Of a stretch of DNA of 62,690 nt, positions 1 to 62,690 are shown piece after piece (the stretch's first letter is position 1; every line of letters starts with the position of its first letter). Under the pieces are notes generated by a model that was not told the origin of the DNA, ran no database searches, and saw only the letters and a program-made list of their open reading frames with translations. Made by a program: the position numbers and the translations under genes. The stretch spans positions 1-62,690 of the IMG/VR virus record IMGVR_UViG_3300023296_000161; one strand, written 5' to 3'. The DNA comes from a virus.

Positions 1-150
1 GGTGGTTCATCAGCGGGTTATAAACTAGCAGGTGGTGATTGTCGTTTCGTGAATGAGTTTCAGCAAGTCGCAGTAGATACATATCTTGCAAACTGGCCCA
101 ACACAAACATCAGAATGGACAGAAGAAAAGTTTTTGAAATGGAAAAATAA
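1..150 (+). CDS. C-terminal end of an unidentified protein (partial)
   Basis: An open frame runs from the first base to a TAA at 148-150 and gives the last 49 residues of a protein whose start lies outside the window. The visible part begins GGSSAGYKLAGGD and ends FEMEK. I recognise no domain. It ends 3 bases before the next gene, so the two are probably co-transcribed. Confidence 0.6.
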   Translation, partial: GGSSAGYKLAGGDCRFVNEFQQVAVDTYLANWPNTNIRMDRRKVFEMEK

Positions 151-153
151 ACT

Positions 154-957
154 ATGAAAGTAGCTATAGATAAACTCTATATTCCAACATATAACAGGGT
201 GGGGAGTCAAGCTTGTTTTGACTCCCTTCCTGTCAAGTGGAAAGAAAGGGCGGTATTGGTTGTCCATCCAGAAGAAATTCATGATGGATATCCAACGCTG
301 TCTTGCCCTGTTCAGGGAACAGGAATTGCTCCTGTACGCTACTGGATATCTAAATATGCAGAGGGTACACGATATGGCGTTATTGATGATGATTGTGTGT
401 TTCAATATACTCGCAGAGAAAATGAAGAGGGCCCTAGCAACAGGTCACTAACAGATGATGAGTTTGATACGATGATTGATTTGTTTAATTCGTGGATGGA
501 TGAAGACTTTACCTTCTGCGGCTCTGATGCAGCATGGAATCCGCCAACTAGGGACAAAGACTTTCGCACCAACTCTCGCCTCAGTGGCAACGTGTTCTAC
601 TCTGAGAAACTTCCTGTAGATGATCTTGATTGGTTAGGGTTGCCCATCTCAGAAGATTACTATGTGGCACTACAACTCTTAACTCAGGGCTATCAGAATC
701 GAGTGAGTCTCAAATACCGTATTAATCCCGGCACTACACAGGCAAAGGGGGGGTGTTCTACACAACGAACTCTTGAGATTCATAATAAATCTTTAGAACA
801 ACTCAGGGAGAAGTTTCCACAGTTCGTTCAATTGAGAGAGAAGGTGGCAAAGAGTAGTGGTGAGTGGAGTGGTAAAACTAAACTTGCTGCAACCATATCT
901 TGGAAGATGGCTTATAAATCTTCACAAGTTAGCACACTGGACGATTTCTTTACTTGA
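154..957 (+). CDS. TAGT-like GT-A glycosyltransferase
   Basis: The 267-residue protein starts with a short strand and the phrase YIPTYNR. It continues with VRYWI near residue 62 and an acidic IDDDC motif near residue 77, which fits the DxD metal/nucleotide-sugar site of GT-A glycosyltransferases. This order (YIP, GI.PVRxWI, DDD) resembles the TET/JBP-associated glycosyltransferase (TAGT) family found in phages, whose members sugar-modify hypermodified pyrimidines in DNA. The family assignment is by memory of motifs, not a search. No pyrimidine hydroxymethylase is obvious in the window, so the substrate is open. The 3' end overlaps the -35 box of the next promoter. Confidence 0.55.
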   Translation: MKVAIDKLYIPTYNRVGSQACFDSLPVKWKERAVLVVHPEEIHDGYPTLSCPVQGTGIAPVRYWISKYAEGTRYGVIDDDCVFQYTRRENEEGPSNRSLTDDEFDTMIDLFNSWMDEDFTFCGSDAAWNPPTRDKDFRTNSRLSGNVFYSEKLPVDDLDWLGLPISEDYYVALQLLTQGYQNRVSLKYRINPGTTQAKGGCSTQRTLEIHNKSLEQLREKFPQFVQLREKVAKSSGEWSGKTKLAATISWKMAYKSSQVSTLDDFFT

Positions 958-984
958 CATTCTAACATAGACTATGTATAAATA
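954..984 (+). promoter_or_regulatory. Hybrid sigma70 / T4-type late promoter
   Basis: TTGACA at 954-959 is followed after 17 bases by TATAAATA at 977-984. The first six bases of the latter make a good -10 (TATAAA), and the full eight bases are the exact T4 late promoter. The same site could therefore be read early by host sigma70 and late by the phage sigma. It precedes the gene at 1003. Confidence 0.75.
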
Positions 985-1002
985 GAACATTGAAGGGTTT
1001 CA

Positions 1003-1848
1003 ATGAACCCACACCTTTATTTAATGGATATGGAGAGATTTATGCCACTGCAAGCCTATATTAAGCAATTGCGCCCCCGCACAGAATCATACACCCCCCA
1101 TGTCGATAGGATTCAGTCTATATTAGTTGAAAGTTCAAAGTCTGACAGGTATGAAAAGGATGTTGCTGATACTCTTAATAAAATAAAGGATGTGACTGCT
1201 GAAAGACCTAAAGTTTCAACAGCATATGCAGATATTCGAGTTACAGCGCAAAATGGTAACACTTCTTGGATAGAAGTTAAAATGAACCATACAGATAATC
1301 TAGGAAACCCTAGAGTATTTTTTGATGGTAAAAAGTGGGATACTACATACACCACATCATCTGCACATAAATCTGTGGAATTATTAAACAAATCTGACCA
1401 GACTAAAGATTTTCTTAAAGCTATTTCAAAATTTTCTGGAATAAAAAATCCTAAAATCCCAACCACAAAAGGTGGACTACGAGATAAAGATGCTGTTCCT
1501 CTAGAGGTTATGAGGGAGTATTTTTCTCAACCCGGAATCAATAGATACATCATGACTGAACCTGATGTTAATTTGGGTGAGGTAATAACAGATCATTATT
1601 TAAATGGCAAAGCAGAACCAGCATATTATATGCAAGCCGGTGATGATTTTTATATGATAGGAAGATCAAATCCTTTAAAATTAAATAACAGCATTCCTTT
1701 ATTAAGTGGTGCTGGACCTTTTAGAATAAGAATTGCGACAAGATCATCATATTATGAGGTTCAAGCAGAATTAAAAATTCAAGAGATGCCAAAAAGCAGA
1801 TATTCAATAATGCCGAATACTAAAAAAATAAATCCCTTTAAGGTATGA
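1003..1848 (+). CDS. PD-(D/E)XK nuclease-like phage protein
   Basis: 281 residues. Around residues 75-93 the sequence has ADIRV, about ten residues, then WIEVK, which matches the D...ExK metal site of the PD-(D/E)XK nuclease fold. I see no other recognisable domain. Two later in-frame ATGs exist. The one at 1042 has GGAG at 1032-1035 with 6-base spacing and may be the true start, giving 268 residues. It lies directly behind a late promoter and just upstream of capsid-targeted genes, which suggests a late, possibly virion-associated nuclease. Nuclease activity is inferred from the motif only. Confidence 0.5.
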   Translation: MNPHLYLMDMERFMPLQAYIKQLRPRTESYTPHVDRIQSILVESSKSDRYEKDVADTLNKIKDVTAERPKVSTAYADIRVTAQNGNTSWIEVKMNHTDNLGNPRVFFDGKKWDTTYTTSSAHKSVELLNKSDQTKDFLKAISKFSGIKNPKIPTTKGGLRDKDAVPLEVMREYFSQPGINRYIMTEPDVNLGEVITDHYLNGKAEPAYYMQAGDDFYMIGRSNPLKLNNSIPLLSGAGPFRIRIATRSSYYEVQAELKIQEMPKSRYSIMPNTKKINPFKV

Positions 1849-1852
1849 TATA

Positions 1853-3097
1853 ATGATGTCATTTTCAGAAATGCTCACAGAAGATAAGGGTGGAAAGAAT
1901 CTACACCTTGAACATCTAGAGGATGAAATCCTTAACTTTGGTGTTGATGGTGGTCGTGCTGCTCTTAACTTCTTACGTTCTCTGCGAGATATGCTGAGCG
2001 GCTCTGCCCGTTCCAGCGTTAACATCACGGAAAAATGGGACGGCAGCCCAGCCGTGTTCGCTGGTATTGAACCAGAGACAGGTGACTTTTTTGTGGCTAA
2101 AAAGTCTGTCTTTAACGCAACACCGAAATTATACAAAACTGCAAAAGAAATTGACGATGACTTGTCTGGTAATCTCAATTCAAAGTTTAAAGTTGCACTT
2201 AAAGAGTTTTCCAAGTTGGGTATTAAAAATGTCCTACAGGGTGATCTTATGTTCACCGATGATGTGACCACAGAGACTATCGACGGTACAAAGTATTATA
2301 CCTTCCAACCCAATACCATCGTTTATGCTGTTCCAGTAGATAGCGCATTAGGCAAGACTATCAACAAAGCAAAGGTTGGTATTGTATGGCACACCACATA
2401 CACAGGCGACACCCTACAGGGAATGAAAGCTTCATTTGGTGCAAATATTAGTGGGTTGAGTAACCCTTCTAGTGTGTGGCAAGACGATGCCACATATAAA
2501 GACGTATCTGGTAAAGCCACCTTTACTGCTAAAGAGACAGAAACAATCACTGCTGTACTGTCACAAGTTGGACAAACCTTCAATAAGATCGATGCCAATG
2601 GGTTGCGTAAGTTTCTTGTTGTGCAGAATGGTATGACGGGTGCGGTCGCTGGTGCATCACTCAAGACCTATAATAACTCAAAGGTTCGTGCTGGTGAGAA
2701 GATCAGCAATCCTGCTGCACATGCAAAGGGATATGAGAAGTGGGTGTTCGACTCTATTCAGAAACAAATTGACAAGGCAAAGTCTGATAAGGGTAAGGAG
2801 AAATATACCAACATACAGAAAGAGTATGGGCGTGAAATAAAGAAACATACTCAAAATCTAATTCAAATCATTATTTTCCAGAACCTATTAGTAGATGCGA
2901 AGATGCAAATCGTTAAGAAACTAAATAGTGTCAAGGGTTTGACCGATACTTTTATTCAAACCCCAAATGGATTTAAAGTGACTAACCGAGAGGGTTATGT
3001 TGCTATTGACAGAATAAGTGGCAATGCAGTTAAACTTGTAGACCGTATGGAATTCTCGTTTAACAATTTCACTGCTGTCAAAAGTTGGATGAAATAA
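1853..3097 (+). CDS. DUF6267-like protein with ligase-type KWDG motif and capsid-targeting N-terminus
   Basis: 414 residues (ATG ATG start; either could be used). The N-terminus MSFSEMLTED resembles the T4 capsid-targeting sequence, which ends in L/I-x-E where the prohead protease cuts. Near residue 64 the protein reads ITEKWDGSPAVF, a K-x-D-G motif like motif I of covalent nucleotidyltransferases (DNA/RNA ligases, capping enzymes). NVLQGDLMF further on looks like motif III. I recall this family as DUF6267 in marine T4-like phages. A ligase-like activity packaged in the head is an inference. The stop overlaps the next ATG (TAATG), which indicates translational coupling. Confidence 0.6.
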   Translation: MMSFSEMLTEDKGGKNLHLEHLEDEILNFGVDGGRAALNFLRSLRDMLSGSARSSVNITEKWDGSPAVFAGIEPETGDFFVAKKSVFNATPKLYKTAKEIDDDLSGNLNSKFKVALKEFSKLGIKNVLQGDLMFTDDVTTETIDGTKYYTFQPNTIVYAVPVDSALGKTINKAKVGIVWHTTYTGDTLQGMKASFGANISGLSNPSSVWQDDATYKDVSGKATFTAKETETITAVLSQVGQTFNKIDANGLRKFLVVQNGMTGAVAGASLKTYNNSKVRAGEKISNPAAHAKGYEKWVFDSIQKQIDKAKSDKGKEKYTNIQKEYGREIKKHTQNLIQIIIFQNLLVDAKMQIVKKLNSVKGLTDTFIQTPNGFKVTNREGYVAIDRISGNAVKLVDRMEFSFNNFTAVKSWMK

Positions 3098-6000
3098 TGC
3101 GTAGTTTTAGAGAATTAACAGAGGCTAAAGAAACCGTAGTATTCGGATTCGGAAGATTCAATCCACCTACAACGGGTCATGAGAAGTTGATTGAGAAGGT
3201 TGCTTCTGTTGCAAAAGGCAATCCATTCTTCATATACCCCTCTCACACTACTGGTCCTAAAGACCCCCTGCCCCATGCAAAGAAAGTTGCATGGATGAGA
3301 AAGATGTTCCCCAAGTATAAGAAAAACATCATTGCAGACAATAATGCCAAGACTGCTATTCATATTGCAGAAAAACTCTACAAGGATGGATACAAGAACC
3401 TAATCATGGTTGCTGGTTCTGACCGCTTGAAAGAATTTGAAACTCTATTAACTCGTTATAATGATGCACCTGATAAGAAGGGTAATCAACTCTTCAAGTT
3501 TGATTCCGTGAAAGTGGTTAGTGCGGGGGAACGTGATCCTGATGCTGAAGGTGTATCAGGTATGTCTGCATCTAAGATGAGAGCAGCTGCTGAGAAAGGT
3601 GACTTTGATTCCTTCAAGACAGGTATTCCTGCTACATTGGGTGATGCTGATAAGAAGAAGCTTTACTTTGAAGTTCGTAAGAATATGGGTATTCGTGAAG
3701 AACGTGCAATGGGCGAAGACTATGATTCCTTGCGTGATGCATATCTCACAGGTAAAATCTGGAACGTGGGTGAGATTGTAGAAGCCAAGGGTAATCGTGG
3801 TGAAGTTGTTCGTAAGGGTACAAACTATCTCTCATTCGTGACTGAGGACGGTAAGGTTCATAAGGCATGGCTTCATGAGATTTTGGTAGAGGAAATCACC
3901 AAGAGAGACTTGGATCAAGTAGAGAAATTCGCAGATAGATTGTTTGCTGCGGTTGGTATTGATGTAGAGTTTACAAGACACTTCCTTGACCGTGTGAATG
4001 ATGCCCGTAATAAGAAAGATATTACCACTTCTGAATTGACCCGTCTGTTCAAACAATCATTTAAGAAATATGGTAAGAAGATTGCTCAACTTGGTCCTGA
4101 TGCTGAAGCAGTTATCAATGACATGAAGACTGACGTAAATGTGCCTTTTGTTCTCAACCTCAAAGGTAATGAATTAGAGTTGGTTGCAAAAACAGTTATG
4201 CGTAAGAAAGACTTCAAGACTTCTGGCCCCAAACTATCGTTTGAAGACCTTGTTGGTGGAAAACAAATGAGTGGTCCTACAGGACAAATCTTTTCTATGA
4301 AAGAAGCAAAGTCTCCCCTGCAAAAATTAAAAGATTTTGATAAGTCTAGAGTTGCTGTCGGGAAACCCCCCATCTTTAAGGATAAACCTACACCGGAGTG
4401 GGTTCGTATGAAGAAGTCTGGTATGATGACAACCATGAACGTGCCCACTGATGAAATTGACAAGTTTGAGAAGAGGGGTTATAAGATCATTGAGGGTGTT
4501 GAACTTGATGAGCGCAACTATGCCAAGGAATATGCGAACTACGGAGGCAAACCAGAACAGATTGCCCGCCGTTCTTCAAGGAACAAGGCTCGTAGGGCAA
4601 TGGGTGATAAGGCAGTTAAGGGTATGGACGTTGGACATAAGGACAATAACCCACTGAACAACTCTCCTGAGAACCTACGCAATGAAGACCCATCAAAGAA
4701 TCGCAGGGAACCACGGTTGCGTGAGGTAAAAGCACCTGATATTAATAAGGGCGATACCATTATTCTTTCTAAATCAAAACGTCCATATAGGGTGGCTGGG
4801 GTTATAGACCCAAAGAAGACATTTCCAGCAGAATCTGACAAAATGGTTGTTCAGAAGATTACAAAAACCAGCAAAGGTCGCAAAGCACATCTCATATATC
4901 ATGATACTAAAAAGAGAGGTGGATTTGCGGTTTTTCTAGATCAGATGCCTGATTTTATGTCTGTTAAGATTGCAGAAGAAGTTGAACTTGATGAAGCATG
5001 GTATAAAGTAGCAATAGCAAAAATTAGTCAATTGAACCACCCTAAAGATTATGAAAAAATGCTCAAACAATATATGTCTGATATGAAAAAACCAGAACTA
5101 AAAAACAAGACTGCTTCTTATATCGCAGCAAGGATTGCCAATGATTATAAGGGTCAGGACGGTAGAAAACTTGTTCAGTATATCAACAAACTGGTTGATG
5201 ATGGTAAGCTCCCCAAAGAACTCAAGGCAGAATATCAAGAGGAAAAAACAATGCAGACCTTTTCTGACCTAGTTAAACAGATTAATGAAGTTAAACAAGA
5301 TAAAGATGTTGATGATAAGAAGGGCACACAACCAGCAAAGTATTATGCTGGTGATATGGCAAAGTCTACTAAAGACAAGAGGGATGCACACTTCAAATCA
5401 AAGAAGGTTGGTCCTGCTCCCGGCGATGCTGATGCAGAAACCAAACCCTCTACACACACCAAGAAGTTCAAACAGATGTTTGGTGAAGTGCTTCCTGATG
5501 ATGCAGATCAGGGAGACTATATCGATGATTTCGAGAAGTCAGATGCACCACAGTTTAAGGGTAAGTCTAAAGAGAAACGCAAGGACATGGCTATTGCTGC
5601 ATACCTCTCAAAGAATGAAGAAGTTGAACTTGACGAAAAGATTGCAGGTTTGGTAAAGAAGTCAGAGAAATCTGGTATGTCATATTCTATTTTGAAAAAG
5701 GTTTATGACCGTGGTATGGCTGCATGGAAGACGGGCCATCGTCCCGGTACTACACCTCAACAGTGGGCATTTGCAAGGGTTAACTCCTTCACAACCAAGT
5801 CAGCTGGAACTTGGGGTAAGGCAGACAAAGACCTTGCAAAACAGGTGGAACAGATAGAAGAAGCTTGTTGGGTTGGATACAAACAGGTTGGTATGAAAAA
5901 GAAGGGCAATAAAGAAGTCCCTAATTGTGTACCAGAAGAGAAAGAATTAAATGAGTGGGGCGAGATTGAGGAAGAATCAGAGTATCAAGGCCGTAAGGTT

Positions 6001-6213
6001 ACGCTCAATAAACCCACAGCGGGTGATGTAAAGAAGTCTAAAGTTTATGTTAAGAATGAAAAGGGTAATGTCGTAAAGGTTAATTTTGGTGATCCAAATA
6101 TGACAATTAAAAAGAGTAATCCGGCAAGACGTAAATCTTTCCGTGCTAGACACAATTGCGATAATCCGGGTCCGAAATGGATGGCAAGATATTGGTCATG
6201 CAAAGCATGGTAA
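3097..6213 (+). CDS. Head-internal polyprotein: nucleotidylyltransferase, HNH-like and DUF5872/DUF6321-like domains
   Basis: 1038 residues from the ATG that overlaps the previous stop; a TTG 12 bases earlier is less likely. The N-terminus MRSFRELTEA looks like a capsid-targeting sequence cut after E9. Then follow a cytidylyltransferase-like domain (GRFNPPTTGH near 18-27, GMSASKMR near 155), a small beta domain (about 205-265), and an unassigned domain with FTRHFLDRVNDARN. Next come an HNH-like stretch (DVGHKDNNPLNN, about 510-535), a DUF5872-like domain (RGMAAWKTGHRPG, about 865) and a DUF6321-like tail rich in FRARHNCDNPGPKW. Sites of the form EVELDE occur after residues 472, 633 and 847, and INE after 731. 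They probably mark prohead protease cuts that separate the domains. An internal ATG at 5251 follows GAGG and opens another capsid-targeting-like stretch. Confidence 0.65.
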   Translation: MRSFRELTEAKETVVFGFGRFNPPTTGHEKLIEKVASVAKGNPFFIYPSHTTGPKDPLPHAKKVAWMRKMFPKYKKNIIADNNAKTAIHIAEKLYKDGYKNLIMVAGSDRLKEFETLLTRYNDAPDKKGNQLFKFDSVKVVSAGERDPDAEGVSGMSASKMRAAAEKGDFDSFKTGIPATLGDADKKKLYFEVRKNMGIREERAMGEDYDSLRDAYLTGKIWNVGEIVEAKGNRGEVVRKGTNYLSFVTEDGKVHKAWLHEILVEEITKRDLDQVEKFADRLFAAVGIDVEFTRHFLDRVNDARNKKDITTSELTRLFKQSFKKYGKKIAQLGPDAEAVINDMKTDVNVPFVLNLKGNELELVAKTVMRKKDFKTSGPKLSFEDLVGGKQMSGPTGQIFSMKEAKSPLQKLKDFDKSRVAVGKPPIFKDKPTPEWVRMKKSGMMTTMNVPTDEIDKFEKRGYKIIEGVELDERNYAKEYANYGGKPEQIARRSSRNKARRAMGDKAVKGMDVGHKDNNPLNNSPENLRNEDPSKNRREPRLREVKAPDINKGDTIILSKSKRPYRVAGVIDPKKTFPAESDKMVVQKITKTSKGRKAHLIYHDTKKRGGFAVFLDQMPDFMSVKIAEEVELDEAWYKVAIAKISQLNHPKDYEKMLKQYMSDMKKPELKNKTASYIAARIANDYKGQDGRKLVQYINKLVDDGKLPKELKAEYQEEKTMQTFSDLVKQINEVKQDKDVDDKKGTQPAKYYAGDMAKSTKDKRDAHFKSKKVGPAPGDADAETKPSTHTKKFKQMFGEVLPDDADQGDYIDDFEKSDAPQFKGKSKEKRKDMAIAAYLSKNEEVELDEKIAGLVKKSEKSGMSYSILKKVYDRGMAAWKTGHRPGTTPQQWAFARVNSFTTKSAGTWGKADKDLAKQVEQIEEACWVGYKQVGMKKKGNKEVPNCVPEEKELNEWGEIEEESEYQGRKVTLNKPTAGDVKKSKVYVKNEKGNVVKVNFGDPNMTIKKSNPARRKSFRARHNCDNPGPKWMARYWSCKAW

Positions 6214-6215
6214 CT

Positions 6216-6223
6216 TATAAATA
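6216..6223 (+). promoter_or_regulatory. T4-type late promoter
   Basis: Exact TATAAATA, 3 bases after the previous stop codon and 27 bases before the ATG at 6250. The leader then has AAAAAAGGAA as ribosome binding site. Confidence 0.8.
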
Positions 6224-6249
6224 GAAGACAACAAAAAAGGAACGCCGAT

Positions 6250-7845
6250 ATGTCAAATTATAGAAAAACAATGGCTCAAGCAATCAGAGAGATGTATCCT
6301 ATTAATGAGGATAACATGGAGCTGATGCGTAAAGCAGCCGGTGGTGCAATGCAGACTGTCAAAATGAAAGACGGTAATTTAAAGATGGATTCATTTACTG
6401 CATCTGCCATTATGAAAGTTTTTGATAAGGTCAATCCTGCTAATCAGAAAAAGATGGCAGATATGATCAATAAAGGCACCAAGGGCGGCATGATGAAATT
6501 GCAAGATTTTGCAATGAAACAGGTTAAGTCTGAAAATGACCCAGAGATTGAAGAAGAAGTTGACCTTGATGAAGCGTTAAAGGTTGGTCAAAAGGTCAAA
6601 GTTAAAGATAAGGGTAAGGTGGTTTCTGGTGTTATAACAAATGTCGGTAAGGGACAAACATTAGGTGTTGCTGATGTAAAACTTCCAGATGGGCGCATCA
6701 ATGTATATGATACGGATAAAATCAATGAAGAAGTTGAATTTGACGAAGACCATGCTCAGGACCAAGTTATTGCACAAATATTTGACGAAGGCACAAAACA
6801 GGTTCTTGCTCATGGGGGTAAGGGTCAGTATAAAGTAACCAAAGATGGCGATAGCATTAACATCATGCATAAGGGTAAGGTAGTTGGAACTGCTGACTTT
6901 GATAGGGGTGCAGATAGTTTCTTCGTAAGTATCAAAGGTGAGAAGGGTCAAAAGTCTTTTAAAGATGCTCAAGCAATGGCCGATTATTTTGCAAAGAACA
7001 AAATTACAGAAGAAGTTGACCTTGATGAAGGACAAAAACCATTCGTTTCATCTGATCGTGATGGCAAGCATGTTATGAGTGCTTCTGGAAAAATTGTGAA
7101 ATCTTTTAAGGACATAGATAAGGCAAATGCTTTTCTTAAAAAGAATTTTGATAAATTAAATAAAGAAGAAGCTGACCTTGATGAAGCTCGTCAACTAAAA
7201 GACCCCAAGAAAGAAACGATGGTTTCTAAGGGTGGTAAAGTTATAGTCATTGACAAGAAGGACCAAGATAAGTATCTGAAAAAAGGTTGGACCTTGGCTG
7301 AAGAATCTGACCTTGATGAAGGTAAGATGTCCCAGTTGCACCAGCATATCAAAGACAAGAAGAGTGCAGAAGAGATTGCGAAAATCATGGGCCTTGATGT
7401 AAAAACAATCAAGTCACTTATGAGCAGTCATCACCCAGAGGATGTAGAGGAAAGTGCTGCATCTGATGCTCGCCGTGCGATGGCGAAGGATAAAGACTTC
7501 TCTCGTAAAGATAGTGCTGATGATGATGACGATGCAAGTGATGATGATATCAAAGGTGCATCAAAGAATATCATGATGCAATTGAGAAAGGCGCAATCAT
7601 TGAAAGGTCGCTTTGATGTTGAATTTGCAGATGGTAAGAAGGTTAAAGTTTCTGCACCCATATCTGTGGCGGTTCAACAGAAATACAATGCACAGAAGAG
7701 GCCCGCAGATAAAGAGAAATTCCAAGCACGAATTGGTAAATCTTATAAAGATATGTTGTCTGCACTAAAAGAAGAACTACAACCCAAAAAAGAATCAATC
7801 CTAGAACGGATGAATAGAAAAATCAAGGAGAATAAACATGGGTAA
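6250..7845 (+). CDS. Repetitive head polyprotein with tandem LDE processing sites
   Basis: 531 residues, lysine- and aspartate-rich. The motif E-E-V/A/S-x-L-D-E recurs and ends at about residues 108, 260, 312 and 357, with a variant EVEFDE at 166 and INE at 20. Each is followed by A, G, D or K. T4 gp21 prohead protease cuts after L/I-x-E, so I infer that this protein is cut into small basic peptides or domains of about 50-100 residues in the prohead. The segments between sites show short beta-like repeats (KVTKDGDSINIMHKGKVV) but no domain I can name. An acidic run DDDDDASDDD lies near residue 423. It overlaps the next gene by 8 bases. Confidence 0.6.
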   Translation: MSNYRKTMAQAIREMYPINEDNMELMRKAAGGAMQTVKMKDGNLKMDSFTASAIMKVFDKVNPANQKKMADMINKGTKGGMMKLQDFAMKQVKSENDPEIEEEVDLDEALKVGQKVKVKDKGKVVSGVITNVGKGQTLGVADVKLPDGRINVYDTDKINEEVEFDEDHAQDQVIAQIFDEGTKQVLAHGGKGQYKVTKDGDSINIMHKGKVVGTADFDRGADSFFVSIKGEKGQKSFKDAQAMADYFAKNKITEEVDLDEGQKPFVSSDRDGKHVMSASGKIVKSFKDIDKANAFLKKNFDKLNKEEADLDEARQLKDPKKETMVSKGGKVIVIDKKDQDKYLKKGWTLAEESDLDEGKMSQLHQHIKDKKSAEEIAKIMGLDVKTIKSLMSSHHPEDVEESAASDARRAMAKDKDFSRKDSADDDDDASDDDIKGASKNIMMQLRKAQSLKGRFDVEFADGKKVKVSAPISVAVQQKYNAQKRPADKEKFQARIGKSYKDMLSALKEELQPKKESILERMNRKIKENKHG

Positions 7846-8497
7846 GAAATATTTTGATACAAAGGCCGAAACCCTTGAATCTTCGATTCTGGGTGTTTGG
7901 ACAGAAGCAGCCAAGAAGGTTGCAGAAACCAACAAGAACAACAAATCTGATGACGGTGAGGGTCTGGACGCTGTTCAACCCAAAGCAGTCAAGAAGAAGT
8001 TTGATGACCGCAAGGACAAGGATATTGACAACGATGGTGACACTGATGATTCTGATAAGTATCTTCACAATCGCCGCAAGGCAGTATCTAAGGCAGTAAA
8101 GGACGAAGGTAACGAATTTGGAATGGCACTAAAGGCTGCCAAAGACAAGGGTGAAAAAACTTTCGTGGTTGCTGGTAAGACATACCCAGTAAAAGAAGGT
8201 TTCGCAGTACCAGAAGATATTCCCGCAATGGAAGTCGGCACAAATCGCTATCGTGACTATGCATTGGATGTCACCCCCGGCGAGACTGACCCTGAGTGGG
8301 CACAAGCCCGTGACTTCAAGGTTGCTTCAATGAAGGAAGCACTTGCAAAAATTTGGGGTTTGGATGAGAAAAAACTTGACAAAACTTCTAAAGAAGAGTA
8401 TGATGAAGAAGATGAGGAGCTCAAACCCGTTAAAGGTTCAAAGACCATGACAGGTGGAAAAGTTGCTAAAGTAGATACAAAACCTAAGATTGACTGA
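7838..8497 (+). CDS. Acidic virion-associated protein with a calcium-loop-like motif
   Basis: 219 residues. Near residues 60-75 the run DKDIDNDGDTDDSDKYL resembles an EF-hand or dockerin-type calcium loop (DxDxDG). The rest is charged and low in complexity, with an acidic stretch near residue 190. It lies in the block of capsid-targeted proteins but has no clear L-x-E end at its own N-terminus. The start overlaps the previous gene by 8 bases, so it is translated in the same unit. Role unknown; a virion or internal head protein is inferred from context. Confidence 0.5.
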   Translation: MGKKYFDTKAETLESSILGVWTEAAKKVAETNKNNKSDDGEGLDAVQPKAVKKKFDDRKDKDIDNDGDTDDSDKYLHNRRKAVSKAVKDEGNEFGMALKAAKDKGEKTFVVAGKTYPVKEGFAVPEDIPAMEVGTNRYRDYALDVTPGETDPEWAQARDFKVASMKEALAKIWGLDEKKLDKTSKEEYDEEDEELKPVKGSKTMTGGKVAKVDTKPKID

Positions 8498-8498
8498 A

Positions 8499-9014
8499 AT
8501 GAAAAATTTGTTGGAGTTAATGGAAGCATCTAAGGACGATCTTCCAGAAATCTATTGTGATATGGATCAGGTTCTCGTTGACTTTATCGGTGGTGCTGAG
8601 GAGGTAATTGGTATGCCTTTTGCACAGGCTGAAAAGGATGACCGCTGGGAAGCGATTAAAAACACAAAGGATTTCTGGGCAAATCTTGATTGGATGCCAG
8701 GGGCAAAACGATTGTATTCGTTTATTGCTAAGTATGATCCTCACATTCTCTCCGCAGCATCAGGTCGTGATGTTAATGCTCGGCCGGGAAAGTTGAAGTG
8801 GTTAAGTAAGAATACCAGAATTAAACGTGGTAAAACTAATCTGGTAAAACGGGAAGATAAACAGAAATTCGCAATGACTGATGGGAAACCAAACGTATTG
8901 ATTGATGATTATCTGAAAAATATTACCCAGTGGGAAGCAAAGGGTGGTATTGGTGTTTACCACACAGAAGTGGGTAAAACCATTGCTGAATTGAAACGTC
9001 TGGGTTTTAAATAG
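8499..9014 (+). CDS. HAD-family 5'(3')-deoxyribonucleotidase-like protein with capsid-targeting N-terminus
   Basis: 171 residues from the ATG at 8499 (a TTG at 8490 is in frame but less likely). CDMDQVLVDF near residue 20 is the HAD phosphatase motif I (DxDxxLxDF). VLIDDYLKN near residue 135 fits motif IV. Together with the length these match the NT5C-type 5'(3')-deoxyribonucleotidases that remove phosphate from dNMPs. The first residues MKNLLELMEAS look like a T4 capsid-targeting sequence (L-x-E followed by A), so the enzyme may be packaged and injected. It is the last gene before a late promoter. Confidence 0.65.
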   Translation: MKNLLELMEASKDDLPEIYCDMDQVLVDFIGGAEEVIGMPFAQAEKDDRWEAIKNTKDFWANLDWMPGAKRLYSFIAKYDPHILSAASGRDVNARPGKLKWLSKNTRIKRGKTNLVKREDKQKFAMTDGKPNVLIDDYLKNITQWEAKGGIGVYHTEVGKTIAELKRLGFK

Positions 9015-9022
9015 TATAAATA
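9015..9022 (+). promoter_or_regulatory. T4-type late promoter
   Basis: Exact TATAAATA immediately after the previous stop, 82 bases before the structural gene at 9105. The leader contains GAGGAG before the ATG. Confidence 0.8.
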
Positions 9023-9104
9023 GAAATAATAATAGATTCTGGGACGAATAAAGCAGAGATACTTACATTTCTGCCTCCTACCTAGAAGAATAGAGGAGAA
9101 TAAA

Positions 9105-10061
9105 ATGAGCTTATGGGGATCAAGTACATCGGCGGAAAGCCGACCCAAGTTCCTACCACTGGATTCAAATGCTGCTGGATCAGGCGGAGCGAGAGAAAAT
9201 GCCATTGCTGTTGCTGGTGGTTGGGGTTTATCTCCTGGCCTTGCAGCTTCGGGTAATGATAACAAAGATGCGCAACCTGAAGTTCTGGTCTGTATTAGTA
9301 ACCTAGCAGAAGTTTTTGGTTCTGCTACACCAGTATCAATCGGATTTTCAGAAGGAGCAGTTGCTGACGCTGGAACATTTGACATTTCAATTACTTTCGA
9401 TGAAGCAATTGATGTAACGTCAGCTGCTTGGGCTGCAAATCAGACTGTTACTAACAAAGCATATATTTTACTGTCTCGTTTGGGTTCAACTGATATGGTC
9501 GAAGATAGTACTGTTATGTGTTCTTACTACTCTGGATCGGGCACTAACAAAATCACGTTCAGAGGTACTTTGACTACTTCGACGGCTGGATTTCTTGCAT
9601 TTAATGGTGCTGGTGTTGGTGATACCGCTGGTGAAGGAAGAAATGCAATTATTTTTGACGGTACTGCGAATCTCGCAGAAGAGGATGGCGGGTCGATTCT
9701 TGGACTGATGCTAGAATCAGGAACAAGAGATACACCCGGCGACAAGCTTGTTCAAGATACTGCTGCTAACGCTGGTGATGAAATACTCATGGAATCAGTA
9801 GACTTCACAATTGCGGGCGTAACAGGAACGGCTGACATTACTGACCTGACAATGACAGGCGGCGATGCTGATGTTAATATTTCTCTTGAGGGTGATACAG
9901 ACGGTCATCAAGGTGGTAGACTTGTACAAGATACTGCTGCAAATGTAAATGATCCATTCGACATGGAAGACTATACCAGCGATATTGCCGTATACACACA
10001 GGCTGGATCATCCAGTGGTACTGCTTCTGTGTTAAATGGTGTAACTGTTACTGCTGCATAA
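9105..10061 (+). CDS. Virion structural protein (MSLWG type)
   Basis: 318 residues. The start MSLWGSS, then RPKFLP, is typical of abundant structural proteins in marine T4-like phages. The body is rich in A, G, T, S and D with alternating beta-like patterns. A duplicated phrase KLVQDTAANAGD (about 206) and RLVQDTAANVND (about 272) marks an internal repeat. A surface or decoration role is likely but not shown. It has its own late promoter and a strong GAGGAG ribosome binding site, as expected for a major late product. Confidence 0.6.
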   Translation: MSLWGSSTSAESRPKFLPLDSNAAGSGGARENAIAVAGGWGLSPGLAASGNDNKDAQPEVLVCISNLAEVFGSATPVSIGFSEGAVADAGTFDISITFDEAIDVTSAAWAANQTVTNKAYILLSRLGSTDMVEDSTVMCSYYSGSGTNKITFRGTLTTSTAGFLAFNGAGVGDTAGEGRNAIIFDGTANLAEEDGGSILGLMLESGTRDTPGDKLVQDTAANAGDEILMESVDFTIAGVTGTADITDLTMTGGDADVNISLEGDTDGHQGGRLVQDTAANVNDPFDMEDYTSDIAVYTQAGSSSGTASVLNGVTVTAA

Positions 10062-10065
10062 GTGT

Positions 10066-10073
10066 TATAAATA
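10066..10073 (+). promoter_or_regulatory. T4-type late promoter
   Basis: Exact TATAAATA 4 bases after the previous stop and 32 bases before the ATG at 10106. Confidence 0.8.
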
Positions 10074-10105
10074 ACTATATATAATTGAAAAGTGAAAGGA
10101 AAATT

Positions 10106-10339
10106 ATGATTGATATTGAAAAAATTAATGAACGCAAACTAGTTATTTCGAAAGATATCGAAGCGGTTCGGGGACGTATTGCCGAAGCGCAAAAGAAGAT
10201 TGCTGAAGACCAAGCACTGTTGAACGCACTAATGGGTGCATTTCAACAGTGTGACGCCTTCATCAAAGAGTTAGATGATGATGAAGCAGTTGAAGATTCA
10301 ACTGTTAGTGATGTAGAGAATAGTTCAGAAGAGGATTAA
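10106..10339 (+). CDS. Small coiled-coil protein, acidic C-terminus
   Basis: 77 residues from the ATG at 10106, which follows AAAGGA. Residues 5-50 form heptad-like helices (IEKINERKLVISKD, then IAEAQKKIAEDQALLNALM), and the last 20 residues are mostly D and E. It lies between two structural genes under a late promoter. Function unknown; a virion assembly role is possible. Confidence 0.55.
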   Translation: MIDIEKINERKLVISKDIEAVRGRIAEAQKKIAEDQALLNALMGAFQQCDAFIKELDDDEAVEDSTVSDVENSSEED

Positions 10340-10392
10340 TATCTACAGTAACATTCCCACAATTAAGTGGGTTAATATAAGGAGAAGCTAAA

Positions 10393-10869
10393 ATGGCAGA
10401 TAAGAAAATTACAGCTCTCACAGACCTTTCCACTGGAATTGCGTCTGGTGATCTACTACATGTGATTGATGATCCTACGGGAACACCAATCAATAAGAAA
10501 ATTTCCGTTGCAAACTTTTTGAACCTTAATCCGGTTCCTCTTGCAACCAACACCGTAGAAACCATCATTGTTAATGGTGCAGCTACACTTACAAAGGGCA
10601 TTCATCTTCTTGGTGGTGCAGATGTAGCTTGTGCAGTTACCTTGGCTGATGGTACAGTTACAGGTCAGCTTCACACGTTTATTGCTACAGAAGCAGTAAC
10701 GAATCCACCTACAGTTACCCTGACCACGCCAGGTGGTGCAGGTAATATTGCCACGTTTGATGCAATTGGTGAAAGTGCAACTTGTCTCTGGACAGGTGCT
10801 GCTTGGTATTGGGTTGCTCATGCTACAAATGTTGTGGGTGATCTTGGTACAGGTCCAGCACTTACTTAA
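10393..10869 (+). CDS. Putative fibre or virion surface protein
   Basis: 158 residues. The start [28 protein letters not shown] is a common N-terminal module of phage fibre and neck proteins (K-I-S/T-A-L...GD-L..V.D). The rest is small, T/A/G-rich and beta-like. GGAG stands 8 bases before the ATG. It is followed by a hairpin terminator, so it ends the transcription unit. The exact virion position is not visible. Confidence 0.55.
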
Positions 10870-10887
10870 TAGTGTAATACTTTGGTG

Positions 10888-10915
10888 TGGGGGGCTTGTC
10901 CCCCCCATCATTTTT
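10888..10915 (+). terminator. Intrinsic terminator
   Basis: TGGGGGG at 10888-10894 pairs with CCCCCCA at 10901-10907 around a 6-base loop, followed by TCATTTTT. It closes the structural unit that begins at 9015. Confidence 0.7.
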
Positions 10916-10932
10916 ACGAATGGGAGAATTTA

Positions 10933-11085
10933 ATGGTTGAAGTTTTATCAGAGGTTAATTGGGGTAAGGTGGTAGAACCTGTTACCAAAGTTTTTACTAA
11001 GAAGAAAGAAGAACCTAAATTTCTTGAAGAACAAATTAGAGATCATTATCCCTGTGACGTAGAACCGAAGGAAGAAGAAAAATGA
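10933..11085 (+). CDS. Small charged protein of unknown function
   Basis: 50 residues from the ATG at 10933, which follows GGGAG. It is rich in K and E (FTKKKEEPKF) with one Cys. The stop overlaps the next start (ATGA), so it is probably coupled to the gene at 11082. I recognise no family. Confidence 0.45.
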   Translation: MVEVLSEVNWGKVVEPVTKVFTKKKEEPKFLEEQIRDHYPCDVEPKEEEK

Positions 11086-11519
11086 AAACATTTAAAAAAT
11101 TCGCATTAGATGAAGCCACATTTCAGACAACTATTGCTTCTCTAAATCAAGATATCCCAACGGGCAATTATTCTGACCCCAGAGTTGTACGGGCGCTTAA
11201 TTCTTTTGTTGGTACGGTAGCAAGAGCTACAATAGACGGAACAATGATCCCAGAGATGGTTGTTAGTAGATTGAGAAGTTCTCTAAGTAAAATTGGACTG
11301 ACATTTGATGAAGTCCCTATGATGGAAGGTGAAAGTGGTTCTTACGATTTACCCTTGACCAGTTTTGGCGGTCGCTTCGGTAAAGGTTTGGACACTCCAT
11401 ATGATGAGTTTGAAGCAGATGACGGCATCTCTCATCAGGTAGAGGGTGGTTTAAGTCTGGTGCTGGGTTATGAAATGCAAGAGGATAATTCATGTAGGTT
11501 AACTGCTTCTATTAAATAG
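11082..11519 (+). CDS. Conserved phage protein with capsid-targeting-like N-terminus
   Basis: 145 residues. The N-terminus MKTFKKFALDEA strongly resembles the T4 internal protein leader (MKTYQEFIAEA), with L-D-E before A as the probable prohead protease cut after residue 11. The rest has no domain I can name; GGRFGKGLDTPYDEF near residue 94 looks like an exposed loop. If the reading is right, it is an internal head protein. It begins in the stop of the preceding small gene. Confidence 0.5.
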   Translation: MKTFKKFALDEATFQTTIASLNQDIPTGNYSDPRVVRALNSFVGTVARATIDGTMIPEMVVSRLRSSLSKIGLTFDEVPMMEGESGSYDLPLTSFGGRFGKGLDTPYDEFEADDGISHQVEGGLSLVLGYEMQEDNSCRLTASIK

Positions 11520-11520
11520 A

Positions 11521-11883
11521 ATGTATGAAAATATAACTACTAACAATTTTGTAATGTATGCTATTAAACATTATAACAATCCACAGTGTGAAGGGGAAAA
11601 AGAGTTTCACGATGATATGAAGAGGTTTAAGTATATTAAACGTCTTTTTAAAAAGTATTCATTGGGGGGACAACTTAAAGAACGGTTGCTTCTCAATCAT
11701 ATCATCATTCTCAGGAACCTTTTTGGAACTGAGGCTTGTGTCACCCTTCTTCTCTTTAGGACACAAAAAGAATACCTTGGTGTCTTGAAGTCATTTCTAA
11801 TTTTCCTAAATATGATTAGAGAAGATGAATTGTCAGATATTGAATCTGACAATTACGTTTTAGAAACATTAAGGGAAATCTAA
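11521..11883 (+). CDS. Conserved T4-like protein (DUF7207-like)
   Basis: 120 residues. The pattern NFVMYAIKHYNNPQC, then FKYIKRLFKKY and ERLLLNHIIILRNLFG, is one I know as a conserved protein of unknown function in T4-like phages. Mostly helical with a hydrophobic middle. It overlaps the next gene's ATG by one base and belongs to the late cluster 10933-13777. Confidence 0.55.
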   Translation: MYENITTNNFVMYAIKHYNNPQCEGEKEFHDDMKRFKYIKRLFKKYSLGGQLKERLLLNHIIILRNLFGTEACVTLLLFRTQKEYLGVLKSFLIFLNMIREDELSDIESDNYVLETLREI

Positions 11884-12497
11884 TGGGAAGAGCGATAGAT
11901 TTATTTGTTACATACAGATTCATAAAACTACTTGTGACACCATTTGATAATATGCCAGCATTTAAGCTGGGTATTATTGATGCAGATGGTAATCGTATCA
12001 TGGAGAAGACTGTTTCCCGTGGTATGCAACCCACCCAACTCATAGGTGATGAGATGCGATCTGCATACACAGTTCTCCACAAACTAGTATTCAACATCAA
12101 AAAGATTTTTGGCAAGGTGCCCGGACTTAGAACTAAGTTGGGAACCTATGCTGCTGCCCTATTCCTACTCAAAGATACATTCAAGGAATCTGTTGATGAC
12201 CCTGATATGTTTGAGAAAGAGTTTATGAAGTATCTTAAAGAAGAAGGATATGAGATAGACAACACAATTTCTGAGGAAGTCATTGGATTTGGTGAGGTGC
12301 TACCTAAAGGGGAGTACACTCTAGTTAATGATATCCTAAATAGTGAAGAGGAAGAATTAACTGCTAAGAAGGGTGATAAGGTAGTTGCGTTTGATGACGA
12401 AGCTCCGTTAGATACGATTCTTGGTATTGACATATTTCCTATTATTCACGTTAAAACACAAGAAAAGATTTACGTTAGTTTGGAGGACATAAAATGA
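11883..12497 (+). CDS. Conserved T4-like structural-region protein
   Basis: 204 residues. The N-terminal half (MGRAIDLFVTYRFIKLLVTPF, then FKLGIIDADGNRI) is a well conserved marine T4-like family without assigned function. The C-terminal half is acidic. Its 3' end overlaps the next start by 4 bases. Late expression and a virion or assembly role are inferred from position only. Confidence 0.5.
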   Translation: MGRAIDLFVTYRFIKLLVTPFDNMPAFKLGIIDADGNRIMEKTVSRGMQPTQLIGDEMRSAYTVLHKLVFNIKKIFGKVPGLRTKLGTYAAALFLLKDTFKESVDDPDMFEKEFMKYLKEEGYEIDNTISEEVIGFGEVLPKGEYTLVNDILNSEEEELTAKKGDKVVAFDDEAPLDTILGIDIFPIIHVKTQEKIYVSLEDIK

Positions 12498-13066
12498 AAC
12501 GCTGGATAGAAGTATCCCCCCATAGTGGGTTAGAAGAAGATGCCCCCGCTAATAACGCAAGTAGTGGTGCAGTAGACATGAACCCTGATGGTGGTAAGAA
12601 AAAGAAATTGCTTAACCGTTCCTTGATTGATGCTCGCACTAAGGCATATCGGGAACACAAAACACGTTTAGAAACACGCCGAGCCAAGCGGGAATCAAAG
12701 AAGAGTGCTTTCATTGAAAAGATTAAAGAGGATGCTGTTTCTGAAATTGCATATGGTTCTGGATATGATGTAGCAAAACCTGTTGCAGACATTCAGCCTG
12801 TAAATGCTGCAAAGTCTGCCACTGGATACGAACTGTATCACAAGGATTTCTCTGGAGCCATGCAACACGCATACAAGTTTGCAAAGACCAAAGGCGTGAC
12901 AGTAGACCCATCTGAGATTGATAGCAAGGTTGCATCTGGTCCAAAGAAACCCAGTAGTGGCAAGACCAACAGTTATATCCTTGACACAAACAAGAAACAG
13001 AAAGTGCATATTCAAGTTGCTAATCTCGACAATAAGAGATATGAACTGAATATGTATATTGACTGA
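12494..13066 (+). CDS. Conserved phage protein of unknown function
   Basis: 190 residues. A proline/lysine-rich, basic helical first half (TRLETRRAKRESKK) is followed by a compact second half (YELYHKDFSGAMQHAYKFAK, ending IQVANLDNKRYELNMYID). It sits between two coupled genes with 4-base and 1-base overlaps. I cannot assign a role. Confidence 0.5.
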   Translation: MKRWIEVSPHSGLEEDAPANNASSGAVDMNPDGGKKKKLLNRSLIDARTKAYREHKTRLETRRAKRESKKSAFIEKIKEDAVSEIAYGSGYDVAKPVADIQPVNAAKSATGYELYHKDFSGAMQHAYKFAKTKGVTVDPSEIDSKVASGPKKPSSGKTNSYILDTNKKQKVHIQVANLDNKRYELNMYID

Positions 13067-13545
13067 TGATTAAAGTATATCTATTCCTGATCATCATGGG
13101 TGTGCTTAGTGCCGTAGGTTTCGGTGGGTATTTGTATTATAAGGATACCCAACAACGCATTGCTATTCTTACTGAGAACAATGCAAAGCTTGAAATTGCA
13201 ATTCAGATTAGTGAAGATAGTATTACAACATTGCAAAACGATATTGCAAAAAACGCAGAACTAAGTAGAGAACTACAGAAGGAATTGCAGATTGCAGAGG
13301 GTTATGGTGATGAACTCCGTGCAACTTTGCAAAAACACAACCTAACACACTTGGCAAATAAGAAGCCGGGTTTGATAGAAAAGAGGATGCAAAATGCGAC
13401 CAATCGTTTATGGGATGATCTTGCTGTCATCACTGATCCTACTGGGGGGGTGCAGTCTGATGCCGTCAAAGGTAGTGACGGTAACAAAGACAGTAAAGAC
13501 GGAAGTTCCAATAGTAACAAGGCCAAAGCAAGTCCAGCTAAATGA
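13066..13545 (+). CDS. i-spanin-like (Rz-type) inner membrane protein
   Basis: 159 residues. One N-terminal membrane segment (about residues 4-25) is followed by a long coiled coil (about 30-105) and a low-complexity S/K/G-rich C-terminus. This is the plan of an Rz-type i-spanin that joins an outer membrane lipoprotein to disrupt the outer membrane at lysis. The neighbouring nested lipoprotein gene strongly supports it. Family assignment is by architecture, since spanins have little sequence conservation. Confidence 0.65.
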   Translation: MIKVYLFLIIMGVLSAVGFGGYLYYKDTQQRIAILTENNAKLEIAIQISEDSITTLQNDIAKNAELSRELQKELQIAEGYGDELRATLQKHNLTHLANKKPGLIEKRMQNATNRLWDDLAVITDPTGGVQSDAVKGSDGNKDSKDGSSNSNKAKASPAK

Positions 13546-13777
13546 TGTAAAAATCTATGTAGTTGCAAAGGCTAACTACGCTGAATTTGTCAAGGAATAT
13601 GCGAAGAAGAATGGTGCTGATTCTTATATCGCACTATCAGTAAAGGATTATGAAAATCTGGCGCTGAACTTTGCTGAACTGAGACGATATATAGAACAAC
13701 AGAAACAGATCATTGTCTACTATGAAAATGCGGTAGCGCCAGAGAAGAAAGAAGATAAAAATGGGAAAGTTCAATAA
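13394..13777 (+). CDS. o-spanin-like (Rz1-type) lipoprotein, nested
   Basis: 127 residues in another frame, starting inside the Rz-like gene and overlapping it by about 150 bases. The N-terminus has a basic start, a hydrophobic core and a lipobox LLGGC with the lipid-bearing Cys at about residue 20, so it should be an outer membrane lipoprotein. The mature part is mostly helical. It is longer than lambda Rz1. The nested arrangement is characteristic of spanin pairs. It overlaps the following DUF1353 gene by 17 bases. Confidence 0.65.
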   Translation: MRPIVYGMILLSSLILLGGCSLMPSKVVTVTKTVKTEVPIVTRPKQVQLNDVKIYVVAKANYAEFVKEYAKKNGADSYIALSVKDYENLALNFAELRRYIEQQKQIIVYYENAVAPEKKEDKNGKVQ

Positions 13778-14237
13778 TAAAATTTCAGCTGAATTTCATC
13801 CACCCAAGAAGTGGATTCTGGAACGAGCCCTCTCTTATCAGAATGATGAGATTGATGCGGCTGCACTACAGGCAGTTGGTGTAAAATGTCCCGATAGTAA
13901 GATCACTTGCTCTAAGGGTTTTGTCACTGACTTAGCTAGTGTGCCTCGTGCAATCTGGTGGTTGATTTCCCCGTGGGACATCGCTCGTGCTGCAATCATT
14001 CATGACCTTCTCTACAAACGCATTCGCCAGTATCGTTTCAAAAACGAAGACCCTGATGATCCGAATGTAGAAGAAGTTCAACGTGCATACAAATCTGCAA
14101 AAAAGGCATCAGATAAGGTTTTCCTGATGGCAATGAAAGATGCTGCTCCATCTGTTCCGAAGTGGAAAATGCATGCCGCATATTATGCAGTTGTTCTATT
14201 TGGTCGTTGGTCAATCATTCCAAGAGAGGAAGACTAA
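13761..14237 (+). CDS. DUF1353-family protein
   Basis: 158 residues. KGFVTDLASVPRAIWWLISP near residue 53 and ARAAIIHDLLYKR near residue 75 are the signature of DUF1353, a family often found next to phage lysis genes and of unknown biochemical role. The HD and HDLLY residues could bind metal. It follows the spanin pair directly, which suggests a lysis-time function. Confidence 0.65.
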   Translation: MGKFNNKISAEFHPPKKWILERALSYQNDEIDAAALQAVGVKCPDSKITCSKGFVTDLASVPRAIWWLISPWDIARAAIIHDLLYKRIRQYRFKNEDPDDPNVEEVQRAYKSAKKASDKVFLMAMKDAAPSVPKWKMHAAYYAVVLFGRWSIIPREED

Positions 14238-14413
14238 TGATGGCTGAAGATTGGGATGTGACCTATTGCAATATTTGTGGTCACGAATCTCATTGTGGAA
14301 CGAAAAGGATGAAAGATTATAGACGTGAACCTTACAGCCATGGCATTGAAGGTCAAGTAGAAGTTTGTAAATCTTGTAGATGCGAAAAATGCACAACACC
14401 AGATTGGGGTTAA
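14237..14413 (+). CDS. Small zinc-ribbon protein
   Basis: 58 residues; the ATG overlaps the previous TAA, after AGAGAGGA. Cys pairs CNIC near residue 10 and CKSCRCEKC near residue 48 could bind one or two zinc ions. No further assignment is possible. Confidence 0.5.
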   Translation: MMAEDWDVTYCNICGHESHCGTKRMKDYRREPYSHGIEGQVEVCKSCRCEKCTTPDWG

Positions 14414-14414
14414 C

Positions 14415-15266
14415 TTGAAAATTCTTATACCATTTTCGGGAGGAGTTAATTCGACCTATAATCTTTGTCGCTGGTTAACGGAAACCGATGCTGAGGTTGT
14501 TGTGAGATATGCAGTTGAGAAATGGAATGTGCCCGGATACAATGATAGGGACAATATGAAAGAAATAGAGTCTATTAGAGAAATTATTCTTTTAATTAAA
14601 TCCACTATCCGAGACTTTGATTTACAATTTGTTGATTGGTCAATTGATTACGTCAATAATAGAGTCCCTGTTCTCAGTGGATTTACAAAAGGAACCTATG
14701 ATATTGGCATGATTCTACCACGATACGAATCGTATGCCATCTGGCCATCTGAAACTGGAGCAGATGCAATTTCTATTGGAATATCGATGGAAAATACGGC
14801 AACGGATTGGGGATATCTTGAAAATTCTGAGATGCGGGGGCTGATTGAGTCTGCTGGTGTTGATATCTATCTAGGCGGTTCTCCTGATCTAACTCCCATA
14901 CCAACGGGTAAAGACCTTGATCCTGATTTGTTTCACAAGACACTCACAGGTAGATTTGCACAATATGAAGCAATGCCAGAGGAGCTTCGTGTGCTTACTC
15001 ATAAGTGTGACACATCCACATGTAATAAATTGTGGTGTATGCCTTGCGCCTACCAAAGAGGATATGAAACTTTTGTTGCAGATGGAAAAACAGGACGTGA
15101 CTTTGATTTATATTGTGCTGAAAGGGGTAGTTATGGTCCATTCCGTTCACTAGCTAACAAAGACACTTACACATATCGAGGCGAGGCCTCGCCGACCTCT
15201 AGTAACAATCGGTGGAATTATTTAGCCGATGCTGCGGGCCTTCCATGGCCTTCAGTGGTCGTATAA
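14415..15266 (+). CDS. QueC-like PP-loop ATPase
   Basis: 283 residues starting at TTG (no ATG near; GGGG lies 5 bases upstream). PFSGGVNSTY at residues 6-15 is the PP-loop, and four Cys in CDTSTCNKLWCMPC near 202-215 match the zinc site of QueC (7-cyano-7-deazaguanine synthase). QueC makes preQ0, a precursor of queuosine and of 7-deazaguanine DNA modifications known in phages. The usual partners FolE, QueD and QueE are not in the window, and the signature has N for D in SGGxDS (SGGVNS). It may act on another substrate. The last codons carry a late promoter. Confidence 0.5.
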   Translation: MKILIPFSGGVNSTYNLCRWLTETDAEVVVRYAVEKWNVPGYNDRDNMKEIESIREIILLIKSTIRDFDLQFVDWSIDYVNNRVPVLSGFTKGTYDIGMILPRYESYAIWPSETGADAISIGISMENTATDWGYLENSEMRGLIESAGVDIYLGGSPDLTPIPTGKDLDPDLFHKTLTGRFAQYEAMPEELRVLTHKCDTSTCNKLWCMPCAYQRGYETFVADGKTGRDFDLYCAERGSYGPFRSLANKDTYTYRGEASPTSSNNRWNYLADAAGLPWPSVVV

Positions 15267-15269
15267 ATA
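15262..15269 (+). promoter_or_regulatory. T4-type late promoter
   Basis: Exact TATAAATA overlapping the stop codon of the QueC-like gene, 18 bases before the ATG at 15287. Confidence 0.75.
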
Positions 15270-15286
15270 AATAAAAAGGAAACAGT

Positions 15287-15532
15287 ATGTGGTTTTTTTT
15301 AATAAGTAGTATTGCCTCTGCCGTTATTGGTAGTGCCGCAGATTCTTGGTTCTCTGACACCAAGATGGGTAAGTGGTTCTATCGTAAGGTTGATGATGTT
15401 GCATCATGGGCATCTAGGAAATTGGGATTGAAGGTTCTTGCTGATGAAACGAATTGGAAGACAAAATACCCAAATGTCAGTTTAAAGATTGACAGTCTAG
15501 AAGTCAGAATAAAACAATTAGAGGAGAAATAA
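15287..15532 (+). CDS. Small membrane protein
   Basis: 81 residues. The first 18 residues are hydrophobic (MWFFLISSIASAVIGSA), and the last 25 form an amphipathic helix ending in KQLEEK. AAAAAGGAAACAGT gives the ribosome binding site. It heads a short late unit of three membrane proteins (15287-16134) that may include a holin. Confidence 0.5.
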   Translation: MWFFLISSIASAVIGSAADSWFSDTKMGKWFYRKVDDVASWASRKLGLKVLADETNWKTKYPNVSLKIDSLEVRIKQLEEK

Positions 15533-15697
15533 ATGTTTAGTTGGATTAAAAGTAGAGTAATGGAACGCACTTCATGGGATGGCGGCGCACTGATTGCTGT
15601 TGGTCTTGTGGTGTTGTTCCTCGGCCCATTTGCGAAGTATGCTGCACTTGCAGCAATTGCATGGGGTGTTCTTACCATGTTGAAATCTGAGAAGTAG
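15533..15697 (+). CDS. Small membrane protein, holin-like
   Basis: 54 residues after GAGGAG. A basic amphipathic start (MFSWIKSRVMERTSW) is followed by one or two short hydrophobic segments (ALIAVGLVVLFLG, then YAALAAIAWGVL) and a charged end. Size and layout fit a class II or III holin, but no family is recognisable. Confidence 0.45.
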   Translation: MFSWIKSRVMERTSWDGGALIAVGLVVLFLGPFAKYAALAAIAWGVLTMLKSEK

Positions 15698-15702
15698 ATA
15701 TT

Positions 15703-16134
15703 ATGGGAGAGTTGGAAACAGAGGTTGAGCTTCTTAAAAAAGAAGTAGCAGATCAAACAAAAATACATGACCGTTTGGACATTGCGATTGAAAAATTGAC
15801 CGATGTTTCCAACTCAATCCATCGTATGTTGTCTGTGCATGAAGAGAAGATTGCTCGCCAAGAAGAAACAACTACAGCTGCAGATAACAAATTAGAGATT
15901 CGTCGCATAGAACTAACCGCTAAGATAGACGAACTTCATTCCCGCATTACCACAAATACCAAAGAGATTATGGCTGCGGCACTAGTGCAACATACCCAGC
16001 AGAATAAAGAGATACAGAAGATTAAGGATGAACTGGCCACAAGGGTAGGCGTTCTGGAGAAATGGCGTCATGTCCTGATAGGAGCATCAATTGTCGCCGG
16101 ATTTGTTTTGCATAAACTGCTGCAAATCACTTGA
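15703..16134 (+). CDS. Coiled-coil protein with C-terminal membrane anchor
   Basis: 143 residues. Residues 1-115 are long charged helices (ETEVELLKKEVADQ...), and residues 121-140 form a membrane segment (VLIGASIVAGFVLHKLL). The topology is that of a tail-anchored protein. Similar proteins accompany holin-like genes in marine phages. Its 3' end overlaps the -35 box of the primase promoter. Confidence 0.5.
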   Translation: MGELETEVELLKKEVADQTKIHDRLDIAIEKLTDVSNSIHRMLSVHEEKIARQEETTTAADNKLEIRRIELTAKIDELHSRITTNTKEIMAAALVQHTQQNKEIQKIKDELATRVGVLEKWRHVLIGASIVAGFVLHKLLQIT

Positions 16135-16159
16135 CATTATACCATAGACCTGTTATTAT
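16131..16159 (+). promoter_or_regulatory. Early sigma70-type promoter of the primase gene
   Basis: TTGACA at 16131-16136, 17-base spacer, TATTAT at 16154-16159. The expected start point is at or next to 16166, the A of the primase ATG, so the mRNA is probably leaderless. Confidence 0.8.
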
Positions 16160-16165
16160 GTATGA

Positions 16166-17161
16166 ATGTCATATATTGATACCAAATACTTAAATATTAT
16201 CAGTCCTTATCTTCAACAGTTCAAGAAGAAGGGCGATAATTTATGGAACTTCCGTTGTCCCTATTGTGGGGATTCCCAAAAATCACGAACTAAGACAAGA
16301 GGATTTGTCTTCCGTAAGAACAATGACCTGTTCTTCAAGTGTCATAACTGTGGCGTTGGTGCATCTTTGGGTAACCTAGTCAAGACAATAGACTCAAAAA
16401 CCTACAAAGACTATATAATGGAACGATATAAAAAAGGTGTTGAGACTCGTAGTAGTCCTCAGCCGGAGTTCAAATTCAATGCACCAGTGTTTCGCAAAAA
16501 AGGTATTCTTGAAGGTCTTAAATCTATTAAAGACCTACCTAATGACCACCCAGCGAGACAGATTGTGGAAAGACGAAAACTCCCTCTGGAATCACTCTCC
16601 GATTTATATCTATGCGAATCATTTTATAAATTCACAAATACGATAATCAAAGGTAAATTTCCTTCCTTGGGTGGCGATCATCCAAGGTTGATTATTCCGT
16701 TTCGTGATGAACAAGGTGAAGTGTTTGCGTATCAGGGTAGAGCCTTTGGTGATGAACAACCTAAGTATATCACCATCAAGATTGATGCTGACCGTGACAA
16801 GATTTTTGGTCTGGACAAGATAGACAGGGGTAAACCTATTCTTGTTGTTGAAGGACCGTTAGATAGTCTGTTTCTGGATAACTGCATTGCAGTTGCCGGA
16901 GCAGACTTTAGTAATATTGAAGGTGGCCTCACAATCATCTACGACAATGAACCTAGAAATAAGGAGATCAACAAACAGATAGAGAAAACAATTGATCAGG
17001 GGAAGAGCGTATGCCTGTGGCCTGATACTATGGAGTATAAGGATATCAACGATATGGTTATCGGTGGATATACTAAAGAAGAAATACAAGAAATCATAAC
17101 AAACAATACTCTCTCTGGACCAGCGGCAAAGTTGAGGTTCGCAGAATGGAGAAGAGTGTAG
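16166..17161 (+). CDS. 61: DNA primase (T4 gp61-like)
   Basis: 331 residues. The N-terminus MSYIDTKY is that of the T4-like family. Zinc finger Cys pairs CPYC (about 30) and CHNC (about 59) bind the template, and the TOPRIM-like core has ILVVEGPLDSLFL near residue 224 and VAGAD near 242. It makes RNA primers for lagging-strand synthesis with helicase gp41 (61170). No ribosome binding site lies upstream because the promoter abuts the ATG. It is followed by nrdA with a 9-base gap. Confidence 0.9.
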   Translation: MSYIDTKYLNIISPYLQQFKKKGDNLWNFRCPYCGDSQKSRTKTRGFVFRKNNDLFFKCHNCGVGASLGNLVKTIDSKTYKDYIMERYKKGVETRSSPQPEFKFNAPVFRKKGILEGLKSIKDLPNDHPARQIVERRKLPLESLSDLYLCESFYKFTNTIIKGKFPSLGGDHPRLIIPFRDEQGEVFAYQGRAFGDEQPKYITIKIDADRDKIFGLDKIDRGKPILVVEGPLDSLFLDNCIAVAGADFSNIEGGLTIIYDNEPRNKEINKQIEKTIDQGKSVCLWPDTMEYKDINDMVIGGYTKEEIQEIITNNTLSGPAAKLRFAEWRRV

Positions 17162-17170
17162 GAGCAAAAG

Positions 17171-18349
17171 ATGAACACCGCAACCGCTGAAGTTGTATAC
17201 CTCAAAACCACAGAAGAATACGTTGGAATTAAAATAGACAGAACAAAAGATCAATCTCTGTCAGAACAAGCTAAGAAGTTACTTACAGATTATTACCAGA
17301 CAAAGGATGAAATATCACCACAACAGGCATATGCACGAGCAGCGGTTGCGTATTCATATGGTGACATGGAACTTGCCCAGAAGATTTATGATTATGTAAG
17401 TGATGGTTGGTTTATGTTTGCTTCCCCGGTCCTATCCAATGCTCCTATGCCGGGTGAGAAGACACGAGCTCTTCCTATCTCCTGTTTCCTCACATATGTT
17501 CCTGATACCCTTGAGGGTTTGATTGACCATTCTGCTGAGTTGCGTTGGTTGTCAGTCAAGGGTGGTGGTGTTGGTGGACATTGGAGTGATGTTCGTGCAG
17601 TGTCAGATAAAGCACCCGGTCCTATGCCATTTATCCATACAGTAGACGCTGACATGACCGCATATCGTCAGGGGAAGACCCGTAAGGGGTCATATGCTGC
17701 ATACATGGACATCTCCCACCCTGATATTATTGAGTTCCTAAACATGCGTATACCCACAGGAGACGTGAATCGTAAGAACCTTAATTTGCATCATGCAGTG
17801 AATATTAGCGATGCGTTTATGCGAGCAGTAGAACGTGATGAGATGTGGGATTTGGTTGATCCAAATGAACAAGATGCCCGTGACAGTATGAAGGCTAGAA
17901 AATTATGGGAAACTGTGTTGGAGACACGTTATCGCACAGGTGAACCATATCTTAACTTCATTGATACAGCCAACCGTGCATTACCACAGACCATGAAAGA
18001 TAAAGGATTAAAAATCAACGGGTCTAACCTGTGTCTTGTGGGTGATACAAAACTTGATTGTATTATAGACGGCGATCCCTGTTTTGGGGTTACACTTGAA
18101 TATATTTGCAAACAGAGTTTTGCTGCTGATGTTAAAGTTCTGTCCTATAATGTGGAAACTGGTGAAACTTCCTATCAAAGAGTATTATCTGGTTCGTTGA
18201 TGAATAATGATGCTGATTTGATTCGTATTGAGGATGAAGAAACTGGCAACTTTATTGAATGCACCCCCGACCACAGAGTATTCACAAAAAATCGTGGGTA
18301 TGTAAAGGCTGAGGATTTGAACGAGGATGATGATCTTGTCTTTGGTTAG
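17171..18349 (+). CDS. nrdA: Ribonucleotide reductase large subunit, N-terminal part fused to N-half of a split intein
   Basis: 392 residues. Residues 1-287 are the NrdA N-extein, with the redox Cys at 105 in SCFLTYVPDT. At residue 288 (base 18032) the intein starts with CLVGDTKL (block A, Cys1) and continues to block B (ECTPDHRVFT). The protein ends after 105 intein residues at LVFG. The C-half of the intein and NrdA are at 19081. Splicing in trans would join SNL to CNEI, so the first C-extein residue is the catalytic thiyl-radical Cys (E. coli C439). GGAG precedes the ATG. Confidence 0.9.
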   Translation: MNTATAEVVYLKTTEEYVGIKIDRTKDQSLSEQAKKLLTDYYQTKDEISPQQAYARAAVAYSYGDMELAQKIYDYVSDGWFMFASPVLSNAPMPGEKTRALPISCFLTYVPDTLEGLIDHSAELRWLSVKGGGVGGHWSDVRAVSDKAPGPMPFIHTVDADMTAYRQGKTRKGSYAAYMDISHPDIIEFLNMRIPTGDVNRKNLNLHHAVNISDAFMRAVERDEMWDLVDPNEQDARDSMKARKLWETVLETRYRTGEPYLNFIDTANRALPQTMKDKGLKINGSNLCLVGDTKLDCIIDGDPCFGVTLEYICKQSFAADVKVLSYNVETGETSYQRVLSGSLMNNDADLIRIEDEETGNFIECTPDHRVFTKNRGYVKAEDLNEDDDLVFG

Positions 18350-18384
18350 ATAATAGTAGATGGATTTCTATAGATTTGTTTTAT

Positions 18385-18392
18385 TATAAATA
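18385..18392 (+). promoter_or_regulatory. T4-type late promoter for the homing endonuclease gene
   Basis: Exact TATAAATA in the gap between the N-intein stop and the endonuclease ATG (18437). Confidence 0.7.
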
Positions 18393-18436
18393 TAAGTATA
18401 ACAAGAAATCCATCTACTCATCTATCGGGGATTAAT

Positions 18437-19078
18437 ATGAAATACACAACATATCTATTAACATCTAAAACATCCGGCAAACAATATGTGGGATATAGTT
18501 CAAAGGGTGTATCAGCGAGATTGCACAAACACCATATTAATGCTAAACGAGGTCAGCAGACGCATTTATATAATGCGATACGATTATATGGTATAGATGA
18601 TTTTTCATCAAAGATATTGTGGGAAGGTCGTTCTAAAAAGAAAGCAACTGATATGGAAAAGTTCTATATTAAAAATCTTGATACTTATGTGAATGGGTAT
18701 AATCAAAGTCTTGGTGGTGATGGTGGATATTGTGTTCCCCCAGAGAAACGAGATGAGTTTTATAAAAATCATAGTAGGATGATGAAAGGAACGAATAATC
18801 CCAGATATATTAATGTTGATGACGAAACACTGCTTGAAGGCGCATATTCTTATTTTAAAGAACATGGTGTATTACCATTATATCACTGGTTTATATATAG
18901 TAAAACTCTTGGTTTTCCCACAAGTTATGCGCTGTGTAGATTTGAAGATTTGGGTGGTGGCAGAGTGGGATTTAAAAATTCTATGAAGAAAAAATATGGG
19001 TTGTGTGACGATGACTTTAAATATGTAAAAACTAAAGAACACAAACAAAAACTAGCAGAAGCAAGTAGGAGAAAATAA
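18437..19078 (+). CDS. GIY-YIG homing endonuclease inside the split nrdA locus
   Basis: 213 residues. The GIY-YIG core is YLLTSKTSGKQYVGYS near residues 6-21, followed by conserved R and H (RLHKHH) and E at about 74. LGGDGG and a basic C-terminal helix follow. Enzymes of this class cut an intein-free allele and drive copying of the insert. It is a free-standing gene between the two intein halves, with its own late promoter and CGGGGATT as ribosome binding site. This matches the published 'fractured gene' arrangement of split inteins in environmental phages. Confidence 0.8.
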   Translation: MKYTTYLLTSKTSGKQYVGYSSKGVSARLHKHHINAKRGQQTHLYNAIRLYGIDDFSSKILWEGRSKKKATDMEKFYIKNLDTYVNGYNQSLGGDGGYCVPPEKRDEFYKNHSRMMKGTNNPRYINVDDETLLEGAYSYFKEHGVLPLYHWFIYSKTLGFPTSYALCRFEDLGGGRVGFKNSMKKKYGLCDDDFKYVKTKEHKQKLAEASRRK

Positions 19079-19080
19079 TC

Positions 19081-20127
19081 ATGGCCTTAAAAATAACGAA
19101 ACTAACTCAGCGCCGGCCCGTATATGATATTACTGTAGAGAACAACCACAACTTTTATGCTAATGGTATTGTTGTGCATAACTGTAATGAGATTCACCTT
19201 CCTACTAATGAAGATCGCACTGCTGTGTGTTGTTTGTCATCTGTCAATCTGGAGAAATTTGATGAATGGAAGGATACTACAATGATTCGTGATCTTATTC
19301 GATTCCTAGATAACGTCCTTCAGTTCTTCATTGACAATGCGGGTGATGAAATCAGTCGTGCTCGTTTCTCTGCTACACAAGAACGTAGCCTTGGTTTGGG
19401 TGCAATGGGATGGCATTCTTATTTGCACAAGCATCGTATCCCCCTTGAGTCTCCATCTGCTGTGGTTAAAAACATTCAAATCTTTGAACATATTAAATCA
19501 GAAGCAGTTGCAGAGACAGAACAACTTTCAAAGGAACGTGGTGAATGTCCAGATATGAAGGGTACAAGAAGGCGCAATTCTCACCTATTGGCAATTGCAC
19601 CTAATGCAAACAGTTCAATCATCTGTGGCACGTCGCCATCTATTGAGCCCAGTAAGGCAAATGCATATACGCACAGAACCCGTGCTGGTTCCCATTTGGT
19701 TAAAGATAAATATCTTGAAGAGGAATTGGAGAAGATAAATAAGAATGATGCAACAACTTGGAGTTCGATTATCACTAATGGTGGTTCTGTTCAACACCTA
19801 AGTTTTCTGTCATCAGAGGTAAAGGATATATTCAGGACTGCTATTGAAATTGACCAAAACGCAATCGTTTCTCAGGCTGCTGATCGGCAACAGTTTCTAT
19901 GTCAGGGTCAGTCATTAAATGTGTTCTTTCCAGCAGGCGCATCGAAGGCAGACCTACATAAAGTACACTACAATGCTTGGAAGTTGGGTTGTAAGGGATT
20001 GTATTATCTTCGTACAGAAACCTCAGCCAAAGCAGAGAATGTGTCAACCAAAATAGTGCGTGATGCATTGAAAGATTACGAAACACAAACAATGACACAA
20101 GAGGAGTGTATAGCATGTTCGGGATAG
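19081..20127 (+). CDS. nrdA: C-half of split intein fused to ribonucleotide reductase large subunit C-terminal part
   Basis: 348 residues. Residues 1-34 are the intein C-half: VYDITVENNHNFYA (block F) and GIVVHN (block G, His-Asn). Cys+1 follows at base 19183. The C-extein (314 residues) begins CNEIHLP, carries the redox Cys in AVCCLSSVNL, the Tyr pair in GLYYLRT for radical transfer, and a C-terminal CIACSG redox pair. The spliced NrdA would be 601 residues. The start follows GGAG, 2 bases after the endonuclease stop. Confidence 0.9.
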   Translation: MALKITKLTQRRPVYDITVENNHNFYANGIVVHNCNEIHLPTNEDRTAVCCLSSVNLEKFDEWKDTTMIRDLIRFLDNVLQFFIDNAGDEISRARFSATQERSLGLGAMGWHSYLHKHRIPLESPSAVVKNIQIFEHIKSEAVAETEQLSKERGECPDMKGTRRRNSHLLAIAPNANSSIICGTSPSIEPSKANAYTHRTRAGSHLVKDKYLEEELEKINKNDATTWSSIITNGGSVQHLSFLSSEVKDIFRTAIEIDQNAIVSQAADRQQFLCQGQSLNVFFPAGASKADLHKVHYNAWKLGCKGLYYLRTETSAKAENVSTKIVRDALKDYETQTMTQEECIACSG

Positions 20128-20429
20128 CGCTAACAAAATCGGCAGTTGATTATCTAGATAGTGTTAGATCAGATGGAGACTATGTGTCCCTTGGAGTTAA
20201 GGGTGGTGGATGTTCTGGTTTGGAATATGTTTGGGCAATGGCATCAGAGCTTCCAGATGTAAATTGGTCAGAACCAATTGAAAATGTATTAGTACTTGAC
20301 CCAATGGCAGAGATGTATGTCTTGGGGTCAGAAATAGATTATGTAACAGAGTTGGGGGGTTCGTTCCTCAAAATTAGCAATCCACAACAGAAAAGTAGTT
20401 GTGGTTGTGGATCATCGTTTGGAGTATAG
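20115..20429 (+). CDS. A-type iron-sulfur carrier (IscA/HesB-like)
   Basis: 104 residues from the ATG at 20115, which overlaps the nrdA end and follows [14 protein letters not shown] near residue 32 and the C-terminal CGCG near 98 give the three conserved Cys of A-type Fe-S carriers. Such proteins deliver Fe-S or iron to apo-enzymes. Its place between nrdA and nrdB suggests help with the NrdB di-iron site or with other metal enzymes. Phage copies are known in marine T4-like phages. Confidence 0.8.
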
Positions 20430-20430
20430 T

Positions 20431-21582
20431 ATGAATATAAGAGTGGTAACAAAGTCCGATTGTCCATTTTGCACGATGGCAAAGAGTTGGTTGAAGGAAC
20501 ATGCATTTGAGTATGAAGAGGATTTGATTGATAATGAAGAAGAACGTCTAGCGTTCTATCAGACAATCAATGGCGCTACCGAAGTGGTGGGTGCGATGAA
20601 TACTCGTAGGGTTAATTCTGTTCCCCAAATCTTTATTGATGACAAGCGTATCGGGGGTTATGATGATCTAATGAAGATGGGTGATGACCTACTGAAGAAA
20701 CGCAGCGGGGGTGGACTATTACAGTTCAGTGAAACCTATAAACCGTTTCACTATCCTTGGGCAGTAGAGATTACCACACGCCATGAAAAGGCACATTGGA
20801 TTGAGGACGAACTTGATTTGTCTGAGGATGTGGCTGATTGGAAGTCTGGTAAGGTCACTGAGACTGAGAAGGAATATGTTACCAACATCCTACGCCTGTT
20901 CACACAGTCTGATGTTGCAGTGGGTCAGAACTATTATGACCAGTTTATTCCCAAGTTCAAGAATAATGAAATCCGTAACATGCTTGGTTCTTTTGCAGCC
21001 CGTGAAGGTATACACCAACGTGCATATGCTCTACTCAATGAGACACTTGGGTTGCCAGACAGTGAGTACCATGCATTCCTAGAGTACAAGGAAATGGTAA
21101 ATAAGATTGAGTTCATGCAGGAGTCAGACAATACCACAATGAAGGGTCTAGGTCTTGCACTTGCAAAGTCTGTGTTCAATGAAGGTGTTGCACTGTTTGC
21201 GTCATTCGTTATGCTCCTCAACTTCCAGCGGTTCGGTAAGATGAAGGGTATGGGTAAGGTTGTTGAGTGGTCTATTCGTGACGAAGCATTATTGGTTGGC
21301 ACGAAAGTAACAACTAAGGCCGGCGATAAAAATATTGAAAATATAACATTAGAAGATGAAGTGTTACAATTTGATATGAACACAAAAGATTTTTCATATA
21401 CAAACCCAACAAAAACACAAAAAGTTATTCGTGATGAAATATATCATTTTGAGGGCGCCGGGTTTGACCAAAAAGTTTCACCAAATCATAGAATGATATA
21501 TGAACAGGGTGGTGAAATAAAGGAATGTTTAGCAAAGGATTTTGAACCATCAGAAGACAAATATTTTATAATTGTTGAATAA
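20431..21582 (+). CDS. nrdB: Glutaredoxin-NrdB fusion, N-terminal part, ending in N-half of a split intein
   Basis: 383 residues from the ATG at 20431. Residues 1-85 are a glutaredoxin (CPFC at 11-14, SVPQIFI at 63-69). Residues 100-285 are NrdB with E192, H195 and the radical Tyr199 in REGIHQRAY, and E251. The N-extein ends at E285 (SIRDE). The intein starts at base 21286 with Ala (ALLVGTKV), not Cys, and has block B VSPNHRM. It stops after 98 residues. The remaining half lies at 22407. E285 and the His after the junction are both iron ligands (E-S-M-H), so the intein splits the metal site. Confidence 0.88.
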
Positions 21583-21608
21583 CTCTTTCGTCTTGAATAC
21601 TCCATTAT

Positions 21609-21616
21609 TATAAATA
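21609..21616 (+). promoter_or_regulatory. T4-type late promoter for the second endonuclease gene
   Basis: Exact TATAAATA 27 bases after the N-intein stop, 30 bases before the endonuclease start at 21646. Confidence 0.7.
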
Positions 21617-21645
21617 GTATTATAATATTAACTGGGGGTATGTTG

Positions 21646-22416
21646 ATGGGGTATATATACAAAACATTAAATGTAACTAATAATAGGGTTTATATTGGTA
21701 AAAGTCATAAAAAAATATTTGATGAAAATTACTTTGGTTCTGGAATGTTGCTGCGTCAATCAATAAAAAAACACGGCAGTACTGATCATTTAATTGTTTC
21801 TATTATTGAATATTGTGATAATAGTGATATAGATGATAGAGAAATATATTGGATTGACAAATATAAATCTAAATTTGGTGATTTGATATACAATTTATCA
21901 GAAGGTGGTTCGGGCGGAAACACAAATAAATATAAATCACCAGAAGAAAGGAATAAAATATATAAACGCATATCAAAGAAAACTATTGGGAGAAAAGATT
22001 CGCCAGAAGTAAAATTGAAAAAATCAATATCAGCTAAAAAAAGAATAATAGATTTTCCTAACACATTACCGGACAATAAAGGAAGAATTCATGAGAGGAG
22101 TGGTTTAGAAAATATACGAAATGGGATAAAAAAAAGAATTGGTGAGATGACTATAACTGATGGTGTAAATGAAAAAAAGATTATGAATGAAATTGATATT
22201 CCTGATGGTTGGCAAAGAGGGAGAAGCAATGCGTTTAAAAATAAATCGAGGGGGAGAACAATGAGTGTTGAATCTTCATCTAAAAAATCAAAACATTTTA
22301 CTGGAAAAATTAGAATCACAAATAAAGTGGAAAATAAATGGATTTGTGGGGGACAAGAAATTCCAGCTGGATATATAAGAGGAATAACAAAAAGGGGTGA
22401 CATGATATGCAAATAA
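21646..22416 (+). CDS. GIY-YIG homing endonuclease inside the split nrdB locus
   Basis: 256 residues if read from the ATG at 21646, which has GGGGG 7 bases upstream; the ATG at 21640 has the GGGGG too close. The GIY-YIG core is GYIYKTLNVTNNRVYIGKS. The C-terminus carries two modules of the type ITDGVNEKKI...IPDGWQRGR and ITNKVENKWI...IPAGYIRGI, which in T4 Seg-like enzymes bind DNA. The gene ends 10 bases inside the C-intein gene. Codons are more A/T-rich than in the neighbours, which suggests separate ancestry. Confidence 0.8.
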   Translation: MGYIYKTLNVTNNRVYIGKSHKKIFDENYFGSGMLLRQSIKKHGSTDHLIVSIIEYCDNSDIDDREIYWIDKYKSKFGDLIYNLSEGGSGGNTNKYKSPEERNKIYKRISKKTIGRKDSPEVKLKKSISAKKRIIDFPNTLPDNKGRIHERSGLENIRNGIKKRIGEMTITDGVNEKKIMNEIDIPDGWQRGRSNAFKNKSRGRTMSVESSSKKSKHFTGKIRITNKVENKWICGGQEIPAGYIRGITKRGDMICK

Positions 22417-22943
22417 AAAGAATTAAATCAACCGATGTAAAAATAACACATACAAAACTTGACGAACCAACAGAATTTCATTGCTTATCTGTTCCGGGTA
22501 AATCATTTGTTGTTACGGATGAACATGGCAATAGGTCGGTTACTGGAAATAGTATGCATGTTGAGGGGAACGCTAAACTGTTCCGTCAATTTTGTGTTGA
22601 GCATCCCAAGGTAGTTGATGATGATTTCAAGGGAGACATTTATGTTATGGCTCGTGTTGCAGTCAAGTTAGAAGACAAATTCATTGACCTTGCCTATAAG
22701 ATGGGTGAGATTGAAGGTCTAGATGCGTCTGAAGTAAAGTCATATATAAGGTATATAACAGACAGACGTTTATTGCAGTTGGGTTTAAAAACCAATTTTA
22801 AGGTAAAGGAAAATCCTCTGCCTTGGTTAGAGTGGGTACTGAATGGTGCAGACCACACTAACTTCTTTGAGGGAAGAGTTACAGAATATGAGGTGGCAGG
22901 ATTATCAGGCAACTGGGAAGACGCATATGAGGCAATTGCGTGA
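22407..22943 (+). CDS. nrdB: C-half of split intein fused to NrdB C-terminal part
   Basis: 178 residues. Residues 1-48 are the intein C-half: EFHCLSVPGKSFVV (block F with Cys at position 4) and RSVTGN (block G ending Thr-Gly-Asn). The +1 residue is Ser (base 22551). The C-extein starts SMHVEGNAKLF and completes the NrdB helix bundle with the second E-x-x-H iron ligand. Spliced Grx-NrdB would be 415 residues. Ala1, Cys F4, Thr G5 and Ser+1 are features of class 3 inteins. Confidence 0.88.
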   Translation: MQIKRIKSTDVKITHTKLDEPTEFHCLSVPGKSFVVTDEHGNRSVTGNSMHVEGNAKLFRQFCVEHPKVVDDDFKGDIYVMARVAVKLEDKFIDLAYKMGEIEGLDASEVKSYIRYITDRRLLQLGLKTNFKVKENPLPWLEWVLNGADHTNFFEGRVTEYEVAGLSGNWEDAYEAIA

Positions 22944-23098
22944 AATTAATAGTATGTGAAGAATGTGAAGCAGAGTTTCGTATTAAACATGGGATGGATG
23001 AACACCATTATCAAATAACCTATTGTCCTTTCTGTGGTGAATCAACTTATGATCCAGAATTTGTTGATGAGATTGAGTGGAGCGAAGAGGATGAATAA
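22940..23098 (+). CDS. Small zinc-finger protein
   Basis: 52 residues, starting at GTG that overlaps the nrdB TGA and ending in TAA that overlaps the next ATG. CEEC near residue 6 and CPFCGE near residue 29 make a four-Cys zinc site, followed by an acidic tail. It is a common small companion of nrd genes in T4-like phages. Function unknown. Confidence 0.6.
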   Translation: MKLIVCEECEAEFRIKHGMDEHHYQITYCPFCGESTYDPEFVDEIEWSEEDE

Positions 23099-23529
23099 TG
23101 AGTGATTTTTATATTACTGGAACAAGGAGAGGCCTTGGTCAAGCACTTAGTGTATTCTATGACACAGTAGATACTCTAGAAGATTGTGATGTATTTATTA
23201 ATTGCAAACATGATGGGTTTCAACAAGTTGATCTATTGTATAAGGCTGCTGAACTCAACAAACGTATAATTAATATAGGATCAAATTCTCCTGATCAGCG
23301 TGGAAATAGAATTAGAACTTATCCAACTGAGAAAGCAGCATTAGACTATGCTAATGATCAATTGTTTTATCAAGGAATAGATACAACGATTGTAAGGTTT
23401 GGTCGTTTTGATACTGCTAGGGTTGCTCATATTGACGCTCCAAAAATGACTGTATCATATTGTGTATCACTTATTGATTGGATTCTTAATCAACCATATA
23501 GAGTAAAAGACATTACGGTTACACCATGA
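23098..23529 (+). CDS. Short Rossmann-fold (SDR/epimerase-like) protein
   Basis: 143 residues. The start DFYITGTRRGLGQAL is a nucleotide-binding Gly motif of the SDR type (TGxxxGLG). INIGSNS follows near residue 60. YPTEKAALDYA near residue 80 resembles the Y-x-x-x-K catalytic pair (Y...EK). At 143 residues it is much shorter than usual SDRs and may only bind a dinucleotide. Substrate unknown. Confidence 0.5.
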   Translation: MSDFYITGTRRGLGQALSVFYDTVDTLEDCDVFINCKHDGFQQVDLLYKAAELNKRIINIGSNSPDQRGNRIRTYPTEKAALDYANDQLFYQGIDTTIVRFGRFDTARVAHIDAPKMTVSYCVSLIDWILNQPYRVKDITVTP

Positions 23530-23681
23530 ACATGTGGAAATATTGGTGTAAGGCAATCGGGTATAAAGCATTTGATGAGGATGACAAAGCAGACAGGGTT
23601 GCGATAATCAGGACTGTTTGGGTTGTCTTACATACAGCAACATGCTTTGCAATTATTGCAAACGCTTGGAGACAGTGGTGA
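23526..23681 (+). CDS. Small conserved membrane protein
   Basis: 51 residues, ATG overlapping the previous stop. MNMWKYWCKAIGYK is followed by an acidic linker, RVAIIRT and one membrane segment (VWVVLHTATCFAIIANAW). I recognise the pattern from other T4-like marine phages. Role unknown. Confidence 0.55.
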   Translation: MNMWKYWCKAIGYKAFDEDDKADRVAIIRTVWVVLHTATCFAIIANAWRQW

Positions 23682-24094
23682 CTTGGCACTACAACGGAAA
23701 ACCATTCACAAGTGAAATGATTGAAGACAATCTTGGTTTTGTTTATATAGTAACTGACAAAAGAAATGGTAAAGACTATATTGGCAAAAAAGGTTTAGTG
23801 TCTAAAAGAAAATTACCCCCACTGAAGGGTAAGAAAAGAAAACGCATCAAGATAGTGGAGACTGATTGGAAAACTTACTGTGGTTCAAATGAAGAAGTAA
23901 AGTTGTTAGTAGAAGAACACGGATTAGAATTGTTTGATAGAAAAATTGTTCGGCTATGTAAATCAAAGGGCGAAATAAATTACTATGAAGCTAAACTTCA
24001 ATTTGACACAGATTGTCTATTAAAACCAGATGAATTTTATAATGCATTTATAGGATGTAAAATAAGTCGCTCCCACCTAATAACTAAACCCTAA
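23678..24094 (+). CDS. GIY-YIG-like putative endonuclease
   Basis: 138 residues from GTG at 23678 (GGAGA 5 bases upstream, 4-base overlap with the previous stop). GFVYIVTDKRNGKDYIGKK near residue 18 fits the GIY-YIG core, followed by a basic loop (KKRKRIK), WKTYCGSN and a Glu (YYEAKLQF) that could be catalytic. The family is conserved in T4-like phages as a single-copy gene, so it may be a resident nuclease and not a mobile element. Confidence 0.5.
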   Translation: MTWHYNGKPFTSEMIEDNLGFVYIVTDKRNGKDYIGKKGLVSKRKLPPLKGKKRKRIKIVETDWKTYCGSNEEVKLLVEEHGLELFDRKIVRLCKSKGEINYYEAKLQFDTDCLLKPDEFYNAFIGCKISRSHLITKP

Positions 24095-24145
24095 AACACC
24101 CGAATCACCTAAATAATCCTATATCGTATTTTATAGGAGTCAGCG

Positions 24146-24424
24146 ATGGAAATATTTGCAATTATCGCTGAACTTGGTTTTACGGTTACTGCCGTTTTAG
24201 CTGGTGGTGCATTTATTATTATTCTCCTAAAATATATACTAGCATCGGTGGTAGATTCCGCTGCGACATTGAATATGTTGATTACGGCGTTAGATAACCG
24301 TGTCAAAACTATTAATAATGAAATTGTGAGACTAGACTCTTTGGTATGCCATGTATTGGGTGTAAAACCAGATGTCCGAAGGATGTCTGCTGCCGATGGC
24401 AAGGAGGATGCCAGAAAGGACTAG
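24146..24424 (+). CDS. Small membrane protein, paralogue of the next gene
   Basis: 92 residues. A membrane segment (TVTAVLAGGAFIIILLKYILA) is followed by a helix with LDNRVKTINNEIVRLDSLV, close to LIDRVRMLDNDMIRMDQKI of the next protein. The tandem pair arose by duplication. TAGGAG precedes the ATG. It may head the curli-like unit. Function unknown; holin-like or accessory. Confidence 0.45.
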   Translation: MEIFAIIAELGFTVTAVLAGGAFIIILLKYILASVVDSAATLNMLITALDNRVKTINNEIVRLDSLVCHVLGVKPDVRRMSAADGKEDARKD

Positions 24425-24428
24425 TTGA

Positions 24429-24683
24429 ATGGAAGAGATTATTAAAGCAGTCCAAGAACAGGGCATTACTGTAGTTATGGCTGTTGGTATGGGTTATTTC
24501 ATATTCTTTATTTGGAGATACGTCACCCAAGAAATTCTTCCCGCATTGGAAAAGGCAACCGGAACTACTATTGGACTTATTGATAGGGTACGGATGCTTG
24601 ACAATGATATGATACGAATGGACCAAAAGATCAATACTATACTGGAACTTCGTGATATTGAGAAGGAGAAGAAGAATGATTAG
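24429..24683 (+). CDS. Small membrane protein, paralogue of the previous gene
   Basis: 84 residues. The layout matches the preceding protein: an N-terminal helix, a membrane segment (TVVMAVGMGYFIFFIWRYV) and an amphipathic helix ending in IEKEKKND. It overlaps csgF by 8 bases, so it is probably translated with the curli-like genes. Confidence 0.45.
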   Translation: MEEIIKAVQEQGITVVMAVGMGYFIFFIWRYVTQEILPALEKATGTTIGLIDRVRMLDNDMIRMDQKINTILELRDIEKEKKND

Positions 24684-25113
24684 GTTTATACCGATATTAT
24701 TGTTTGTTCCTTCACTTGCGTTTGCTGGAGATTTGACGCACCAATGGAAGTCTCCTGCTTTTAGTGGGCAGGGATATAGCGCCCATGTTCTAACTATTGA
24801 GAATCAAGAGTTCTCTAGGAAACAAGCAATCAAAGAGAAACGAGAAGCAGAGAAACGTCAAGCAATACGAGATGCTGCAAATACGAACCTATCTAAATTT
24901 ATGAAAAATGTAGAGTCAAGGATATATGCTCAACTTTCAAAACAATTAGTAGATAGTATGTTCGGAGAAGAATCTTCAACTTCCGGCACAGTTACTTTTG
25001 AGGGTACAACAATCAGTTACACCAAAAGTTCTGAAACCGTAGAATTAACGATTGTGGATGCAAATGGTAGTTCGACTATTATCACTGTTCCTGTTGGCGA
25101 CTTTACTTTCTAG
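24676..25113 (+). CDS. csgF: CsgF-like curli assembly factor
   Basis: 145 residues from the ATG at 24676 (AAGGAG upstream). A signal peptide ends at AFA (about residue 17). Mature protein starts GDLTHQWKSPAFSG, which matches the CsgF start (F.F..P.F.G) that plugs the CsgG pore. A charged helix (NTNLSKFMKNVESRIYAQL) and a C-terminal beta region (VELTIVDANGSSTIITVP) follow, as in CsgF. It acts at the outer face of the outer membrane with CsgG. The 3' end overlaps csgG by about 55 bases. Confidence 0.75.
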   Translation: MIRFIPILLFVPSLAFAGDLTHQWKSPAFSGQGYSAHVLTIENQEFSRKQAIKEKREAEKRQAIRDAANTNLSKFMKNVESRIYAQLSKQLVDSMFGEESSTSGTVTFEGTTISYTKSSETVELTIVDANGSSTIITVPVGDFTF

Positions 25114-25852
25114 TTGTGCATCTATCCAACCGATAGATGCACCTGAAGTAACTTCATCGCCAATGGTAGATGAACTAAAAAATATCCCGGCACCAGTGCA
25201 AAAAGTGCCGATAGCAGTGTATAAATTTAATGACGTTACTGGTCAGAGAAAGTCTGGTAATAATCTTGCTTTGCTTAGTAGTGCGGTTACACAGGGCGGT
25301 GACATATGGTTACTGCAAGCATTAAAGAAGGCTGGGAATGGTGAGTGGTTTCAAGTTATTGAGAGGATGGAATTAGACAATCTTCTTAAAGAACGGCAGA
25401 TTATACGAAACACAAGAAAGTCGCACGAAGGAGATAAAGCAGAAAAGATCAGGCCGCTACTATTTGCAGGAGTGTTACTAACAGGCGGTATAGTTGGTTA
25501 TGATACTAATACGGAAACTGGTGGACTAGGTGTAAGATATTTGGGTATTGGTATATCTGATGAGTATCGTAAAGATATGGTTACAGTTGCTTTACGATTA
25601 ATATCGGTACAGACAGGTGAGGTGTTACTAGCAGTCAGTTCTCAGAAGACAATTCTGAGTACTAAGTTATCTGCTACAGTGTTCAAGTTTTTGGATATGG
25701 GAACAAGCTTGCTGGAGACTGAAGCAGGTATAACAGACAATGAGTCTACTACCTATGCCGTGAGGAAAGCAATTGAACAATCGGTTATAGAAATTATTAA
25801 GGTGGGTGAGAAAAATAAACTTTGGGAATTTAAAAAGGAGAAAATCAAATGA
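25058..25852 (+). CDS. csgG: CsgG-like outer membrane curli secretion lipoprotein
   Basis: 264 residues from the ATG at 25058 (25064 also possible; no clear ribosome binding site, so coupling to csgF is likely). The lipobox LLSSC puts the lipid Cys near residue 20. IAVYKFNDVTGQ, WFQVIERMELDNLLKERQ and ALRLISVQTGEVL are the diagnostic CsgG segments. A middle part (VLLTGGIVGYDTNT) forms the transmembrane hairpin region. The nonamer pore exports curlin subunits. The stop overlaps the next ATG (ATGA). Confidence 0.88.
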   Translation: MQMVVRLLSLFLLATLLSSCASIQPIDAPEVTSSPMVDELKNIPAPVQKVPIAVYKFNDVTGQRKSGNNLALLSSAVTQGGDIWLLQALKKAGNGEWFQVIERMELDNLLKERQIIRNTRKSHEGDKAEKIRPLLFAGVLLTGGIVGYDTNTETGGLGVRYLGIGISDEYRKDMVTVALRLISVQTGEVLLAVSSQKTILSTKLSATVFKFLDMGTSLLETEAGITDNESTTYAVRKAIEQSVIEIIKVGEKNKLWEFKKEKIK

Positions 25853-26532
25853 GAACGAGCATACTTACTATTCTCGCTTACTTTGTTATGATGAATGTGG
25901 GTTATGCGAGTGACGTTTACATTACGCAGTCTGGTGCAAGTCTGACTGCAAACATCAATCAAGATGGACAAGACAACCAATTTGGTGACGGGACAACTGA
26001 TGTTACCCTAACAGGTGACAACCAGACGTTGGACATTGACCAAGTTGGTAGTACAAATACTATTGCTGCATCTGTCGTTGGTGCAACACAAGAGTTAACA
26101 ATCAACCAGACAGGTAGTAGTAATACGTCTACCGTATCGGTTGGTTCTAGTTCTTCATCTGATGACAACAGTATTATCCAGACAATCACTGGTAGCTCAA
26201 ATACGACTACGGTGAATGTGGGTAATAGTGCTGCGTCTAGTGATGCCGATGTTGATCTTGTTGTTACAGGTGACAGTAATACAGTGACTATTAATGAAAA
26301 TAGTACTGCAACAATGGCGAGTGGTGATAAGAAGGTGACAAACATTACAGCGATTGGTGGAAGTAATACTATTACATCTACACACACTGGTGCTGCTGAC
26401 CAAGACACAACCCTGCATCATACGGGTTCATCTAGTACTTTTTCTATTACACAGGGTGGTGCATATGATGGAACAGTGGACATGACAACAGTGGGGTCAG
26501 GCCATGATGTTACGATTACTATGGACGATTAG
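25849..26532 (+). CDS. Curlin-repeat (CsgA/B-like) amyloid protein 1
   Basis: 227 residues. A signal peptide (about 1-20, ending GYAS) precedes a body of short repeats built on N/Q-x-x-x-G-x-x-N, for example VYITQSGASLTANINQDGQ and LTINQTGSSNTSTV. The body is low in charge and rich in S, T, N, G and D, the composition of curli subunits. It should be exported through the CsgG pore. The C-terminus is overlapped by the FecR gene. Confidence 0.72.
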   Translation: MRTSILTILAYFVMMNVGYASDVYITQSGASLTANINQDGQDNQFGDGTTDVTLTGDNQTLDIDQVGSTNTIAASVVGATQELTINQTGSSNTSTVSVGSSSSSDDNSIIQTITGSSNTTTVNVGNSAASSDADVDLVVTGDSNTVTINENSTATMASGDKKVTNITAIGGSNTITSTHTGAADQDTTLHHTGSSSTFSITQGGAYDGTVDMTTVGSGHDVTITMDD

Positions 26533-27562
26533 TATTATTTTCTTTAGTACCAATGCTTATGGTGCTATTGGAAATGTGGTCAAAGGAAACGCTTCTGTAG
26601 AAAGGTCTGGTGAAAAGACTGATCTAAAGAAGGGTTCCGATATTGAGTTTAAGGACACTGTGAAAACTGGTAAAGGTGACATAGGTATCACGTTTGTTGA
26701 TGATACTAATGTTGCAGTGAGTGCCCACAGTGCTTTGGTAATTGATGAATTTATATATGACCCTAATTCTAAAACAGGCTCTAAGTTGGTCATGAATATT
26801 GCACTTGGCACAGTGCGATATGCGAGTGGTAATATTGCTAAATTAAATCATCAGAACGTAGAAATTAGAACACCAACAGCAAGGATTGGTGTGTTGGGGA
26901 CTGCATTCAGTATGACCGTGGATGAGGTTGGAAAATCTTTAATTATTCTACTACCCAACAAAGACGGGACCGTAGGTAAGATATCGGTAGAGACTGATGC
27001 GGGACAAGTTATTATGAACCAAGCATTCCAATCAACATTAGTTAGTACGGGGGAAAACAAACCATCTAAGCCTGTAATACTAGATTTGACATTAGACCAG
27101 ATTAATAACATGTTGATTATTAAACCGCCCAAACAGAAATTGTTGGATTTATTAGAGGATTCTAAAGACAGTAAGAATTTACTTGATATTGATCTCTTAG
27201 AGTTTAATGATTTAGGTAAGAACGAATTAGAAGAAGACCTATTTGGGTTTAATGAATTAGACATTAACGATTTGGATGTTGACCTACTTGGAAATATCCT
27301 AGACCAGATTGCCGCTTCACTCGCACAATCAGAGATGATTGATGGTAGAACAAGTGGGTTTAATAAAGTCACACAGGTCAACACACTGGTAGATGGAAAC
27401 AGCACACGCATCATACGAAGAGTAGGAAGTAACACAGTAGATTTAGACTTGATAAACGACTATGGTTATAGGATTAATATTACACAGGGAATGCCTGTGC
27501 CGGAGATAACAACAAAAGATGAAAACGCTTCTAATATCATTAATATTACTCAGTCTGACTAA
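26504..27562 (+). CDS. FecR-domain secreted protein with curlin-like C-terminal motif
   Basis: 352 residues. A signal peptide ends near YGA (about residue 21). Residues 22-165 form a FecR domain: GNVVKGNASVERSG, LKKGSDIEFKDTVKTG and VEIRTPTARIGVLGTAFSM. A middle region is rich in L, D and N repeats (LLEFNDLGKNELEEDLFGF), and the C-terminus carries YRINITQG and NIINITQSD, which look like curlin repeats. FecR-domain proteins often stand beside CHASE2 cyclases in bacterial genomes. It may link the fibre to sensing. It overlaps both neighbours by 29 and 44 bases. Confidence 0.72.
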   Translation: MMLRLLWTISIIFFSTNAYGAIGNVVKGNASVERSGEKTDLKKGSDIEFKDTVKTGKGDIGITFVDDTNVAVSAHSALVIDEFIYDPNSKTGSKLVMNIALGTVRYASGNIAKLNHQNVEIRTPTARIGVLGTAFSMTVDEVGKSLIILLPNKDGTVGKISVETDAGQVIMNQAFQSTLVSTGENKPSKPVILDLTLDQINNMLIIKPPKQKLLDLLEDSKDSKNLLDIDLLEFNDLGKNELEEDLFGFNELDINDLDVDLLGNILDQIAASLAQSEMIDGRTSGFNKVTQVNTLVDGNSTRIIRRVGSNTVDLDLINDYGYRINITQGMPVPEITTKDENASNIINITQSD

Positions 27563-28310
27563 CTTTGCACTTGCTGGCAACAGTGTGTTCATTGAACAGA
27601 TAGGTACGAGTACAGATTCTACGATAACTGTAGATATTGACGGTAATAACAATTCCGTAAATCTTACTATGGAAGGTACTAACAATGATTTGAATATTAC
27701 ACAAGGGGGAAACAACAATACAGTCAGTTGGATTTCTTATTGGGGTAGTGGTGAGACTTGGGGTGGTGATTTGGATGGTAACAGCAACACCATAAAAACT
27801 GAACAATACAACACCACCGGCACAGATACGAATAGGGTGGGTATGCATATTCAGAGCAATAGCAACACGGTTAGTGTTGGCCAAGGATGTACATATGATA
27901 GCCAATCAGACACAACTTGTTCTGGTACTATATCAGAATATGGTGGCCATACTGTGAATTTAGACTTACATTCAGGTAATAATAACATCAAGGTGGGTCA
28001 ATCATCAGGTTCGGTTGATGCAGACCATTATGCACAGATTTACATGTATGGTGGGGAATATAATACTATGTTTGTCAAGCAGGATGGTAGTGGAAATAAG
28101 ACCCTAAATATAACAGTGAGGACAGATGGTGGGACACAATCTGTTATTCAAAAAGATAGCGGGGCCCATAGTGCAACAATAGATTTGACAGGTAGTTATC
28201 ACACAGATTTGAATTTGATTCAGCAAGGTAGTACAAACCAATCATATTCATTGACACAGAATTGTCTGACAAGTGGTGGATGTAGTGTGGGAATTACGCA
28301 AGGAAATTAG
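27519..28310 (+). CDS. Curlin-repeat (CsgA/B-like) amyloid protein 2
   Basis: 263 residues. A clear signal peptide (MKTLLISLILLSLTNFALA) is followed by N/Q/G repeats: VFIEQIGTSTDSTI, LNITQGGNNNTVSW, DLNLIQQGSTNQSY and a C-terminal VGITQGN. Four Cys occur in CTYDSQSDTTC and CLTSGGC, unusual for curli subunits. It differs enough from protein 1 to be a distinct subunit (major/minor or nucleator). It ends 2 bases before the cyclase gene. Confidence 0.72.
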   Translation: MKTLLISLILLSLTNFALAGNSVFIEQIGTSTDSTITVDIDGNNNSVNLTMEGTNNDLNITQGGNNNTVSWISYWGSGETWGGDLDGNSNTIKTEQYNTTGTDTNRVGMHIQSNSNTVSVGQGCTYDSQSDTTCSGTISEYGGHTVNLDLHSGNNNIKVGQSSGSVDADHYAQIYMYGGEYNTMFVKQDGSGNKTLNITVRTDGGTQSVIQKDSGAHSATIDLTGSYHTDLNLIQQGSTNQSYSLTQNCLTSGGCSVGITQGN

Positions 28311-28312
28311 TT

Positions 28313-30364
28313 ATGAAAAAGTGGATTATATCATTATTCGTCATTTTAGTATTGTGTGGATTGCGTTTTGCAGACCCGTGGTTCCTAGACATGGTTCGCC
28401 TCAAGGCAATGGATCAACATCAGCGCAATCAAGAAACACTGATAATTGATAATGTTGTTACTGTAGAAATTAACAATCAGACAATCAGAGAACGTGGGCA
28501 GTGGCCTTGGGATAGGGAAACACTTGGTAACGAGATTATCAAACTCTATCAAGCAGGAGCGTCATTAGTCGTTGTTCCTATTCTATTCGCAGACCCAGAC
28601 CGTGGGGGTAAGGATACATTCTTTGCTAACGTGCTCAAACAAACACCAACTGTTATAGGGCAGATACCTAGCACAGACAATAGTAATTCTGGTGTAGTGC
28701 GTGGTGTTGCAACGGTTGGCCATCCTTGGAAAAATTGGGTATATAGATACCCCGGTGTGGTTGGTCCTATTCCAGAACTTGCAAAGAGTGCCAATGCTGT
28801 TGGTATGATGGTTATTGCACCAGAGGCTGATGGTGTAGTTAGACGTATGCCTTTGGTGATTGCAGTGAATGATAAAATATATCCATCTATCAGTATGGAA
28901 ATCCTACGCATGGCATCAGGAGACATATCGTTCCAGATGAAGACGGGTATCGCTGGTGTAGAAAAACTACGCATCCCCAAATATAAAATGATTGACACAG
29001 ATGCCAATGGTAACATATGGTTGGATTTTCAGTGGAGAACAAAAACTCACCCCCTACATGAGAAATTACCAGACCTCAAAGGTAAAATCGTTATACTCAG
29101 TATGACTGCTTCTGGTCTTGGAAGCCCTGTTGCAACCCCTGTGGGGGTCATACAGTCCCATGACCTTATTGGTGCATCACTTGCTACCATGATGACAGGT
29201 CGCAATATAACCAGACCATTTTGGACTGATCTTGCAGAATTAGCAATCAGCGGTGTTGGTGCATTAATCCTAGCACTAACAGTTCTCACATTGGCGTGGT
29301 ATTTTGGTGCAGTATTACTGCCATTGTTCCTTGTCGGTTCATTCTATGGTTCATCTTACCTATTCACGGAATACAGTTATCTGGTGGATTGGTCCTATCC
29401 CGTCCTTACTATGTTTGTAGTTTGGGCCATTGCTGCGTTTCTGCGGTTCATGGAAGAATATAAACAGAAAATGGAAATCAAGAAACAGTTCGCTGGATAT
29501 GCCAGCCCAACTGTGGTTCGGTTACTACAAGAAAATCCATCACTGATCAAAGACGGTATGAAGAAGGAGATTAGTATTTGCTTCTCTGATCTTCGTGGGT
29601 TCACACCATTAGGCGAGAGTTTTGGTGATGATGTCAAGGGTCTTACTGAAATCATGAATGGATATATGGATGCAATCACACAACCTATTTTAGATTCAAA
29701 CGGCATGGTAATCAAATATATCGGTGATGCAAGTATGCACATTCATAACGCACCCATAGATGACCCAGACCACCCAAAGAGCGCAGTTAAAACTGGGCTA
29801 CTGATGCTAGATGCAGTAGTGAAGTTTAATGACAAGATCGTTGCTGAAGGCAAACCACCTATAGGAATGGGTGCGGGTATCAACACAGGGTTGGGATATC
29901 TTGGAGAGATGGGTTCTACCATGCGACACAGTTATGATGTCCTTGGTGATGCAGTCTCTACCGCTGCTCGTATTGAGAGCAAGTGCAAAGAGTATGGGTG
30001 TCTGTTGTTGGTTGGTGAAGCCACATATGACTTAACCAAGGATGACTTCTTCTACTTGAAGGTTGATGAGCTTGCAGTGAAGGGTAAGACTGTTGGTATT
30101 CGAATATATACCGTTCTCAGTGAAATGGGATGGATGATGGAGAATACCAATTGGGGTATAGCAGAGAGCCAACATGAGAAGATGCACGAATATTATCGTA
30201 ATCAACATTTTGACCATGCTATTAGATTATGTAATGATTTGATGAATGAATTCGACGGTAGAATGAAAAACTATTATACTATGTGGATTGAACGCTGTGA
30301 GTTTATGAAGACACAACCACTTGAAGAGGATTGGGATGGAATCTTCTGGGCTCAATCAAAATAA
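28313..30364 (+). CDS. CHASE2-type membrane adenylate/guanylate cyclase
   Basis: 683 residues. An N-terminal membrane helix, an extracytoplasmic CHASE2-like domain (about 25-310) and three membrane helices (about 315-395) are followed by a class III cyclase domain (about 415-610). Metal-binding Asp occurs in FSDLRGFT (near 424) and KYIGDAS (near 471). GDAVSTAARIES near 545 has Ser where the usual motif has Asn (GDxVNxAAR), a transition-state residue. It should make a cyclic nucleotide at the inner membrane in answer to an outside signal. The gene follows the curlin gene by 2 bases after AAGGAAAT. Confidence 0.85.
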   Translation: MKKWIISLFVILVLCGLRFADPWFLDMVRLKAMDQHQRNQETLIIDNVVTVEINNQTIRERGQWPWDRETLGNEIIKLYQAGASLVVVPILFADPDRGGKDTFFANVLKQTPTVIGQIPSTDNSNSGVVRGVATVGHPWKNWVYRYPGVVGPIPELAKSANAVGMMVIAPEADGVVRRMPLVIAVNDKIYPSISMEILRMASGDISFQMKTGIAGVEKLRIPKYKMIDTDANGNIWLDFQWRTKTHPLHEKLPDLKGKIVILSMTASGLGSPVATPVGVIQSHDLIGASLATMMTGRNITRPFWTDLAELAISGVGALILALTVLTLAWYFGAVLLPLFLVGSFYGSSYLFTEYSYLVDWSYPVLTMFVVWAIAAFLRFMEEYKQKMEIKKQFAGYASPTVVRLLQENPSLIKDGMKKEISICFSDLRGFTPLGESFGDDVKGLTEIMNGYMDAITQPILDSNGMVIKYIGDASMHIHNAPIDDPDHPKSAVKTGLLMLDAVVKFNDKIVAEGKPPIGMGAGINTGLGYLGEMGSTMRHSYDVLGDAVSTAARIESKCKEYGCLLLVGEATYDLTKDDFFYLKVDELAVKGKTVGIRIYTVLSEMGWMMENTNWGIAESQHEKMHEYYRNQHFDHAIRLCNDLMNEFDGRMKNYYTMWIERCEFMKTQPLEEDWDGIFWAQSK

Positions 30365-30402
30365 GAAGCTTTTGTCGCAACCACAAAATACTAAATACAT
30401 GT

Positions 30403-31053
30403 ATGAAACATACATATCTATACATCAAAACACATTCTTCAGGATTAAAGTATTTGGGTAAAACCGTACAAAATCCATACACATATATGGGCTCCGGCAC
30501 GCATTGGATTCGCCATTTAGATAAACATGGTATAGAACATACTACGGAAATACTATTTGAGACTAACGATAAGTTATTATTTAAGGAAACCGCACTCTAC
30601 TATAGCCACTTATATAATATAGCAGAATCCAACGAATGGGCTAATATAGTACATGAACAGGGTGATGGCGGAGACACACCCCACAGTCCAGCGTACCAAG
30701 CACACATAGCAAGCAAAAACTTTTTGTATGGCGAAAAAAATGGATTTCATGGTATGAAACACACAGATGAAACTAAACGCAAAATAAGTGAAGCAAACAG
30801 GGGTAGGGGCTTGGGCATTCCTAAGAATCACGGAGATAAACTAAAATCAGTATGGGCAGAAAAGGGTCATCCCCGTAAAGGTAAAGAGCCTTGGAACAAA
30901 GGTAAAAAAGGATCGCAATCCAGAACTCAAAATATGATGGAAAGTTATAGTATAAAAGTCATTTTTGAAGGTGTAGAATATCCGTCACTCAATGCCGCTA
31001 GTAGAGCAACAGGGTTAAGTGCCTATAAGATTAAGATAGCCACCACAAAGTAG
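30403..31053 (+). CDS. Free-standing GIY-YIG homing endonuclease with NUMOD motifs
   Basis: 216 residues from the ATG at 30403. The GIY-YIG core YLYIKTHSSGLKYLGKT opens the protein. NUMOD3-type DNA-binding repeats follow (GFHGMKHTDETKRKISEANR and WNKGKKGS), and a helix-turn-helix of NUMOD1 type ends it (YPSLNAASRATGLSAYKIK). It lies directly after the curli-cyclase unit and may mark a site of gene exchange that brought or keeps that unit. No ribosome binding site is obvious; ACTAAATA 13 bases upstream could be a weak late promoter. Confidence 0.75.
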   Translation: MKHTYLYIKTHSSGLKYLGKTVQNPYTYMGSGTHWIRHLDKHGIEHTTEILFETNDKLLFKETALYYSHLYNIAESNEWANIVHEQGDGGDTPHSPAYQAHIASKNFLYGEKNGFHGMKHTDETKRKISEANRGRGLGIPKNHGDKLKSVWAEKGHPRKGKEPWNKGKKGSQSRTQNMMESYSIKVIFEGVEYPSLNAASRATGLSAYKIKIATTK

Positions 31054-31062
31054 GAGAGAACT

Positions 31063-31218
31063 ATGAGTAGGAATTATTTTTCATCGAAGACAGGTCATAA
31101 GGCATCAGATATATATTTAAAAAATCAACCCCTTTGGTATGATAGCGATATGTTGAAACATGGGATTGTTTGGTTCATCATTGGAACAATCGTCGGAGTA
31201 CTCGTATCGTATATTTAA
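31063..31218 (+). CDS. Small membrane protein
   Basis: 51 residues after GGAGAG. The first half is hydrophilic (KTGHKASDIYLKNQP), and residues 34-51 form one membrane segment (HGIVWFIIGTIVGVLVSYI). The stop is 27 bases before an early promoter. No family recognised. Confidence 0.5.
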   Translation: MSRNYFSSKTGHKASDIYLKNQPLWYDSDMLKHGIVWFIIGTIVGVLVSYI

Positions 31219-31245
31219 TTATTTTAAAAAATATCAAAAAAAGAC

Positions 31246-31274
31246 TTGACAATCCCTTTACAATGTGTTATATT
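31246..31274 (+). promoter_or_regulatory. Early sigma70-type promoter
   Basis: TTGACA at 31246-31251 and TATATT at 31269-31274 with a 17-base spacer. TATTAT at 31271 with a 19-base spacer is an alternative. It drives the gene at 31310. Confidence 0.7.
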
Positions 31275-31309
31275 ATACTTGTAGATTGGTTCTAAGGAAA
31301 GATATAAAT

Positions 31310-31546
31310 ATGATTATGGATGTATACCTCCACACATTCCTTGCAATGGGTGCTATTGGTGCCGCATATTATGCAGGAGGTTATTTCTCAAAGACAAATA
31401 TTAAGAATATCATCGGCTCTATGCTTGAAACCCTAGAGAAAGAGGGTTTTATTGCAACATCAATGGATAAGGATGGCGACAAAGAGTTGATTCCTATTTC
31501 AGAATTAATTGCATATGCGCTTAAAGATTCTGAAAAAAACACTTGA
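31310..31546 (+). CDS. Small membrane-anchored protein
   Basis: 78 residues from the ATG at 31310, which follows AAGGAAAG. One N-terminal membrane segment (TFLAMGAIGAAYYAGGYF) is followed by a soluble part with DGDKELIPISELIAYA. The pattern is conserved among T4-like marine phages without known role. Its end overlaps the -35 box of the next promoter. Confidence 0.55.
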   Translation: MIMDVYLHTFLAMGAIGAAYYAGGYFSKTNIKNIIGSMLETLEKEGFIATSMDKDGDKELIPISELIAYALKDSEKNT

Positions 31547-31571
31547 CAAACCCTAAAAAATAGTTTATAGT
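31543..31571 (+). promoter_or_regulatory. Early sigma70-type promoter before the tRNA-bearing frame
   Basis: TTGACA at 31543-31548, 17-base spacer, TATAGT at 31566-31571. The expected start is at 31578, the A of an ATG, so the mRNA is probably leaderless. Confidence 0.75.
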
Positions 31572-31577
31572 TATATA

Positions 31578-32027
31578 ATGAACAGTATGCATTTATTGCC
31601 TGTGTATTATTCGACTACGAATACACGCAAGCGCAAACAGAAAAAGAAGTCGGCCTCTGTCCTAGAGGCAGAGCGTCAACACGACAAGTTTCTCAAGAAG
31701 ATGGGTATAGGCACTCGTAGCTCAGTTGGATTAGAGCAACGGCCTTCTAAGCCGTGGGTCGCAGGTTCGAGTCCTGTCGAGTGCGCCAAATCACAGACCT
31801 GTAGTTCAGTCTGGTTAGAACGGAGCGCTCATAACGCTTATGTCGCAGGTTCGAATCCTGCCGGGTCTACCAATAATGTTCTGTATGATTCTTCTATGGC
31901 AAAGAAACCAGAGAAGATTTATACTGGTATTGAGATTATAGGTATTGCACAGATGCATAAATCCAATGCAGTGCCAGTTCGGGGTAAGAAACAGGCAGAA
32001 GAGATTGCAAAGATGAGGCGAGGATGA
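31578..32027 (+). CDS. Conserved T4-like protein whose frame runs through two tRNA genes
   Basis: 149 codons with no stop. Residues 1-45 (LLPVYYSTTNTRKRK, then EAERQHDKFLKKMG) and the end (YTGIEIIGIAQMHKSNAVP, then EEIAKMRRG) look like the two conserved parts of one small phage protein. The part between, about residues 45-100, is the translation of tRNA-Arg and tRNA-Met. Either a 149-residue protein is made, or the tRNAs were inserted and the two parts are expressed separately (an internal ATG at 31896 has no good ribosome binding site). The predicted transcript starts at the first ATG. Confidence 0.5.
   Translation: MNSMHLLPVYYSTTNTRKRKQKKKSASVLEAERQHDKFLKKMGIGTRSSVGLEQRPSKPWVAGSSPVECAKSQTCSSVWLERSAHNAYVAGSNPAGSTNNVLYDSSMAKKPEKIYTGIEIIGIAQMHKSNAVPVRGKKQAEEIAKMRRG
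31711..31788 (+). tRNA. tRNA-Arg (TCT)
   Basis: Acceptor GCACTCG (31711-31717) pairs with CGAGTGC (31778-31784). The discriminator is G and CCA is encoded (31786-31788). The anticodon loop CTTCTAA gives TCT at 31746-31748, reading AGA. The T-arm GCAGG-TTCGAGT-CCTGT is regular. It lies within the open frame 31578-32027. Confidence 0.92.
31795..31872 (+). tRNA. tRNA-Met (CAT), elongator or Ile2 type
   Basis: Acceptor AGACCTG pairs with CGGGTCT; the discriminator is A and CCA is encoded at 31870-31872. The anticodon loop CTCATAA gives CAT at 31830-31832. T-arm GCAGG-TTCGAAT-CCTGC. CAT could be elongator Met, or Ile if its C is modified to lysidine. It is 6 bases after tRNA-Arg. Confidence 0.9.
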
Positions 32028-32248
32028 CCGAAGATCGCATTAAAGAACTTGAAATAGAGAATGAAAAACTCAAGAACATTCTCCGTAAAGTATTTCCAGA
32101 AAAGTCGGGACACTTCTTCATTTGTGGAGAAGCTGGTGAGAAGGATAGTTCTGGATTGCCAGATAAGATTTTTGTTTGTCCCACATACGGGCTTGATGGT
32201 TTTCAAGTATATAAAAAGGATGGCGACTATCGTGCGCCAGGATGGTAA
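32024..32248 (+). CDS. Small phage protein of unknown function
   Basis: 74 residues with an ATGA overlap to the previous frame. A charged helix (RIKELEIENEKLKNILRKVF) is followed by GLPDKIFVCPTYGLDGFQVYKK, a pattern I have seen in several alphaproteobacterial phages. Function unknown. Confidence 0.5.
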   Translation: MTEDRIKELEIENEKLKNILRKVFPEKSGHFFICGEAGEKDSSGLPDKIFVCPTYGLDGFQVYKKDGDYRAPGW

Positions 32249-32253
32249 GAGAA

Positions 32254-32577
32254 ATGAATAATAAAGATTATGTTGTTGTTACTACTATTTCATCGCACCG
32301 TATGCGTTATGTAATGCATCGTGATGATCTCCAGAAACTAAATCCATTAGACCGAGTTAATGCTATTGAGTGGGCTAACGATACAGTTAATGCTGATGAA
32401 TGTAAAGAGTTCTCCCAAGAGCATATGGGGGAATATATCGTGGATACTGTTGAGATGAGCGAAGATGATATGCTTGAACTTTTTGATAAGGACAATGATT
32501 ATCTTAGTGAATGGACAAAGGATCAAAAACTTGAGTTGGTGAGGAAAAGTATTGCTTCAGAAGATGGGGTTGAATAA
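32254..32577 (+). CDS. Hypothetical acidic protein
   Basis: 107 residues from the ATG at 32254; the ATG at 32242 is also in frame. Acidic and helical, with DMLELFDKDNDYLSEW near residue 75. No family recognised. It is one of a run of small early genes (31310-34810). Confidence 0.45.
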   Translation: MNNKDYVVVTTISSHRMRYVMHRDDLQKLNPLDRVNAIEWANDTVNADECKEFSQEHMGEYIVDTVEMSEDDMLELFDKDNDYLSEWTKDQKLELVRKSIASEDGVE

Positions 32578-32579
32578 CA

Positions 32580-32963
32580 ATGGTTGATGATTCTTATGAT
32601 CTCAGTGATGAGATGAAAGATTTGACTAATAATCAGAAACTTGCTGTAGTGCAGTGGGCAATGAAGCATATTGTTGAACATGCCAGAGATGGTGGATCAT
32701 ATCGTCATCTTGTCTATGGGCGGCTGGGATTTGGACCTGAAGCATATGCCGCCCTTTGCAATGACGGGCTCACTATTTCAAATGAATTTGATCTTGAACT
32801 GAAAGATTTGATTCTAAACGCACTCAAAGAAGATGATTCAATCAAGATCAAGAGAGTATTAGGATTATGCGACGAATTTGATTGTTTCGAATATGTTTCA
32901 TGTGGCTGGCAAGCCATTGATCGTTATAGGGTCACTTGTTCTGAACATTATAATGAAAAATAA
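32580..32963 (+). CDS. Hypothetical acidic protein
   Basis: 127 residues starting 2 bases after the previous stop. It is acidic, with HLVYGRLGFGPEAYAALCNDG near residue 42 and four Cys in the second half (LCDEFDCFEYVSCGW, VTCSEH). No domain is recognised; a metal site is possible. Confidence 0.45.
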   Translation: MVDDSYDLSDEMKDLTNNQKLAVVQWAMKHIVEHARDGGSYRHLVYGRLGFGPEAYAALCNDGLTISNEFDLELKDLILNALKEDDSIKIKRVLGLCDEFDCFEYVSCGWQAIDRYRVTCSEHYNEK

Positions 32964-32978
32964 AAGAGAAAGAAACAA

Positions 32979-33335
32979 ATGACAATTAGTTACAGCACTA
33001 ACTGGATGGGCCCCATCGCTCTCAGCTGGTATAGGGAACGTGATTTATTGATGCCCCCTGTAACACGCTGGAGTGATTTTCTCAAAGAAGAAGTTACCAC
33101 TGAAGAAATCAAGCATAACTACATGGCCGGCCGTATTGACGTTCATGGAACTGAATTACCATATGGTGATGAGATTGGATTGCCCTTAATGTCCGCCGCA
33201 GATTGGAATAGATTTTCAGTGTGGTTGGATGATTATGAAACTAAAACGATGGAAACCCTTGACAAAATCCTAGAATCATATTATAATGATGGCAACAGTG
33301 AAATTGAATGGTGGAAAGATAATGTTAGCATCTGA
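32979..33335 (+). CDS. Hypothetical phage protein
   Basis: 118 residues with AGAGAAAG before the ATG. It is rich in W and Y (MGPIALSWYRERDLL, MAGRIDVHGTELPYGDEIGL), a pattern known from several phages without function. It overlaps the next gene by 14 bases. Confidence 0.5.
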   Translation: MTISYSTNWMGPIALSWYRERDLLMPPVTRWSDFLKEEVTTEEIKHNYMAGRIDVHGTELPYGDEIGLPLMSAADWNRFSVWLDDYETKTMETLDKILESYYNDGNSEIEWWKDNVSI

Positions 33336-33573
33336 ATACAAGAAAGAAGTCAACCGTCTTGAGGCTGAGTTGAAAGTTATGTCGGACTATGCAGACAAAC
33401 TAGCAGATGGGTTACCAGAGGGTATGTTGCCTAAAGATATTGAGATTCTGAGGGCAACAAACGCCGAACTGATGCAGTTTTATGAGAGCGTGAAGAAGGC
33501 TTCTGATTATTGCGTTACACGATCAGAGTTAGAAAACTCTATTGACATAGCCATTGCGGAGTACGAGAAATGA
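33322..33573 (+). CDS. Small coiled-coil protein
   Basis: 83 residues from the ATG at 33322, which follows GGTGGAAAG. Heptad-like helices (YKKEVNRLEAELKVM) and a second helix near the C-terminus. No family recognised. The stop overlaps the next ATG. Confidence 0.45.
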   Translation: MLASEYKKEVNRLEAELKVMSDYADKLADGLPEGMLPKDIEILRATNAELMQFYESVKKASDYCVTRSELENSIDIAIAEYEK

Positions 33574-33746
33574 CTTGGCAACCGATTGATACTGCGCCGA
33601 AGGATGGGACTGAGATATTGACAATAAACATAAGGCATGAGGCGTTCCCCTGTGAAGTTGTTTGGTGGGAGTCTGGAGGATGGACGGAGGGGACACAATC
33701 TATCAAATCCACACACTGGATGCCATTACCGGCCCCCCCGACATGA
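33570..33746 (+). CDS. DUF551-like small protein
   Basis: 58 residues. WQPIDTAPKDGTEIL at the start, VVWWESGGW in the middle and THWMPLPAPP at the end are the signature of the DUF551-type family found in phages and prophages. Role unknown. ATGA overlap with the previous gene. Confidence 0.65.
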   Translation: MTWQPIDTAPKDGTEILTINIRHEAFPCEVVWWESGGWTEGTQSIKSTHWMPLPAPPT

Positions 33747-33817
33747 GTACAGTGAAGGATGAACTTAAAGATGCCGGTGGTAAAGTAGATCGTTGGGAAT
33801 AATAATGAAAAAGGTGC

Positions 33818-33854
33818 TTGACAAACTCTGTTTAATGGTGTATACTAACGTATA
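33818..33854 (+). promoter_or_regulatory. Early promoter with palindromic -10 region
   Basis: TTGACA at 33818-33823, 17-base spacer, TATACT at 33841-33846. The -10 lies in the dyad TATAC-TAAC-GTATA (33841-33854). One of a family of near-identical promoters in this window. Confidence 0.8.
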
Positions 33855-33883
33855 AACTAAGAAGATATGGGAGAAATTGAAAA

Positions 33884-34210
33884 ATGAGTAATTATAATCC
33901 AGATAATTGGGTTGTTGTTAAAATGAGTGGAGATGATCCCCATTACCGAGTCCTTGCAGGATGGAGTGGTGGATATCTTGATGGCGATAGTTGGCGTATG
34001 AACTCTGGTATTACAAGTGTTGAAGATGCTGGTGACCAGTATAACTTTTATGGGTCGTCTGGTAGTTGTTATAGTTGTGATAAAGAAAGTTATACACTTC
34101 GTATGAACAATGCTGGTGCCTGGGCTAAACTACAAGAATTACACGGTGATAAGGTTGAGCTTATGGATGAAGACACTAATTGGATGAATACTGACTGGAT
34201 TATTAAGTAA
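33884..34210 (+). CDS. Hypothetical early protein
   Basis: 108 residues, first gene behind the promoter at 33818, with GGGAG 13 bases before the ATG. Rich in W, Y, S and G (WVVVKMSGDDPHYRVLAGW, FYGSSGSCYSCDK). The phrase YRVLAGWSGGYLDGDSWR suggests a compact beta fold. Function unknown. Confidence 0.5.
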   Translation: MSNYNPDNWVVVKMSGDDPHYRVLAGWSGGYLDGDSWRMNSGITSVEDAGDQYNFYGSSGSCYSCDKESYTLRMNNAGAWAKLQELHGDKVELMDEDTNWMNTDWIIK

Positions 34211-34214
34211 TTTT

Positions 34215-34610
34215 ATGATGAATGCTGAGATTTTCGATGAAACCTTTAAGCTTGCACAAGCAGTAGAACCTGTTCGTGGTGCAAGGATTGCAGCTGTAGT
34301 GGTTCGCAGGGGTAAGGTTATATCCTATGGATTTAATCATAAGAAGTCGCATCCCTTTCAGGCTAAGTTCTGTAAGAACAACCATGCGGTATTCTTTCAT
34401 GCAGAGGTCCATGCAATCAAGAACGCACTAACATCTGTTGATGTGGATGACCTATCTAAGTGCGAACTATATATTGTAAGGGCAAAGAGGAACAAGACTA
34501 ACAGAAAATGGATTACTGGTTTGTCAAAGCCATGTAGTGGATGCCAAAGGTGCATTGACTTATTTGACCTAAAGAGTGTATACTATTCACAAGAAGGAGA
34601 ATCGGTGTGA
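34215..34610 (+). CDS. Cytidine/deoxycytidylate deaminase-like protein
   Basis: 131 residues (ATG ATG start). HAEVHAIKNAL near residue 57 carries the catalytic Glu with a zinc His, and PCSGCQRC near residue 102 supplies the zinc Cys pair, the H-x-E / P-C-x-x-C plan of the deaminase fold. It is distinct from the dCMP deaminase at 60698. The substrate could be a nucleoside, nucleotide or RNA base. Confidence 0.65.
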   Translation: MMNAEIFDETFKLAQAVEPVRGARIAAVVVRRGKVISYGFNHKKSHPFQAKFCKNNHAVFFHAEVHAIKNALTSVDVDDLSKCELYIVRAKRNKTNRKWITGLSKPCSGCQRCIDLFDLKSVYYSQEGESV

Positions 34611-34810
34611 GAATCGAAGTGCGTAATAATAATGTTGATAAGGCGATGAGAATTCTAAAGAAGAAGCTCACCGAAGATGGGTTCTTTAATGAACTACGAG
34701 AACGAGAATCCTATATGAGTCGGGGTGAGAAACGCCGACATGAACGTGCTTCTGCTAAACGTAGGCAGAAGCGTAACCTTGAAAAACGAATGGAAGAACA
34801 GGGATACTAA
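34607..34810 (+). CDS. rpsU: Ribosomal protein bS21 homologue
   Basis: 67 residues starting at GTG (AAGGAG 9 bases upstream; the start overlaps the previous stop). MRIEVRNNNVDKAMRILKKK, FFNELRERESYMSRGEKRR and a Lys/Arg-rich tail match bS21 throughout. bS21 sits by the anti-Shine-Dalgarno on the 30S subunit and helps mRNA selection, so a phage copy may bias ribosomes towards phage mRNAs. Viral bS21 genes are known in aquatic phages. Confidence 0.85.
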   Translation: MRIEVRNNNVDKAMRILKKKLTEDGFFNELRERESYMSRGEKRRHERASAKRRQKRNLEKRMEEQGY

Positions 34811-34814
34811 TCCA

Positions 34815-35444
34815 ATGGCACGAAAGAAAATCACTGTTACCACAGACAATAGTGAGTGGAAAGCACCTAAGAAACGCAAATCCCGCAAACCTATGACTGA
34901 GGAACAAAAGGAAGCAGCATCAGAACGTCTTGTAAAGGCACGGGCAGCAAAATTAGAAAAAAACCCTGATTATGGTCAGACTAACATTCATGAAAGTCTT
35001 CGGAAGCTTCCTGACGATCACCAATTAAGTCCTGCTAAAGTTAAACATTGGATTAAAGTTCAACAGGACTATGCAAAGTCTGAACGTGCTGCTGTTCGAC
35101 AGAATGTAAAAGGTTCAATAGCAAAACTTTCTGACCATGAAGCGTATGTTCGTAATATGCAGGCATATCTTCGCACAGGAACATGGGTTGACATGTTCTA
35201 TGGTGAACAACAACAGGGTAAGATTCGCAACAGGTGTGTTGCGCTTGCTTACTACTGGTATGGCCCACGCAAGGGTCAACCAAAAAGAGACGTAGGAACA
35301 TTGTATCCTGATTTGGGATTGGTGTGGACACAAGAAATGCATGAAGAGGCTACTGGATATGAGCGACCAAAAGACGATACCGCCGGACAACGTAGTAAAG
35401 GGCCCGTGGTCCGAAAAGGGCGGAAGAAAAGTAAAGCTTCCTGA
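34815..35444 (+). CDS. Conserved basic T4-like protein
   Basis: 209 residues from the ATG at 34815. A basic N-terminus (KAPKKRKSRKPMTEEQKEAA) is followed by a conserved helical core (AYVRNMQAYLRTGTWVDMF and RCVALAYYWYG) and a basic tail. I know the pattern from marine T4-like phages but not its function. It overlaps the next gene by 86 bases. Confidence 0.5.
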   Translation: MARKKITVTTDNSEWKAPKKRKSRKPMTEEQKEAASERLVKARAAKLEKNPDYGQTNIHESLRKLPDDHQLSPAKVKHWIKVQQDYAKSERAAVRQNVKGSIAKLSDHEAYVRNMQAYLRTGTWVDMFYGEQQQGKIRNRCVALAYYWYGPRKGQPKRDVGTLYPDLGLVWTQEMHEEATGYERPKDDTAGQRSKGPVVRKGRKKSKAS

Positions 35445-35775
35445 TAAGGATATTATCCTACATCATGAAAATCTTCAATTTGCTGAAGAGCTTACTCAAA
35501 GTTTGATGGTACAAATGATTCATACTATGAGTGAGAATGGTATTGCTGTTGGTGAGAAAGATTTCATTCGTGATATGGCAATGATCATTGAACTGGTTAT
35601 GGGTTCCCTTTATAGAGATATGGAAATGGTCCATCCAACACATAAGTTTATGGAACAGTTTGTTGATATTATGGAATCTGGCGACACGTTTGAAACAGAA
35701 GTTGACTTTAATACTATTGTTGAACTTGCAAATTTGATAGAGGAAGATGATGAAGATGACCCAGAAGTTTCATGA
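35359..35775 (+). CDS. Conserved T4-like protein of unknown function
   Basis: 138 residues from the ATG at 35359 (AAGAGG upstream), beginning inside the previous gene in another frame. PPDNVVKGPWSEKGGRKVKLP is a recognisable T4-like start, followed by helices (AMIIELVMGSLYRDMEM) and an acidic end. Role unknown. Confidence 0.5.
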   Translation: MSDQKTIPPDNVVKGPWSEKGGRKVKLPDKDIILHHENLQFAEELTQSLMVQMIHTMSENGIAVGEKDFIRDMAMIIELVMGSLYRDMEMVHPTHKFMEQFVDIMESGDTFETEVDFNTIVELANLIEEDDEDDPEVS

Positions 35776-36415
35776 ACCATTTAGCCCAACAATCCTAGAG
35801 ACAACAGTTTCAGACAGGTTTGTTGATATTGTTAACGCTGTAGCTGATGATGTTCTCTCTAGTGATGAAAAGAGTAAGAAGTGGGATTGGTCACACAAGC
35901 TCGTTGGCAAAGTGAATAAGGAAATTCTAATTCCTGTCACTGATCCAGATGATAAAAAGTTTTTGTTTGAAACTGTGAAACAGGGCTGCCTTGATTATCT
36001 AAATTACCATATTGATAAAAAAAGAAACAATCCTTGGACTCGAATGGGTAATGATAGAATCCCCACATTGAATAGTATTCACCTAACTCATAGTTGGGTA
36101 GTTAGTCAATATGCTGGTGACTTCAATCCATTGCACCACCATAACGGAGACTTCTCTGGTGGCATCTATCTCAAGGTGCCAGAGGGAATGAATGATGAGT
36201 GGGAAAAGGATTTCCAAGACCACTATCCTGCAAAGGGATTGATTGAATATTCATTTGGTGAACAACAATCATTTAGATGTGACAATTTAAAATTCAAACC
36301 AGAAGTGGGAAAGTTTCTAGTGTTCCCCTCTTGGTTAAAGCATCTTGTGTATCCATATTCGGTAGAAGGTGAACGGCGTATGATGAGCTTCAATGCAACT
36401 GTTATAAATAAGTAG
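35750..36415 (+). CDS. 2OG-Fe(II) oxygenase
   Basis: 221 residues. The start is uncertain among ATGs at 35747, 35750 and 35756; 35750 has AGGA at 5 bases. HHHNGDFSGGIYL near residue 123 holds the iron H-x-D, and FPSWLKHLVYPY near residue 195 supplies the distal His, followed by GERRMMSFN with the 2-oxoglutarate Arg. The fold is that of putative 2OG-Fe(II) oxygenases common in marine T4-like phages. The substrate is unknown. The last codons hold a late promoter. Confidence 0.75.
   Translation: MKMTQKFHEPFSPTILETTVSDRFVDIVNAVADDVLSSDEKSKKWDWSHKLVGKVNKEILIPVTDPDDKKFLFETVKQGCLDYLNYHIDKKRNNPWTRMGNDRIPTLNSIHLTHSWVVSQYAGDFNPLHHHNGDFSGGIYLKVPEGMNDEWEKDFQDHYPAKGLIEYSFGEQQSFRCDNLKFKPEVGKFLVFPSWLKHLVYPYSVEGERRMMSFNATVINK
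36403..36410 (+). promoter_or_regulatory. T4-type late promoter
   Basis: Exact TATAAATA inside the last codons of the oxygenase gene, 21 bases before the RNase H ATG at 36431. Confidence 0.6.
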
Positions 36416-36430
36416 AACGAAAGAATAATT

Positions 36431-37276
36431 ATGGCTATTTTAGTTGATATGAACCAAATTTCAGTTGCATCCGTAATGATGCATCTGCACATGACAAAAC
36501 AGACCGCACCTGATGAGGATATGGTTCGCCATATGATCCTCAATTCCCTACGCATGTATCGCATGAAATTTTGCGATGAGTATGGTGAGTTGGTGCTGTG
36601 TTATGACTCCAAGCACTATTGGCGGCGAGACTATTACCCTGAGTATAAGCACAATCGCAAGAAGGGGAGACAATCTTCCTCTAACGATTGGGATGCCATC
36701 TTTAAGGTGTTGATCGCAATCAAATCAGAAATTAAAGAGTTCTTCCCATACAAATTTCTAGAGGTTTATGGCGCAGAGGCAGATGATATCATTGCTGCTC
36801 TTGCTGGTGAGTTAGAGTTTGACAACGGTAAGACGTTGATTTTGTCTGGTGACAAGGATTTCATTCAGTTGCAGAAGTTCCGTAACGTGACACAGTACAG
36901 CCCGATCACCAAGAAATTTGTGAACGGTATTGACCCAGATGTATATTTGAGTGAGCATGTCCTAAAAGGTGACAGCAGCGACGGTGTTCCTAATGTGTTA
37001 TCGCCGGATAATACCTTTGTAGATGGCATCCGACAGAAACCCCTAGGTAAGAAGAAGATTGCTGCGATGATCGATGGGGATTTTCCAAATGATGAAGTTA
37101 AACGTAATTACCAAAGGAACAAGAAGTTGATTGATTTGAAAGAATCACCACCAGAGTTATTTACTGAGATATTGAAAGAGTACCAAGAGGCACCAGAAGG
37201 TGACCGAAGCAAATTACTAAATTATTTTACACAAAAGAGGTTACGCAACCTCGTTGAATCGATAGGAGAGTTTTGA
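36431..37276 (+). CDS. rnh: RNase H / 5'-3' exonuclease (T4 Rnh-like, FEN-1 family)
   Basis: 281 residues. Acidic metal residues of the FEN-1/PIN fold appear in order: VDMNQ (start), CYDSKHYWRRDYYPEYK (near 57), VYGAEADDIIAAL (near 113) and LSGDKDF (near 138). GDSSDGVPNV (near 178) is the H3TH entry. It removes RNA primers from lagging-strand fragments, working with primase, helicase and gp32 in this window. Confidence 0.85.
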   Translation: MAILVDMNQISVASVMMHLHMTKQTAPDEDMVRHMILNSLRMYRMKFCDEYGELVLCYDSKHYWRRDYYPEYKHNRKKGRQSSSNDWDAIFKVLIAIKSEIKEFFPYKFLEVYGAEADDIIAALAGELEFDNGKTLILSGDKDFIQLQKFRNVTQYSPITKKFVNGIDPDVYLSEHVLKGDSSDGVPNVLSPDNTFVDGIRQKPLGKKKIAAMIDGDFPNDEVKRNYQRNKKLIDLKESPPELFTEILKEYQEAPEGDRSKLLNYFTQKRLRNLVESIGEF

Positions 37277-37770
37277 TGGCAATCGACACATATACACGCA
37301 GTTTTGCAGAGATTTTGACGCAAGTTTCTAAGACCAAAAGCAAGAAGGAAAAGGTTACTTTTCTGAGGCAGTACCAGACCGATGCACTTCGCATGATCTG
37401 CAAGTCATCCTTTGACCCCAAGATTGAATGGGAACTTCCAGAGGGTGATGTACCATACAGGGTGAACGATGCACCAGAGGGGACAGAACATACCCTGCTG
37501 CAGCAAGAGGTCCGTCGGCTATATCATTTCATCAAGGGTGGTAATCCTGCTCTAAATCAGAACAAACGTGAAATGATGTTTGTCCAGATGCTTGAGGGTC
37601 TTCATGCAGATGAGGCAGAACTATTAATCGCTGCAAAGGATAAGACCCTGCACCGTAAGTACAAGGGGCTATCTGATAACGTGGTCAAGGAAGCATTTGA
37701 TTGGGATGACGATTACAGACGAATCGAACATGCCGTCTATCCTCAGTCTAAAGGACTAGCTGCAGGGTAA
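37276..37770 (+). CDS. DUF6433-like conserved T4 protein
   Basis: 164 residues from the ATG that overlaps the RNase H stop. TYTRSFAEILTQVSK, APEGTEHTLLQQEVRRLYHF and FVQMLEGLHADEAELLIAAK are conserved in T4-like phages (I recall DUF6433). Helical, function unknown. Its place after rnh suggests a replication or recombination link. Confidence 0.6.
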   Translation: MAIDTYTRSFAEILTQVSKTKSKKEKVTFLRQYQTDALRMICKSSFDPKIEWELPEGDVPYRVNDAPEGTEHTLLQQEVRRLYHFIKGGNPALNQNKREMMFVQMLEGLHADEAELLIAAKDKTLHRKYKGLSDNVVKEAFDWDDDYRRIEHAVYPQSKGLAAG

Positions 37771-37819
37771 CTTTTTTGAGTTTCCTTTAAAATCAATGAC
37801 TTAGCATGTACGATTTTTC

Positions 37820-37856
37820 TTGACAAACCCTTCTGGGTATGGTATGATTAGGTATA
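37820..37856 (+). promoter_or_regulatory. Early promoter of the repeated family
   Basis: TTGACA at 37820-37825, 17-base spacer, TATGAT at 37843-37848, then TAGGTATAATC. It shares TTGACAAACCCT and GGTATAATC with the promoter at 59046. The dyad around the -10 is imperfect here. Confidence 0.8.
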
Positions 37857-37875
37857 ATCGAGAGATAAGGTTTTC

Positions 37876-38301
37876 ATGAATTACATTAATGTCATAGGTT
37901 CCACGAAGAAGAAACGGGCTCTCGCTGAGAGCGCAGTTACCTTCTGCATCAGTGAATTGATGCCTTGTATGCGAACCCTTGAGATTGAGCTCAACCTCAC
38001 AGTTCTTGATAATAAAGATAATGCGGGTGAGTGTTACGAAGGTGAAAACAATCGTGACTTCTACATTGACATTGATAAGAACCTTGATGGCGAATATCTT
38101 GTTGAGACTGTGTGCCATGAGATGGTCCATGTCTGGCAGGGTGCCACACGCAAGATGAAAGACCTTGATGGATTTCGTAAGATGTACATGGGTAAGGTCT
38201 ATGATGACACGACTGCCTACGATGATGAACCTTGGGAGATTGAGGCATACGGTATGCAGGGTGAACTATTGGAAAACTTTAAAGAGGAATATGTGATATG
38301 A
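37876..38301 (+). CDS. SprT-like zinc metalloprotease domain protein
   Basis: 141 residues. VCHEMVHVWQG near residue 81 is the H-E-x-x-H zinc motif, and the sequence around it (ETVCHEMVHVWQG...YDDEPWEIEA) fits the SprT family, with E in PWEIEA as a candidate third ligand. Early expression from the 37820 promoter suggests an attack on host proteins or DNA-protein crosslinks. The target is unknown. ATGA overlap with the next gene. Confidence 0.65.
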   Translation: MNYINVIGSTKKKRALAESAVTFCISELMPCMRTLEIELNLTVLDNKDNAGECYEGENNRDFYIDIDKNLDGEYLVETVCHEMVHVWQGATRKMKDLDGFRKMYMGKVYDDTTAYDDEPWEIEAYGMQGELLENFKEEYVI

Positions 38302-38480
38302 GTAAGATGAAAAACTGGATGATGGACATTGAAGAGTTCTGCAACGGATATGATTATGGTGAGGGGGTTTCTGACTTCATTGTCGATGAGATTATTGAGG
38401 ATGCTGTTATGTACTTTAAGTCTAATGAGGCAGGAAACTATGCCCGCCAGTATATCACTACACAGATGGGTGAAATGTGA
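38298..38480 (+). CDS. Small acidic protein
   Basis: 60 residues, coupled by 4-base overlaps to both neighbours. Acidic and helical (SDFIVDEIIEDAVMYF). No family recognised. Confidence 0.45.
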   Translation: MSKMKNWMMDIEEFCNGYDYGEGVSDFIVDEIIEDAVMYFKSNEAGNYARQYITTQMGEM

Positions 38481-38986
38481 ACGGCCTTGAAGCAGTAATC
38501 CTTGGAATTATGATTGCTGTACCACAACCAAGTGCCCCGACAATTGAACCCAACAGGTCTGCTGAGTGTCTTGCACTCAACATGTATCATGAGGCAAGGG
38601 GTCAGGGTATAGCAGGAGAGCTTGCGGTTACTGCTGTTGTATTGAACAGGGTTAATGACAATAGGTTCCCCAATACCATCTGTGAGGTGGTAGAACAGGG
38701 GCCTACACGAGCATCATGGCAAAACCCCAAAGTGAGATACCCTATAAAAAATAGGTGCCAATTCAGCTGGTTCTGTGACGGTAAGAGTGATACACCCCGT
38801 AATAAGAAGATATATAATAGGATGTATGGTCTTGCAGGAGCAATTCTGGGTAATGAGATTTCCTTCCTAGATATCACTGGTGGTGCAACGCATTACCATG
38901 CAGACTATGTGTCACCCGCATGGGCAAAGACTAAAACGAAGACTGTAGAGATACAGGATCATATTTTTTATCGTTGGGAAAAATGA
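38477..38986 (+). CDS. SleB-like cell wall hydrolase
   Basis: 169 residues from GTG. An N-terminal hydrophobic stretch (VILGIMIAVPQPS) may be a signal or anchor. ECLALNMYHEARGQGIAGE near residue 30, VVLNRVNDNRFPNTICEVV and CQFSWFCDG are the Hydrolase_2 (SleB) signature with the catalytic Glu in YHEAR. It would cut peptidoglycan. A T4-type lysozyme at 42429 also exists, so one may act at entry or late lysis. Confidence 0.75.
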   Translation: MNGLEAVILGIMIAVPQPSAPTIEPNRSAECLALNMYHEARGQGIAGELAVTAVVLNRVNDNRFPNTICEVVEQGPTRASWQNPKVRYPIKNRCQFSWFCDGKSDTPRNKKIYNRMYGLAGAILGNEISFLDITGGATHYHADYVSPAWAKTKTKTVEIQDHIFYRWEK

Positions 38987-39510
38987 GTCACTTTAGGTTT
39001 ATTGAAAAGAACATTGACGTAAGTGCTATCCTCGCTGATATTAAGAGTGAGGATTGGGCCGTAGCAGGATCACTACATGGTGCTGCTGGAGATACGAAAC
39101 CGTATGGATTTCTACCCCTCACTATGGCAGCAGTGAAGAACGCTGACGATGACCCTAAGAAGACTGAACTACAACAGAACACTCCGATGTACTACCGTTA
39201 TCCTGCCATCAGGAAATGGTTGAAGTCTTATCGACTACACCGACATTCAAGAGCAGCATTCTTTAGACTGCGCCCCGGCGAGACACTAGGTAGGCACATT
39301 GATGAAGGTGACTATTACCTAACGAGAGATAGGTATCATCTATCGTTGCAGGGAACATATCTGTACACGGTTGAAGACGAATCACATCAGATCGAACCCG
39401 GCACATTTTTCTGGTTTGACAACAAACGTCCACATATGTCATATAACAATGGTGATGTTGATAGGCTGACATTTGTGTGGGACGTTCCCAAGGGTAGGAG
39501 AAATCCATGA
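38983..39510 (+). CDS. 2OG-Fe(II) oxygenase, Asp/Asn hydroxylase-like
   Basis: 175 residues from the ATG at 38983. LGRHIDEGDYYLTRDRYHL near residue 98 has the H-x-D/E type metal site of Asp/Asn beta-hydroxylases, and FDNKRPHMSYNNGDVDRL near residue 145 has the distal His and the 2OG Arg. Substrate unknown. ATGA overlap with the following gene. Confidence 0.65.
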   Translation: MSHFRFIEKNIDVSAILADIKSEDWAVAGSLHGAAGDTKPYGFLPLTMAAVKNADDDPKKTELQQNTPMYYRYPAIRKWLKSYRLHRHSRAAFFRLRPGETLGRHIDEGDYYLTRDRYHLSLQGTYLYTVEDESHQIEPGTFFWFDNKRPHMSYNNGDVDRLTFVWDVPKGRRNP

Positions 39511-40001
39511 TTGAAGTTTTTGATAATATTCTCGGCACTGATAATTATCATCACCAAATATCTCATATGAAATGGTCATATGAGTATCAGCCAGTAACAC
39601 CACCACTGGTTAACAAACACTGGTATTCTGACGGAAAACCTTTCATCGATGACCTGTTCAAAGATTTGGTAGGTTCAATCCAATTAGACGGAATTGATTC
39701 GGTAAAATCATCTTACCTTCTTGGTCATACTCATGGATTGGAACAATAGGCGCATTATGATTCCTGTGACTTTACCATGATATATTATCCAAAACTGAAT
39801 TGGCAATCTGATTGGGGTGGTGGGACATTGGTTGGTGACACTCTGGTTTCATATGTTGGTAATAGGTTAATGATTTTCAGCTGTGACCAGATACATCAAG
39901 GACAACCAATTTCAAAGTATTGTCAGGAATTGAGGCCCATCGTCGTATTTCAATGTAATGCTAAGAATGCAATGGTAGAGAGGTTATCATGGCAGAAATA
40001 A
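39507..40001 (+). pseudogene. 2OG-Fe(II) oxygenase gene interrupted by an in-frame TAG
   Basis: The first frame (80 residues) ends GHTHGLEQ at a TAG (39747-39749). Reading on in the same frame gives AHYDSCDFTMIYYPKLNW and WGGGTLV, then IHQGQPISKYCQELRPIVVF, which is the rest of the same protein family. The iron motif H-Y-D comes directly after the TAG. Without read-through both pieces are inactive (the second could start at ATG 39777, after the iron site). A point mutation, an amber variant in the population, or read-through could explain it. Other genes here end normally with TAG, so general recoding is unlikely. Confidence 0.65.
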
Positions 40002-40222
40002 TATCCCTAACAGAACTGATTGAATCTCGGCTCAAGAAACAGCAAGAGATAGAATATTATCAACAGACATTAAAGAGATTGACACGGAAGATTGGTGAGT
40101 TGAATACGGAAGTTAGTATCACCACAATAATTATTGATATGATTGAGTCCGAAAGGGTCTTGACAATTGATGAAAAACAAGGTAAGATGTTACTATTGGA
40201 TGATACAAGGAAAGAAGAATGA
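39989..40222 (+). CDS. Small coiled-coil protein
   Basis: 77 residues with GAGAGG before the ATG; it starts inside the end of the broken oxygenase. Long helix (LIESRLKKQQEIEYYQQTL). No family recognised. The stop overlaps the next ATG. Confidence 0.45.
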   Translation: MAEIISLTELIESRLKKQQEIEYYQQTLKRLTRKIGELNTEVSITTIIIDMIESERVLTIDEKQGKMLLLDDTRKEE

Positions 40223-40566
40223 ACGCTGTTATGGATACGATTGAAGAAATGAAATATGGTATTGGTAAATTCGAAGAGACTGAACTTGTCAAAGTGCCGG
40301 GGTATGATGACATAGAAGATGTCAGAGAATATGTAACAGGCCCAATTGGGAAAAGAGGTGAAAGATTAGAAAAATGGTTGTTGCCTAAAAGAGATGGAGT
40401 ATATGTGATTGCATATACTTTAAATAAAAATGGTTCGGTTGTTCGTATTTTTGGTAATAAGTATGTAGAAAACCGCCCAAAGGGTGATAATGTATCGGAA
40501 TCTATTTACTTTAATAGCATTACTCTTAATGCGCCCTCTAAAGGAGTTTGGAACAAAAAACAATGA
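40219..40566 (+). CDS. Hypothetical protein
   Basis: 115 residues, ATG after AAGGAAAGAAGA. A helical start (MDTIEEMKYGIGKFEE) is followed by a beta-rich part (DGVYVIAYTLNKNGSVVRIFG). No family recognised. It overlaps the next gene by 4 bases. Confidence 0.45.
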   Translation: MNAVMDTIEEMKYGIGKFEETELVKVPGYDDIEDVREYVTGPIGKRGERLEKWLLPKRDGVYVIAYTLNKNGSVVRIFGNKYVENRPKGDNVSESIYFNSITLNAPSKGVWNKKQ

Positions 40567-41087
40567 ACATATTCTATCTAGACCGTGACCCTGTTATTGC
40601 AGCACAGATGAGTTGTGACCGCCATGTTATAAAGATGATATTGGAGAGCGCACAGATGCTCTCCACTGCCCATCGTGTCCTTGACGGGGATGAGTATGCT
40701 GATCGTAGGGGTCTGTATAAACTGGCTCATAAGAATCATCCAAGCACTATCTGGGTTCGTTCCAGTTTGGAAAATTACACATGGTTGTACGACCACATGG
40801 TTGCTCTTATGGTAGAGTACACTTATCGGTATGGCAAACACCATGCTACAGAACGGTTGCTTGCACCATTGTTTAAGTCTCCCAAGAATATGGATTTTGA
40901 AACATTCTTTAGTGACCCACCTCAGTGTATGCCCGAAGAGTGTAAGGGTGATGATGCAGTGCTTGCTTATCAAAAGTACTATATAGTAGAGAAGTCAGGT
41001 TTTGCAAAGTGGAAAAACAGAACCGTACCGGAGTGGTTTAATGCAAAGAGAGGGTTACTGGGATTACATGGGGCGACGAATGCGTGA
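40563..41087 (+). CDS. Conserved phage protein, possibly Pyr_excise-like
   Basis: 174 residues from the ATG at 40563. MNIFYLDRDPVIAAQMSCD, RHVIKMILESAQMLSTAHR and NHPSTIWVRSSLENYTWLY are the core of a family common in marine T4-like phages, sometimes annotated as pyrimidine dimer DNA glycosylase. I cannot see the DenV active site clearly (the N-terminal Thr is absent), so repair activity is uncertain. Confidence 0.55.
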   Translation: MNIFYLDRDPVIAAQMSCDRHVIKMILESAQMLSTAHRVLDGDEYADRRGLYKLAHKNHPSTIWVRSSLENYTWLYDHMVALMVEYTYRYGKHHATERLLAPLFKSPKNMDFETFFSDPPQCMPEECKGDDAVLAYQKYYIVEKSGFAKWKNRTVPEWFNAKRGLLGLHGATNA

Positions 41088-41271
41088 GGACAAAATAATT
41101 ACACCTCGCCCCGGCACACGACCCGAATTGACCAGTATCGAACGAGATTTATATCAACGAATAGAAGAACTAGAACGCTGGCGGATGACCTTCATCGTTC
41201 CCTTCGAACAGGGTGAATGCCCAGTAGAGAAAATTGACAGTAACCTTGATCAATTGGAGATGGAAATATAA
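41080..41271 (+). CDS. Small hypothetical protein
   Basis: 63 residues from the ATG at 41080 (41068 also possible). ERDLYQRIEELERWRMTF forms a helix. It overlaps the previous gene by 8 bases and the next ATG by 1. No family recognised. Confidence 0.4.
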   Translation: MREDKIITPRPGTRPELTSIERDLYQRIEELERWRMTFIVPFEQGECPVEKIDSNLDQLEMEI

Positions 41272-41570
41272 TGCCAACATATACATTTTATGATAGCAAG
41301 ACAAAAAAAGAATGGGATGATATGATGCCTAATTCTGAACGTGAAGAGTATCTAAAGGATAATCCACATATCAGTCAAATCCCCGGTGGGTTTGCTTTTG
41401 TCGGTGATCATATCATGGGCATTGGACCAAAACAGGATAATGGTATGACAGAGAACCTTCAACGGATTGCTGAGGCACATCCCGGTACACCTCTTGCAGA
41501 CCGTTATGGTGGTGAGACTACCAAACAACAGAAAACTCGAGCAGTATTGAAAAAGCATGGTGTTGTTTAG
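41271..41570 (+). CDS. FmdB-like small phage protein lacking the zinc Cys
   Basis: 99 residues. MPTYTFYDSKTKKEWDDMM and EREEYLKDNPHISQIPGG resemble the N-terminus of FmdB-type zinc-ribbon proteins (MPxYxF...), but no Cys is present. This version is conserved in T4-like marine phages. Function unknown. A late promoter begins directly at its end. Confidence 0.5.
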   Translation: MPTYTFYDSKTKKEWDDMMPNSEREEYLKDNPHISQIPGGFAFVGDHIMGIGPKQDNGMTENLQRIAEAHPGTPLADRYGGETTKQQKTRAVLKKHGVV

Positions 41571-41578
41571 TATAAATA
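41571..41578 (+). promoter_or_regulatory. T4-type late promoter before a structured RNA
   Basis: Exact TATAAATA right after the stop of the previous gene. Expected start near 41584, followed by about 118 bases without a gene and a strong hairpin. Confidence 0.75.
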
Positions 41579-41583
41579 GTATT

Positions 41584-41701
41584 GATGCGGGCGAGAAATC
41601 AAACTTCAGCACTGCTGCACAGCGGCAACGGAAGCTGGGAAGTCACTCCGCCTATGCATCAGAGAGGGGGTTCCAGCTGGACTCCCTCTCCCCCAATTTT
41701 T
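41584..41701 (+). ncRNA. Candidate late structured small RNA
   Basis: No frame fits this stretch. GATGC-GGGCG at the 5' end can pair with CGCC-TATGCATC near 41650-41660 (GATGC/GCATC and GGCG/CGCC), closing a multi-branch domain with smaller helices such as CAGC/GCTG inside. A 12-13 bp hairpin and AATTTTT follow. With a late promoter just upstream, the layout is that of an independent small RNA, or a structured phoH leader. Not matched to a known family. Confidence 0.45.
41662..41701 (+). terminator. Hairpin terminator candidate
   Basis: GAGAGGG at 41662-41668 pairs with CCCTCTC at 41684-41690. The stem continues inward through G-T, G-C, T-A, C-G and C-G around the loop AGCT. CCCCAATTTTT follows; the T run is 6 bases from the stem, so termination may be partial before phoH. 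Confidence 0.55.
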
Positions 41702-41712
41702 AAGGATATATA

Positions 41713-42429
41713 ATGGTAAACACTAAGAAGAAGAACAAAGAGATCAATCACATCAATTTAGTAGCAGTTAAACCCATCACTGATAATCAGAAGGTGGTGT
41801 TTGAGTCGTTCAGTAAGGATAAGAACCAATTCTTATTTGGTGCTGCGGGTACAGGTAAGACGTTTTGTGCATTGTTCCTTGCATTGCAAGCAGTCATGGA
41901 TTTGAAGACCAAGTACGAGAAAGTAATTCTGGTTCGATCCCTTATTCCTACACGAGAGATTGGTTTCCTGCCGGGTGATGAGGAAGACAAGGCTGCACTC
42001 TATCAGGTGCCGTATCAGAACATGGTACAGTTTATGTTTGAGCAACCTAACGAACAGTCATTCAATAATCTATATGACCGCCTCAAGGGGCAGGGCACTC
42101 TCTACTTTCTATCAACCTCTTTTCTACGGGGGTTGACATTTGATAACGCAATCATCATAGTGGATGAGTGTCAGAACATGAACTTCCATGAGCTTGATAC
42201 TATTGTCACTCGTGTTGGGCAGGACTCAAAGATTATGTTCTGTGGTGATTTTGATCAGTCTGATTTACAGAGGACAAACGAGAAAAATGGTTTACATGAT
42301 TTTCTTCGAATATTGGAAGAGATGGAAGAATTTAACTGCACTGAATTTACTATCGGCGATATTGTACGCAGCGGGTTTGTTCGGTCTTATCTTATTAATA
42401 AGATTAAACTAGGAATAGGAATGGAATAA
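41713..42429 (+). CDS. phoH: PhoH-like P-loop ATPase
   Basis: 238 residues, AAGGATATATA before the ATG. FLFGAAGTGKTFCAL near residue 40 is the Walker A motif, and AIIIVDECQNMNFHEL near residue 145 is the Walker B motif with FCGDFDQSDL (sensor) after it, the standard PhoH order. PhoH ATPases are common in marine phages; the RNA helicase-like role in infection is not settled. One-base overlap with the lysozyme gene. Confidence 0.88.
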   Translation: MVNTKKKNKEINHINLVAVKPITDNQKVVFESFSKDKNQFLFGAAGTGKTFCALFLALQAVMDLKTKYEKVILVRSLIPTREIGFLPGDEEDKAALYQVPYQNMVQFMFEQPNEQSFNNLYDRLKGQGTLYFLSTSFLRGLTFDNAIIIVDECQNMNFHELDTIVTRVGQDSKIMFCGDFDQSDLQRTNEKNGLHDFLRILEEMEEFNCTEFTIGDIVRSGFVRSYLINKIKLGIGME

Positions 42430-42872
42430 TGGATTTACAAGTATTAAGAGAACAACTAGAAATTGATGAGGGTGTAAAATATGAAATCTATAATGATCAT
42501 CTGGGTTATGCTACTTTCGGCGTTGGCCATCTTGTCCTTGAGTCTGACCCCGAATATGGTCAAGAAATCGGAACATCAGTCGATGAGTCTAGAGTCATTG
42601 AGGCCTTCGAATCGGATTGCGAAAACGTCATGCGAGACTGCGATATCCTTTATTCGGACTTCGAAGACTTGCCCGAAGAAGCTCAGCAAGTGATTGCCAA
42701 TATGATGTTCAACATGGGACGCCCTCGCTTGAGTAAGTTTAAAGGTATGAAACGTGGTGTAGATGCTCGTGATTGGAATGTGGCCGCAGATGAGATGGTA
42801 GATAGTGGTTGGTACAAACAGGTCACCAATCGTGCAGACAGACTAGTTGAGAGGATTCGTGCGTTAGCATAA
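42429..42872 (+). CDS. T4-type lysozyme (GH24 endolysin)
   Basis: 147 residues. IDEGVKYEIYNDHLGYATFGVGH at residues 12-34 contains the catalytic Glu, Asp and Thr of T4 lysozyme (E11, D20, T26 equivalents). IANMMFNMG near residue 90 and the C-terminal helix are also conserved. No signal peptide, so a holin is needed for release. It cuts the glycan backbone of peptidoglycan. Confidence 0.85.
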   Translation: MDLQVLREQLEIDEGVKYEIYNDHLGYATFGVGHLVLESDPEYGQEIGTSVDESRVIEAFESDCENVMRDCDILYSDFEDLPEEAQQVIANMMFNMGRPRLSKFKGMKRGVDARDWNVAADEMVDSGWYKQVTNRADRLVERIRALA

Positions 42873-42874
42873 TT

Positions 42875-42882
42875 TATAAATA
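42875..42882 (+). promoter_or_regulatory. T4-type late promoter
   Basis: Exact TATAAATA 3 bases after the lysozyme stop and 22 bases before the ATG at 42904. Confidence 0.8.
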
Positions 42883-42903
42883 TATGACAAACGGAGATTA
42901 AAT

Positions 42904-43248
42904 ATGGCAACTTTCACAGTCACAAAAGTCACAACAAGACCTAACACTTCAACACAATGGCCACACGAAGTTCATGGTAGGTCTGGTTATGATGATATAT
43001 CAGAAAAAGTTTCCATAACTGTCAGTTATAGTGCCGATGAGTTAATTCAAACATTTGCAATTGTTTGGGCATCCAAAGAAGATTTCATCACCCATCGTCG
43101 GGGCATGGATAGCCGTGATGGTAAACTAAACACAAAACAGGATGAATTTAATACTTACATGGCAGCAAACAATATAACTGGTAGAGTTACAGATCAAGAT
43201 GATAAAGTTAGGGTCTTTAATGCTTCAAATAAAACTTGGGAATTATAG
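42904..43248 (+). CDS. Late hypothetical protein
   Basis: 114 residues with its own late promoter and GGAG before the ATG. Beta-rich start (FTVTKVTTRPNTSTQWPHE) and SITVSYSADELIQTFAIVW. No family recognised. Late, single-gene control suggests a virion or lysis-time product. Confidence 0.5.
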   Translation: MATFTVTKVTTRPNTSTQWPHEVHGRSGYDDISEKVSITVSYSADELIQTFAIVWASKEDFITHRRGMDSRDGKLNTKQDEFNTYMAANNITGRVTDQDDKVRVFNASNKTWEL

Positions 43249-43264
43249 GAATAGAAATTAAATA

Positions 43265-43978
43265 ATGTTTAATCATGTAGGGGTGGAGTTGCAACCTATA
43301 ACGGCAACTAACCATGACGGTATACGACTATACGAGACACCAGAGGGTAATAGGTATCCATCAATCACAACGGTTCTATCAGTCCGTAACAAGAAGGGAC
43401 TGATGGAGTGGCGTAAAAGGGTAGGTAATGAAGTTGCTAATCATATAGCAAGGACTGCTGCTAATCGTGGCACTAAGGTTCATCAGATGTGTGAAGATTA
43501 TCTCAACAACATGGAGTTCAATTTTCCTGATGAGTGGGCGAAACACAAAAGCAATTTCTTGCCCTACTGCCTTTTTAGTCAATTAAAGTCTGTTATATGC
43601 AATATAGATAACATTTATGCTCAAGAAGCAGGACTCTATAGTGATAAATATAAGGTAGCGGGAAGGGTTGATTGTATTGCAGAGTACAATGGTGTACCAT
43701 CGATTATCGACTTCAAGACATCAACTAAAGAGCGTAAAGATGAGTATAATGAAAGTTATTACATTCAGGGTTCTGCATATGCAGAAATGTTCGGGGAACG
43801 AACAGGGATAGAAATCTCTCAAGTAGTTATTTTAGTAGTAACAGCTGATGGAACTGTCCAAGAATTTGTTAAAGAAAAGTATGATTATTTAGATGCTCTT
43901 GTAGAAACCGTTGCAGAATGGAGTAAACAGAATGAAACATCTAATAGCAATACTGGCGGTGTTTCTGCTGCTGGGTAG
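43265..43978 (+). CDS. PD-(D/E)XK exonuclease (RecB/Cas4/MGME1-like)
   Basis: 237 residues. RGTKVHQMCEDYL near residue 69 supplies the early His/Glu, and AGRVDCIAEYNGVPSIIDFKTSTK near residue 136 is the D...D-x-K nuclease core. YNESYYIQGSAYAEM (QxxxY) near residue 163 completes the RecB-like motif set. It is a common marine T4-like exonuclease, probably used in recombination or host DNA turnover. Confidence 0.8.
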   Translation: MFNHVGVELQPITATNHDGIRLYETPEGNRYPSITTVLSVRNKKGLMEWRKRVGNEVANHIARTAANRGTKVHQMCEDYLNNMEFNFPDEWAKHKSNFLPYCLFSQLKSVICNIDNIYAQEAGLYSDKYKVAGRVDCIAEYNGVPSIIDFKTSTKERKDEYNESYYIQGSAYAEMFGERTGIEISQVVILVVTADGTVQEFVKEKYDYLDALVETVAEWSKQNETSNSNTGGVSAAG

Positions 43979-44306
43979 TCAAACCTCAGCGCAAGAAACA
44001 ATTCCAGCACCAGAATATTTAGAAACCCTGCCGGAATTTACTTTGTTAAATAAACCCGTAGTATGTGGGCCCACGAAAGCAATTCTTGACAAAATTGCAG
44101 AGTTTAATGAAACCCCGGCCGCTGCATGGATTGATGCAGAACGAGGTGATACTGTTATGTTCTATATAAACGAGAACACGGGCACAACTACCATAGTAGA
44201 ACAGTCGGGTGAAATAATGTGTATTATCAGTCAGGGAATGGGTGGAGTTGTAGTTGCGCCTCCAAAAAAAATTAAAGGGTTGCCAATAAAGTACTTGACA
44301 TTCTAG
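43932..44306 (+). CDS. Small exported protein
   Basis: 124 residues in another frame inside the end of the exonuclease gene, from the ATG at 43932. The signal peptide MKHLIAILAVFLLLGSQTSA is clear, with cleavage after about residue 20. The mature part has two Cys (VVCGPT, IMCIIS) that may form a disulfide. Its end overlaps the next promoter. The function is unknown; a periplasmic product is predicted. Confidence 0.6.
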   Translation: MKHLIAILAVFLLLGSQTSAQETIPAPEYLETLPEFTLLNKPVVCGPTKAILDKIAEFNETPAAAWIDAERGDTVMFYINENTGTTTIVEQSGEIMCIISQGMGGVVVAPPKKIKGLPIKYLTF

Positions 44307-44340
44307 TCTGGGTGTGGTATTGTAAGATATCATTTGATGA
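44288..44340 (+). repeat. Duplicated promoter segment, copy 1
   Basis: This stretch is a near copy of 44514-44566: AAAGTACTTGACATT, TAGTCTG, TGGTAT, TAAGATA and ATTTGATGA occur in the same order and spacing. Copy 1 drives the small membrane gene at 44379; copy 2 drives the tmRNA. Confidence 0.75.
44295..44323 (+). promoter_or_regulatory. Early sigma70-type promoter
   Basis: TTGACA at 44295-44300, 17-base spacer, TATTGT at 44318-44323. It lies in duplicated segment copy 1. Confidence 0.7.
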
Positions 44341-44378
44341 GGAGATTAATATGGTAATAGAAATATCGGGAGATTCAG

Positions 44379-44513
44379 ATGAAGAACCCCTTAGTAAAAA
44401 AAATATCAGTGTTAATGTTTAAGCTATACCTTATATGGAGTGTATGTGCTGATATTCTATTGATTTCTGGTATTATTGCTTTACTTCTTGGTTATGGTAA
44501 AATTTCTTTTTAA
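44379..44513 (+). CDS. Small membrane protein
   Basis: 44 residues, GGGAG 6 bases before the ATG. A basic start (MKNPLVKKISVLMFK) is followed by one membrane segment (CADILLISGIIALLLGYG). I recall similar small proteins in other T4-like marine phages. A 23-codon frame at 44351 after GAGGAG overlaps its start and could be a leader. Confidence 0.5.
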   Translation: MKNPLVKKISVLMFKLYLIWSVCADILLISGIIALLLGYGKISF

Positions 44514-44566
44514 AAAGTACTTGACATTTTAGTCTGAATATGGTATAAATAAGATACAATTTGATG
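44514..44566 (+). repeat. Duplicated promoter segment, copy 2
   Basis: Copy of 44288-44340. The main change turns the -10 region into TATAAATA, so this copy has both sigma70 and late-promoter features. Confidence 0.75.
44521..44551 (+). promoter_or_regulatory. Hybrid sigma70 / late promoter of the tmRNA gene
   Basis: TTGACA at 44521-44526, 17-base spacer, TATAAATA at 44544-44551. The expected start near 44556 fits the start of the acceptor piece. Confidence 0.8.
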
Positions 44567-44618
44567 ATACGAATTGATAGCTGAACTGGACGGGGCTTCG
44601 ATGCCCCCACCTCCACCA
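44556..44618 (+). ncRNA. ssrA: Permuted tmRNA, acceptor (tRNA-like 3') piece
   Basis: The stretch ends in a T-arm (GGGGC-TTCGAT-GCCCC, 44592-44607), acceptor strand CACCTCC (44608-44614), discriminator A and encoded CCA (44616-44618). CACCTCC pairs with GGGGGTG at 45193-45199, giving 7 pairs with G-T at the third pair. That G3-U70 pair is the identity element for alanine charging. The order acceptor piece first, coding piece second is the permuted two-piece tmRNA of alphaproteobacteria. The T loop has only 6 bases, one less than usual. The 5' end is placed from the promoter. Confidence 0.85.
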
Positions 44619-44645
44619 AGTTAGAACCCTTGACTTCCACCTTTT

Positions 44646-44653
44646 TATAAATA
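44646..44653 (+). promoter_or_regulatory. T4-type late promoter for the HNH gene
   Basis: Exact TATAAATA in the tmRNA intervening segment, 27 bases before the endonuclease ATG at 44681. Confidence 0.7.
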
Positions 44654-44680
44654 GGTGTGAAAAGGGGGATAAGAAAGGAT

Positions 44681-45247
44681 ATGAAAACACAAACTATTGA
44701 ATGTTCTGCTTGTAATATTAGTTTTGATAAAGAATTGAAGGAAATTACAAGACAGAAAAAAAGGGGTAGAACCAACTTTTATTGTTCGCTTTCTTGTGCT
44801 GGAAAACCATCAAGATATAATCCTTGGGTTTCTAGCAAAGAGAACAAAGAAAATATCTCAAAATATTCTAATAATCGGGTTGATGAATATACTGATTTTA
44901 GGGAATATATGAGAAGGGCAAATAAAAGGGATAAGGTTGTTGATTTGGATTTACCTTACCTAAAAGAGTTATGGGAACTACAAGACGGAAAGTGTGCTTA
45001 CACCAAAGTCAAATTGGAACATCCAACAGCTATGCAATCTACTGAACGATATAATTATATGTCTTCGCTTGATAGGATAGACAACTCAAAGGGTTATATC
45101 AAAGGAAATGTTCAATATGTTAGTGTTTCTGTAAATTGGTTGAAGAACAGAATGGATGACAACCACCTAGCAGAGTTTTTTGAAATAGTTTCGGGGGTGA
45201 CATGGGATCGACAGGCAGGGACGGATGAGTGGAGAATTGTGGATTGA
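44681..45247 (+). CDS. HNH homing endonuclease inside the tmRNA intervening segment
   Basis: 188 residues from the ATG at 44681 (AAAGGA just upstream). A zinc-ribbon-like start (CSACNISF...FYCSLSC) is followed by an HNH-type core: KCAYTKVKLEH near residue 107 and SLDRIDNSKGYIKGNVQYVS near residue 130. It occupies nearly all of the segment removed from the permuted tmRNA precursor, and its last 18 codons and stop lie inside the tmRNA coding piece. It therefore does not break mature tmRNA, as expected for a mobile gene that has settled in a spliced-out spacer. Confidence 0.75.
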   Translation: MKTQTIECSACNISFDKELKEITRQKKRGRTNFYCSLSCAGKPSRYNPWVSSKENKENISKYSNNRVDEYTDFREYMRRANKRDKVVDLDLPYLKELWELQDGKCAYTKVKLEHPTAMQSTERYNYMSSLDRIDNSKGYIKGNVQYVSVSVNWLKNRMDDNHLAEFFEIVSGVTWDRQAGTDEWRIVD

Positions 45248-45340
45248 TCGCCTTATAGGTCAAAAACTATAGATGCAAACGATAACGTATCTTATGAGGA
45301 TTTTGCACTAGCTGCATAATCTTTCGGAGTTTTTTTGGGA
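45193..45340 (+). ncRNA. ssrA: Permuted tmRNA, coding (mRNA-like 5') piece
   Basis: It begins GGGGGTGACATGGGATCGACAGG split as acceptor strand GGGGGTG (45193-45199) and the conserved D-arm region (TGGGATCGACAGG). A hairpin region (TTATAGG...CTATAG) precedes the tag frame with the resume codon GCA at 45275. After the tag stop come TCTTTCGGAG and two T runs (45331-45337 and 45342-45348) that may end transcription. The 3' end is approximate. Mature tmRNA would form from this piece and the acceptor piece by pairing. The piece overlaps the end of the HNH gene. Confidence 0.88.
45275..45319 (+). other. tmRNA tag reading frame (ANDNVSYEDFALAA)
   Basis: GCA AAC GAT AAC opens the tag, and GCA CTA GCT GCA TAA closes it. 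The encoded peptide is ANDNVSYEDFALAA. AND(N) at the start and ALAA at the end are typical of alphaproteobacterial tags, and ALAA is the ClpXP degradation signal. So tagged proteins would be degraded, not merely released. Confidence 0.9.
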
Positions 45341-45392
45341 GTTTTTTTCTTAGCAACAGGATAAAAAACTTCCACTTTATTCAAAAAAGGTC

Positions 45393-45421
45393 TTGACAAA
45401 TAACTAATAACCTGTTATACT
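45393..45421 (+). promoter_or_regulatory. Early sigma70-type promoter before the hammerhead ribozyme
   Basis: TTGACA at 45393-45398, 17-base spacer, TATACT at 45416-45421. The expected start near 45428 is the first base of ribozyme stem I. Confidence 0.8.
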
Positions 45422-45427
45422 CTGTAA

Positions 45428-45487
45428 ACAATGTCACTGATGAGTTTGTGAAATCCAAACGAAACACTTTGTGTCTGGCAATATTGT
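45428..45487 (+). ncRNA. Type I hammerhead ribozyme in the 5' leader
   Basis: All core parts are present. CTGATGA at 45437-45443. Stem II GTTTG/CAAAC (45444-45448 with 45456-45460). GAA at 45461-45463. Stem III ACAC/GTGT (45464-45467 with 45471-45474, loop TTT). Cleavage site after C45475. Stem I TGTCA/TGGCA (45432-45436 with 45476-45480, one G-T pair), extended by ACAA/TTGT (45428-45431 with 45484-45487) across an ATA bulge. Open ends in stem I make it type I. Self-cutting would remove the first 48 bases of the predicted mRNA and leave a 5'-OH end upstream of the gene at 45521. Confidence 0.9.
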
Positions 45488-45520
45488 CAAAAACATCATC
45501 TTGAAAGGATGAATTATAGT

Positions 45521-45787
45521 ATGGCTACAACTACAACTTCGAAGGCAACTAAGGTTATTGCCGCTCTCGAAAACGGTAATGAACTTACTGCGAAGCAGAT
45601 TAGCGCACGTTATGGCGTTAAGAATGTCCGAGCATTGATGAGTTCTCTTCGTATGCAGGGATATCCTGTATACCTCAACAAGCGGGTTAGCTCGTTTGAT
45701 GGTGTAACTTACAACAAGTACCGCCTTGGTACTGCAACTCGTGCTGTGATTGCGGCGGGTTATCGCTCTCTTGCACAGGGTGTCTAA
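45521..45787 (+). CDS. Winged-helix DNA-binding protein, abundant marine phage type
   Basis: 88 residues from the ATG at 45521; ATG 45509 is in frame but too close to AAAGGA. TSKATKVIAALENGNELTAK, then QISARYGVKNVRALMSSLR, is a helix-turn-helix, and YPVYLNKR with YNKYRLG form the wing. The family is frequent in marine T4-like phages. Its mRNA begins with a hammerhead ribozyme, and a GC-rich hairpin follows, so it seems to be a separately controlled small transcript. It may regulate phage or host genes. Confidence 0.65.
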   Translation: MATTTTSKATKVIAALENGNELTAKQISARYGVKNVRALMSSLRMQGYPVYLNKRVSSFDGVTYNKYRLGTATRAVIAAGYRSLAQGV

Positions 45788-45826
45788 TTAAACACCACTA
45801 CTAACGGGTGATGCCGTAATACATCC

Positions 45827-45851
45827 GAGGGGGGCCCACGGTTAGCCCCTC
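45827..45851 (+). terminator. GC-rich hairpin, probable terminator or attenuator
   Basis: GAGGGG at 45827-45832 pairs with CCCCTC at 45846-45851. ACCTTTAATTAATTT follows with a weak T tract. An alternative pairing, CTAAC (45811-45815) with GTTAG (45841-45845), uses the loop of this hairpin. The two forms cannot easily coexist. Confidence 0.5.
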
Positions 45852-45879
45852 ACCTTTAATTAATTTACAAGAGTACAAA

Positions 45880-46098
45880 ATGGCATTAAACACATCAAAG
45901 ACATTTTCAATGGAAATTGAACGTCTTGCAATAGACAAGAACATCTCGCATATGGATGCAGTTCTTGATTATTGCCACCGTCAAGATATTGAGCCCGATA
46001 CTGTGGGCAGTCTTATTTCCAAAAGTCTCAAAGAGAAGATTGAGGCTAATGCACGGGAACTTAATTTTCTACCGAAACAAGCACAACTCCCAATATGA
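45880..46098 (+). CDS. 33: Late transcription co-activator (T4 gp33-like)
   Basis: 72 residues. KTFSMEIERLAIDKNISHMDAVLDY, then IEPDTVGSLISKSLKEKIE and ELNFLPKQAQ, match the gp33 family of marine T4-like phages. In T4, gp33 binds the polymerase beta flap and, with the gp55 sigma and the sliding clamp, starts transcription at TATAAATA. Many such promoters occur in this window, so it is a key regulator here. Coupled to the next gene by a 4-base overlap. Confidence 0.75.
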   Translation: MALNTSKTFSMEIERLAIDKNISHMDAVLDYCHRQDIEPDTVGSLISKSLKEKIEANARELNFLPKQAQLPI

Positions 46099-46217
46099 AA
46101 TATGAATTAAAAGTTCCAAACGGAACATACACGGCAAATAATTTATTTGTTCTGTTCTTCGATGTATTCACACACAGACTGTATCATTTAATCAAAGACA
46201 GAAAGTTTATGGACTGA
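46095..46217 (+). CDS. Very small hypothetical protein
   Basis: 40 residues, coupled to gp33 (ATGA) and to the next gene (TGATG). MKYELKVPNGTYTANNLFVLF resembles a beta start and a helix. The overlaps on both sides support it as a real gene; no family recognised. Confidence 0.4.
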   Translation: MKYELKVPNGTYTANNLFVLFFDVFTHRLYHLIKDRKFMD

Positions 46218-46363
46218 TGAAACATCTAAAGGAAAACAACACTAACTATTTTATGCACCTTGCTCATGCATGGGCTATGGCTACTGTTCTAATTATTCAT
46301 GGGGTAATCCCCTGCATTTTAACTGATTGGGTATCGAAGCGTATCTGTAATGGAACCGATTGA
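46217..46363 (+). CDS. DUF6356-like small membrane protein
   Basis: 48 residues. HLKENNTNYFMHLAHAWAMA, then IIHGVIPCIL, is the pattern of the DUF6356 family. One membrane segment (residues 17-36). Function unknown. It overlaps gp59 by 14 bases. Confidence 0.6.
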   Translation: MKHLKENNTNYFMHLAHAWAMATVLIIHGVIPCILTDWVSKRICNGTD

Positions 46364-46931
46364 CGTTTATCTAATGTATTGTGCTATGAAGGCACACTTT
46401 GGTAAGAGTGACTATGACTTTGTAACATACAAGGGCAAGACTCGTATCAAGCGTGACACCTTCTATAAACGTAAAGACAGGTCGTTTTTCGTTAGGTTGG
46501 CTCGCAAGTACAAGACAGAAGAACAAATCAAAAATTACTTTGTAGCAAACTTCATTAGGGATAAGAAGGGGTATATTGCCAACTTCAATGATGATAACTA
46601 TGATGCATGGAAACTGAAACGTCAGGGTTTCTTTGATTTGTTTGATGTTGAGATGAAACCTCTGGTAGAGGCATTTGAGGATTTGTTCAAAATAGAAAAT
46701 GGACAACATCCCAAATTAATGAAAGAGTTTCTGGGTGGCCGGGTGTCATTAGAAACAATCATCATATTGGATGAGTTAGTGAATTATTCACAATCTTGGA
46801 ATAAACAATTAGAGGATGACATCATATGGATTGATTTAAGAAATCTGATGAATAATTACAAAAGGTTCTTGACAATTGATCAAGAACAGTATAAGATAAG
46901 ACTATTGAAACTCATAGAGGAGTCCAGTTGA
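46350..46931 (+). CDS. 59: Helicase loader (T4 gp59-like)
   Basis: 193 residues, close to the 217 of T4 gp59. DVYLMYCAMKAHFGKSDYDF at the start, FYKRKDRSFFVRLARKY near residue 39 and IILDELVNY near residue 138 follow the gp59 plan of two all-helical domains. It loads gp41 on gp32-covered forks; both partners are in this window. It lies with gp33 and gp32, as in T4. Confidence 0.75.
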   Translation: MEPIDVYLMYCAMKAHFGKSDYDFVTYKGKTRIKRDTFYKRKDRSFFVRLARKYKTEEQIKNYFVANFIRDKKGYIANFNDDNYDAWKLKRQGFFDLFDVEMKPLVEAFEDLFKIENGQHPKLMKEFLGGRVSLETIIILDELVNYSQSWNKQLEDDIIWIDLRNLMNNYKRFLTIDQEQYKIRLLKLIEESS

Positions 46932-47125
46932 TGGATAGAGTAGAAGGGTTCTTTGAGGCACGGTGCCGGGAACTAGAAAACGAAGTGAAGGCAATGCAAT
47001 TTGTCAACGCTGAGGTGTCGGTTAAAAACGACGAACTTTCGGAGCGAGTTAATCAGCTTGCTAATCGTCAACCCACTTGGCCCAAGGGTTATAAACCACA
47101 GCGCCGGTTTACTCCTAACAAGTAG
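46931..47125 (+). CDS. Small coiled-coil protein
   Basis: 64 residues from the ATG overlapping the gp59 stop. A helix with heptads (RELENEVKAMQFVNAEVS) is followed by a basic, proline-containing tail (PTWPKGYKPQRRF). It ends 8 bases before tRNA-Thr. No family recognised. Confidence 0.45.
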   Translation: MDRVEGFFEARCRELENEVKAMQFVNAEVSVKNDELSERVNQLANRQPTWPKGYKPQRRFTPNK

Positions 47126-47132
47126 ATGGTAA

Positions 47133-47206
47133 TCCGGTATAGTATAATGGTATTACAGTAGATTTGTAATCTTCTAATGGTGGTTCGATTCCATCTACCG
47201 GAACCA
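47133..47206 (+). tRNA. tRNA-Thr (TGT)
   Basis: Acceptor TCCGGTA pairs with TACCGGA; the discriminator is A and CCA is encoded (47204-47206). The anticodon loop TTTGTAA gives TGT at 47165-47167, reading ACA. The anticodon stem has one T-T mismatch. T-arm GGTGG-TTCGATT-CCATC. Confidence 0.85.
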
Positions 47207-47222
47207 ATTTCAAGGACAAAAT

Positions 47223-47897
47223 ATGAAAGTAAAAATGACATCACATTCTACACCAGATAACATTATTGGTGTGGATGATGCACAGGAGCTCATCGCATAT
47301 TGCGCTAGAGTATCTAATCCTGGCAATCAGAACAATAAAGATACTAGCGAGAAACTGGTCAAGTATCTTATCAAGCACAAGCACTGGTCACCCCTAGAGA
47401 TGGTCAGTGCGTGTATTGAGATTGAGACAACAAGAGATATTGCACGACAGATTCTACGTCACCGCTCATTTTCGTTTCAAGAGTTCAGCCAACGGTATGC
47501 AGACCCTACCAAGGATTTGTCTTTTGAAGCAAGAGAAGCTCGACTGCAAGACCCAATCAATCGACAGAACAGTGTTGATCTGGACAGTGATGATGAGAAA
47601 CATAATCGATTGAATGAAGACTTCCGTATGAAGCAACATGTGTTGTGGCGTCAGGCAGAAGAAATATACAAGTGGGCAGTTGACAAAGGTATTGCAAAGG
47701 AACAGGCTCGTGCAGTTCTACCAGAGGGTATGACTGTATCTCGCCTATACATGAATGGCACCCTGCGCTCATGGGTACACTACATTGACCTAAGAAGCGC
47801 AAATGGTACTCAGAAGGAACATCAGGAGATTGCACAGGCCTGTGCCCGTGAGATTGCAAAGATTTTCCCCATCATGACGGATATCAGCATTGTCTAA
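47223..47897 (+). CDS. thyX: FAD-dependent thymidylate synthase
   Basis: 224 residues. RHRSFSFQEFSQRY at residues 79-92 is the ThyX motif (RHRxxSxxExSxRY) that binds FAD and dUMP. SPLEMVSACIEIE and PEGMTVSRLYMNGTLRSW are also conserved. It methylates dUMP to dTMP with methylenetetrahydrofolate and NADPH. With NrdA/B and dCMP deaminase it supplies dNTPs for phage DNA. Confidence 0.93.
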   Translation: MKVKMTSHSTPDNIIGVDDAQELIAYCARVSNPGNQNNKDTSEKLVKYLIKHKHWSPLEMVSACIEIETTRDIARQILRHRSFSFQEFSQRYADPTKDLSFEAREARLQDPINRQNSVDLDSDDEKHNRLNEDFRMKQHVLWRQAEEIYKWAVDKGIAKEQARAVLPEGMTVSRLYMNGTLRSWVHYIDLRSANGTQKEHQEIAQACAREIAKIFPIMTDISIV

Positions 47898-48696
47898 AGC
47901 AGTTGTCATTGGTAATGGTGAGTCACGCAAGTGGTTCAGTGATAAACAGTATAAGGTGGATGCTGTCACATGGGGTTGCAATGCAATCTATCGTGATGTG
48001 ATGGTGGACAACCTTGTTGCAGTTGACTACGGTATGCAGCAGGAAATTTATAATTCTGGATATGTATTAGATAATCCAGAATGGCCTGAGCAGGGCTGTT
48101 GTCATTTTGCAAATTGGAGTATAGTGCCGTCATCTATTGTTGATATGATGTTTATGGGGTTTGATATTCCAGAGGACTTCATACACAGGAGCTTGAAGAG
48201 AACAGACCTTTGTGTAATTTCAGGGAAAGACCCTTCTTCATTACAGGACAAGATTGTAGCTGCAATTAAGATGAATCCAGAGTTGGATATGAAAGACCTT
48301 CGCATGAAGATGGAGAAGGATGTGGGTGTCTGGATTACCTATGTGGAAGAGAATGATATTGTGTGGCCTATTGACTTTCCTGTTGAATGGTCAGCGGGTA
48401 ACACCGCACTGCACCTTGCATGTCAGCAGGGAGCAACAGAGATTTATATACTGGGGTTTGACCTATCGTCACATGACGAACCGTTGAACAACATATATAA
48501 AGGGACAGATAATTATCTGCCCAGTGATGCAAAAGGTTTTAATACCACTAATTGGATGAACCAGATGCAAACTGTTTTTAGAGAGTTTTGGGATACAAAG
48601 TTTTATTGGATAGATGCAAAAGATCATTTTATTCAAGAAAATAACCTAAGTTACTTGACAAAGACAGAGTTTTGTGATAAAGTAAGCATACTATAA
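47890..48696 (+). CDS. Rossmann-like phage protein, DUF115/glycosyltransferase-like
   Basis: 268 residues from TTG, overlapping the thyX stop. KAVVIGNGESRKWF at the start, then TWGCNAIYRD and VAVDYGMQ, resemble the N-terminal domain of DUF115-type enzymes. SAGNTALHLACQQGATEIYILGFD near residue 176 also fits. It is conserved in cyanophage-like genomes. Transfer of a sugar is possible but not shown. Confidence 0.5.
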   Translation: MSKAVVIGNGESRKWFSDKQYKVDAVTWGCNAIYRDVMVDNLVAVDYGMQQEIYNSGYVLDNPEWPEQGCCHFANWSIVPSSIVDMMFMGFDIPEDFIHRSLKRTDLCVISGKDPSSLQDKIVAAIKMNPELDMKDLRMKMEKDVGVWITYVEENDIVWPIDFPVEWSAGNTALHLACQQGATEIYILGFDLSSHDEPLNNIYKGTDNYLPSDAKGFNTTNWMNQMQTVFREFWDTKFYWIDAKDHFIQENNLSYLTKTEFCDKVSIL

Positions 48697-48732
48697 ACAT
48701 ACGAAAACATATATTACATAAGGAGAATACAT

Positions 48733-49617
48733 ATGTCGTTAAGTACACTAAAGAAGTCTAATTCTTTGGACAAACTGCTTGGTGCAGTTCAATCAGATAG
48801 TGGTGGGGGAGAGAAGAAGTCCTATGTGGATGATCGTCTCTGGAAGCCTGTCATGGATAAGAGCGGTAATGGTTATGCCGTTATTCGTTTCCTTCCCGCA
48901 GTAGAGGGTGAGGATATGCCTTGGGCAAAGGTGTGGAACCATGCTTTCCAAGGTCCAACTGGACAGTGGTATATTGAGAACTCTCTCACTACCATTGGTC
49001 AGAATGACCCTGTATCTGAGATGAACTCTGCATATTGGAACTCAGGTGTTGAGTCTGATAAGGAGATTGCTCGTAAGCAGAAGCGTAAGTTGCAGTATTT
49101 TGCAAACATCTATGTTGTTGAAGATTCTGCTAATCCTCAGAATGAGGGTAAGGTGATGCTCTACAAGTTTGGTAAGAAAATCTTTGACAAGTGCATGGAA
49201 GCAATGCAGCCTGCGTTTAAGGATGAAACTCCAATTAATCCTTTTGACTTCTGGGCAGGTGCGAACTTCAAGTTGAAGCTTCGTATGGTAGAAGGTTACT
49301 GGAACTATGATAAGTCAGAGTTCTCAGCGCCATCTCCTTTGTTTGATGATGATGATAAGTTGGAAGAAGTGTGGAAGAAGCAGTATCCCCTATCAGAGTT
49401 TACTGCTGAAACTAACTTCAAGTCCTATGATGAACTGAAGAAGCGTATGGATATGGTTCTAATAGGAACTGTTAAGGTAGGTAAAGCTGCTGAAGTTATG
49501 GAAGATGCTCCTTGGGTTGAACCAAAGGTGGATACGAAACCTACTCCAGCGCCTACTGTTGATAATGATGATGATGAGGACACTATGTCCTACTTTGAAA
49601 AGTTGGCAAAAGAGTAA
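48733..49617 (+). CDS. 32: Single-stranded DNA-binding protein (T4 gp32-like)
   Basis: 294 residues, AAGGAG 9 bases before the ATG. A basic N-terminus (LKKSNSLDKLLGAV) for cooperativity, a core with YAVIRFLP and WNYDKSEF, and an acidic C-terminus (DNDDDEDTMSYFEKLAKE) that docks partners. The zinc Cys set of T4 gp32 is not evident (one Cys only, KCMEAM). It coats ssDNA in replication and recombination. A strong terminator follows. Confidence 0.85.
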   Translation: MSLSTLKKSNSLDKLLGAVQSDSGGGEKKSYVDDRLWKPVMDKSGNGYAVIRFLPAVEGEDMPWAKVWNHAFQGPTGQWYIENSLTTIGQNDPVSEMNSAYWNSGVESDKEIARKQKRKLQYFANIYVVEDSANPQNEGKVMLYKFGKKIFDKCMEAMQPAFKDETPINPFDFWAGANFKLKLRMVEGYWNYDKSEFSAPSPLFDDDDKLEEVWKKQYPLSEFTAETNFKSYDELKKRMDMVLIGTVKVGKAAEVMEDAPWVEPKVDTKPTPAPTVDNDDDEDTMSYFEKLAKE

Positions 49618-49626
49618 GTAAGGAGA

Positions 49627-49655
49627 GGGGGAACTTTTGGGTTCCCCCTTTTTTT
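49627..49655 (+). terminator. Intrinsic terminator of gp32
   Basis: GGGGGAAC (49627-49634) pairs with GTTCCCCC (49641-49648), loop TTTTGG, followed by seven T. It also separates the convergent minus-strand tail genes. Confidence 0.92.
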
Positions 49656-49657
49656 AA

Positions 49658-51649
49658 TTAAGACCCGACAAAGATGGCGGCCGCTGCGTTTAATCCACCA
49701 AACTTATTGGGGATGATTGGACCACCACCGCCCATCCCCAGATTTTGGTGCTGGACACTTGATTTTACGCTTGCATCAACAAAAGTAGTAGCTCCAGATG
49801 CACCGCCATCAGTACCTCTCCCCATTCGTTCTTGCTCAAATCGATTTAGGTCTGGTTGACTATCGCCGAACTCGCCTTTGGGTCCATATCCCCCTATATT
49901 GGGTCCAACTGGTTTAGTAGGTGATCCACCAGCATTTGATCCGCCAGCAGATGTTAATTTTTTAATATCGTTTTCTGGGCTTGATTCTTCTCCCATTAAG
50001 AATCCAGCAAGTTTTTGTCCTGCCCAATCTCCACCAAAGAAACCAACCCCCGCACCAATAAGTGCGCCCAAAGGCGCTGCGACAATTGCCCCCGGCCCAG
50101 TGAACAATGCACCCAATGCTCCGCCGACAATACCGAAACCGGCTGCCCCCAAACCACCACCGATTAAACCACCAACACCTTTGATTTTATTTTCCTTAGA
50201 TGCGTCACTCAATAATAGTGATGCCACCATCGCACTACTAAGGATAGGGCCAAGTAGGGGAATTCTCTTTGCAGCCATTAACAATCTGGGATATTTTTTT
50301 AGATGACCTAAACCACCCCCAGAATTGGCCTTAGCAGCTGCCATTATTTTGGCTCTGCCCGTTAAATCCCCCACCTTTGTTGTAGTGGCTTTACCATCAA
50401 CCCCGGCATAAACTTTACTACCTTTTGGTGAAGTTACAACACTGCCAGCTTTGGGTGGAACTGATCCGCCCACTAGTGGCGGCAGGGCTCCCACAACCTT
50501 TGGTTTATTTTTAAGTCCTAACGCCTCTAATGCCTTTCCTATTCCACGAAATACCCCCCTGATTACCTTGAAACCTAGTGTTAGGGGCAACAATAACAGA
50601 TCGATTGCTTTTTTTCCCACCCAACCAACGGTCAGCGCAGCAATTCCTAATACGAGCAAACCATCAGCACTAAATATACCGGCAATTCGATCAAAAAGAC
50701 TTACTGGATTTCCTTCTTTATCCTTACCACTAAACAACGCAATAAGCTTATCTACGCCCTTTGTCATTTCTGCAAATGTTTCGCTTTGAAAAAATGTACC
50801 AAGAGCAATCAATAACGCACCAATTCCAATAGTGGTGAAAAATGCCTTTAGTCCTAAACTTATGGTTTTCTTGCCCATTGAAACCAATTCACCAATGCCA
50901 GCACCCAACTTTGCTAGTTTAGAACCCTGTTCTGCGTTTAGTTTCAGTAGGTCTTCTCGTAGTTCTTTTTTCTTGGCAGGACTAGTTGCGGTCTTGATTC
51001 TAAATTTAAGGTCCGCTTTATCGGCTTCATACTGTAGTTTATTATATTTTTTATTGTCTGTTGCAACTAAACCAAGCGTTTCGAGTGACTTTTTCATGGA
51101 TGCCAGAGCTTCATCAGATTTTTTTATTTCTTCTGGCCGATCCTTTATTGCATGTCTCGCAGACATTTTCACTCCGGTTTTTTGACCTTTCTGAAAGGTT
51201 ATATTTTCATAAAAACCCTCTAGACCTCTCTTCAAACCAAAGAAGATGTCCCCCTGTTCTTTTCCCGACTTTTGATTCAAACTGGCAAAGTTAGCAAGAG
51301 AGTTTAGTGTCTTAAAATTGAATTTATTATCTTGGGAGTTCTGTTTGCTCTGACCCGTGATAGCGAGGACGGTCTGTTGAACAGAATTATTAACAGAATT
51401 ATTGCCGGACTTTAACTCACTTACAATATCTTTAGTATTTTTTGCTACCGCTTCATCAACTTCAGTTACGCCCTCTCTCTTATCATACTTTTCTTGGCGA
51501 GTAGCAAGGGCTCTAGCACTCAATATTTCAGGCAAATTTTGTGCTATTATAGAAGTAGCAGTGCCACTTTTTGCATTATCTTTAGCAAGCTGCTCCAATT
51601 TTTTATTGGTTTCAACTAACAGATTAGCAACAGTTTTCAGATCAGCCAT
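49658..51649 (-). CDS. 29: Tail tape-measure-like protein (gp29 position)
   Basis: 663 residues. The first third is charged and helical; hydrophobic Gly/Ala segments follow (FFTTIGIGALLIALGTFF near 275, VLGIAALTVGWVG near 335, GGGLGAAGFGIVGGALGALF near 500), and the end is Gly-rich. This is typical of tape-measure proteins, which set tail length and enter the membrane at infection. It comes after a chaperone pair with a frameshift, the canonical order. It differs from T4 gp29 in sequence as far as I can see. Confidence 0.6.
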   Translation of the reverse strand: MADLKTVANLLVETNKKLEQLAKDNAKSGTATSIIAQNLPEILSARALATRQEKYDKREGVTEVDEAVAKNTKDIVSELKSGNNSVNNSVQQTVLAITGQSKQNSQDNKFNFKTLNSLANFASLNQKSGKEQGDIFFGLKRGLEGFYENITFQKGQKTGVKMSARHAIKDRPEEIKKSDEALASMKKSLETLGLVATDNKKYNKLQYEADKADLKFRIKTATSPAKKKELREDLLKLNAEQGSKLAKLGAGIGELVSMGKKTISLGLKAFFTTIGIGALLIALGTFFQSETFAEMTKGVDKLIALFSGKDKEGNPVSLFDRIAGIFSADGLLVLGIAALTVGWVGKKAIDLLLLPLTLGFKVIRGVFRGIGKALEALGLKNKPKVVGALPPLVGGSVPPKAGSVVTSPKGSKVYAGVDGKATTTKVGDLTGRAKIMAAAKANSGGGLGHLKKYPRLLMAAKRIPLLGPILSSAMVASLLLSDASKENKIKGVGGLIGGGLGAAGFGIVGGALGALFTGPGAIVAAPLGALIGAGVGFFGGDWAGQKLAGFLMGEESSPENDIKKLTSAGGSNAGGSPTKPVGPNIGGYGPKGEFGDSQPDLNRFEQERMGRGTDGGASGATTFVDASVKSSVQHQNLGMGGGGPIIPNKFGGLNAAAAIFVGS

Positions 51650-51661
51650 AACTCAGGTTCC

Positions 51662-51997
51662 TTATTTCTTAGGTTCTTTGTTTGCAAACGCTTGAGCGCC
51701 AAAGAAAGCTGCAATGATACCAGCAACAGCAATGAAGTATACTCCTGCCATGTCACCAAGTATCTTTGCTGCTACCTCAATACCAAACACAACCGACACA
51801 ACAACACATACAGGATACAATAGCATACCGCTAAGAGCAAACCACGCCATCTTGCGTTGGGCATCCTCTTTCTTGTCTTCATTCTCAAGTCGTATCATTC
51901 TCTCTTCCATAGCCAACTCCTCATCACTAACAATTCCATCACCATCAATATCAAATTTATCAAATTCACTATCTTTTTGTAGCTTTTTCTGCGTCAT
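51662..51997 (-). CDS. EF-hand protein with two membrane helices
   Basis: 111 residues. FDKFDIDGDGIVSDEEL near residue 13 is a full EF-hand calcium loop. Two membrane segments follow (WFALSGMLLYPVCVVVSVVF and VYFIAVAGIIAAFFGAQAF). CGGAG precedes the ATG. Similar small proteins occur in marine T4-like phages between tail genes. A holin-like or tail-linked role is possible. Confidence 0.55.
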   Translation of the reverse strand: MTQKKLQKDSEFDKFDIDGDGIVSDEELAMEERMIRLENEDKKEDAQRKMAWFALSGMLLYPVCVVVSVVFGIEVAAKILGDMAGVYFIAVAGIIAAFFGAQAFANKEPKK

Positions 51998-52011
51998 TTG
52001 ATTAACTCCGA

Positions 52012-52212
52012 TTATTTGTTTTTTCTTGCTTGTTTGTCATACTCCGCTTTCTCATCCTCTAAATGTTTTATCAATAAACCAGAATATATTTCTCTTTCCC
52101 ACGGCACCATATTCTCTAATTCAGTTAAACTCCAATTATGATGCTGTATCATTGCAAAATTTTGTCTATAATAATTCTCCACAGAGTCATGAGACAGCCC
52201 TATCCTAAAAAA
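52012..52212 (-). CDS. Frameshift extension of the tail chaperone (GT-type product)
   Basis: In the -1 frame a 64-codon frame follows the slippery heptamer T TTT TTA (52206-52212 on the minus strand). It reads FRIGLSHDSVENYYRQNF, then IQHHNWSLTELENMVPWERE, and ends ARKNK. Conserved residues extend upstream of its only ATG (52150-52152), which supports fusion to the gp26-like protein by slippage just before that protein's stop. This is the lambda G/GT type of arrangement. Confidence 0.65.
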   Translation of the reverse strand, partial: FFRIGLSHDSVENYYRQNFAMIQHHNWSLTELENMVPWEREIYSGLLIKHLEDEKAEYDKQARKNK

Positions 52213-52913
52213 CTTTCAAGCCCCTCCAATAATACTTCACTCTTTATCTTTGTCTTCGGATTGGTAACATCAATAACGTGTCGTAATTTCGGCATTGTTT
52301 CAAAAAACTTCATCACACTCTCTAACTGCTCTGTGTTAAACGAATCAATAAATTCTGTAATTTCATCCTCTGTCATATCAATTCTATGGATTGTTTCATC
52401 CCCATTAATAACACTTTCAACACATTTATTGATCATTGCCATTGACTTTTCGAAATCACCCAAATCATCATACAAATATAATCCCTGAAGGTCTTTCAAT
52501 ATTGGATATCTTAATTTTAGTCTGATATCTTCTGTGATGGTAATTTCCTGTGAGTGTTCTACACTCAGTTGTACACCAATTTTCTCTAAGTCAATTTCAA
52601 CCAGAACAATAGTTTCTTCATCATCTGGACATGTAACAGTAATTTTTACTTTAGCACCAGCAGATTTCGCCCGTAATTGTAAAAACACATATTCAATATC
52701 AAACATTGGAGCAATATTAGCATCCAAAATACCAAAGGTGCAATTTGATACCAACGCCCCCATAGCATCGGCAATTTGTTTTTCATCCCCGGATTCTTGG
52801 GCAATCATCAAAATCTTTTGCTCTTTGACCAAGAATGGCCTGAATTTAATTTCCTCCTGTGTTGATGGTAGTGTTAGTGTGTATTCAGAAGTTTGTAGTT
52901 TAGGTAATGCCAT
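52200..52913 (-). CDS. 26: Baseplate hub / tail assembly chaperone-like protein (gp26-like)
   Basis: 237 residues. LPKLQTSEYTLTLPSTQEEIKFRPFLVKEQKILMI is the start of the gp26-like family of marine T4-like phages (a beta module followed by helices). The end ESFLG precedes the stop by one codon after the slippery heptamer. AAAGGATGATAAATT lies before the ATG. It probably chaperones the tape-measure protein, alone and as the longer frameshift form. Confidence 0.65.
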   Translation of the reverse strand: MALPKLQTSEYTLTLPSTQEEIKFRPFLVKEQKILMIAQESGDEKQIADAMGALVSNCTFGILDANIAPMFDIEYVFLQLRAKSAGAKVKITVTCPDDEETIVLVEIDLEKIGVQLSVEHSQEITITEDIRLKLRYPILKDLQGLYLYDDLGDFEKSMAMINKCVESVINGDETIHRIDMTEDEITEFIDSFNTEQLESVMKFFETMPKLRHVIDVTNPKTKIKSEVLLEGLESFLG

Positions 52914-52935
52914 AATTTATCATCCTTTATCATAA

Positions 52936-53601
52936 TTAGTTTCCAAGTCTGCTCAACACCTTCGGTATGTTCGCATTAATCGTTCGTTCTGCACCAGTGA
53001 TTACTGTATCAAGAACCTTTTCCATAAGATTGGGTGGTTGGTTAGTAATATCAAGAGTCTCCCAATACTTATATGCCATAGTGACAGGTATCTTTATGAT
53101 ATCTGTTGCTTGAGTATAACTTAAAGGACTTGGACCAATATCTTTTGGAAAACACTCAAATAGTTTAATTCCATAACGTCTTTGGTTATTTACATCAAGA
53201 ACATAGATTTCAATTTCTTTAATGTAATCCCTATAATACTTGACATTCCACGTTCCCTTGTCCCAAGCCATCTCTTGCCAGTGTTCAAAGAATACTCTTT
53301 CTTCTAGGTCACTACTTGATTGAAAGGTCATAGCTAGTGTACCACCAAACGTGATACCATCAACAATTTCTGGTGCAATACCATACATGTTAGAATCTGG
53401 TGATGTATTAAGTGACCTGCCGGGTAAGTCAAGGGCTTCACATCGCATAGAAACTTTCCTTGCATCCCCCTCTGCCGGGGATGTGATAATAACCTCGTAA
53501 CGACTTGGGAGTGCATATCCATTGTCACTATGAAACTCTGACAAGAAATCATTTAATACACCAAATGCGGTTGATTCTACAAAATTTGCTAGTGTTGCCA
53601 T
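52936..53601 (-). CDS. Tail tube-fold protein (gp19/gp54-like)
   Basis: 221 residues from the ATG at 53601, overlapping the previous stop (TAATG). LPSRYEVIITSPAEGDARKV, SMRCEALDLPGRSLN and DGITFGGTLAMTFQSSSDLE are the beta barrel of phage tail tube proteins, and WNVKYYRDYIKEIEIYVLD continues it. T4 has two such proteins (gp19 tube, gp54 initiator). Which one this is cannot be told here. Confidence 0.65.
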   Translation of the reverse strand: MATLANFVESTAFGVLNDFLSEFHSDNGYALPSRYEVIITSPAEGDARKVSMRCEALDLPGRSLNTSPDSNMYGIAPEIVDGITFGGTLAMTFQSSSDLEERVFFEHWQEMAWDKGTWNVKYYRDYIKEIEIYVLDVNNQRRYGIKLFECFPKDIGPSPLSYTQATDIIKIPVTMAYKYWETLDITNQPPNLMEKVLDTVITGAERTINANIPKVLSRLGN

Positions 53602-54164
53602 TAGATCATTGCCCTCGAATCTTTCCATACCTCAGAAGAATCTGCTTTCTTAAACCTCTGTACAGGTAGGAGAGTCGCAATTGTAAATTCGTCTGCATCA
53701 ATTCTACGAAACTGTGATTTGGTCTGTCCTGCTAGGTATTTGTGTATGGTTGGCCTGATAAGTCTCACATTCTTTAGTTTCTGGTAATCAACGATAAGTT
53801 TTGTTGACTCATCAAATGCGGTATTATTAGAGAAATCCACCAAACGATCAAGCAACTTAATTCTTAGAGGAATGGGTAGATAATGCAAGTTGATCCCCAG
53901 AAATCCATCTGAATACTTCTCTATGGGTAATACCAACGGAAACGTATCATAGTATGGTAGGGTCTTCTTGAACTTAGGATCATACATGAACATGTTAAGC
54001 CTACCATAGAATGGTTGATTGCTCCTCTTACCATCTCGTATGAGGTCAAGTGTGGTTGGTGTACCAAACTCTTTAATTTTCTCTCTATACCATGCAGTAG
54101 ATTTGGGGCGACCTTTTGCCTCATCCTTAACTGATTGCATATATTTGCTGGGTGCTCTTGCCAT
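53601..54164 (-). CDS. Conserved T4-like virion protein, leaderless late gene
   Basis: 187 residues starting MARAPSKYMQ at the ATG 54164; an upstream in-frame ATG at 54188 lies before the promoter. MFMYDPKFKKTLPYYDTFPL and FLGINLHYLPIPLRIKLLDRL are well conserved in marine T4-like phages and probably structural. The late promoter TATAAATA ends 5 bases before the ATG, so the transcript should start at the ATG. No ribosome binding site is visible. Confidence 0.55.
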   Translation of the reverse strand: MARAPSKYMQSVKDEAKGRPKSTAWYREKIKEFGTPTTLDLIRDGKRSNQPFYGRLNMFMYDPKFKKTLPYYDTFPLVLPIEKYSDGFLGINLHYLPIPLRIKLLDRLVDFSNNTAFDESTKLIVDYQKLKNVRLIRPTIHKYLAGQTKSQFRRIDADEFTIATLLPVQRFKKADSSEVWKDSRAMI

Positions 54165-54168
54165 ATAT

Positions 54169-54612
54169 CTATTTATACGAAATCCCAAGATGATCTTCAG
54201 TTAAAATCTTGAACTCCATACCATTATCTGCACACCATTCTGTAGCAGATCGCCACTTAGCATCATTCACACCATAGGTCATGACCTCATTCATCCATCG
54301 TCTGGTGCGCCTCTTGGGTTCCTTGGGTGGTTTGCACTGCACCTTGGGTTTAACCTCAATTATCATCTTCTTAATCTGACCATTAGCCTGTTTGACTTTG
54401 ATATAAAAATCTGGGAAGTATTTGTGCATACGTCCATCCTTGGGTGATAAATAGGGTATAATGATCTCTTCACTGCCCCATTCAATTATGGATGTGCTGT
54501 TGTCACAGTATACCATAAATTTACGTTCCCAGAGAGAACGATAAACTATGTTCTGTGGATTGCCCTTATATTTTTTGGGCTTGGTTGGTATGTATCGACC
54601 TTTGTATGACAT
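54169..54612 (-). CDS. 4: Head completion protein (T4 gp4-like, nuclease-type fold)
   Basis: 147 residues. KGNPQNIVYRSLWERKFMVY, EWGSEEIIIPYLSP, YFPDFYIKVK and MIIEVKP form the gp4 family signature, which has a PD-(D/E)XK/TnsA-like core (E...D...E-x-K). In T4 gp4 completes filled heads before tail joining. It stands back to back with the baseplate gene at 54655. Confidence 0.8.
   Translation of the reverse strand: MSYKGRYIPTKPKKYKGNPQNIVYRSLWERKFMVYCDNSTSIIEWGSEEIIIPYLSPKDGRMHKYFPDFYIKVKQANGQIKKMIIEVKPKVQCKPPKEPKRRTRRWMNEVMTYGVNDAKWRSATEWCADNGMEFKILTEDHLGISYK
54170..54177 (-). promoter_or_regulatory. T4-type late promoter on the minus strand
   Basis: TATTTATA on the plus strand, i.e. exact TATAAATA on the minus strand, within the last codons of gp4 and 5 bases before the ATG at 54164. 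Confidence 0.65.
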
Positions 54613-54616
54613 GTGT

Positions 54617-54624
54617 TATAAATA
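54617..54624 (+). promoter_or_regulatory. T4-type late promoter of the baseplate genes
   Basis: Exact TATAAATA in the divergent gap, 30 bases before the ATG at 54655. AAGGATATTTAGAC is the ribosome binding site. Confidence 0.8.
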
Positions 54625-54654
54625 GTTTCATAAAGTGTATAAGGATATTTAGAC

Positions 54655-55779
54655 ATGGCATTAAGAGACGCTTTCGTAAACATAGCAAAGAATGCTGCAT
54701 CAGGTGCTGCACAGAGAGTAATTACTTCTGTTGCTGATGGTCTTAGGTCAGGATTAGGTGGTTCAAGTAGTAGTTCTTCATCTAGTCCTGTACAAACTGG
54801 TTTTAATAAACCGGACCCAATTCTCTTATACCCTTCTGATGTTGGCGTTAATGCTCATCAAGCAAGCTATATACTCTTCGCTCGACATTCTGTATCGGGT
54901 GCAAAAGTAAAACCAATACAACACGCAGGAAAGGTTGCTGATGTTTTCTATATAGACAAAGTGACCGGCAAGAAAACATTGAACAAGGACAAAACGGATG
55001 AAAACCAGCAAAAAGCACACGACCAATTAAACGCACAATCTGGCGGTTCTGGTGGTGCTGGTAAGAATGGCGCAAGTAATTCACTCACGTTGTCTCGCAG
55101 AAATATCCAGAGAACCGGAACCTTTATCGGACTGTACATGCCCCCAGCAGTTAATGTAAACTATGCTATGGATTATTCTGAGGGTGAAATTGGTGTGGTG
55201 GGTGAAGCGCTCTATGGATTGTTTAAGGCTTATCAGAACGGAACATTGAGCGGGGATTCTTTTAAGAAAGGGTTTGACACTCTAGGTGACGGGCTAGTGA
55301 AAATGGGAGTGGGTATGATTGATAAGGCAATTCCCGGCGCAAAAGATTTGCTTGCAATTGAGAGTGGAACGATTATTACACCCAGAACAGAGATGATGTT
55401 CAGGGGTATTGGTAGAAGGTCATTTTCCTTTTCTTTCACATTCATTCCCAAAGATCATACAGAAACAGAAACGGTGCATAAAATTGTACAAGAATTTAAA
55501 GAGGGAATGACCCCAAGTTTTAAGAATGCCGGTAGTACAAGAGAGATGACAATTCCTGATGTATTTTCAATTCAGTATATGCATGTCAATGGACAAAATC
55601 AATATATCAATAAGATTGGTAAATGTTATCTAAAAACAATGGATGTTACTTATGGTGGAGATAAATTTGTAACATATAATGCTGACAAAAAGGGTGCGCC
55701 ACCCCAGAAAACAACCATCACTCTGGCTTTCCAAGAACTAGAAATCATGGACAGAGATAATATTAGGAACGGATACTAA
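54655..55779 (+). CDS. 48: Baseplate tail-tube cap (T4 gp48-like)
   Basis: 374 residues against 364 in T4. NVNYAMDYSEGEIGVVGEA near residue 164, RSFSFSFTFIPKDHTETETV near residue 259, and IPDVFSIQYMHVN with KIGKCYLKTMDVTYGG match gp48 in order. It caps the baseplate and starts the tail tube with gp54. First gene of the unit that includes gp53 and gp27. Confidence 0.8.
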   Translation: MALRDAFVNIAKNAASGAAQRVITSVADGLRSGLGGSSSSSSSSPVQTGFNKPDPILLYPSDVGVNAHQASYILFARHSVSGAKVKPIQHAGKVADVFYIDKVTGKKTLNKDKTDENQQKAHDQLNAQSGGSGGAGKNGASNSLTLSRRNIQRTGTFIGLYMPPAVNVNYAMDYSEGEIGVVGEALYGLFKAYQNGTLSGDSFKKGFDTLGDGLVKMGVGMIDKAIPGAKDLLAIESGTIITPRTEMMFRGIGRRSFSFSFTFIPKDHTETETVHKIVQEFKEGMTPSFKNAGSTREMTIPDVFSIQYMHVNGQNQYINKIGKCYLKTMDVTYGGDKFVTYNADKKGAPPQKTTITLAFQELEIMDRDNIRNGY

Positions 55780-55780
55780 G

Positions 55781-56323
55781 ATGTATTTTAGTCAATTTCC
55801 AGTTATTGCATATGATTCTGTTGGCGATGGAGAATTCAAAACAGTCACCCATTTACTCAAGCGTGTGGCTCTTCATGGTAAATCAAAATCAGTATCATCT
55901 TTGTATGATACATATGACATTAGGAATGGTGAAACGCCAGAGATGATTGCTTACAAATATTATGGTGATGCAGAATATCATTGGGTCATTCTGATTGTCA
56001 ATAACATCACAGACAGGTATCACCAGTGGCCAATGAACACTCGCCAGTTCCTTGCACATCTTGCCGAGAGATATGATAATGTGGATGCAACACACCACTA
56101 CGAGATTTATCAGGTATCGGGTGACACCACAAAAAAGATTAATATTGGCCTCACCAATAAAGACACTAATGGTAACACTATTGCAGATGCAACACTGGTC
56201 ACAAATAGAGAATACGAAGAATCGAAACAGGATATAATTAGAAAAATACGGCTGTTAGACCCCCAATATCTAGAACAGTTTGTTGAGGAATTTGAGGCAT
56301 TGGTTTCTAATACAGAGGATTGA
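55781..56323 (+). CDS. 53: Baseplate wedge protein (T4 gp53-like)
   Basis: 180 residues. TPEMIAYKYYGDAEYHWVIL, then VNNITDRYHQWPM, is the LysM-like core of gp53, and HHYEIYQ follows. In T4, gp53 completes the wedge and holds adjacent wedges together. One base after gp48 stop. Confidence 0.8.
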   Translation: MYFSQFPVIAYDSVGDGEFKTVTHLLKRVALHGKSKSVSSLYDTYDIRNGETPEMIAYKYYGDAEYHWVILIVNNITDRYHQWPMNTRQFLAHLAERYDNVDATHHYEIYQVSGDTTKKINIGLTNKDTNGNTIADATLVTNREYEESKQDIIRKIRLLDPQYLEQFVEEFEALVSNTED

Positions 56324-56327
56324 TTGA

Positions 56328-57632
56328 GTGGCAAAATTAGAACTTAGAAGTGGTGGTGAGTTTAACATTATCCAAGCAGACCTAGTATTATCTACAGGGA
56401 AAGTGGTTGGATTAACAGCGTCTATTATGGGGCTCTCTATATTTGAGGGAATAAATCAACTTACCGTAACAGGAACCATGACAATTCAAGATGCTTTCAA
56501 CCTAGCATCCTTTGGTCCTATTATCGGGCAAGAATACCTGATGCTCAAGATTGCAACACCAAATTTGCGGGGTGGAGAGAACACAATTGACTACACAACA
56601 AACCCATTCATGATTACGAGTATTGATGATAGGGTTAATATTGGTAATGGTGTTCAGGCTTCAACTATGTCATTCTGCTCAAGAGAATTTGTAATCAACC
56701 AAAGAGCCAGAGTCAAAAGAACTTTGACAGGATCGTACTCAGACATCGTTGAAACAATGTTGAAGACTGACCTAGACAGCAATAAGAAGCGGAACATTGA
56801 ACCCAGTGCTGACAACAAAAAAATAATTGCACCAAACATAAAACCTCTTGATGTTATAGCTATTGCAACAAAGAATGCTGTATCAAAGAAATTCAATCAA
56901 TCAACATATTTTTTCTGGGAAAGCACCTCCGGGTTCAACTTCAGAACTCTTGGAAATATGTATTCTCAACTCCCTGTCATGTCATACGAATCTAGTGTGG
57001 CAGGTAAAAGAACGAAAGATGGTGTGAGAGATATCATGGCGGAGCTGTCTGCGATTGAAAATTACAGGATAACCAGTTCCCCTGATACTGTGTGGAATTA
57101 CACCACAGGCATATTTTCGTCTGAATTAATTGTCCATGATATCATGTCCAAAAGTTACGAAACGCATATATATAAGTATAGTGATAATTTTTCGAAGGAA
57201 CAACATCTTGGACCAAACCCCCTTGCAAACAATGACCCTGATGGGAAGAATGTATCATCTTTTCCTTCTAGGCAATTTCTGAAATCTACCGTGGGTATTG
57301 GTAATGATCAGAGTTTTGAGGATGAATTTAATCAATATGCATATGGCGCAAACAGGTTGAACTTAATGCAATCACGAAATTCACAACTAGCAATGTTAGA
57401 GTCTGGATTACAACTGAACATTGATGTTGTAGGTACAACTGTTGTGAAAGCAGGTGATATTGTGGAGATTAAAATACCCAGTGTTGCTGCGGTTAAAACC
57501 ACCAATAACGAAACAGAAGACATGTTGTACAATGGTAATTTTCTTATCAGGTCTTTACGGCATGATTTTGATATTATTAACGAAAAACACACAATGTCCA
57601 TGAACGTCACCAAGGATGCCATGGGCAAATAA
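56328..57632 (+). CDS. 27: Baseplate hub protein (T4 gp27-like)
   Basis: 434 residues from GTG. SIFEGINQLTVTGTMTIQDA near residue 36 is the hub beta-barrel start, and the C-terminal VVKAGDIVEIKIPSV, then NFLIRSLRHDFD, continues the gp27/gpD plan. The hub binds the tube and the cell-puncturing lysozyme. T4 gp27 is 391 residues; the extra length lies in the middle. Confidence 0.75.
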   Translation: MAKLELRSGGEFNIIQADLVLSTGKVVGLTASIMGLSIFEGINQLTVTGTMTIQDAFNLASFGPIIGQEYLMLKIATPNLRGGENTIDYTTNPFMITSIDDRVNIGNGVQASTMSFCSREFVINQRARVKRTLTGSYSDIVETMLKTDLDSNKKRNIEPSADNKKIIAPNIKPLDVIAIATKNAVSKKFNQSTYFFWESTSGFNFRTLGNMYSQLPVMSYESSVAGKRTKDGVRDIMAELSAIENYRITSSPDTVWNYTTGIFSSELIVHDIMSKSYETHIYKYSDNFSKEQHLGPNPLANNDPDGKNVSSFPSRQFLKSTVGIGNDQSFEDEFNQYAYGANRLNLMQSRNSQLAMLESGLQLNIDVVGTTVVKAGDIVEIKIPSVAAVKTTNNETEDMLYNGNFLIRSLRHDFDIINEKHTMSMNVTKDAMGK

Positions 57633-57695
57633 CATAAGGAGAAGTCCATTTCTAACACCCCTATATCCAAACATAACCAGCGAAAGGAACTAAAA

Positions 57696-57884
57696 ATGGC
57701 TAAGTCCAAGAACCGCATTAAGAAGATGACATTCCAAACACAAGATCGCACGTTTGATTGCACTCCACTTTCAGACAACGATAAATACATTATAGAGATG
57801 GCAGGATATAGAAAACAAGGACACCCACAGAATGAAGACATATCACGAACTACAGGAAGGTCTACAAGACCCCAATATATTTAA
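57696..57884 (+). CDS. Small basic hypothetical protein
   Basis: 62 residues, AAAGGAAC before the ATG. Basic start (KSKNRIKKM) and a tail that overlaps the next gene by 53 bases in another frame. No family recognised. Confidence 0.4.
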   Translation: MAKSKNRIKKMTFQTQDRTFDCTPLSDNDKYIIEMAGYRKQGHPQNEDISRTTGRSTRPQYI

Positions 57885-58614
57885 AGCATTCTTCCTTGCT
57901 GGTGGACCGGGCAGCGGTAAATCATACGTTGTCCGGTCCACCACCGGCGGGACAGGATTGCGTGTTGTAAACTCTGATGACGTATTTGAGAAGTATCTCA
58001 AGGACGCTGGTGTTTCTATGAAAATGGGGTCAGAAGACCCACGAAGAGATATTATTAGAGGAAAAGCAAAGGTTGTCACTGCTTCTCGACAGAAAAACTA
58101 TATCGAAGGACGTATCGGTTTGGTCATTGATGGCACTGGTAAGGAATACGATAAAATTCGCTCACAGAAGGCAGAACTTGAATCATTGGGATACGACACC
58201 CATATGATATTCGTCAATACCTCACTTGATGTAGCACTTGCTCGCAACCTCAAGCGTGAACGCACTGTACCAGAAGATATTGCAATCACCAGTTGGAAAG
58301 AGGTACAGGGTAATATCGGTAAGTTTAATTCCCTGTTCAGGGGCACTATGGTTATCGTTGATAACAATAAACCAGATGATGATATTGAGATGGCCGCATT
58401 CAAGGAAGTCAAACGTCTACTAGGTAAGAAGGTTCGAAACCCTCGTGCCAAGCAGTGGATTGAAATGGAGATGAAGAATCGAGGTATCACCAAGGCACCC
58501 TCAAGGCGAAATATTGGTTCTGGTGGTGGTCAGAATCGTCGGAAACCGACACCCCTACCCGGCATGAGTGGATTTAAGACTAAAATGGGCCGAAAAAAAG
58601 GTGATTTTAGCTAA
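57832..58614 (+). CDS. Zeta-toxin/kinase-like P-loop protein with capsid-targeting N-terminus
   Basis: 260 residues. The N-terminus MKTYHELQEGL is very close to the T4 internal protein leader (MKTYQEFIAEA), with cleavage expected after E9. FFLAGGPGSGKSYVVRS near residue 20 is the Walker A motif. RVVNSDDVFEKYL, then GLVIDGTGKEYDKIR and MIFVNTSLDVALARN, follow the plan of zeta-toxin/AAA kinases. The C-terminus is basic. The late position next to baseplate genes fits a packaged enzyme that acts early in the next host. Confidence 0.7.
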   Translation: MKTYHELQEGLQDPNIFKAFFLAGGPGSGKSYVVRSTTGGTGLRVVNSDDVFEKYLKDAGVSMKMGSEDPRRDIIRGKAKVVTASRQKNYIEGRIGLVIDGTGKEYDKIRSQKAELESLGYDTHMIFVNTSLDVALARNLKRERTVPEDIAITSWKEVQGNIGKFNSLFRGTMVIVDNNKPDDDIEMAAFKEVKRLLGKKVRNPRAKQWIEMEMKNRGITKAPSRRNIGSGGGQNRRKPTPLPGMSGFKTKMGRKKGDFS

Positions 58615-58622
58615 GATTCTTC

Positions 58623-58659
58623 TTGACTCTTCCTATTTTATGGTGTATACTAAGGTATA
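58623..58659 (+). promoter_or_regulatory. Early promoter with palindromic -10 region
   Basis: TTGACT at 58623-58628, 17-base spacer, TATACT at 58646-58651 within TATAC-TAAG-GTATA (58646-58659). Confidence 0.78.
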
Positions 58660-58680
58660 AACTGAGAAAAGGAAGACGTT

Positions 58681-58845
58681 ATGATGAATTGCAATTGGAT
58701 ACTTCGGAACCTCGTAATTAAGAAAAACGCTCTGAGGGTCGCTGGCTTTGATATTTCACTTCTGGATGATGAAAAGAAAGTGAATGATGCATTTAAAAAA
58801 TCTGGCCTGACAATGCCAAACATGAATAATCGAGGGATTGCATGA
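58681..58845 (+). CDS. Small hypothetical early protein
   Basis: 54 residues (ATG ATG start) after AAAAGGAAG. Basic first half (ILRNLVIKKNALRV) and helical second half. First gene behind the 58623 promoter, 4-base overlap with the next. No family recognised. Confidence 0.5.
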   Translation: MMNCNWILRNLVIKKNALRVAGFDISLLDDEKKVNDAFKKSGLTMPNMNNRGIA

Positions 58846-59045
58846 TCCTCACCCTCAAAGGTCTTACCAACAAGGGTAAAAACCGAATCAGGGAACACGG
58901 CGACAAGTGGGAAGTCCTAGACTTGCCCCCCGGCGTCAGGAATATGACCCCAAAACCCGTATTTCCCCCCATAAAATCACTGAAAACAGACGAATGGCGA
59001 TGGCTGGATGATGTGAATTTTTCTTGGATTCCTGCTCGATTTTAG
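58842..59045 (+). CDS. Small hypothetical early protein
   Basis: 67 residues. LTLKGLTNKGKNRIREHGDKW is a pattern seen in several phage proteins of unknown role, followed by LPPGVRNMTP and a Trp-rich end. The next promoter begins one base after its stop. Confidence 0.5.
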   Translation: MILTLKGLTNKGKNRIREHGDKWEVLDLPPGVRNMTPKPVFPPIKSLKTDEWRWLDDVNFSWIPARF

Positions 59046-59082
59046 TTGACAAACCCTATTTGGTATGGTATACTTAGGTATA
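59046..59082 (+). promoter_or_regulatory. Early promoter with palindromic -10 region
   Basis: TTGACA at 59046-59051, 17-base spacer, TATACT at 59069-59074 within TATAC-TTAG-GTATA (59069-59082). Confidence 0.82.
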
Positions 59083-59101
59083 ATCAGAGAGAGAGATTGT
59101 T

Positions 59102-59392
59102 ATGGCATTTGCCCCCAATGAAGTTAGTTTTCCCCCCTACGGCGATGGTTCTATCGTTGGTTGCTTCGATGAGAAGGAATATGGTAAATATTTCGAGTTT
59201 TCGGAGAATCGGGAAGAATACTACACCGAATATCCCCACAAGGTCTGGGTGACGACTCCTTGGCGTATGGATGGTGGGTGGCGGTTCGCCAAGGTCTTGA
59301 AGACCGTGGCCTACATCCTGACCAACGATGAGGACGGCAACGACATCGTTGAAAAATGGTTCATCAAAAAATATCGGAAATATGCAAAATAA
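59102..59392 (+). CDS. Hypothetical early protein
   Basis: 96 residues. Rich in aromatic residues (FEFSENREEYYTEYPHKVW, TTPWRMDGGWRFAKV). No family recognised. Single gene between two early promoters. The leader has a run of GA repeats (GAGAGAGAGA) as a possible ribosome site. Confidence 0.5.
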   Translation: MAFAPNEVSFPPYGDGSIVGCFDEKEYGKYFEFSENREEYYTEYPHKVWVTTPWRMDGGWRFAKVLKTVAYILTNDEDGNDIVEKWFIKKYRKYAK

Positions 59393-59395
59393 CTG

Positions 59396-59432
59396 TTGAC
59401 AAATCCTGCTGGATATGTTAATATTAGGTATA
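59396..59432 (+). promoter_or_regulatory. Early promoter of the repeated family
   Basis: TTGACA at 59396-59401, 17-base spacer, TAATAT at 59419-59424, followed by TAGGTATAATGAGA as in the copy at 59046. The dyad is imperfect here. Confidence 0.75.
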
Positions 59433-59458
59433 ATGAGAAACAAAGAGAAAGATACGAA

Positions 59459-59818
59459 ATGGCATATGTAAGCAAAGAAACCAAGAAGACCCTCGCCCCT
59501 GCAATCAAGAAGGTTCTTGCCGAGTACGGCGTAAAGGGAACCATTGCGGTTGACAATTCTTCCATGCTGGTTGTGACCTTACGGAAGGTTCCTGCTGGGT
59601 TGTTTACCGCAAAAGAGATTGAAAATGGTGATGTCAATGTCTATCGCATTGATACGTTCTTTGAGGGTAATGCCAAGAAGTTCCTGACTAAACTGCTTGC
59701 AGCCATGAAGGGTGACAAGTGGTATAACAACACCGACAGTTCGATTGACTACTTCGACACTGCTTGGTATAACGATATCAAGATTGGGACGTGGAACAAA
59801 CCGGCAGAGGTTGTATAA
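59459..59818 (+). CDS. Hypothetical early protein
   Basis: 119 residues from the ATG at 59459. SKETKKTLAPAIKKVLAEYGVKG, then TIAVDNSSMLVVTL and WYNNTDSSIDYFDTAWYNDIKIG, is a pattern I know from phages and mobile elements without a function. The stop overlaps the next ATG (TAATG). Confidence 0.55.
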   Translation: MAYVSKETKKTLAPAIKKVLAEYGVKGTIAVDNSSMLVVTLRKVPAGLFTAKEIENGDVNVYRIDTFFEGNAKKFLTKLLAAMKGDKWYNNTDSSIDYFDTAWYNDIKIGTWNKPAEVV

Positions 59819-60150
59819 TGAGTAAAATTGGTGATGCATTGACGAAGACGCTGGTTGGTGATACGACTGAGAAGCTTGCGGTAATACACGTTGCCTTTGA
59901 AGATGCTCCCAAGACGGTTGCGTTTGTTGAGGTTGATGCTGCACTACCCCTTCGGAAAAAGTTGATGATTGCATTTGTCAAGACCAACACGATTACTGAG
60001 GCATGGTGGCGGAACGATGATGTGACTTATATCAATGACACCCCAACATGCCGCAGCACCAGCGTTGGTGATATGGTGCTGGTTGGTAAGGATAAGTATG
60101 TGTGTGTTATGAATGGTTGGGAAACCCTTGATGGTGAGATTGTGAAATGA
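59818..60150 (+). CDS. Hypothetical early protein
   Basis: 110 residues from the ATG at 59818. Beta-rich (LAVIHVAFEDAPKTVAFVEVD) with CRSTSVGDMVLVGKDKYVC near the end. This end resembles a small SH3-like domain. Function unknown. ATGA overlap with the next gene. Confidence 0.5.
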   Translation: MSKIGDALTKTLVGDTTEKLAVIHVAFEDAPKTVAFVEVDAALPLRKKLMIAFVKTNTITEAWWRNDDVTYINDTPTCRSTSVGDMVLVGKDKYVCVMNGWETLDGEIVK

Positions 60151-60290
60151 CAGACTCGGAAGTGTCAACAATGGAGAGGCGAATAGGAAATGCAAGGACG
60201 GCTCTGCAAAATGTTAAGTCTTGCTGGGGTAATCAATATTGGAGTAATGTACTCGCATATCTATTGAGACAAGCGAACAGACTCAATTAA
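60147..60290 (+). CDS. Very small hypothetical protein
   Basis: 47 residues coupled to the previous gene. Helical (MERRIGNARTALQNV). It ends 6 bases before the next ATG. No family recognised. Confidence 0.4.
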   Translation: MTDSEVSTMERRIGNARTALQNVKSCWGNQYWSNVLAYLLRQANRLN

Positions 60291-60296
60291 TTGATC

Positions 60297-60701
60297 ATGA
60301 AGATACTTACAAGTGATGAATATATCAAGGATGATCCTGTAAGACCTACATTATCCTACGCATGGCGTAAGAGTGTGGGTGAAATATATTATATTGGCGA
60401 AGAGGATGACCCAAGTGCTATAGTGTGTGTTGCAATGACAACATATATTCCTAAAGATGCAAGAGATATTGCCCTATCTGATCGGGGATTGTATGCTATA
60501 CCTTACTCAGTATGGAGTTATAAGAAGGGTGCAGGCGGACAGATAATTATGGACCTGAGAGATTGGGCTATACACAATGGTTGGGAACGTCTCGTAACTA
60601 TGTCACCAAAGACCGATATGGCACATAGGTTTCATATCAAAAATGGTGCGCTTTTAATCAAACACAATAAAACAAGCAGGAATTACGAATACGCACTATG
60701 A
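60297..60701 (+). CDS. GNAT-like acetyltransferase-fold protein
   Basis: 134 residues. GEIYYIGEEDDPSAIVCVAM, then IPYSVWSYKKGAGGQII and VTMSPKTDMAHRFHIKNGA, follow the beta-alpha order of a GNAT fold, with KKGAGGQI in the place of the acetyl-CoA loop. It is conserved in T4-like marine phages. Substrate unknown. Confidence 0.5.
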   Translation: MKILTSDEYIKDDPVRPTLSYAWRKSVGEIYYIGEEDDPSAIVCVAMTTYIPKDARDIALSDRGLYAIPYSVWSYKKGAGGQIIMDLRDWAIHNGWERLVTMSPKTDMAHRFHIKNGALLIKHNKTSRNYEYAL

Positions 60702-61183
60702 AGAATAAACACATTGTAGCACATATGAAGTCTGCATTTAACTATGCAGAGTGCAGCACAGCAGAAAAACTCAAGGTTGGTTGTGTGATTGTCAAGGATG
60801 ACCGTATCATATCCATTGGATACAACGGTATGCCCAGTGGATGGAGTAATGAGTGTGAAACACGTTCATTCTTTACAGAAGACGGGCAACAGCTCCTCAA
60901 TCAAATTTTGATTACCAAACCAGAAGTCCTACATGCAGAAGAGAACGCAATCACCAAGCTCGCAAGGAGTAACGAGTCAGGTGGGGGTTCCACTGCATTT
61001 ATTACACATGCACCTTGCCTTTCTTGTGCTAAACTGTTATACTCATCAGGTATAGTCGAGGTGTATTATACGCACTTATATAAGAATACTGAGGGATTGG
61101 ATTTCCTCAATAAATGTAAGATTAACGGGACATATGGTCCAACAGCTGAGTACATAAAGGTTATAAAATATGCAGACAATTGA
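60698..61183 (+). CDS. cd: Deoxycytidylate (dCMP) deaminase
   Basis: 161 residues. KVGCVIVKDDRIISIGYNG near residue 26, HAEENAI near residue 78 (zinc His and catalytic Glu) and HAPCLSCAKLLY near residue 105 (zinc Cys pair) are the dCMP deaminase signature. It turns dCMP into dUMP for ThyX (47223). It overlaps the helicase start by 14 bases. Confidence 0.88.
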   Translation: MKNKHIVAHMKSAFNYAECSTAEKLKVGCVIVKDDRIISIGYNGMPSGWSNECETRSFFTEDGQQLLNQILITKPEVLHAEENAITKLARSNESGGGSTAFITHAPCLSCAKLLYSSGIVEVYYTHLYKNTEGLDFLNKCKINGTYGPTAEYIKVIKYADN

Positions 61184-62558
61184 GAGAACGACCCTATCAG
61201 AGCTGGTAGGTAATGAACAGTATGCACGAAAGGTACTTCCCTTCATTAAGGGGGAGTATTTTGGTGACCGCACTGAGCGTATTGTATTTGAAGAGATACA
61301 GAAGTTCGTAGAGAAGTACAATGCCCTGCCCACCAAGTCAACCCTTGAGATTGAAATTGATACTCGGCGGGACTTGAACGAGAGCGACATTCGGCGTGTG
61401 CTGGATGTGGTTAAAGGGCTAGAGAATGACAAAGAAGTGAACTTTGATTGGTTGGTTGAAACCACGGAGAAGTTCTGCAAGGATAAGGCGATATACAATG
61501 CGATTGTTGAAGGAATACAAATCATTGATGGTAAGGATAAAGAACGAGGCCCTGATGCAATTCCATCTATTCTCACAGACGCCCTGGCTGTGGGTTTTGA
61601 TAATAGTGTGGGCCATGATTATCTCTTGGACGCAGATGCCCGATTTGAGTACTACCATACGGTAGAGGAGAAAATTCCATTTGATTTGGAGTTCTTTAAC
61701 CGTATCACCAAGGGGGGGTTACCACCCAAGACACTGAACATCGCACTTGCTGGGACAGGTGTTGGAAAATCCCTGTTCATGTGTCATGTCGCAGCAAACT
61801 GTATGAACCAAGGCAAGAATGTCCTTTATATCACACTAGAGATGGCGGAAGAACGCATTGCTGAACGTATTGATGCAAACCTCATGAACGTGACTATGGA
61901 AGATTTGCATAGTCTTCCCAAGGCGATGTATGATAGCAAGATCAATAAGATTATCAAGGAGACTAATGGCCAGCTGGTTATTAAGGAATATCCTACTGCA
62001 TCCGCACACTCTGCCCATTTCAGGGGGTTGATCAAGGAGCTTGCAATCAAGAAGAGTTTCAAGCCAGATATCATCTTCATTGATTACCTGAATATCTGTG
62101 CATCATCACGCTTCAAAGGAGCAGCAAATGTCAATTCTTACATGTATATCAAATCGATTGCTGAGGAACTTAGGGGACTTGCAGTTGAAACTAACGTCCC
62201 AATCATGTCGGCAACACAGACGACTCGAAGCGGGTTCAGTAATTCCGATGTGGGCCTTGAAGATACCAGTGAGAGTTTTGGCCTACCAGCTACGGCTGAC
62301 CTCATGTTTGCGCTCATCTCTAACGAAGAACTTGATGAACTTAACCAAATCGCAGTCAAACAGCTGAAGAATCGATATAACGATGTTAATGTTAATAAAC
62401 GATTTGTCATTGGTATTGACCGTGCAAAGATGCGCCTCATGGATTTAGATGAGAATGAGCAGAAGGGCCTAGCAGATTCCAACCAGACAGAAGAGACGGA
62501 CGACTTCGAATCCCCTACATTTGACAAGACAGACTTTGGGGAAGGGTGGAAGGTATGA
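61170..62558 (+). CDS. 41: Replicative DNA helicase (T4 gp41-like)
   Basis: 462 residues, close to T4 gp41 (475). ALAGTGVGKSLFMCHVAANC near residue 192 is Walker A. VLYITLEMAEERIAERIDANL, FIDYLNICASSR (Walker B) and IMSATQTTRSG follow in DnaB/gp41 order. The acidic C-terminus may contact primase gp61. No intein interrupts it, unlike some gp41 homologues. AAAGG upstream serves as ribosome site. Confidence 0.92.
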   Translation: MQTIERTTLSELVGNEQYARKVLPFIKGEYFGDRTERIVFEEIQKFVEKYNALPTKSTLEIEIDTRRDLNESDIRRVLDVVKGLENDKEVNFDWLVETTEKFCKDKAIYNAIVEGIQIIDGKDKERGPDAIPSILTDALAVGFDNSVGHDYLLDADARFEYYHTVEEKIPFDLEFFNRITKGGLPPKTLNIALAGTGVGKSLFMCHVAANCMNQGKNVLYITLEMAEERIAERIDANLMNVTMEDLHSLPKAMYDSKINKIIKETNGQLVIKEYPTASAHSAHFRGLIKELAIKKSFKPDIIFIDYLNICASSRFKGAANVNSYMYIKSIAEELRGLAVETNVPIMSATQTTRSGFSNSDVGLEDTSESFGLPATADLMFALISNEELDELNQIAVKQLKNRYNDVNVNKRFVIGIDRAKMRLMDLDENEQKGLADSNQTEETDDFESPTFDKTDFGEGWKV

Positions 62559-62690
62559 AGCTGATTGATGACTATTTGGAACAAGATCATGTCGATGCAC
62601 TCAACAATCTACACATAGAGTATGCAAAGGTGCATTGGATAGGTGCTGAGTCAGACCCAGATACCAACCCCTTGACTAAACTAGTCCATT
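62555..62690 (+). CDS. Start of a probable 2OG-Fe(II) oxygenase (partial)
   Basis: The first 45 residues are visible and run to the window edge. MKLIDDYLEQDHVDALNNL, then YAKVHWIGAES, is the start of a T4-like oxygenase family I know from marine phages. The iron motif lies outside the window, so this rests on the N-terminus. 4-base overlap with the helicase stop. Confidence 0.45.
   Translation, partial: MKLIDDYLEQDHVDALNNLHIEYAKVHWIGAESDPDTNPLTKLVH

Follow-up and report, generated by a model that had tools for sequence, protein, structure and literature searches.

In fractured genes with split inteins, reportedly described by Dassa et al. in 2009, a homing endonuclease gene (HEG) lies between the halves of a product that is assembled in trans. 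As for RNA genes that work in pieces, two-piece tmRNAs are found in marine phages, i.e. Melnitz and its relatives (PMC9004378). The 2025 survey of tmRNAs (PMC11915505) describes tmRNA genes whose group I introns carry homing endonuclease genes; in the spacers of permuted genes it reports one tRNA gene and one repeat, and the word HNH is absent from it. Besides, the genes of I-TevI, I-TevII, I-TevIII, T4 segB and Aeh1 mobE share a late promoter placed in a hairpin that hides the ribosome-binding site (RBS) (PMC2988022).

The window analysed here, meaning the whole stretch of 62,690 nucleotides, belongs to a marine bacterial virus, a T4-like phage and relative of Methylophilales phage Melnitz; its kinship with the Melnitz group rests on synteny and on the ribonucleotide reductase region, where the DNA is 72.9% identical over 36% of the query. 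Judging from its sequence, the phage very probably carries a functional-looking permuted two-piece tmRNA, whose discarded spacer would have been colonised by an HNH/EndoVII homing endonuclease gene.

All features of the locus are on the plus strand. The tmRNA promoter (44521-44551) is made of TTGACA (44521-44526), a 17-nt spacer and TATAAATA (44544-44551), a box compatible with the sigma70 -10 box and also with the T4-type late consensus; boxes of the TATAAATA type precede the acceptor piece in relatives too. The acceptor piece (44556-44618, with a putative 5' end), which forms the 3' part of the tRNA-like domain, was delimited by a partial match to RF00023, by covariation and by alignment to relatives. 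It ends with GGGGC-TTCGAT-GCCCC-CACCTCC-A-CCA: a T-stem (44592-44596 with 44603-44607) closed by an uninterrupted T-loop, then the acceptor strand CACCTCC (44608-44614), A at 44615 and CCA at 44616-44618. The 574 nt that separate this CCA end from the first acceptor-stem base (44619-45192) are expected to be discarded on maturation. The coding piece, supported by RF04321, RF00023 and near-identity to the related phage L166 after its nucleotide 12, occupies 45193-45319 with the acceptor 5' strand GGGGGTG, the D-arm, P2 and the tag frame; it extends past 45319.

A first-pass annotation of this DNA had proposed a permuted two-piece tmRNA with the alanine-type G.U at the third pair and a tag frame at 45275. 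These three elements are indeed present: all seven acceptor pairs form between the two pieces, with G.U at pair 3, and the frame at 45275 reads ANDNVSYEDFALAA (45275-45316), followed by a stop codon at 45317-45319; the tag has the small/hydrophobic end used as a mark of membership. The two pieces are further joined by a P2 helix, CTG at 44586-44588 with CAG at 45212-45214, and the covariation across 27 phages and the P2a helix presented below also argue for the permuted gene. Downstream of it we observe a hammerhead-ribozyme-like motif (45424-45492; Rfam Hammerhead_3, 27.8 bits, below cutoff), which a TTGACA-17-TATACT promoter immediately precedes and the gene at 45509 follows. This motif is also conserved behind the tmRNA genes of L239 and L212 and shows a compensated change in stem II; its three-way fold is the minimum-energy structure for L212 only.

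The Rfam model of permuted tmRNAs (RF04321, tmRNA_permuted) matches 45125-45319 with 49.9 bits (gathering score 47, E 7.9e-7), but as the spacer is too long for this model it misplaces the acceptor half onto the HNH ORF. RF00023 gives two separate partial matches, both below the gathering score, one reaching 44618, the acceptor end, with 21.0 bits (E 3e-6), the other beginning at 45193, on the coding piece, with 31.5 bits (E 1.1e-10). The model suggested at first reading as a check, alpha_tmRNA (RF01849), gave a divided answer: the window remains below its gathering score, whereas close relatives without the HNH gene reach 91-147 bits. The long spacer is the likely reason for this difference; the HNH-bearing L239, which is the same contig as L200, scores 54.1 bits. 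ARAGORN reported zero tmRNA on the window. As such genes can escape tmRNA finders, the number of tmRNAs in phages is probably underestimated.

Since the group I introns of tmRNA genes can carry homing endonuclease genes (PMC11915505), one might wonder whether the HNH gene is carried by an undetected intron and not by a permutation spacer. However, the ends of the insert coincide with the ends of the mature tmRNA, and the pieces stand in permuted order, as they do in relatives that lack the gene. With no intron family among the Rfam matches and a T-loop that is uninterrupted, this reading was rejected as extremely improbable.

Degenerate tag patterns combined with a segment finder gave at least about 200 loci of permuted tmRNAs in phages, redundant entries counted. 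The spacer measures 3-200 nt in nearly all those listed, barring misplaced acceptors and the long-spacer cases; the outliers L192, L203 and L222 turned out to be false placements, the true acceptor being visible within the spacer of L192 and L203. When 27 of the permuted loci are spliced and aligned, the pairing of the two tmRNA pieces exceeds chance: over the acceptor stem, the T-stem and P2a, 99.5% of the cells are paired versus 81% in shuffles, and changes on both sides are seen in 11 of the 15 pairs. As the acceptor and T stems were search criteria and P2a was not, the evidential weight lies on P2a. This helix is paired at 98.8%, its three pairs all show both-side changes, and its score of 0.56, compared with 0.21 in shuffles, is equalled by no shuffle and falls to 0.17 or less when the strands are slid. 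The distal P2 helix ACAATT/AATTGT is paired in 27/27 sequences, but as swapped controls also pair (552/702) it was given no weight.

A tmRNA split by a free-standing endonuclease gene could be a broken relic, its pairing inherited and not maintained. The length of the spacer, far above the usual, and the T-loop of 6 nt (TTCGAT) instead of 7 would fit with this. Nevertheless T-loops of 6 nt occur also in phages without the gene, e.g. L018, and the seven acceptor pairs, the five T-stem pairs and P2a all form in the window. Moreover acceptor pair 7 of P1 is compensated between HNH-bearing phages, G-C in one and A-U in the other of the window and L239 with both sides changed, and the 4 differences found in the tag relative to L166 are all synonymous. 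A relic is thus very unlikely. The locus is not an assembly accident either, since it is 100% identical in two other contigs and since a homologue of the HNH gene is found at the same place in L200/L239, with 68% amino acid identity.

The endonuclease gene itself (44681-45247, 188 aa) starts with ATG at 44681 and stops at 45245-45247. It had been described as contained in the 574-base spacer; the gene is there, but the ORF overruns this segment, so that its last 55 nt overlap the tmRNA coding piece and its stop lies 55 nt inside it. The protein, which has a zinc-finger N-terminus, is recognised as an EndoVII-like HNH enzyme by PHROG profiles: phrog_3322 (E 6.9e-20), phrog_1035, endonuclease VII (E 1.9e-15) and phrog_3118, HNH (E 2.2e-13). 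Srd/sigma-decoy families are also among the profiles matched. The search of Pfam with this protein returned no match and that of PDB sequences nothing relevant; the AlphaFold model, computed from two input sequences, has a pLDDT of 39.6 and is unusable, hence the assignment of the fold relies on sequence profiles.

Between the window and L200 the dN/dS of the HNH gene is about 0.12, with synonymous sites near saturation, which points to strong purifying selection. This constraint (dN/dS about 0.12-0.20), along with profile matches that include the endonuclease VII and Srd/sigma-decoy families, might be taken to mean that the enzyme is no longer mobile and was recruited for a phage function (e.g. 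DNA processing or competitor exclusion), the tmRNA being a mere neighbour. On the other hand the gene is sporadic among close relatives, it adjoins tmRNA pieces in other lineages and its leader shows a control of the HEG type; a recruited function appears therefore quite unlikely, and a homing endonuclease gene settled in the spacer is the reading that we retain.

The late promoter initially attributed to the HNH gene was found again, TATAAATA at 44646-44653. It is contained in a leader hairpin (44628-44678; MFE -17.9 kcal/mol) whose z-score of -2.25 is of moderate significance and whose 3' arm extends into the ribosome-binding region, where it covers the Shine-Dalgarno region without burying a site cleanly. 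An RNA begun at the late promoter is without hairpin and unstructured. The leaders of HNH genes, taken from CCA to ATG, have the same organisation, with the late promoter in the loop or an arm of a hairpin and the Shine-Dalgarno in or beside the 3' arm. Hairpin z-scores range from -1.75 to -7.8 in 12 of these leaders, and the hairpin is missing from most RNAs that begin at the late promoter. The leaders of L367 and L372 are only 10-11 nt long, and no such leader hairpin was seen in L484, where the spacer gene encodes a LAGLIDADG enzyme (z -1.39). This organisation matches the one described for I-TevI, I-TevII, I-TevIII, T4 segB and Aeh1 mobE (PMC2988022); by analogy, the tmRNA precursor would not express the endonuclease, whose translation would be confined to late transcripts.

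The whole cycle might then proceed as follows. On the early precursor the leader hairpin would silence the endonuclease; processing of the tRNA type would cut after the CCA at 44618 and before 45193, so that the spacer would be lost and the two pieces would assemble by base pairing. Late in infection RNA polymerase would start at the 44646-44653 promoter; because this late RNA would be devoid of the 5' arm of the hairpin and of the acceptor piece, it would be translated and probably not processed at 45193. In phages infecting the same cell, the enzyme made in this way would nick or cut the tmRNA gene close to, or exactly at, the point where the mature coding piece begins, and repair would copy the endonuclease gene plus flanking tmRNA sequence. 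In the window, the copied block would have included the promoter and the acceptor piece, the resident acceptor piece being replaced.

The same genome contains other homing endonuclease genes. The nrdA gene (17171-20127) appears to be an example of the fractured genes mentioned above, and would be a second gene in pieces with an endonuclease gene in the gap: it looks split by a split intein, the ORF at 17171-18349 having the N-terminal intein part at its end and the ORF at 19081-20127 the C-terminal part at its start (both Pfam intein matches are below cutoff). A free-standing GIY-YIG endonuclease gene (18437-19078) lies between them, its late promoter being inside a strong hairpin (z -3.7). 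A second homing endonuclease gene of the GIY-YIG type (21640-22416) directly follows the nrdB/glutaredoxin ORF.

The arrangement of the window is not isolated. A classified list was drawn up by three search routes (a pattern made of the acceptor end and the late promoter, searches with HNH proteins, and tag scans), and lineages were counted after clustering the HNH proteins at 90% amino acid identity. An endonuclease gene in sense orientation occupies the spacer of a permuted tmRNA in at least 17 lineages, with three kinds of enzyme: the EndoVII-like HNH in 3 lineages (window, L200, L544), a HNH that we call HHIIPKHMGG, starting with MKHxHHIxPKHxGG, in 13 (L359, L362, L367, L372, L373, L374, L377, L380, L382, L384, L390, L399, L412), and LAGLIDADG in a single phage (L484; PF00961, E 6.5e-5). 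Mobile genes have thus settled repeatedly in this discarded segment. Although not designed to look for endonucleases, the tag scans by themselves returned at least 3 spacer cases (window, L200, L111); compared with the number of loci listed, this puts the frequency of endonuclease genes in spacers at a few per cent at most. In further lineages the HNH gene adjoins the acceptor piece from upstream (L545, L552, L554 and L556 by the classifier, L557 by eye). As numerous more distant relatives of both HNH families are not encoded near a tmRNA, the association between HNH and tmRNA varies among branches, from strong to absent. One scan of bacterial genomes for HHIIPKHMGG relatives gave four matches, one of them strong.

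Permuted tmRNAs devoid of endonuclease have small ORFs in their spacer, starting with MKNPLVKKISVLMFKVY or MFKWLSKTRLVVITRDYF (L132, L212, L198, L166; L001, L180), and some of these ORFs extend into the coding piece. The tmRNA spacer thus seems to host small genes generally.

In 8 of the 17 lineages (window, L200, L544, L377, L382, L384, L399, L412) the endonuclease ORF runs into the coding piece, with its stop codon 12-55 nt past the start of that piece. This overrun could suggest that tmRNA maturation and endonuclease expression are coupled: the cut at 45193 would remove the stop codon, yielding a non-stop mRNA that would be cleared by the tmRNA itself. However, the stop ends exactly 1 nt before the coding piece in seven lineages and 12-14 nt before it in two; the late mRNA, moreover, does not carry the acceptor piece needed for processing at 45193. 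Finally the overrun sequence is not conserved, so that lost stop codons are a simpler cause of the overrun. We consider such a coupling improbable and keep to a spacer simply colonised by the endonuclease gene.

Homologues with and without the HNH gene, whose comparison was advised by the first-pass annotation, do exist and agree with its interpretation. Present in the window and L200, the gene is absent from L166, L198 and L220, whose tmRNAs are near-identical, and it was gained independently elsewhere. Between the window and L166 the flanks, the acceptor piece as far as GGAC and the coding piece beyond nucleotide 12 are near-identical, but the T-arm, the acceptor ends and the initial 12 nt of the coding piece differ. 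These mosaic boundaries look like what co-conversion around an insertion would leave. The T-arms of the window and L200 differ from each other, and therefore a common co-conversion tract is not seen.

Upstream of the tmRNA promoter lies a remnant (44289-44340), which appears to correspond to an older tmRNA promoter with the first nucleotides of its acceptor piece (local alignment 47, versus a shuffle maximum of 28). It is fused to a small ORF region (44341-44513), membrane-protein-like and frame-shifted here (score 209 in alignment to L132), and this ORF is located within the tmRNA spacer in L132/L212 and L198/L166. The simplest order of events compatible with these sequences would be that a block formed by the promoter, the acceptor piece and the HNH gene entered downstream of the former spacer ORF and upstream of the coding piece, and that the former acceptor piece was largely lost. 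No promoter or acceptor remnant was seen upstream in L200 and L544.

The operator of I-TevI resembles its homing site (PMC2988022). In four HHIIPKHMGG leaders, a stretch of 9-12 nt recurs in the D-arm of the tmRNA of the same phage (p 0.002-0.006, uncorrected, 16 leaders tested), which hints at the target of these enzymes; in the window leader, the same search for a D-arm mimic found none (p 0.87).

HNH genes are also observed in antisense orientation, adjoining tmRNA pieces in L383, L386, L391 and L421. The resident acceptor piece is truncated in L383 and L421, two acceptor pieces are present in L386, and the resident tmRNA gene of L391 is cut after GGGGCTG. In L383 and L391 a complete second permuted tmRNA follows the antisense HNH gene and the resident pieces.

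It is conceivable, although the balance tilts somewhat against it, that two-piece tmRNAs of phages and homing endonucleases form joint mobile units: the enzyme would target tmRNA genes, bring a replacement acceptor piece (or a whole tmRNA), and the gene would be rebuilt from donor and resident parts. If so, the remnant in the window and the truncated pieces next to antisense HNH genes (L391, L383, L421) would be footprints of this process. The spacer was at first seen as a harmless home for a mobile gene; this holds only in part, since in other phages endonuclease genes also abut or rearrange tmRNA genes.

Altogether these data suggest that a permuted RNA gene offers selfish genes a safe site without any intron, ordinary tRNA processing being enough to discard the spacer. 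This would add a further type of HEG shelter to self-splicing introns, inteins and intergenic sites, and would tie two-piece RNA genes to mobility. In the open-licence papers searched, no report of an endonuclease gene in the spacer of a permuted tmRNA was found. Removable segments that shelter HEGs have been described before, as have two-piece tmRNAs of phages, whereas the two in combination, arising repeatedly, appear not to have been.

Compared with the closest systems, the window resembles Melnitz and the pelagimyophages (PMC9004378) by its permuted gene and by its neighbourhood of PhoH, PDDEXK nuclease, tmRNA, helicase loader and ThyX, and the Melnitz coding piece is 74.6% identical to that of the window; however, the spacer of Melnitz has 142 nt, with a small ORF only and no endonuclease gene. 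The tmRNA genes with LAGLIDADG in a group I intron (PMC11915505) also harbor a HEG in a segment that is removed before function, but in those bacterial genes the segment is an intron, self-splicing and located in the T-loop, whereas here it is a permutation spacer with an expected removal of the tRNA type, occupied across lineages mostly by HNH enzymes. T4 segB (PMC2988022) is likewise a phage HEG in an RNA-gene region, yet it lies between complete tRNA genes and not inside one. Aeh1 mobE and T4 I-TevI (PMC2988022) come close in that the HEG sits in a gene working in pieces or spliced, with the late promoter in a hairpin that hides the RBS, but their hosts are protein-coding and that of the window is an RNA gene. 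Likewise, the halves of genes fractured at split inteins are joined by protein trans-splicing, whereas those of the window tmRNA would be held together by RNA pairing.
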